From Nitrospinota bacterium (GTDB lineage: Bacteria; Nitrospinota; Nitrospinia; JACRGO01): a stretch of DNA of 11,471 bases. Under the pieces are notes generated by a model that was given only the letters and a program-made list of their open reading frames with translations, was not told the origin of the DNA and did not search any database. The stretch spans positions 1 through 11,471 of the forward strand of contig JACRGO010000184.1 of assembly GCA_016212295.1 (NCBI GenBank), given 5' to 3'. The position numbers were made by a program, and so were the translations under genes. Shown here in pieces: positions 1-11,471 of this stretch; position 1 is the stretch's first letter, and each line of letters begins with the position of its first letter.

Positions 1-41
1 ATGAGATTGCGTTCTTCTTTGGTCACGCGTGTGTAAGCCAT
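1..41 (-). CDS. N-terminal fragment of a probable IS30-family transposase (runs off the window)
   Basis: Only 13 codons are visible, reading MAYTRVTKEERNL from the ATG at 41-39 towards the left edge. A clear Shine-Dalgarno sequence (AAGGAG on the minus strand) lies 6-7 bases before that ATG, so a real gene start is likely. The pattern 'Y-x-x-[LV]-T-x-E-E-R' is typical of the extreme N-terminus of IS30-family transposases, where it begins the helix-turn-helix that binds the element's ends. The assignment rests on this short stretch alone. Another DNA-binding protein with a similar opening is possible, and the rest of the gene lies outside the window. Confidence 0.5.
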   Translation of the reverse strand, partial: MAYTRVTKEERNL

Positions 42-120
42 GTCGTTCTCCTTGTGTTGTGGCACAATACGAAGAACGTAGCTTACCTCGCGTGGCTTTT
101 TCTATCTACAAGTGTTGCAA
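1..120 (-). mobile_element. Probable terminal part of an IS30-like insertion sequence
   Basis: Upstream of the transposase-like start at 41 are about 70 bases that fit an IS leader. On the minus strand the sequence at 110-104 reads TGTAGAT, the same first seven bases I recall for the terminal repeat of IS30 itself. It is preceded by TTGCAACACT (120-111), so the outer boundary could lie anywhere between about 110 and 120. An 8-bp inverted repeat (CGTTCTTC at 10-17, GAAGAACG at 71-78) brackets the start codon. The other end of the element is outside the window, so neither terminal repeats nor target duplication can be checked here. The 43 bases between 121 and the cytochrome stop codon show nothing else. 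Confidence 0.45.
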
Positions 121-163
121 TAGCCGGTAGCGCGCGGGGTTAGATATTAAATCGGCAAGCGAT

Positions 164-1099
164 TCACAACTTCCATTCCCTTACAGCCAGCAGTTCTTTT
201 TCCTTTTTCCACGACCTTCTAAGCATGAGCGAAACCTTCGCCCTGTCGCAATCCTTTGGCAAGGGATATTCCTCCTTCCATTCCTTCTTGAAATGGAGAG
301 GGGTCTCCAGTTGTGGCGCGAAAATTGTCTTCTCCCGGCCCAGAAGAGAGTCCCTTGAGAAAAATTCCACCTCCAGGTAAAGCCTGGGGTCCCCGTTCTC
401 CGCGGTGGGAAGATTGTGTGGGACCCCGGTATTTTCCAGGACCGCCGACAGCCTGCCTTCTCCGGCCCGGACCTCGAACCGGATATCTTTATCCGTCAAG
501 GACAAGGCCGGCATGGAATGGTCTCCGGCATCAACCTCGGAATGGATTGGCAAAAGGTAGTATGGAAATTTATCTATCATCTTTTCCTTTCTTAAAGGCA
601 TGTGGCATTCCTGGCATGTCTTCGGGCTTCCCGATTCTTTCAGCTCCTTGAAGGTCTGGACGTGGCAGCCCTTGCAAGCGTCGGACCGGCGGTAAACGGC
701 GTCCCTTTCCGAGGGATGGGGAGGGGAGAAGACCTGGTGAGGACCGCGCATGGCGCCGTCCCTGAAATGGCAGGCAAGACACGAAATGCCGTCATCCAGG
801 TGAAAATCCCTGGGGAGCGGTTTTTCAGTGAAGGAGATTTCCTTGGGGATGTGGCACCCCAGGCACTTTATCTTTTTGTGGTTCTCGGTCTCCTTCGCGT
901 ATCCTTCGCTGGTCCAGGAGAGGGAATGCCGGCTCTTTTCCCAATCCCTGAATATCTTTCCATGGCATTCGGCGCATCGCTTCGCCGGCGGATTCCGCAG
1001 CAGCTCGTCTTTACGGAAGAACCCGGTCTTCAATAAAAGAGCGGTCCCCGCCGAGAGTAGGAGAAGGAAAATAAGAGGGTATTTTATTTTTCGTGTCAT
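164..1099 (-). CDS. Membrane-anchored pentaheme c-type cytochrome (cytochrome c554-like)
   Basis: The product is 311 residues from the ATG at 1099; an in-frame TTG at 1117 would add six residues but has no better ribosome site. Residues about 5-25 form a hydrophobic signal/anchor (IKYPLIFLLLLSAGTALLL) with no clear signal-peptidase motif, so I infer an N-terminal anchor with the rest in the periplasm. Five CXXCH haem-binding motifs follow: CAECH (42-46), CLGCH (79-83), CLACH (107-111), CKGCH (142-146) and CQECH (162-166). The spacing and the 'W-x-x-S-x-H' after the first haem fit the cytochrome c554 family of multihaem electron carriers. The C-terminal 125 residues contain no haem motif. They carry GVPHNLPT followed by an RLYLEVEFF strand, resembling the beta-rich tail of other multihaem cytochromes in which a His-x-x-Pro-Thr segment packs near a haem. 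The redox partner is unknown. The gene stands alone, divergent from glnB. Confidence 0.85.
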   Translation of the reverse strand: MTRKIKYPLIFLLLLSAGTALLLKTGFFRKDELLRNPPAKRCAECHGKIFRDWEKSRHSLSWTSEGYAKETENHKKIKCLGCHIPKEISFTEKPLPRDFHLDDGISCLACHFRDGAMRGPHQVFSPPHPSERDAVYRRSDACKGCHVQTFKELKESGSPKTCQECHMPLRKEKMIDKFPYYLLPIHSEVDAGDHSMPALSLTDKDIRFEVRAGEGRLSAVLENTGVPHNLPTAENGDPRLYLEVEFFSRDSLLGREKTIFAPQLETPLHFKKEWKEEYPLPKDCDRAKVSLMLRRSWKKEKELLAVREWKL

Positions 1100-1201
1100 A
1101 GCGCGGCATATCCGCAATTAAAATAAATTTCGATGTATTCAACGCAAATTTCTGAACGTAATAATATAATGCCTTAAAATAAATCAATTGCCCCACAATA
1201 A

Positions 1202-1239
1202 TGCCATATTATAGGGCAAAAATAAAAAGGATATGTCAA
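1202..1239 (-). promoter_or_regulatory. Candidate promoter and palindromic operator for the pentaheme cytochrome
   Basis: On the minus strand a perfect TTGACA (1239-1234) is followed after 20 bp by a perfect TATAAT (1213-1208), about 109 bp before the cytochrome ATG. The spacer is 2-3 bp longer than the sigma70 optimum. A 17-bp near-perfect palindrome, TGCCATATTATAGGGCA (1202-1218, one mismatched pair), covers the -10 element and could be an operator. The elements are directly visible. Their use as a promoter is inference. Confidence 0.4.
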
Positions 1240-1293
1240 ACCCTAATAATTTCTTTTCCTTTGTTTTCAGGTGGTTAGGGAAAATCTGGCCTT

Positions 1294-1309
1294 TGGCATG
1301 AAACTTGTT
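1294..1309 (+). promoter_or_regulatory. Candidate sigma54 (RpoN) promoter for glnB-glnA
   Basis: The sequence TGGCATG-AAAC-TTGTT, preceded by T, matches the sigma54 consensus TGGCACG-N4-TTGCW, with the -24 GG and the spacing intact. The -12 GC is replaced by GT, which is the weak point. Transcription would begin near 1320, leaving an untranslated leader of about 200 nt before glnB. RpoN/NtrC control of glnB and glnA is well established in proteobacteria, which supports the placement. I see no convincing NtrC enhancer (TGCACC-N5-GGTGCA) upstream. Confidence 0.45.
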
Positions 1310-1358
1310 TAAGCATTCCTGACCGGTTCATGAAGAACTCGGAGAAAAAAACCTTGAG

Positions 1359-1389
1359 GTCTTTGCGCCTATTTTGCGCGCTTTGTGGT
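1359..1389. repeat. CGCAAAG-type dispersed repeat, copy upstream of glnB
   Basis: Read on the minus strand this segment is ACCACAAAGCGCGCAAAATA followed by GGCGCAAAGAC. It is similar in composition and arrangement to the segment at 7799-7825 (ACCGCAAAGCCGCAAAGAAC) and to a short core at 1874-1885 (GACGCAAAGGCG). I call it a member of a low-complexity intergenic repeat family. It lies inside the presumed leader of glnB and has no evident coding capacity. Confidence 0.4.
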
Positions 1390-1447
1390 AAAAAAACTGT
1401 GAAAGCAACAAAGTGTACAGAGATTGTAATATTGGGGGCCCTTTTCT

Positions 1448-1474
1448 TTGATTTCACTTATATCCTGTGATAAT
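1448..1474 (+). promoter_or_regulatory. Candidate sigma70 promoter for glnB, extended -10 type
   Basis: TTGATT (1448-1453) is followed by TGTGATAAT (1466-1474), an extended -10 (TGn plus GATAAT). The spacer is 15 bp if GATAAT is the -10, or 17 bp if TAATAT (1471-1476) is used. The start point would be near 1481, about 38 nt before the glnB ATG. Together with the sigma54-like site upstream this gives a dual-promoter layout of the kind known for enteric glnA: a basal promoter and a nitrogen-starvation promoter. Confidence 0.45.
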
Positions 1475-1512
1475 ATTTCCGGCTCTACCACAAATAAAAC
1501 TGCCGGAGGTAA

Positions 1513-1857
<345 letters not shown>

Positions 1858-1873
1858 TTTTAAAAATATAGTA

Positions 1874-1885
1874 GACGCAAAGGCG
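1874..1885. repeat. Short CGCAAAG-type repeat core between glnB and glnA
   Basis: GACGCAAAGGCG begins 17 bases after the glnB stop codon. It shares the CGCAAAG core with the longer copies at 1359-1389 and 7799-7825. It is short enough that chance is possible, but it directly abuts the hairpin repeat at 1896-1971. Confidence 0.3.
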
Positions 1886-1895
1886 TGAGAAAACG

Positions 1896-1971
1896 AGACC
1901 CTGAAACGAGTTCAGGGTGACAAGCCGGCATGCTTGCGCTTATATGTCATCCTGAACTTGTTTCAGGGTCT
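1896..1971. repeat. Long inverted repeat (27-bp arms) between glnB and glnA
   Basis: The arms 1896-1922 and 1945-1971 are inverted copies differing at two positions. In plus-strand RNA both differences become G-U pairs, so the transcript could form an uninterrupted 27-bp stem with a 22-nt loop. Each arm is itself a small palindrome (CCCTGAA-ACGAG-TTCAGGG; CCTGAA-CTTGT-TTCAGG). There is no U-run after the stem, so it is not a classical terminator. It resembles the CCTGAA...TTCAGG family of palindromic repeats that I recall from intergenic DNA of many unrelated bacteria. Lying between glnB and glnA it could alter the ratio of the two messages by stalling or by protecting an RNA end. This is inference. 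Confidence 0.75.
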
Positions 1972-1988
1972 GAACTTGTTTCAGGGTC
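1953..1988. repeat. Tandem duplication of an 18-bp unit at the right end of the inverted repeat
   Basis: The 18-bp unit TGAACTTGTTTCAGGGTC occurs at 1953-1970 and again at 1971-1988 with no mismatch. The first copy is part of the right arm of the long inverted repeat, so the second copy offers an alternative pairing partner for the left arm. From 1990 to 2049 the DNA is AT-rich. It contains a perfect TATAAT at 2020-2025 but no good -35 at the right distance, so a separate glnA promoter is uncertain. Confidence 0.85.
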
Positions 1989-2059
1989 TAAATAAACGCT
2001 GAATAATTAAATAAAATTTTATAATTTAAAAAAACATTTAAACTTTATTGGAGGAAGAA

Positions 2060-3475
2060 ATGACGCCGAAACAGGTAATGGCATTCATCAAGGAAAAAAA
2101 CATATTGATGGTGGATTTGAAATTCATGGACTTCCTTGGCACGTGGCAGCATTTCACCGTGCCGGTTGGAGAAATGAACGAGGACAGCTTTGAGGAAGGC
2201 TACGGATTCGACGGCTCGAGCATACGGGGATGGCAGCCGATCCATGCCAGCGACATGCTGGTCATCCCGGACCCGAAAACCGCGCTGATCGACCCCTTTT
2301 GCAGGGAGTTGACCCTGAGCCTTATCTGCAATATCGTTGACCCCATCACCAAGGAAAATTATTCCAGGGACCCCAGGAACATCGCCCAAAAGGCGGAGGC
2401 GTATTTGAAGTCAACCGGCATAGCCGACACCGCTTATTTCGGCCCGGAGCTTGAATTTTTCCTCTTTAACGACGTCAGGTACGAGACCGGCCAGAACCAT
2501 TCCTTCTACTTCGTGGATTCCCCTGAAGGGACGTGGAACACGGGGAGGATGGAACCCAATGGGAACCTCGGCTACAAGCCGCGCGTGAAGGAAGGGTATT
2601 TCCCTTGCTCCCCGACGGACAGCTTGAATGATCTTCGCACCGAGATGGTGCTGGCCATGCAGCAGCTCGGCCTTGAGATCGAATGCCAGCACCACGAGGT
2701 CGCGACAGGCGGCCAGTGTGAAATCGATGTAAGATACGCGGAGCTTACCAAGGCGGGCGACAATATCATGCTGTACAAATACGCGGTGAAAAACGTGGCC
2801 AAGAGAAACAACTACTCGGCCTGCTTCATGCCGAAGCCCATATTCCAGGACAACGGATCAGGAATGCACACGCACCAGTCCCTTTGGAAGGGCGGGAAGC
2901 CGCTGTTCGCGGGCAACAGTTACGGCGGCTTGAGCGAAATGGCCCTTCATTACATCGGCGGCATTCTGAAACACGCCCCGGCCCTTTGCGCCTTCGTGGC
3001 CCCGTCCACAAACTCCTACAAGCGCCTTGTTCCGGGTTACGAAGCGCCGGTGAACCTGGCCTATTCCAGCAGAAACCGGAGCGCCTCCATCCGCATCCCC
3101 ATGTACCAGGCCAATCCCAAGAGCAAGAGGGTCGAGGTAAGGTTCCCTGACCCCTCGGCGAATGGATACCTCGCCTTCTCCGCCATGCTCATGGCAGGAC
3201 TGGACGGAATAGAAAACAAGATCGATCCGGGCGAGCCGTTGGACAAGGACATATACGCCCTCGGACCGGAAGAGCTGGCCTCGGTCCCCAGCACCCCCGG
3301 CTCCCTGACGGAGGCCATCAACGCCTTGGAGGCGGACCACTCCTTCCTGCTGAAAGGGGACGTCTTTACCCAGGACGTTGTGGATATGTGGATCGATTAC
3401 AAGAGGGAGAAGGAAATAGCGCCCATTAACTTGCGGCCCCATCCCCATGAGTTCGCCTTGTATTACGATTGTTGA
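2060..3475 (+). CDS. glnA: Type I glutamine synthetase
   Basis: This 471-residue enzyme makes glutamine from glutamate, ammonia and ATP, and is the main route of ammonium assimilation. The length is normal for the dodecameric type I family. Signatures in order are [10 protein letters not shown] (49-58), PELEFF with metal-binding Glu130 and Glu132, HHEVATGGQ (211-219), the nucleotide/metal region [16 protein letters not shown] (259-274) with His269, [13 protein letters not shown] (318-330), and the C-terminal [19 protein letters not shown], with Tyr399, corresponds to the E. coli Tyr397 adenylylation site. The enzyme is therefore probably controlled by GlnE-type adenylylation linked to the PII protein encoded upstream. 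I chose the ATG at 2060 because GGAGGAA lies at 2050-2056. An in-frame TTG at 2048 overlaps that ribosome site and is rejected. A strong terminator follows 29 bp after the stop. Confidence 0.97.
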
Positions 3476-3504
3476 TCCACGGTAATTTCTTTTGTTTGTC
3501 TACA

Positions 3505-3540
3505 GGACCCGCCACGCGCTGTGGCGGGTCCTTTTTTTTT
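3505..3540 (+). terminator. Rho-independent terminator of glnA
   Basis: A perfect 11-bp stem (GGACCCGCCAC / GTGGCGGGTCC) closes a 5-nt loop (GCGCT) and is followed directly by nine T residues. It ends the glnB-glnA unit and lies between convergent genes. In the opposite direction no T-run follows, so it probably does not serve glgP as an intrinsic terminator. The remaining bases 3541-3602 contain no clear hairpin-plus-T signal for glgP. Confidence 0.93.
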
Positions 3541-3602
3541 GGTGCGCCCTGCAAGGGGAAGAGTTAGCCGAACGGCAAGGGTGTCGCGGGCGACTCTGCC
3601 CC

Positions 3603-6161
3603 CTACCCCCACAAGATCATGCCTGTCTGGTAAGGGCTGATTAGGTTTTCGTGGTTGGGGAGGATGCGGACCATGAACCCGTGTCTGCCGGTTTCCCCGC
3701 ATGGGATCCTGCCGCTGAAGATGAAGTTTTTCTTGTCGATGCAAGCGTCAGCGGCCAGGCTTATGATTTCGTTGTCCAGGAAGTTGACCTTGGAATCCAC
3801 GTGCCCGTGGTAGAGGTCCACCGCCACGTCTTCCGGCTGGAGTTCGTTCAGGAAAACCTCCACGTTGATCCTTACGCTGTCCCCAACGGCCGACACCCTC
3901 CCGTTTTCGTAGCTGACCTCGTTGATCCGTATTCCGCCCCAGCGCGATTCCACTTTTTCCAGCCAGTACGCCAGTTCCTTGCCCGCCTGGAGGCCCTGGC
4001 CCAGCAAGACGTTCCCCTTTTCATGGGCCGGGATGTAAAACGACCGGGCGTAGTTTTCAAGCATTTTATGTGAATTGAACGCGGGGCAGATGGTGCGCAG
4101 GCAGTTTTTCATGACGGCAACCCATTTCCGGGGAACGTTGTCGGCCCCCCGCTCATAAAACAAGGGCGCGATCTCGTGCTCCAGCAGATTATAAATATTT
4201 CCGCTCTCCACCTCGTCCTGGTATTCCCGTTCCTGGTATTCCTCGCCCCTTCCTATGGACCAGCCGTTGTCCCCGGAATAGCCCTCGCACCACCAGCCGT
4301 CCAGGATGCTGAAGTTGAGCGATCCGTTGATGGCGGCCTTCATGCCGCTGGTGCCGCAGGCTTCCAGCGGCCGGAGCGGATTATTGAGCCAGATGTCCAC
4401 GCCTTGCACCATGAACCTGGCGATATTCATATTGTAGTTTTCCAGAAAGACAAGTTTGTTTTTAAACCTTGGCTCCTTGGTGGAATTCACTATCCGGCGG
4501 ATGATGTCCTTTCCCTCGTTGTCCTGCGGATGGGCCTTTCCGGCAAAGACGATCTGCACCGGCCTTTTTTCGTTGTTAAGAATTTTCTCCAGCCTGTCCG
4601 GGTCCTGAAATATAAGGTTTCCCCTCTTATAGGTGGCGAACCTCCTCGCGAAACCAATGGTGAGGACCTCCGGGTCCAGCACTGAGCCTGCCTCCTTGAC
4701 CAGGGATTTATGCGCGCCTTGGCGGACCAACTGCTCCCGGACTTTCCGCCGGACAAAGGCAACCAGGGCCTCCCTGCGGCGAGAATGTGTGCGCCACAGT
4801 TCGGAATCCGGGATGTCGTCCACGCGCTTCCAGATTTTTTCGACGTCCGGGTCCTCTCCCCATTGAGAACCAAGATATCTGTCATACAGGGTGGAAAGTT
4901 CGATTGACACCCAGGAAGGGACATGCACCCCGTTGGTTATGTGGTTAATGGGTAGTTCCTCAAGGGGAAGGGCGGGCCAGACGTTCTTCCACATCTTCCT
5001 GGAGACCTGGGAGTGCAACTGGCTCACCCCGTTGGCCTTGCATGAGAGTTTCAGGGCAAGGACCGTCATGCAAAAGGTCTCCGCGTGGTTTTGCGGGTTC
5101 TCCCTTCCCAATCCCATGAAATCGTGAAAGGAAATCCCCAGTTCATTGGCGTAATTGCGGAAATATTTTTCCATTAAGTGCTGTTCGAACCTGTCGTTTC
5201 CTGCCGGGACCGGCGTATGGGTGGTGAATACGCATTGGGTGATCGCGACCTTTTTTGCCTGATGAAAGGACAAGCCGCCGGATTTCATGAGCTGCCGTGT
5301 CCGCTCCAGCGCGGCAAAGGAGGCATGCCCTTCGTTCATGTGGAAGACCGTGGGCTTTATGCCAAGGACCTCCAGTGCGCGCATGCCGCCGATTCCAAGC
5401 AGGATCTCCTGGCGTATCCTCATGTCCCTGTCCCCGCCATAGAGATGCTCGGAGGTGTTGCGGTATTCGTGGTTGTTTTCCGGAGCGTCGGTATCCAGCA
5501 AATATAGGTTTACCCTGCCGACGTCGATCTTCCATATCTTGGCGACTGTTGCTCGGCCCGCGAAGTCCACCTGTATGCTCAACTGGACTCCGTTTGGATC
5601 TAACACCCGGCTGATAGGCAGATTTTCCACTTCCGTGGCCGGGTATGTCTCGCCTTGCAGGCCTTTTTCGTCTATGTATTGGCTGAAGAAGCCCTTTTTA
5701 TAAAGAAGGCCGACGGCCACCAATGGGATGCGAAGGTCGCTGGCCGACTTCAAATGGTCCCCGGCCAGGACGCCCAGGCCGCCTGAGTAGAAGGGGACGC
5801 AATCGGTGAGCCCGTATTCCGCGGAGAAATAAGCTACTTGAAAGTCCGGGTGCTTGTCTGGGGAAGAATAAAAGGCCGCGCCGTATTTCACGTACTGCTC
5901 GAATTCAAGATACACCCGGTCGATCTGCGCCAGGTAGCCCTCGTCCTTGGCCACCTCGTCGGCCCGGTCCTGGCTAATAGAGCGGAGCAGCAGGACCGGA
6001 TTATGGTGCGTCTCCCTCCAGAGGGCGGGGTCAAGGCGCTGGAACAGCTTTATGGCTTCCTTGTTCCAGGCGAACCAGACGTTCCGCGAAATATCCACCA
6101 AGGGCTGGAGGGATTTCGGGAGAGAGGGGATGATGGAAAAGACTCGTTGAAATTTTTTCAT
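3603..6161 (-). CDS. glgP: Alpha-glucan (glycogen) phosphorylase, short DUF3417-containing type
   Basis: The 852-residue product is a GT35 phosphorylase that releases glucose 1-phosphate from alpha-1,4-glucan using phosphate and pyridoxal phosphate. Residues about 10-115 (from [20 protein letters not shown]) match the N-terminal DUF3417 region found in the archaeal/Thermotoga-like branch, not in the classic enteric or animal enzyme. The core includes FSAEYGL (112-118), [17 protein letters not shown] (127-143), HMNEGHASF (274-282), [12 protein letters not shown] (315-326), [10 protein letters not shown] (408-417) and RRFATYKR (506-513). [15 protein letters not shown] (600-614) supplies Lys608 as the PLP-binding lysine. 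The last 130 residues look like a beta-rich accessory domain. The start ATG lies 3 bp beyond the pckA stop with only a weak GGA-containing ribosome site, so translation is probably coupled to pckA. Enzymes of this branch can also act on maltodextrins, so the exact substrate is uncertain. Confidence 0.9.
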
Positions 6162-6164
6162 TTA

Positions 6165-7772
<1,608 letters not shown>

Positions 7773-7798
7773 GCCTTTTCTCCTTGAGAAAAATTAAT

Positions 7799-7825
7799 GA
7801 ACCGCAAAGCCGCAAAGAACGCGAA
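7799..7825. repeat. CGCAAAG-type dispersed repeat, copy upstream of pckA
   Basis: GAACCGCAAAGCCGCAAAGA followed by ACGCGAA contains two CGCAAAG units in direct orientation. It resembles the inverse of the segment at 1359-1389. It sits about 15 bp upstream of the pckA ribosome site, on the 5' side of the pckA message. Confidence 0.45.
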
Positions 7826-7854
7826 TGGTTTGACAGGCTCACCATGACAACTGG

Positions 7855-7879
7855 TAGGGGCACGATGCACGTGCCCCTA
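7855..7879. repeat. Perfect 10-bp palindrome between the MBL-fold gene and pckA
   Basis: TAGGGGCACG (7855-7864), a 5-nt centre ATGCA and CGTGCCCCTA (7870-7879) form a perfect hairpin 23 bp downstream of the MBL-fold hydrolase stop codon. No T-run follows it on the minus strand, so it is not a textbook intrinsic terminator for that gene. It resembles the TAGGGGCACGATGCATCGTG type of palindromic repeat that I recall from several unrelated genomes. It may reduce read-through into pckA or stabilise the upstream message. Confidence 0.7.
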
Positions 7880-7902
7880 ATATTTTTAAATTCTCCGCCA
7901 AA

Positions 7903-8514
7903 TCATTGGTGGAAATCAACCATGAGATATGGATTGTTTTTCTTTTGCTCCCCGATGGTGGATGTGGGAGTAGGGCCGTAATCATGGCCGGGGAAAACCA
8001 CTATATCATCACCCATGCCCTTAAGTTTGAGGATGCTCTTCTGGAAATCCCTGGGATTGCTCTCCGGGAAATCGGTCCGTCCAACGGAATTGACAAACAG
8101 CATGTCCCCGGTAAACAGGTTCTTGCCTGCCTGGTAGCAAATGCACCCCGGCAGATGGCCGGGGGTGTGATGGCAGTGAATGGTGATGTTGCCCAGGGAA
8201 ATATCCATCCCGTCTATCAGCGTCACGACGTGCTCGCTGAATGATTTCAGGCTGGCTCTTTCCGTCTCATGGACAAAGATTTTCCTGGGACCGGCAAGCC
8301 GGAAAAGTTCTTCCAGGCCCTCCATATGGTCAAAATGCGTATGGGTCAAAAGCACGGCGGCCAACCGCATGCCGTTCCGCTCAACAGCCTTAAGCAGCCT
8401 GTCCGGTTCCCATGCCGGATCGATAAGGCCGCATTCCCTTGTTTCCATGCAACCCACAAGGTAGCTGAAGTTTTGCATCAGGCCTACTTCAATTTGTTCG
8501 ATAAGGATGTTCAT
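7903..8514 (-). CDS. Glyoxalase II-like metallo-beta-lactamase-fold hydrolase
   Basis: The 203-residue protein has the full MBL metal-binding set: THTHFDHMEG (57-66, giving His58, His60, Asp62, His63), His120 in HTPGHLPG, Asp137 in FTGDMLF and His177 in PGHDYGP. This is the binuclear-metal site of the GloB/ETHE1 group. The length, the short C-terminus and the TSTIGEQKKNNPYL tail are typical of small bacterial glyoxalase II-like proteins that lack the substrate-binding helices of true hydroxyacylglutathione hydrolase. I therefore do not assign the glyoxalase gene name. A thioester hydrolase or a persulfide-handling role remains possible. No signal peptide is seen, so it should be cytoplasmic. 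The ATG at 8514 has only a weak GGGG ribosome site, and the segment upstream is filled by a repeat element. Confidence 0.88.
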   Translation of the reverse strand: MNILIEQIEVGLMQNFSYLVGCMETRECGLIDPAWEPDRLLKAVERNGMRLAAVLLTHTHFDHMEGLEELFRLAGPRKIFVHETERASLKSFSEHVVTLIDGMDISLGNITIHCHHTPGHLPGCICYQAGKNLFTGDMLFVNSVGRTDFPESNPRDFQKSILKLKGMGDDIVVFPGHDYGPTPTSTIGEQKKNNPYLMVDFHQ

Positions 8515-8530
8515 AGCGCATCAGAGCCCC

Positions 8531-8685
8531 AATAAAAAATTCAAATCTCAATTGTCAAATAACAAATAAATCTCAATAACCAAAATTACAAAGAACAAAC
8601 AAGGAAAAGGAAATGTTTTGGAAATTCAGTAATTGTTATTTGGAATTTATTTGTGATTTGTTATTTGACATTTGGATTTTATTTT
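8531..8685. repeat. AT-rich imperfect inverted repeat of about 155 bp (MITE-like)
   Basis: The arms 8554-8589 and 8629-8669 are imperfect inverted copies. The outer 14 bases (GTCAAATAACAAAT at 8554-8567 and its complement at 8656-8669) match perfectly, and weaker similarity continues outwards to about 8531 and 8685. The centre (8590-8628) is unpaired. The segment has no reading frame of note and very low GC compared with its neighbours. It fills most of the 229-bp gap between the lipoprotein and the MBL-fold gene. I infer a non-autonomous palindromic element, because a folded AT-rich stem of this size is unlikely by chance. The remaining bases to 8743 hold GTGAAATCCGTGG, another common intergenic motif. 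Confidence 0.65.
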
Positions 8686-8743
8686 CCTTTTAGTTGCTGC
8701 GAAGCCTCGCCATGTAATCGGTGAAATCCGTGGTTTCCAATCA

Positions 8744-9094
8744 TTATAAATCAAACCTGGAAAAAGATATAAGGGTTTCGTTGTCTTTTGATACGATTTC
8801 AATGGCCCTGGTCTGGTTTCCGGCCACCATGATCATATCGGCGCCGCCTTTTTTGAAAAAGGAGGCGTCCTTCTCCTTGTAATGTCCCTTGTAAAAATCA
8901 ACCGCCTTTTCCTGGGAAAGTCCGGTCTTGTAGATTTTAATCTGCCCCTTTTTTGCTTCCTTGAAAAATACGGACCCAGGGGGGACGGGCATTTCAAAAA
9001 CGGTTTCAGAGGGAGGATGTTTTTCCCCGCATGAAATGAGTGGAGGGAAAAAAAGGAAAAATGCGGAAAAAAGAAAAATTTTTAATCGAGCCAT
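8744..9094 (-). CDS. Small predicted lipoprotein of unknown function
   Basis: I do not recognise this 116-residue protein. Residues 1-21 form a lipoprotein signal, MARLKIF followed by a Phe/Leu-rich core, ending in the lipobox LISC with Cys22 as the lipid-modified residue. The mature part has about 95 residues and is Lys-rich. It contains PVPPGSVFFKEAKKG, a GLSQEKAVDFYKGHYKEK segment (58-75) and a closing strand pair (TRAIEIVSKDNETLISFSRF). The 'S-x-E-K-A-V-D-F-Y' helix followed by strands resembles small lipoproteins in which a pair of strands is built after such a helix, but I cannot name a family. I chose the ATG at 9094 because it places the signal peptide correctly. An in-frame TTG at 9142 would prepend residues encoded by a terminator hairpin. 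The ATG has no Shine-Dalgarno sequence, and a terminator T-run lies directly before it. Confidence 0.7.
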   Translation of the reverse strand: MARLKIFLFSAFFLFFPPLISCGEKHPPSETVFEMPVPPGSVFFKEAKKGQIKIYKTGLSQEKAVDFYKGHYKEKDASFFKKGGADMIMVAGNQTRAIEIVSKDNETLISFSRFDL

Positions 9095-9097
9095 AAG

Positions 9098-9127
9098 AAA
9101 AAAGGGGAGGGGAAAATTCCCCTCCCC
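9098..9127 (-). terminator. Rho-independent terminator of the monoheme cytochrome gene
   Basis: On the minus strand GGGGAGGGGAA and TTCCCCTCCCC (arms 9117-9127 and 9104-9114) pair perfectly around two bases. In practice 9 G-C-rich pairs close a 6-nt loop, and TTTTTT (9103-9098) follows. It lies 32 bp past the cytochrome stop codon. Its T-run ends only three bases before the ATG of the lipoprotein gene. Confidence 0.85.
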
Positions 9128-9159
9128 AAATGTTACCCCCAAAAATACCCTTTTAAAGA

Positions 9160-9519
9160 TTAAAGGGTCCCCAGGTAGTCAATAAGAGCAGCGCGATCTT
9201 CTGGAGTCATGGTTTTCGTGACTGAAGGCATCTTCAATGGAGTTTTGAATTTATCCCCCTTCTTCAATGCCTCAATCTCCGCTCCGCCGGCGTCAAAAGT
9301 GGCCTGAGGATCAGTCAACCATTTTCCCAGATAATCCTTGGAAAGTCTTTTCCCGATCCCTTGCATGCCGGGACCGACGGTCCATTTGGAGTTATCTGAA
9401 TCGGTTTTGTGGCAGGCCTTGCACTTGTTGAACGCTGCGGGAGCGTCCGCCAATGCCGCAGAGCTGGAAAAAGCGACTAACGCGAAAACAGCAACGATAA
9501 AGCTGATGGCTTTTTTCAT
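9160..9519 (-). CDS. Small exported monoheme class I cytochrome c
   Basis: The precursor has 119 residues from the ATG at 9519. A signal peptide (MKKAISFIVAVFALVAFSSS...) ends in an Ala-x-Ala site, probably ALADA before Pro27, so the mature protein is periplasmic and about 93 residues long. One haem motif, CKACH (33-37), supplies Cys33, Cys36 and His37. Met97 in the KMPSVT segment is the likely sixth ligand, and the C-terminal helix EDRAALIDYLGTL is typical of class I cytochromes. It is a soluble electron shuttle. Its donor and acceptor cannot be told from context. A GTG four codons upstream (9531) overlaps the AGGAGG ribosome site at 9531-9536 and is rejected. The gene has its own promoter and terminator, so it is probably transcribed alone. 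Confidence 0.9.
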   Translation of the reverse strand: MKKAISFIVAVFALVAFSSSAALADAPAAFNKCKACHKTDSDNSKWTVGPGMQGIGKRLSKDYLGKWLTDPQATFDAGGAEIEALKKGDKFKTPLKMPSVTKTMTPEDRAALIDYLGTL

Positions 9520-9569
9520 TCTTTTTTTCACCTCCTCTCAATCATTTAGTTCTTGAACTTGAGATGGGT

Positions 9570-9598
9570 ATTATAAAAGGAAGCAGAAAAATTTTCAA
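9570..9598 (-). promoter_or_regulatory. Sigma70-type promoter of the monoheme cytochrome
   Basis: On the minus strand TTGAAA (9598-9593) is separated by exactly 17 bp from a perfect TATAAT (9575-9570), close to the ideal housekeeping promoter. Transcription would start near 9563, about 44 nt before the ATG. A 12-bp inverted repeat AGTTC-TT-GAACT (9548-9559) lies just after the predicted start and could be an operator. Confidence 0.75.
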
Positions 9599-9675
9599 GT
9601 TTACATGAAATTCCTGGTTCGATATTCGACATTCCACCCAGCAATAATTTCATTGTAAAGGCCCCCAGGGTGAGG

Positions 9676-10101
9676 TTAATGGTCCTCTTTCTTCCTGTAA
9701 CTATAGGAGTCCAGGACCCTTTGGGTCGATTCGAATTTCAGTCCCACTTGGGCCAATTTTTCCGTGGTCGCGGCAAGCCGGTTCACCATGGCCTTTATGA
9801 CGAATCGCATGTCCTCCGGTATCGCCTCCATTTTCGCCAGGAAACTCTTCCTGTCTATTATGCCCAGGGTCGCCTCGCCTTCCGCCACTATTGTGGCGGA
9901 GCGGGGGGCCTCGCCTATGAGGCCCATCTCGCCGAAGACGTCCCCTTTGCCCAGCACGCTTATGACCACTTGCCTGTCCTGCACGGTCTTCACGACCCGG
10001 ACCTTGCCGGAGAGGACCACATAGGCGTTGTTGCTGACGATTCCCTCGGTGACAATAACGTCGCCGTCCTTGTATTTTTCCACCAAAGGCACATAATCCA
10101 T
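9676..10101 (-). CDS. Stand-alone cyclic-nucleotide-binding domain protein
   Basis: The 141-residue product begins MDYVPLVEKYKDGDVIVTEG. It consists of one Crp/PKA-type cyclic-nucleotide-binding domain (about 1-105): a GDVI turn, VVLSGKVRVVK strands and the phosphate-binding cassette FGEMGLIGEAPRSATIVA (56-73). Glu58, Arg67 and Ser68 occupy the positions used to hold the ribose and cyclic phosphate in CAP, so ligand binding looks competent. Residues 105-141 are helical and too short for the winged-helix DNA-binding domain of Crp proteins, so this is not a transcription factor by itself. An ATG-proximal GGGAGGT, lying inside the end of the upstream gene, is its ribosome site. The spacing to that gene's stop is 1 bp. 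I infer that it is a cAMP, cGMP or c-di-GMP responsive adaptor for the adjacent pilus retraction ATPase. Longer upstream starts would read through the neighbour's 3' end and are rejected. Confidence 0.88.
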   Translation of the reverse strand: MDYVPLVEKYKDGDVIVTEGIVSNNAYVVLSGKVRVVKTVQDRQVVISVLGKGDVFGEMGLIGEAPRSATIVAEGEATLGIIDRKSFLAKMEAIPEDMRFVIKAMVNRLAATTEKLAQVGLKFESTQRVLDSYSYRKKEDH

Positions 10102-10102
10102 G

Positions 10103-10771
10103 TTAAATTTTACCTCCCGCCACCAGGGCTTCCCTGAAAATTTTATAAAACCGTTCGTTTTCCTGAATGGATTGTTTGAGCAGCCCGGCAATATTTCCCA
10201 TGTCCTTGATATTAACAACCAGGTTGACGCTCAGGGTGAAGGCGGCCATTTTATCCATTGATTTGAAGCTTTTCCCAAGCAGGACCACGAATACAAAGCG
10301 CCTCTCCACCATGGGCATGGGCTGGATATGCAAAAGCACCGGATTTTCCTTCAATGAAAAATCATCGAAATTCTCGTTGATGATAATCATATCATAACGA
10401 TTGAATTTCATCTTGTTTATCGCAACGGTGGCGTTTTCCGCGATGCTCATCCTATAACCCAATTCCTTCAAGATGTTCTCAATATCGCCGTGGTTTTCCT
10501 TGTCGCATACAAGGGCCAGCGGCTCAGTACCGTCGTATTCCTCGAAATAATTAACCGCCGGCTCCAGTACCTTTATGTCAAGAGTTATATCGGGCTTCTT
10601 CGCTTGTTGTTCCGCCCCTTCAACGGTCCCCTTTACCGCCGCTTCGTCTCCGGGTTTATAGGATATTTTACCGGAGCAGGACGGGCACTTCACGCTGAAC
10701 GCCTTGCCTGAGGGGACCTTGGAGTCCGGAAGCACAAGCTCCTTGCCGCAGTTTTCACAAGTGAGTTTCAT
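10103..10771 (-). CDS. Zinc-ribbon protein with a degenerate receiver-like domain
   Basis: The 222-residue protein has two parts. Residues 1-40 are an MJ0042-type zinc ribbon with Cys5, Cys8, Cys29 and Cys32 (CENC ... CPSC). After a charged linker (about 42-66), residues 84-205 resemble a response-regulator receiver: strand PLALVCD, a helix GDIENILKELGY, then NATVAINKMKFNRYDMIIINE. The residue expected to be the phosphoacceptor Asp is Asn132. The usual Lys-Pro end motif is absent, since SVNLVVNIKDMGNIAGLL takes its place. Phosphorylation is therefore unlikely, and I call it a pseudo-receiver. The start ATG overlaps the ATPase stop by one base (TAATG), and the next gene follows after 1 bp. The function is unknown. 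Context points to a protein-interaction or localisation factor for type IV pili, similar in concept to the FrzS pseudo-receiver. Confidence 0.75.
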   Translation of the reverse strand: MKLTCENCGKELVLPDSKVPSGKAFSVKCPSCSGKISYKPGDEAAVKGTVEGAEQQAKKPDITLDIKVLEPAVNYFEEYDGTEPLALVCDKENHGDIENILKELGYRMSIAENATVAINKMKFNRYDMIIINENFDDFSLKENPVLLHIQPMPMVERRFVFVVLLGKSFKSMDKMAAFTLSVNLVVNIKDMGNIAGLLKQSIQENERFYKIFREALVAGGKI

Positions 10772-11471
10772 TACATACGCCTTTTCATTTTCTTGAATTT
10801 ATCGTCTTCGTCGTCGCCGTATCCGGCGTCCAGGGACAGGCCCTCGATGTCGGTTGTCTTTTCTCCACGCGAGCTCTTGAGCGTGTCAATGCCCCGGCTG
10901 ACTACCGCCTTCCTGGAGCAATAATTAACCGCTGTTTCCTCGGTTACCTTCCCTTCTTTATACAGGTCAAGGATGGCCTGGTCAAAGGTCTGCATTCCAA
11001 AAGTCCTGCTGGCGGAAATGATTTCGTAAAAAGTCTTTCCCTCTGATTCGCCGTTGAGTATGGTGTCCTTGACCCTGAGGTTCGCGCCCATGACTTCAAG
11101 GGCCGCAACGCGGCCTCCGCCGACCCTCGGAAGCAGCCTTTGGCCGACTATCCATCTTATGGTGTCCGCAAGCCTGGTCCGCACCTGCACCTCCTCGTCC
11201 TTGTCGAACATGCCTACAATGCGGTTTATGGTTTGCCCCGCGTCCACGGTGTGAAGGGTGCTCATCACCAGGTGGCCCGTCTCCGCCGCGCTCAGGCCGA
11301 TTTCCACAGTCTCCCGGTCTCTCATTTCTCCGACCAGGATGACTTTAGGGGCCTGCCGCAAGGCGGCCCTCAGCCCGGAAGCGAAGGAATCGAAATCAGT
11401 GCCTAGCTCCCGCTGGTTGAAGGTGGCCTTTTTGTGGATGTGGACGAATTCCACAGGGTCTTCCAGGGTGA
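10771..11471 (-). CDS. pilT: PilT-family type IV pilus retraction ATPase, C-terminal two thirds
   Basis: The gene enters from the right edge, so the Walker A motif and the N-terminal domain are outside the window. About 232 residues are visible from TLEDPVEFVH, the Asp-box segment of secretion ATPases. Then follow RELGTDFDSFASGLRAALRQ, the Walker B motif VILVGEMRDRET, the His box ETGHLVMSTLHT, and RLADTIRWIVGQRLLPR. PilT hexamers depolymerise pilin to power twitching. GEMRDRET and the TLHT box favour PilT. The later GMQTFDQAILDLYKEGKV also occurs in PilU-like proteins, so PilU is an alternative. The C-terminus has an unusual acidic-then-basic tail (GYGDDEDDKFKKMKRRM) that would be available for contact with the two downstream proteins. 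A GTG at 11454 is internal and not the start, since the frame continues to the edge. Confidence 0.92.
   Translation of the reverse strand, partial: TLEDPVEFVHIHKKATFNQRELGTDFDSFASGLRAALRQAPKVILVGEMRDRETVEIGLSAAETGHLVMSTLHTVDAGQTINRIVGMFDKDEEVQVRTRLADTIRWIVGQRLLPRVGGGRVAALEVMGANLRVKDTILNGESEGKTFYEIISASRTFGMQTFDQAILDLYKEGKVTEETAVNYCSRKAVVSRGIDTLKSSRGEKTTDIEGLSLDAGYGDDEDDKFKKMKRRM

Follow-up and report, generated by a model that had tools for sequence, protein, structure and literature searches.

Type IV pili are governed by c-di-GMP through binding to the pilus motors or to their helpers. Such action directly at the motors has been described (PMC5013675), and cAMP is known to influence pili through the transcription factors Vfr and SYCRP (PMC11656802, PMC7690835). 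The first of these two papers reviewed PilB control in 2024, and its passages on cAMP deal with transcription only. A further described route is that of Myxococcus FrzS, a pseudo-receiver working by protein contact in pilus control (PMC11580455).

Here we analyse a complete 11,471-base contig (G000:C140; hereafter the window) from the 3.74-Mb genome of an uncultured Nitrospinota bacterium. On the minus strand at its right end lie the genes of a PilT-family ATPase (PilT2), a zinc-ribbon pseudo-receiver (MID) and a stand-alone cyclic-nucleotide-binding protein (CNB), in that order. We propose a model, to which we give an even chance of being right as a whole, in which MID would be the fixed partner of PilT2 and CNB would make the complex answer to cAMP. 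In the open-access literature we found no description of a pilT2-MID pair or of a CNB at PilB or PilT. We rate second-messenger control of pilus motors as known, and the putative receptor (CNB) and adaptor (MID) as new.

Genes at the end of the contig

The features of the trio are listed in Table 1. The TAA stop codon of pilT2 and the start codon of MID share one base (TAATG), and a gap of 1 bp separates the MID TAA (10105..10103) from the CNB start at 10101; the earlier note had described both the trio and these tight junctions, and they are present where it placed them. It had also named the first gene as a PilT-family ATPase. The family assignment stands and can be refined: of two tandem PilT genes this is the second, and it has lost its N-terminal part at the contig end. 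Homologues in the same order at 40 other Nitrospinota loci show that the three genes are real and not chance reading frames. For CNB, a profile search gave no further domain match besides cNMP_binding.

The cytochrome c gene downstream of CNB has its own promoter-like site, so that CNB is probably the last gene of the pil operon. The window is best explained as carrying the 3′ portion of an operon for type IV pilus retraction. Elsewhere in the window we noted a multihaem cytochrome c in which CXXCH occurs several times (164-1117, minus strand), and a reading frame for glutamine synthetase, with a TTG start as listed, behind that of a PII-like protein (1519-3475), the latter two named from sequence.

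Table 1. Features of the pilT2-MID-CNB end of the window
Feature	Position	Strand	Support
pilT2, PilT-family retraction ATPase, C-terminal 232 aa	10771..11471	-	TIGR01420 4.7e-66, T2SSE 5.6e-27
MID, zinc-ribbon pseudo-receiver, 222 aa, constant pilT2 partner	10103..10771	-	Zn_ribbon_4 1e-7
MID zinc ribbon, residues 1-38, Cys5 Cys8 Cys29 Cys32	10658..10771	-	
MID residues 84-187, receiver fold; phosphoacceptor position taken by Asn132	10211..10522	-	
MID long C-terminal helix, residues 188-218	10118..10210	-	
CNB, 141-aa protein made of a lone cyclic-nucleotide-binding domain of the CRP N-terminal type, no HTH	9676..10101	-	cNMP_binding 8.5e-23
CNB phosphate-binding cassette FGEMGLIGEAPRSA, residues 56-69	9895..9936	-	
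CNB long C-terminal helix, residues 96-140	9682..9816	-	
CNB Thr112-Thr113 pair, aligned to CRP Thr127-Ser128	9768-9763	-	
Sigma-70-like promoter, 11/12, before next gene (cytochrome c)	9570..9598	-	consensus match only

The two PilT-family ATPases

Another contig of the same genome, C99, carries pilT (358 aa), pilT2 (398 aa) and the start of MID, in that order. It shares 765 bp with the window at 89% identity (window 10707-11471 vs. L160 1-762). The two pilT2-MID versions in the bin are 89% identical in DNA and 96% in protein and both lie at contig ends; we tentatively read the copy on C99 as a strain mixture at an assembly break rather than as a paralogue, with a duplication as the alternative.

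In the part of PilT2 encoded by the window, VILVGEMRDRET forms the Walker B/Asp-box region and GHLVMSTLHT the His box, and the protein is extended at its C-terminus; its Walker A falls outside the window. Among PilT2 homologues Walker A was present in 77/77, the consensus has VILVGEMRDRET and GHLV.STLHT, and a full-length homologue exceeds the TIGR01420 cut-off. The AIRNLIRE-type motif of PilT was not found in the PilT2 consensus, while PilT1 has all PilT motifs, i.e., Walker A and B, the His box and an NLIRE-type version. PilT2 is thus classed, from its predicted protein, as a divergent second PilT-family ATPase. Its assignment as a true PilU was dropped, as the match to PilT (5fl3, 279 bits) exceeds that to PilU (9n32, 231 bits).

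Gene order in Nitrospinota and beyond

The earlier note had made its proposal depend on conserved adjacency of the genes in relatives. We found MID in 43/60 relatives, and CNB follows it in 41/41 Nitrospinota loci (40 loci of relatives, one of them truncated, and the window). Typically pilW comes first, and a rodZ-like gene, pilT, pilT2, MID, CNB, pilC and pilS follow in turn; the last two genes lie behind CNB in 39/40 related loci, the window and the sister genome being different in this respect. Among the 60 relatives, PilT2 was found in 40, each of which also has MID, and in 0/17 of those without MID (Fisher 7e-15). In the three relatives with MID but no PilT2 match, MID lies at a contig edge.

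A single-sequence MID search of genome contigs gave no match, whereas an alignment-based profile gave 138 loci. From these 138 relatives, which come from named genomes, we retained 80; they belong to Nitrospinota, Desulfobacterota, Nitrospirota and a Rokubacterium. Adjacency was counted over the 80 kept loci and 39 more distant ones, with the preceding gene visible in 118. PilT2 is encoded immediately before MID in 111/118 testable loci from four phyla, with a median gap of 19 bp; the other seven loci hold either second copies or members of a set of longer proteins. In the sampled genomes MID was carried by 72/247 Desulfobacterota and 21/148 Nitrospirota. At the loci of the three phyla other than Nitrospinota, CNB was never the next co-directional gene after MID. 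With the core present there without CNB, pilT-pilT2-MID is older and wider, and CNB a Nitrospinota addition that is dispensable for retraction as such. A conserved pilus-motor module, as the earlier note had supposed, is supported by both adjacencies, CNB after MID and PilT2 before it. Its picture of a single three-gene adaptor set gives way to an older PilT-PilT2-pseudo-receiver core to which CNB was added, usually followed by pilC and pilS.

Convergent CNB genes near MID were seen at three loci and were set aside as evidence, being too few and not co-directional. They encode a CNB-PilZ protein of a Desulfobacterales genome, the gene of which converges on pilT-pilT2-MID (L109:7684-8403, minus strand), an ordinary CRP (L260), and a lone 139-aa CNB protein in a Nitrospirota genome (L261:4067-4483). 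The CNB-PilZ protein is a possible receptor of both cAMP and c-di-GMP in one chain.

MID as a pseudo-receiver

The structure model of MID, a confident one (mean pLDDT 86), consists of a zinc ribbon, a disordered linker, a CheY-like fold and a long C-terminal helix. In a Foldseek comparison the receiver matched CheY with E 2.5e-5, prob 1.0 and TM 0.71 on target. The zinc ribbon and the replacement of the phosphoacceptor Asp by Asn, both pointed out before, hold for the window protein (Asn132), but Asn is not the rule of the family: among 120 MID homologues the position is occupied by N39, H23, S20, D17 and others. Since this position varies across the family, we regard the domain as a pseudo-receiver. 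The zinc ribbon is missing from most Nitrospirota homologues.

The most conserved parts among the 120 homologues are Arg157-Arg158 and the beta4-alpha4-beta5 region. The latter is the usual output face of receivers. By analogy with FrzS, we infer that MID would act by protein contact, and the partner that it binds is likely to be PilT2.

A profile search of the window MID did not detect a DUF4388/PATAN domain; DUF4388 is a domain that we take to be PATAN-like. Four longer MID relatives (L248-L251, 329-369 aa) do not lie beside pilT2, and both of those tested had the arrangement DUF4388-zinc ribbon-receiver.

CNB as a candidate cAMP sensor

Glu58, Arg67 and Ser68 of CNB are invariant or nearly so in 38 homologues (E38, R38, S32/T6). 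The residues of mature E. coli CRP that we take to hold cAMP are G71, E72, R82, S83, T127 and S128. At the corresponding positions, 36 CNB homologues have G36, E36, R36, S30/T6, T36 and T29/S7. As all six contact positions are kept, with Ser or Thr at two of them, cAMP is the likely ligand of CNB. The trio has no PilZ or MshEN, and c-di-GMP was set aside as a candidate ligand.

The earlier note had described this cassette in a protein without a DNA-binding domain, which was borne out: the chain stops after the long helix. No HTH was found in CNB. Its model closes with a single helix of 45 residues at the place of the CRP dimer helix, which in CRP is followed by the HTH, and homologues (133-144 aa) likewise stop after the helix. 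The best structural match of the model was cAMP-bound Bd1971 (6hq4, E 4.6e-13), and CRP proteins were also near the top. By these features CNB is a predicted CRP-type sensor ending before the helix-turn-helix, and we do not class it as a CRP.

CNB domains on PilB, nucleotide cyclases and possible targets of CNB

Contig C12 of the same genome encodes a PilB composed of MshEN, the ATPase and a C-terminal CNB domain (L162:6402-8648, minus strand), and CheA-like and CheD-receiver genes lie nearby. PilB with a C-terminal CNB occurs in 7 genomes from three Nitrospinota families. In Desulfobacterota it was called by full-length coverage, with two cases confirmed by Pfam, in 10/148 genomes (L266, L267 and eight more; 54-62% identity over nearly full length), and 8 of these 10 carry MID (p = 0.001). 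The CNB domains of PilB keep the FGEM cassette and its Arg but not the Thr-Ser pair, and their ligand is therefore less certain than that of CNB.

Nitrospinaceae ATPases of 940-1050 aa were at first suspected to carry CNB, and the three tested have GAF instead. Two loci (L194:1103-7301, L193:2276-5101) encode such GAF-MshEN-T2SSE proteins, which form tandem pairs in some genomes. We also observed a PilB-type ATPase combining a receiver, MshEN and a double zinc ribbon in one chain (L201:3526-6012, minus strand).

The fusions to PilB bear on the main alternative to our model, namely that CNB senses cAMP for the pilus machine but acts on the platform protein PilC, the kinase PilS or the extension ATPase PilB, with MID serving PilT2 independently. 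That fused CNB domains are found on PilB and not on PilT agrees with it, as do the regular presence of pilC and pilS behind CNB, which could make their products alternative targets of CNB, and the existence of PilT2-MID without CNB in three phyla. Yet pilT2, MID and CNB remain linked in the two genomes, that of the window and its sister, where pilC and pilS do not lie downstream. We consider this alternative somewhat doubtful, but the strongest of those weighed here.

Class III nucleotide cyclases gave 4 matches in the genome of the window. They were found in 38/43 relatives with MID vs. 9/17 without it (p = 0.005), a comparison confounded by the size and completeness of the genomes. Five relatives that carry CNB gave no match to a class III or CYTH-type cyclase, and three of the five are at least 92% complete; G018, G020 and G035, which are nearly complete, keep CNB while neither cyclase type was found in them. 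These five genomes are in line with a CNB that operates outside cAMP signalling, having another ligand or none and serving as a structural dimer or a scaffold for MID. Conservation of the six CRP contact positions in 36 homologues would be unexpected of a dead pocket, and we hold such a role to be unlikely.

Less probable still is an action of CNB on transcription, by titration of cAMP or by pairing with full-length CRP, in which case its place in the operon would reflect co-regulation only. CNB does keep the dimer helix and the cAMP residues of CRP, and pili of P. aeruginosa and Synechocystis are under cAMP control via Vfr and SYCRP (PMC11656802, PMC7690835). Against it stand the absence of the HTH from CNB homologues, the conserved position of CNB beside motor genes and the fusion of CNB domains to PilB, itself a motor.

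A model of cAMP action at the retraction motor

The model of cAMP acting at the motor draws on the gene order, the constant PilT2-MID pairing, the kept ligand residues, the predicted folds and the presence of CNB on PilB in the same genome. In this model PilT and PilT2 would power retraction, and MID would be the dedicated partner of PilT2, with a receiver fold no longer reliant on phosphorylation. CNB would have joined the operon in Nitrospinota as a dimeric CRP-type cAMP sensor devoid of a DNA-binding domain. Binding of cAMP would reorder the pair of C-terminal helices of CNB, as it does in CRP and in Bd1971, an enzyme under cAMP control; the change would alter the docking of CNB on the MID-PilT2 assembly, and cAMP would in this way set retraction directly. 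The step in which CNB acts on the MID-PilT2 complex is one on which we are evenly divided. That the pili of this operon do not retract, with PilT2-MID in another PilT role, e.g., in a secretion-type machine, is very improbable: PilT paralogues without a demonstrated role in retraction exist (Geobacter PilT1 and PilT2; PMC5065972), but the PilT1 of the present operon is canonical in its Walker A/B, His box and NLIRE-type motifs and the operon has pilW, pilC and pilS.

Direct control of retraction by cAMP may, more tentatively, be extended to a push-pull switch in which cAMP would act on extension via the CNB fused to PilB and on retraction via CNB on the pseudo-receiver-PilT2 complex, with no transcription factor involved. 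Our data suggest that the pilus motor may be a direct target of cAMP, which would then do more than switch genes. If this is true, a cAMP receptor that does not bind DNA, present in the retraction operon and on PilB, would bring cAMP to the motor and allow fast control. Moreover, the pilT2-pseudo-receiver pair is a simple candidate for the regulation of a second retraction ATPase in four phyla with little-studied pilus control.

Comparison with known systems

The arrangement of pilT and pilT2 resembles the PilT/PilU tandem of V. cholerae, A. baylyi and P. aeruginosa (PMC6821130), in which the second of two PilT-family ATPases is likewise longer. PilT2 differs in being no nearer to PilU than to PilT by sequence and in being tied to MID. 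For MID we found no described counterpart. FrzS is similar in having a receiver fold without phosphorylation residues, but it has a coiled coil and binds SgmX (PMC11580455); MID carries a zinc ribbon, and its gene accompanies pilT2. PATAN-receiver regulators, e.g., PixG of Synechocystis, are also of the receiver type and bind components of the pilus motor (PilB1, PilC), and some MID homologues have a DUF4388 ahead of the zinc ribbon and receiver. Yet PixG is phosphorylated and targets PilB1/PilC (PMC12288463), and the DUF4388 forms of MID are not encoded next to pilT2.

CNB shares the ligand pocket and the dimer helix with CRP, Vfr and SYCRP, the cAMP receptors controlling pili, but these act on DNA and CNB lacks the HTH. 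In Bd1971, the CNB-EAL protein of Bdellovibrio (PDB 6hq2-6hq7), a cyclic-nucleotide domain similarly has a non-transcriptional output; there the EAL enzyme is fused, while CNB is a separate protein that would have a motor complex as its partner. Control of PilB/MshE by c-di-GMP through MshEN (PMC5013675) is alike in placing a second messenger directly at the pilus motor. CNB would represent another messenger and another domain, and the PilB of the same genome has both MshEN and a CNB domain.
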